A stretch of DNA of 6,677 nt. It comes from Nitrospinae bacterium RIFCSPLOWO2_12_FULL_45_22. Lineage in GTDB: Bacteria > 2-12-FULL-45-22. The notes beneath the pieces are model-generated. The model had not been told where the DNA came from. It searched no databases and worked only from the letters and a program-made list of their open reading frames with translations. Shown here one piece after another: positions 1 through 6,677 of the stretch (positions are counted from its first letter, which is position 1; each line of letters starts with the position of its first letter). The stretch covers positions 1-6,677 of the forward strand of contig MHDQ01000114.1 in NCBI GenBank assembly GCA_001803565.1, read 5' to 3'. Both the position numbers and the translations under genes were made by a program.

Positions 1-45
1 CAATCCTATTCCTATAATAGTAACACTATTGATTTGAGATGGCAT
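1..45 (-). CDS. tyrA: Prephenate dehydrogenase TyrA, N-terminal start only (partial)
   Basis: Reading leftward from an ATG at 45-43 gives 15 codons, MPSQINSVTIIGIGL, before the window ends. The hydrophobic strand VTIIGIGL is the beginning of a Rossmann fold and matches the usual opening of prephenate dehydrogenases (VTIIGxGLIGGS). The ATG lies 11 bp past the stop of the DAHP synthase gene on the same strand, and an aroF-tyrA order is common in bacterial aromatic amino acid operons. TyrA oxidatively decarboxylates prephenate to 4-hydroxyphenylpyruvate on the way to tyrosine. No strong Shine-Dalgarno sequence precedes this ATG, so translation may be coupled to aroF. Only the first strand of the nucleotide-binding fold is visible, so another NAD(P)-binding protein is possible; the context is the main argument. 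Confidence 0.72.
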   Translation of the reverse strand, partial: MPSQINSVTIIGIGL

Positions 46-56
46 TGCTATTTTGA

Positions 57-1070
57 TTAAATGGTTCGGTTAATGGCCTGGGCTACCCTGGCCAGATCGG
101 TCATCAAATCCTTAAATCGGGATGGGAGCAAGGATTGGGGGCCATCAGAAAAGGCCTTCTCTGGGTAAGGATGAACCTCTATTAAGAGCCCATCGGCTCC
201 AGCAGCGATAGCCGCTTTAGCCATAGGTGAAACAAATTCCCACTTGCCTACTCCATGGCTAGGATCAACTATTACCGGCAAGTGGCTTAAGGATTTAATT
301 ACTGGGACAGCACTCAGGTCCAGGGTATTTCTAGTAAAGTTCTCAAAGGTACGGATACCTCGCTCACAGAGGATAACCTTATGGTTGCCTTCTGAGAGGA
401 TATATTCCGCAGACATCAACAATTCCTTGACCGTGGCACTCATGCCCCTTTTTAATACCACGGGCTTTTCTTGCGAGCCGACTTCCTTCAACAAGCGAAA
501 ATTTTGCATGTTGCGGGCCCCAATCTGAATAATATCTGCATATTCCTTCACCAGCCCCATCTCCCTGGGGTCCATCAACTCGGTAACAATTAATAGACCC
601 GTCTTCTCCCGGGCCTCCGCAAGATATTTGAGGCCCTCTTCTTCCAACCCCTGAAAGTTATAGGGAGAGGTTCTGGGTTTAAAGGCCCCACCCCGCAAGA
701 AATTCGCCCCAGACTCTTTCACCTGATAGGCTATCTCGAGCAGCAGTTCCCGCTCCTCTACCGCACACGGACCAGCCATAACCTGCAACTTTTGACCGCC
801 AATCTCCTGCTTATCTACCCGTATAACGGTATCTTCCGGTTTAAATTCTCTACTAGCCAGCTTAAAGGGTTGCAGGATAGGCATAACTTTCTCCACCCCG
901 GGGAAGGCTTCCAGGGGCTGATTATGCAAGATAGATTCATCGCCAATAGCCCCTATGATAGTCCTAAACTCCCCTTTTGATACATGGCCCGAAAGGCCCA
1001 GGCTCTTCAATTTTTCTAAGACCGTCTGCAAATTTTCCTCTGTAGCGTCAGGTTTTAAGACAATAATCAT
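57..1070 (-). CDS. aroF: 3-deoxy-7-phosphoheptulonate (DAHP) synthase, type I beta with N-terminal regulatory domain
   Basis: This cytoplasmic enzyme condenses phosphoenolpyruvate with erythrose 4-phosphate to give DAHP, the first step of the shikimate pathway. The 337-residue protein has the length and layout of the Thermotoga maritima type: a ferredoxin-like/ACT-like domain at about residues 1-70, then a TIM barrel. Visible motifs are AGPCAVE (99-105), [11 protein letters not shown] (131-141), GARNMQNF (184-191), LKRGM (206-210), CERGIRTFE (235-243), VDPSHG (268-273) and EVHP (298-301). The metal ligands are expected at C102, H272, E298 and D309, and all four are present, so it should be active. 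In this family the N-terminal domain mediates feedback inhibition by tyrosine or phenylalanine. The ATG at 1070 is preceded by a good AGAGGA ribosome site. It is first in a leftward operon with tyrA. I saw no convincing promoter or T-box leader upstream. Confidence 0.96.
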
Positions 1071-1124
1071 TTTTATCCTCTTCCTTTAATCCTATTATCC
1101 CTTTATCCAGTGTAAGTATTCAGT

Positions 1125-1333
1125 AAACCACGAGATTAACACAAGATTATCACAAGATTTTCCTCCTAATCTCTTAACTCTCCTTGCCAAAATTTAGTAG
1201 CCTTCAATGCTAAAAATCCGGGGCCTAATATTTTATGCACTTCCATAACGGCACCAATAATCTTTTCAGTTATATTTTTATAGAGGCATTTCTCTTCATT
1301 ATCTGGTGTAAATCTGGTGAAATCTTGTGGTTT
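1125..1333. repeat. Inverted pair of short degenerate direct-repeat arrays flanking the GxxExxY remnant
   Basis: The plus-strand segment 1125-1159 begins AAACCACGAGATTAACACAA and continues with further CACAAGATT units, three units of 11-12 bp in all. The segment 1300-1333, read on the minus strand, begins AAACCACAAGATTTCACCAG and also has three such units. By hand the two arms match in 27 of 35 aligned columns with one gap. They face each other across about 140 bp. The right arm forms codons 2-12 of the GxxExxY remnant. Short arrays of this CCACAGATT-like kind near GxxExxY genes are something I recall from environmental genomes; that is background impression, not a search result. Confidence 0.6.
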
Positions 1334-1336
1334 CAT
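1166..1336 (-). pseudogene. Truncated GxxExxY-family protein (N-terminal remnant)
   Basis: The minus-strand ORF from an ATG at 1336 to a TAG at 1166-1168 encodes 56 residues. Residues 22-42 include NITEKIIGAVMEVHKILGPG followed by FL, which matches the N-terminal signature of GxxExxY proteins (PD-(D/E)XK-related fold, usually about 120-130 residues, function poorly known). After GPGFL the normal continuation (ES.YE.AL..EL) is missing. It is replaced by ALKATKFWQGELRD and a stop, so more than half of the protein, including the motif that names the family, is absent. The first dozen codons come from the flanking short repeat. No clear ribosome binding site is present. I call it a relic; an expressed 56-residue peptide cannot be excluded. 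Confidence 0.66.
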
Positions 1337-1522
1337 TAAACAGAGCTCAGTGAGTATTTACTATCCGGTTTTATTCTCCATCAAATAAGCTTAACCACTT
1401 ATACCTGGTATCAGAATAATGTGTTGTGAAAAGATATAGCGGTAAAGCTGGCTTTGCAGGCTTTTTTCAGAGTGAGCTACCCTACTTAAATATCGTATAA
1501 TATTAAATTAAATGCTTATAAA
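1337..1522. other. AT-rich intergenic stretch without a gene
   Basis: I see no ORF with a ribosome binding site on either strand here. A perfect TATAAT lies at 1496-1501, but no matching -35 element stands 16-18 bp upstream. A small palindrome ATACCTGGTAT lies within 1400-1415. The segment separates the leftward aroF-tyrA unit and GxxExxY relic from the rightward SDR gene. Confidence 0.5.
1444..1467 (+). terminator. Weak terminator-like hairpin with T-tract
   Basis: AAAGC at 1444-1448 pairs with GCTTT at 1460-1464, followed inward by one T-G wobble, one mismatch and two GC pairs around a TTT loop. The run of six T (1462-1467) overlaps the 3' arm and extends past it. This is the shape of a weak rho-independent terminator on the plus strand. 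No plus-strand gene lies immediately upstream in the window, so its job is unclear and it may be a chance structure. Confidence 0.25.
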
Positions 1523-1562
1523 TAGCAAGTCCAAAATTGATATTTTCTCATTTGACTTGCTA
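1523..1562. promoter_or_regulatory. Dyad overlapping the SDR promoter, possible operator
   Basis: TAGCAAGTC (1523-1531) and GACTTGCTA (1554-1562) are perfect 9-bp inverted repeats. Between them sits a second smaller dyad, AAAAT (1533-1537) and ATTTT (1542-1546). The right arm covers most of the -35 hexamer TTGACT (1552-1557). A repressor or other regulator bound to both arms would block that promoter. No regulator gene is in the window to pair with it, so the operator role is inferred from position and symmetry alone. Confidence 0.4.
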
Positions 1563-1580
1563 GTGAGGCTATGATATTTT
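1552..1580 (+). promoter_or_regulatory. Predicted sigma-70 promoter for the SDR gene
   Basis: TTGACT (1552-1557) is separated by 17 bp from TATTTT (1575-1580). This would start transcription near 1587, about 60 nt upstream of the ATG at 1648. A better -10 sequence, TATGAT (1570-1575), exists, but at only 12 bp from the same -35. The -35 is embedded in the 9-bp dyad described separately. Confidence 0.5.
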
Positions 1581-1647
1581 CATTCCCACCTGGAACGACC
1601 GACCGGATAGCGATGCGCAACCGTTGAGTAAGAAGAAAGGAGAAAAT

Positions 1648-2760
1648 ATGAAGGCGTTAATCATCGGGGGAACAGGGCCAACCGGCCCTTATATGATCGA
1701 AGGCTTACTAAAAAGAGGATATGATGTGACTATATTTCATCGGGGCACCCATGAAATAGACCTGCCTAAAGAAGTGGAGCATATTCATGGTGACCCTCAT
1801 TTCGTGGAGACTTTAGAGGCAGCATTGGGTAGCCGCACCTTTGATTTAGTGATAGCTGCCTATGGAAGGTTACGCTATGTGGCTCAAGTTATGAAGCGTA
1901 GAACGCCCCGGTTTATTGCCTTAGGCGGTATAGGTGTATATAAAGGATTTGTGGACCCGGGCCATCACCCCCCAGGGGGCCTCTTAGTACCTACTCCCGA
2001 GGATGCCCCGCTGATTAGTGATCCCGAAGTAAACTGCTTTGCCCACCTGATGGTCCTCAGCGAAGAGGCCGTTATGCAAGCCCATCGAGAGGGATATTAT
2101 AATGCTACTATTTACCGCCTACCCATGGTTTATGGCGCCCGGCAGCCTATACCAATGGAATGGAGTGTAATGAGGCGAATTCTTGATGGACGGAAATATA
2201 TCGTTATCCCTGATGGTGGTCTAAGCCTGGAGACCAGGGGGTATGCCGAGAATGTAGCTTATGCCATGCTCCTGGCAGTGGACCAGCCGGAGAAATCTGC
2301 TGGGCAGATCTATAATGTGGGTGACGAAAAAGTGCTCAGCCTTTACGAATGGATAGTGCTGATCACCAATATAATGGGATATTCCTGGGAATTAGTGAAT
2401 ATGCCGGAAAACCTTGCGCGGCCCAGCCGGCCTTATCTCAGCTATAGCGGCAAAACCAGTCATAGGGTGATGGACATAACTAAAATAAAGCGAGACCTGG
2501 GCTACCGCGATCCAGTGCCTGTCGAAGAGGGCCTGAGGCGAACGGTTAACTGGTATTTAGAACATCGCCCAGCACCGGGAGGAGAGGTAGAGCAGCGGCT
2601 TCAGGACCCCTTTGATTATCAGGCTGAAGACCGACTGATCGAGGCTTATAAGGCAAGTGTGGATCGTCTCTTACAAATCCCCTATGCCCTCGAGGGACGC
2701 TATCATCCTTATGCCCATCCTAGAGAACCGGGGAAAATACGGGACCATCGGCAAAGATAA
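1648..2760 (+). CDS. Extended SDR, NAD-dependent epimerase/dehydratase-like, lacking YxxxK
   Basis: This 370-residue soluble protein opens with a Rossmann strand and glycine motif, MKALIIGGTGPTG (glycines at 7, 8, 10 and 13), followed by FHRG at 30-33 and GDP at 48-50. These are typical of extended or atypical SDRs of the epimerase/dehydratase group that bind NAD(P). YRLPMVYG (156-163) matches the family's RP..VYG motif, and GQIYNVGD (219-226) its later conserved strand. Where catalytic YxxxK should stand, the alignment by eye gives F131-A-H-L-M135, so both catalytic residues appear replaced. It may use other chemistry or act as a binding protein, as in CSP41-like atypical SDRs. A TTG at 1624 is in frame, but AAAGGAG (1636-1642) sits 5 bp before the ATG at 1648, so I chose that start. 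The substrate is unknown. The C-terminal 50 residues are rich in charged residues, His and Pro. Confidence 0.85.
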   Translation: MKALIIGGTGPTGPYMIEGLLKRGYDVTIFHRGTHEIDLPKEVEHIHGDPHFVETLEAALGSRTFDLVIAAYGRLRYVAQVMKRRTPRFIALGGIGVYKGFVDPGHHPPGGLLVPTPEDAPLISDPEVNCFAHLMVLSEEAVMQAHREGYYNATIYRLPMVYGARQPIPMEWSVMRRILDGRKYIVIPDGGLSLETRGYAENVAYAMLLAVDQPEKSAGQIYNVGDEKVLSLYEWIVLITNIMGYSWELVNMPENLARPSRPYLSYSGKTSHRVMDITKIKRDLGYRDPVPVEEGLRRTVNWYLEHRPAPGGEVEQRLQDPFDYQAEDRLIEAYKASVDRLLQIPYALEGRYHPYAHPREPGKIRDHRQR

Positions 2761-2764
2761 AAGG

Positions 2765-2793
2765 TTGACAACAATACCTCAATAAAATAATCT
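2765..2793 (+). promoter_or_regulatory. Predicted sigma-70 promoter for the alpha/beta hydrolase gene
   Basis: A perfect TTGACA (2765-2770) stands 17 bp before TAATCT (2788-2793), beginning only four bases after the SDR stop codon. Transcription would start near 2800, giving a leader of about 78 nt. A CCCCGGGG palindrome (2801-2808) with imperfect CTA/TAG flanks lies right at the expected start and could be an operator. No terminator is visible between the SDR stop and this promoter, so read-through from the SDR gene is also possible. Confidence 0.6.
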
Positions 2794-2877
2794 TTCCCTA
2801 CCCCGGGGATAGATAGGTAGCAACAGACTTTGAGCCCAAAGAGAATAAACCGTTTTTAAGCGAGGAGGAGAGAGAAG

Positions 2878-3705
2878 ATGGGTGAATATGTTACCGTTAA
2901 TGGTCACAAGATATACTATGTCAAAAAGGGTGATAAGGGTGAACCTATTGTCTGTATCCACGGTATACCTACATCTTCTTTCCTGTGGCGCAAGGTACAG
3001 GAAAGATTAGCGGCTTATTACCAGACTTATGCCCTGGACCTATTGGGGTATGGTAAATCAGACAAACCACCAGAGGCAAAATATACTGCCACTGCCCAGG
3101 CTGAGGTCATTAAAGGTTTTATAGATGCCTTAGGTTTAAAAAAGGTAACTATTGCCTGCCATGATCAGGGCGGGGCTTTTGGTCAGGTCTTCGCTTGTAA
3201 ATATAACGATCGCCTCAACCACTTTATATTCATGAATGGTGTGGCTTATGACTACTGGCCCGTGATAGAAGTCAAGGCTATGGGCAAAATGATTGCTGCA
3301 CCGGATTTCTTTTTCCAGTTACCACTCTTTGAGATGATGCTCCCGCCCTTGCTGCGGGGAACGGCTTATAATAAGGCGGCATTCCCGGATAAGGTTGCCC
3401 GGGAATATATGGCCCCCTGGATGGGACTGGAAGGGGCTAAGGCACTAGTGCGGGTAGCCGCAGGTCCTTCTGAAGCAGAGACTATGGCTTTAGACCTCTC
3501 AAAGATTAAATGCCCGGCATTGGTCATCTGGGCACTGGATGATCCTTATTTGCCTTTTGAGATAGCTGAAAGATTAAAGCAAGACCTGGGAGGTCCAGTA
3601 AGGATCGCTACTATACCCGAATGTGGCCATTTCTTGCAAGAAGAAAAGCCAGAGGAAGTAGCAGCCATTATTCATGATTTCCTTACTGAATACTCCAAGA
3701 GATAA
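2878..3705 (+). CDS. Alpha/beta hydrolase with Asp nucleophile, haloalkane dehalogenase/epoxide hydrolase-like
   Basis: The 275-residue protein is a complete single-domain alpha/beta hydrolase with no signal peptide, so it should be cytoplasmic. The oxyanion region is HGIPTSSFLWR (28-38), and the nucleophile elbow is HDQGG with D96 as the likely nucleophile. The acid is probably D222 in WALDDP, and the base is H251 in ECGHF. An Asp nucleophile and the HGxPTSSxLWR motif place it near haloalkane dehalogenases and epoxide hydrolases, with a lid at about residues 125-205. Two halide-binding positions of classical haloalkane dehalogenases differ: the Asn after HG is I30, and the Trp after the nucleophile is Q97. 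A true dehalogenase is therefore uncertain, and an ester, epoxide or C-C bond substrate is equally open. An AGGAGG site (2863-2868) precedes the ATG by 9 bp, and a strong-looking promoter lies upstream. Confidence 0.9.
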   Translation: MGEYVTVNGHKIYYVKKGDKGEPIVCIHGIPTSSFLWRKVQERLAAYYQTYALDLLGYGKSDKPPEAKYTATAQAEVIKGFIDALGLKKVTIACHDQGGAFGQVFACKYNDRLNHFIFMNGVAYDYWPVIEVKAMGKMIAAPDFFFQLPLFEMMLPPLLRGTAYNKAAFPDKVAREYMAPWMGLEGAKALVRVAAGPSEAETMALDLSKIKCPALVIWALDDPYLPFEIAERLKQDLGGPVRIATIPECGHFLQEEKPEEVAAIIHDFLTEYSKR

Positions 3706-3709
3706 AGTA

Positions 3710-3776
3710 GTAACAGTTCACCGGGGTCAGGGATTAGTTGTCAGGCAGTCTTTTTCTGAACCCTCTGAACTGTTAC
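3710..3776. repeat. Long imperfect inverted repeat between hydrolase and radical SAM genes
   Basis: GTAACAGTTCA (3710-3720) is perfectly complementary to TGAACTGTTAC (3766-3776). Inside, after a 2-nt mismatch, GGG pairs with CCC, and after one more mismatch TCAGGGA pairs with TTTCTGA (two GT wobbles). The result is a 67-nt hairpin starting five bases after the hydrolase stop. No T-run follows the 3' arm, so it is not a classical terminator. It could be a small non-autonomous repeat (REP- or MITE-like) or an mRNA-stabilising or processing hairpin. Confidence 0.55.
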
Positions 3777-3816
3777 CTAAACGGAACTCTGTTCTTCATA
3801 AACCAAGGAGATTAGG

Positions 3817-4845
3817 ATGGTTGATTTCGAATTAAAATACATTGTATGGAGTTGCACCAAGCTCTGTAATTTCTATTGTATCCACTGTGCTAAAGATGCC
3901 GGTGATCCTTTACCTGATGAGTTAACAACCGCAGAGGCCCGGAGCCTTTTGGGACAGATCGCTGAGTTTCAAGTCCCCCTGTTTATAGCCGGTGTAGAAC
4001 CTCTTATGCGGAAAGATATCCTGGAACTTACCCGCTATAGCGCAGAATTAGGTATGGATGTCTATCTAAAGACTAATGGCTGGTATCTGGATGATCAGGT
4101 AGCGGAGCAATTAGCTGCCCACAAGGTCAAGGTCATTATTGGTATGAGTGGTAATGAAGAAGTGCAGGAGAGGGTCCGGGGTAAAGGTTCTTTCCAAAGG
4201 GCCGTTGATGCTGCCAAGCGCACTGCCCAGCGCGGCAATCTATTGGGGATCAGTGTCTGGTTAACCAAATTTACCCTGGATCAGATCCCGGAATTGATTG
4301 ATCTAGCTATCTCAGTTGGGGCAAAAGAATTTAGCCTGGCAGACTATACACCCCAGGGAAGGACTAAAGAGATATATAAAAGGCTGATGCCCAGCCCGCA
4401 AGAATACGAAAAGACCCTGCATGATATCTATCGCTACTACAAGGAATTACAGGATAAGATCATTGTCTTTCCCTATACCATCTTTTCCCGGCGGATCATG
4501 AAGACTAAAGAGCCCCAGATGGAACTGACCAAGGCCTGTAGCCTCCATGATTGGCTCGAGATATCAGAGGATGGTAAGGTATACCCCTGTCGCTCTATGG
4601 AATTATTGGTAGGTGATATCAGAAAACAACCCCTCAAGACTATCTGGGAGAAACTGCCTTATTCCGATACCGGTGATCTGATCGGTAAGTTATATAGTAG
4701 GGAGCATATCCGGGGAAAGTGTGGTCAATGTGAATATTTTGATATATGTGGTGGGTGCCGGGCCCGGGCCCGGGCCATGACTGGGGATATGTTTGCCGCT
4801 GACCCAGCCTGCCCTTATATTCCTTCCTCAAGTCCCAAGATCTAG
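3817..4845 (+). CDS. Radical SAM protein with C-terminal SPASM domain, NirJ/AhbC/AhbD-like
   Basis: This 342-residue cytoplasmic protein has the radical SAM cluster motif C17-NFY-C21-IH-C24, preceded by an extra C13. The usual GGEP SAM-binding motif appears as AGVEP (58-62). The C-terminal SPASM domain carries seven cysteines, C241, C258 (GKVYPC), C302, C305, C311, C314 and C332, enough for auxiliary Fe-S clusters. The ending CGQCEYFDICGGCRARA resembles NirJ and AhbC/AhbD of heme d1 and alternative heme synthesis, and also SPASM maturases of peptides and tungsten enzymes. None of their partner genes is here, so the substrate is unknown. I found no peptide ORF with a ribosome site in the flanking gaps. 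The codons for RARARA (315-320) are three copies of CGGGCC. AAGGAG (3805-3810) sits 6 bp before the ATG. The protein is expected to be oxygen-sensitive. Confidence 0.92.
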   Translation: MVDFELKYIVWSCTKLCNFYCIHCAKDAGDPLPDELTTAEARSLLGQIAEFQVPLFIAGVEPLMRKDILELTRYSAELGMDVYLKTNGWYLDDQVAEQLAAHKVKVIIGMSGNEEVQERVRGKGSFQRAVDAAKRTAQRGNLLGISVWLTKFTLDQIPELIDLAISVGAKEFSLADYTPQGRTKEIYKRLMPSPQEYEKTLHDIYRYYKELQDKIIVFPYTIFSRRIMKTKEPQMELTKACSLHDWLEISEDGKVYPCRSMELLVGDIRKQPLKTIWEKLPYSDTGDLIGKLYSREHIRGKCGQCEYFDICGGCRARARAMTGDMFAADPACPYIPSSSPKI

Positions 4846-4897
4846 AGATTTGATTCATACTTTGATGGCTATTTTAGGCAGTTTACCCAAACCATTA

Positions 4898-4952
4898 AGG
4901 CATCAGCGCTTTTGCAACTGATGCCTAGCTGCTTAAAACTTCAGCTATTTTT
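4898..4952 (+). terminator. Tandem hairpins with T-run before the MBL gene, terminator or attenuator
   Basis: AGGCATCAG (4898-4906) and CTGATGCCT (4918-4926) form a perfect 9-bp stem. Immediately after, TAGCTG (4926-4931) and CAGCTA (4942-4947) form a 6-bp stem followed by TTTTT (4948-4952). The second hairpin looks like a modest rho-independent terminator for the radical SAM transcript. It ends only four bases before the GGGAGG ribosome site of the MBL gene (4957-4962), and I see no promoter in between. It may instead attenuate read-through into the MBL gene. The stems share base 4926, so they compete slightly. Confidence 0.45.
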
Positions 4953-4968
4953 AATCGGGAGGTAGCTT

Positions 4969-5877
4969 ATGAAAAAATTCTTTCTGATCACTTTGACTTG
5001 TTTTCTGGTTTTAGGCGTTGGCCTTGCAATGGCCCAGCAAGACTTTTCCAAAGTCGAAATCAAGGCATACCGTGTCCACGGTAATATTTACATGCTGGAG
5101 GGTAGCGGCGGTAACATCGGGGCTTCAGTAGGGCCTGACGGGATTTTGATAGTGGACGATCAATTTGCTCCGCTAGCGGATAAAATCCAGGCAGTCCTCA
5201 AAGGCATTGGTGGGGGTAGGCTAAAATTTATCCTCAACACTCACTGGCACTATGACCACACTGGCGGGAATAAAGTCTTTGGCCCTGAAGCCCCAATCAT
5301 CGCCCATACCAATGTACGGAAGCGGTTAATGACGGAGCAGAAGATTTTTGACCGGATTATACCACCAGAACCCAAAGATGCATGGCCTGTTATTACCTTT
5401 GACGCTTCTTTGTCACTCCATTTCAATGGTGAAGAAATTAAAATGATTCATTTCCCCCATGGCCATACCGATGGCGACAGCGTCATTTTCTTTACCCGAT
5501 CCAATGTAGTGCATATGGGGGATCATTTTTTTGCCGGTCGGTTCCCTTTTGTTGACCTTGGCAGTGGCGGCGATGCCGAAGGCCTGATCAAGAATGTTGG
5601 GGCGGTGATCCATCAATTTTCGGCTGATGTAAAGATCATTCCAGGGCATGGGCCACTTTCTACACTGGATGACTTAAAAACCTATCACCGGATGTTGATT
5701 GAGACTACAGATATAGTTCATCAGCGGATAGCAGCGGGGAAGAACCTTGAGAAAATAAAGGCCGAGGGCATGCCCGATAAATGGAAATCGTGGGGTTCCG
5801 GCTTCATTTCAACTGACCAATGGATCGAAATCATCTACCGGAGCCTCACAAAGAAGGATGTCACTCTTACACCATGA
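4969..5877 (+). CDS. Exported metallo-beta-lactamase-fold hydrolase
   Basis: The 302-residue protein starts with a Sec signal peptide: MKKFF, a hydrophobic stretch to about residue 20, and a likely cleavage site after AMA (22), before QQ. The mature protein should be periplasmic or exported. All five MBL metal motifs are present: HWHYDH (H92, H94, D96, H97), H166 in HGHTDGD, D185 in MGDHFF, and H227 in PGHGP. It therefore likely binds two zinc ions and hydrolyses an ester, amide, lactone or thioester bond. The loop features that would mark it as a true beta-lactamase are not evident, and such exported MBL proteins of about 300 residues have diverse or unknown substrates. GGGAGG (4957-4962) precedes the ATG by 6 bp. 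The last residues, KDVTLTP, may come from junction DNA, because recognisable gene structure ends near here and an unrelated truncated gene begins on the other strand. Confidence 0.9.
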   Translation: MKKFFLITLTCFLVLGVGLAMAQQDFSKVEIKAYRVHGNIYMLEGSGGNIGASVGPDGILIVDDQFAPLADKIQAVLKGIGGGRLKFILNTHWHYDHTGGNKVFGPEAPIIAHTNVRKRLMTEQKIFDRIIPPEPKDAWPVITFDASLSLHFNGEEIKMIHFPHGHTDGDSVIFFTRSNVVHMGDHFFAGRFPFVDLGSGGDAEGLIKNVGAVIHQFSADVKIIPGHGPLSTLDDLKTYHRMLIETTDIVHQRIAAGKNLEKIKAEGMPDKWKSWGSGFISTDQWIEIIYRSLTKKDVTLTP

Positions 5878-6104
5878 CATCCATCCATTAGATGCCCGAT
5901 GAAGCTATTCCCATCGAAGATGCCCAGAGGGATTACGCTCACCAGCGCAACAAATGCGGACATCCAGATGTACCACGGTTGCCATGAGTTTCTGCCAGGT
6001 AGTGGCCATATCCGCTTATCGGGTCTCACCAACGTAAATATCAGTGCTATTCCCATCAGGAGTTCACAGATAAGTATGACTGCAAATAGAAGTCCAGCGA
6101 TCAT
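5835..6104 (-). pseudogene. 5' remnant of an isoprenylcysteine methyltransferase-like membrane protein
   Basis: From an ATG at 6104 the minus strand encodes 89 residues. The first 26 form a transmembrane helix (MIAGLLFAVILICELLMGIA and on). Then come RIWPLPGRNSWQPWYIW (31-47) and a second hydrophobic segment ending GIFDGNSF. The RIWPxPGxNSWQxWYIW pattern with D.NSF is typical of the N-terminal half of the isoprenylcysteine carboxyl methyltransferase-like (ICMT/DUF1295) family, normally about 190-210 residues. The C-terminal half, which should hold the S-adenosylmethionine site, is missing. The frame instead runs into DNA antisense to the 3' end of the MBL gene and stops at 5835. It is therefore very likely a non-functional truncation. 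Only a weak AGGA is found 11 bp before the ATG. It directly follows the attC-like element, as a second cassette would. Confidence 0.6.
5856..5882. repeat. Perfect 8-bp hairpin spanning the MBL stop codon
   Basis: GGATGTCA (5856-5863) and TGACATCC (5875-5882) are perfect inverted repeats around an 11-nt loop, with the TGA stop codon (5875-5877) inside the right arm. No T-run follows on either strand, so it is not a standard terminator. It could act as a 3' end structure for both converging transcripts, or mark the rearrangement boundary between the MBL gene and the cassette-like DNA to its right. Confidence 0.4.
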
Positions 6105-6130
6105 TTTTGTTATTATCCTGGTGTGGCCCC

Positions 6131-6189
6131 TGACAACGCCTGAACTGTGCGGCAGACGATAGGCTGTCCGCACGAGTGATTTGTTATGC
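6131..6189 (-). other. attC-like site (59-base element) after the mazF gene
   Basis: On the minus strand a 59-bp element starts with GCATAAC (6189-6183, R''-like, consensus RYYYAAC with one mismatch) and ends with GTTGTCA (6137-6131, R'-like; GTT kept, the rest deviates). Between them lies an imperfect hairpin: ACT-c-GTGCGG-a-CAG pairs with CTG-CCGCAC-AGT. That is 12 base pairs, with two extra bases on the 5' arm only, like the extrahelical bases of attC sites, and a terminal loop CCTATCGT. The mazF stop codon TAA lies inside the R'' box and the next gene begins 27 bp after the element, the usual cassette layout. The poor R' match and the missing integrase keep this below certainty. Confidence 0.5.
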
Positions 6190-6522
6190 ACCTATTATTT
6201 CATTCAACCCTTCAATAACCCGATCCAATTCCTCTGGAGACGCCTTGCCAATCATTTTCCCAATCCTCTCAACGGAAAGCGTCCGAATCTGACTTATTTT
6301 GACCCATGATCGTTTGGGCAAATCCTCGGTTTTTAATTCAAGAGTAAGTGGAAAGCCTGCTCGTTGTGGTTGACTCGTAATAGCTACCGCAATAATAGTT
6401 CCAGAACGTTCATTAAAAATGTCATGACTTAAAATCAAAACGGGCCGTAAGCCTGCCTGCTCACGACCCCTCACCGGGTTCAAGTCAGCCCATCTAATAT
6501 CGCCCCTCAGTATTCGGGCCAT
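6184..6522 (-). CDS. mazF: MazF/PemK-family endoribonuclease toxin
   Basis: The 112-residue protein is full length for a MazF toxin, a cytoplasmic ribonuclease that cuts mRNA at short sequence motifs and is held inactive by its antitoxin. It begins with the family pattern [19 protein letters not shown], then [11 protein letters not shown]26 and the T49/S50 pair stand where the catalytic Arg and Thr/Ser of MazF are found. [16 protein letters not shown] and [12 protein letters not shown] are further family blocks. The start ATG lies inside the 3' end of the upstream antitoxin gene, with a 16-nt overlap, which suggests translational coupling. The stop codon TAA falls inside the R''-like box of the attC-like site. 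No frameshift or missing motif is seen, so it should be functional. Confidence 0.94.
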
Positions 6523-6677
6523 TGACTCAAATCCTCAGCTAATCCTTCTTCCGCCAGTGTCTTCTCAAAAGTCCTGTCGAGCTTAGCGCATTCTTTGGCC
6601 AAACGGGTGCGTTTCATTTTTGAAAGCTTTTCTTCTACAGCATCCTGAATTGCCTGGCTGCGGTTTTGAAAAAAATG
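6507..6677 (-). CDS. mazE: MazE-like ribbon-helix-helix antitoxin, C-terminal part (5' end outside window)
   Basis: The minus strand from the right edge reads 56 residues to a TGA at 6507-6509, beginning [18 protein letters not shown]. This is the second half of a ribbon-helix-helix DNA-binding fold. It is followed by [20 protein letters not shown] and the ending DLSQWPEY. The KRTRLA.EC.KLD...E..LAEEGL..D...WPEY tail is characteristic of small MazE-type antitoxins paired with MazF toxins. The tail wraps the toxin, and the missing N-terminus would bind the operon promoter for autoregulation. The gene overlaps mazF by 16 nt in another frame. About 20-30 N-terminal residues and the promoter are expected beyond the window. 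Confidence 0.9.

Follow-up and report, generated by a model that had tools for sequence, protein, structure and literature searches.

The mazEF locus

The window, which is the whole stretch of DNA analysed here (6,677 nucleotides), makes up contig C114 of a draft genome bin of 3,667,056 bases in 321 contigs, 85% complete. As listed in Table 1, it carries a mazEF toxin-antitoxin pair, followed by a 59-bp attC-type element, a truncated methyltransferase-like gene and a convergent gene of the metallo-beta-lactamase fold (MBL), with which the chromosomal flank begins. The original prediction had already placed a toxin-antitoxin pair on one side of the element and a truncated gene on the other. Assignment of the toxin is to the fold family of PF02452, with the NCBIfam MazF models matching below their cut-offs. 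The contig end falls inside mazE, 488 bases from the attC element, and a full-length relative of this gene has been found at the Nitrospirota locus L025 (ORF 5768-6016), encoding an 82-aa ribbon-helix-helix-like protein. No second mazF copy was found in the host genome, nor any mazF in the same-order genome G001; a search of plasmid DNA gave no meaningful match, and no mazF relative was found among viral contigs.

On the other side of the element, the methyltransferase-like ORF matches plasmid methyltransferases over residues 4-69 only (tblastn, best E 4e-4), which puts the end of the similarity near 5898, some 20 bases short of the stop codon of the convergent MBL gene. The gene described as truncated encodes only the N-terminal portion of a methyltransferase-like protein and represents either a last cassette in decay or a chromosomal gene that has been broken. 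Elsewhere in the window, an intergenic repeat at 3702-3760 is 86-89% alike in contigs C136, C137 and C287 of the bin.

Table 1. Features at the mazEF end of the window, with strand and supporting evidence
Feature	Position	Strand	Evidence
Metallo-beta-lactamase-fold gene, convergent; chromosomal flank begins	4969..5877	+	PF00753
Truncated isoprenylcysteine-carboxylmethyltransferase-like gene, 5' part; next cassette or broken neighbour	5898..6104	-	tblastn
Probable attC recombination site	6131..6189	-	Model R1 match, 34.4 bits, with exact ends; homology boundary at GTT
R' box GTTGTCA; last six bases are neighbouring DNA	6131..6137	-	Sequence; homology end at 6135
Bottom-strand attC hairpin, unpaired G6174 and T6167	6144..6177	+	Folding
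R'' box GCATAAC, enclosing mazF stop TAA (6186-6184)	6183..6189	-	Sequence
mazF, PemK/MazF-like endoribonuclease toxin, 112 aa	6184..6522	-	PF02452, E 1e-30, above cut-off
mazE antitoxin, 5' end lost at contig end	6507..6677	-	Weak PF07704, E 0.016, below cut-off; L025 relative

Structure and scoring of the attC element

The element reads GCATAAC-AAATCACTCGTGCGGACAGCCTATCGTCTGCCGCACAGTTCAGGC-GTTGTCA on the minus strand, and can be parsed as GCATAAC AAATC ACTCGTGCGGACAGCC TATC GTCTGCCGCACAGT TCAGGC GTTGTCA. In attC sites the bottom strand folds better, with an extrahelical G and T. Here that role falls to the plus strand of the window, which folds at -12.4 kcal/mol (z -2.46, equalled by 3 of 200 shuffles), the minus strand being weaker against its own shuffles (z -1.30), and the stem bulges on one side only, leaving one G and one T of the plus strand unpaired; as in other attC, a spacer lies between the R and L boxes. 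Sequence and fold bear out the coordinates, length, hairpin and one-sided bulges originally given for the element, as well as the location of the mazF stop codon inside the R'' box. This box conforms to RYYYAAC; the R' box, as had also been noted, fits its consensus GTTRRRY poorly, agreeing only in GTTR, with one of the four bases after GTT fitting. The cut within R', expected for an integron between G6137 and T6136, leaves its last six bases to the neighbouring DNA. A weak R' box is for this reason expected, and the misfit is therefore no bar to attC membership. A scan against Rfam, which may or may not include an attC family, gave no match at the gathering score, nor at E <= 5 within 5900-6400.

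In place of IntegronFinder, equivalent checks were made with an Infernal attC covariance model, R1, and the TIGR02249 integrase model. Candidate sites were gathered elsewhere in the host genome, on contigs other than C114, by a script based on R'' and R' boxes with complementary arms, and R1 was built from ten short aligned attC of these contigs, with the window site left out. The ten training sites share a hairpin built like that of the window element, in which seven pairs show compensatory changes. Applied to the window, R1 matches at exactly 6131-6189 with 34.4 bits (E 1.1e-5; runner-up 7.2 bits), as scored by a model whose training sites were chosen by the attC consensus and which is to that extent not independent of the attC idea; no second attC was found in a scan of the whole contig. 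Matches of at least 34.4 bits number at least 34 in the 3.67 Mb of the host, against at least 26 in about 178 Mb from 59 further genomes (a sum of rounded genome sizes, the 60-genome run having had stricter filters and a ceiling on candidates), and some of the latter are probably real attC. In 48 of the 60 genomes compared, no R1 match at E <= 0.01 occurs among the matches listed. A search with attC models had been suggested in the original prediction, and the score obtained lies far above background.

Relatives of the mazEF cassette

The nearest relatives of this mazEF pair have the same attC after mazF. In BLASTN comparisons, the window shares 92.3% DNA identity over 543 bp with L025, from a Thermodesulfovibrionia bin (Nitrospirota), and 80% and 79% with loci L033 and L036, respectively, in alignments of about 540 bp. 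Homology with these three loci reaches as far as 6135, the third base of GTT, and with a further locus, L040, as far as 6137; over the 100 bases past the boundary, a loose alignment test shows no more likeness than shuffling gives. Sites that are 75-85% similar to the window element follow mazF at the four loci. A homology limit of this kind, at the GTT of R' where the cut is made, is the signature of a cassette boundary.

Among 80 mazF loci, 33 have at least one R1 match, which indicates that the mazEF family is often, though not always, borne on cassettes. The R1-scored attC starts at the mazF stop codon in 12 of the 80, and an attC lies just upstream of mazE on the same strand in 11, so that relatives sitting between attC sites speak for the cassette reading as well. 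In most other relatives, similarity gives out at the stop codon or shortly past it, the site having been lost or never present. The L025 cassette (5768-6339), whose attC is the only one detected in 12 kb, is located next to aroE; that of L031 (5574-6390), also from a Nitrospirota bin, is next to ilvD and has an attC on both sides. Given these housekeeping neighbours, the cassette is not confined to large arrays. When 60 genomes were searched at the DNA level for the locus, only mazEF was recovered, without the MBL flank, and no empty site turned up.

Integrons in the host genome

The TIGR02249 search of the genome identified two full integron integrases, on C243 and C304 (467 and 439 bits, respectively, both above cut-off), as well as about ten integrase relics or fragments. 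The catalytic R, K, H, R, H and Y motifs to be expected of such an enzyme can be read by eye in the translation of the C304 integrase. Genome-wide, R1 detected 53 sites at E <= 1, and closer scans added two; the resulting 55 attC-like sites form 12 same-strand clusters, with spacings mostly of 0.4-1.3 kb, and 18 singles, some of which are explained by contig ends. Contig C304 is a textbook integron, with intI on the plus strand divergent from six attC on the minus strand between 90 and 3700, at which ORFs end. An integrase and further attC in the genome, both proposed at the outset as checks on the site, have thus been found: two intact intI and about fifty other attC, including the six of the complete C304 integron.

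Contigs C304 and C261 have 168 bp in common at 98% identity, starting exactly at G^TT. This palindrome-rich stretch (C304:4074-4241, L106; C261:3588-3755, L116) is preceded by an attC in C261 and by an attI-like context in C304, so named from the G^TT junction alone, and may be a cassette without a gene, or else a small mobile repeat brought in by way of the integron. Degenerate intI genes with an identical internal deletion (residues 125-268 approximately) have also been observed at C136:20148-20653 (L108) and C317:8631-9136 (L110), being 83% identical over 596 bp, and the deleted gene has apparently been duplicated inside this genome. Only the 3' part of a degenerate intI is present at C287:14273-14513 (L111).

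Host lineage and probable cassette transfer

In an RpoB tree, the host genome pairs with G001 (76% identity), and the two stand apart from nitrospirotan, thermodesulfobacteriotan and other rows; only this pairing is firm, the deep forks being open and the NC10 row unreliable. Among the 60 relatives, G001 is the only one that shares a rank below domain with the host, namely its order, and it also has a full intI. After this pair, the closest row is the nitrospirotan genome of L025, at 61%. Since the L025 cassette (92% DNA identity) is far closer than the hosts are, the comparison points to a movement of the mazEF cassette between phyla.

As of 2021, bacterial integrons had been reported from 14 phyla, with the host lineage not among them (PMC8618304). 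A literature search found no report of integrons in this lineage; an unlisted report is possible. The lineage accordingly appears to be undescribed for integrons, and the earlier suggestion to this effect agrees with the list of phyla, subject to that reservation. The range of integrons would in this way come to include a bacterial lineage set apart in the RpoB tree, of which both genomes compared have a full intI. The occurrence of the mazEF cassette with its matching attC in several phyla makes it a clean case in which to study cassette traffic between them and the role of toxin-antitoxin cassettes in the retention of single cassettes.

Interpretation

Judged from sequence, 6131-6189 is very probably a genuine integron-cassette attC of a mazEF cassette. 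The original prediction had allowed for a chance hairpin with attC-like boxes, to which the misfit of the R' tail and the moderate fold z-score would lend themselves, but the R1 E-value, the low background in other genomes and the homology boundary at GTT contradict chance. With similar sites also following mazF at L025, L033, L036 and L040, this explanation has been rejected as practically excluded. Scarcely more credible is an attC-like hairpin kept after mazF because it serves another purpose, for instance as a transcription terminator or an mRNA stability element. A hairpin with a conserved stem does follow mazF in several genomes; nonetheless, homology stops at GTT rather than where the stem ends, some mazF relatives lack the hairpin, and the element combines attC-type boxes with its R1 score. 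The hairpin has no T run after it and was not called by a terminator scan, on which account a terminator was rejected. It is also very unlikely that C114 is a stray contig from another organism, to which the integron context of the bin would not apply: the bin is a draft and a 92% identical cassette is found in a nitrospirotan bin, but the GC content of 46.2% is as in other contigs, the repeat at 3702-3760 is common to C136, C137 and C287, and the site would be an attC all the same.

The surroundings of the cassette allow for two arrangements, both of which involve a real attC, so that their likelihoods overlap with that of the attC itself. In one, possible but on the whole doubtful, a solitary mazEF cassette lies at a secondary genomic site of the attG type, with the R' tail and the methyltransferase fragment being chromosomal. 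A single attC on the contig and its poor R' tail are consistent with this, as are the isolated L025 cassette beside aroE and the 18 single attC of the genome, in so far as contig ends do not explain them. However, some 27 bases separate R' from the methyltransferase start codon, as they would if another cassette followed; the side upstream of mazE is hidden by the contig end, and assemblies are often broken by attC repeats (PMC9024848). We lean, with some reservation, towards the contig being the edge of a cassette array. Of the cassette array or relic originally proposed, the genuine attC and the mazEF cassette are upheld by R1 and the homology boundary; as for the array, taken as at least two attC within 4 kb, one attC is present on a contig that ends 488 bases away.

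With the window as the distal edge of an array, mazEF and its attC would be followed by the 5' part of a methyltransferase cassette whose end has been lost, and then by the chromosome. The bottom strand (the plus strand of the window), when single-stranded, would fold into the bulged hairpin, which an integron integrase, with intact copies on C304 and C243, could bind and cut within R' at G^TT. The mazEF cassette might thereby be excised as a circle, or inserted at attI, another attC or a secondary genomic site, and the attC may still be recombined in the host. The toxin-antitoxin pair would be expected to penalise loss of the cassette and so to have a stabilising role. It is conceivable, albeit unlikely, that the mazEF cassette family is a self-keeping traveller, which spreads across phyla in the form of an integron cassette, can settle singly next to housekeeping genes and, once the surrounding integron has decayed, is kept there by toxin-antitoxin addiction.

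Comparison with known systems

The element resembles short attC (59-base elements) in its R'' and R' cores, length of about 59 bp, L''/L' stem, extrahelical bases on one strand and stop codon in R'', and differs from them in that its R' bases after GTT depart from RRRY and it is the sole site on its contig. Clusters of attC without an integrase are known as CALIN, with single attC set apart and a default threshold of two (IntegronFinder 2.0, PMC9024848). The window is similar in having an attC with no intI on the contig, but only one attC is seen, below that threshold, and intI occurs elsewhere in the genome. Insertion of cassettes at attG sites is reported to have been described by Loot et al. 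(2024, cited in PMC11023631). A lone cassette flanked by chromosomal DNA would present the same picture, and the window is a candidate for such a case, with no empty site found.

Toxin-antitoxin cassettes are described from sedentary chromosomal integrons such as the Vibrio cholerae superintegron (Iqbal et al. 2015, cited in PMC8618304). The likeness lies in a two-gene toxin-antitoxin cassette ended by an attC, whereas the window is distinguished by mazEF with a ribbon-helix-helix-like antitoxin, a host from a deep lineage and a 92% identical nitrospirotan cassette. A literature search found attC, integron and MazF together, but not attC, integron, toxin-antitoxin and mazEF. An attC that ends a toxin-antitoxin cassette is a known kind of device, and what appears to be new is the lineage of its host.
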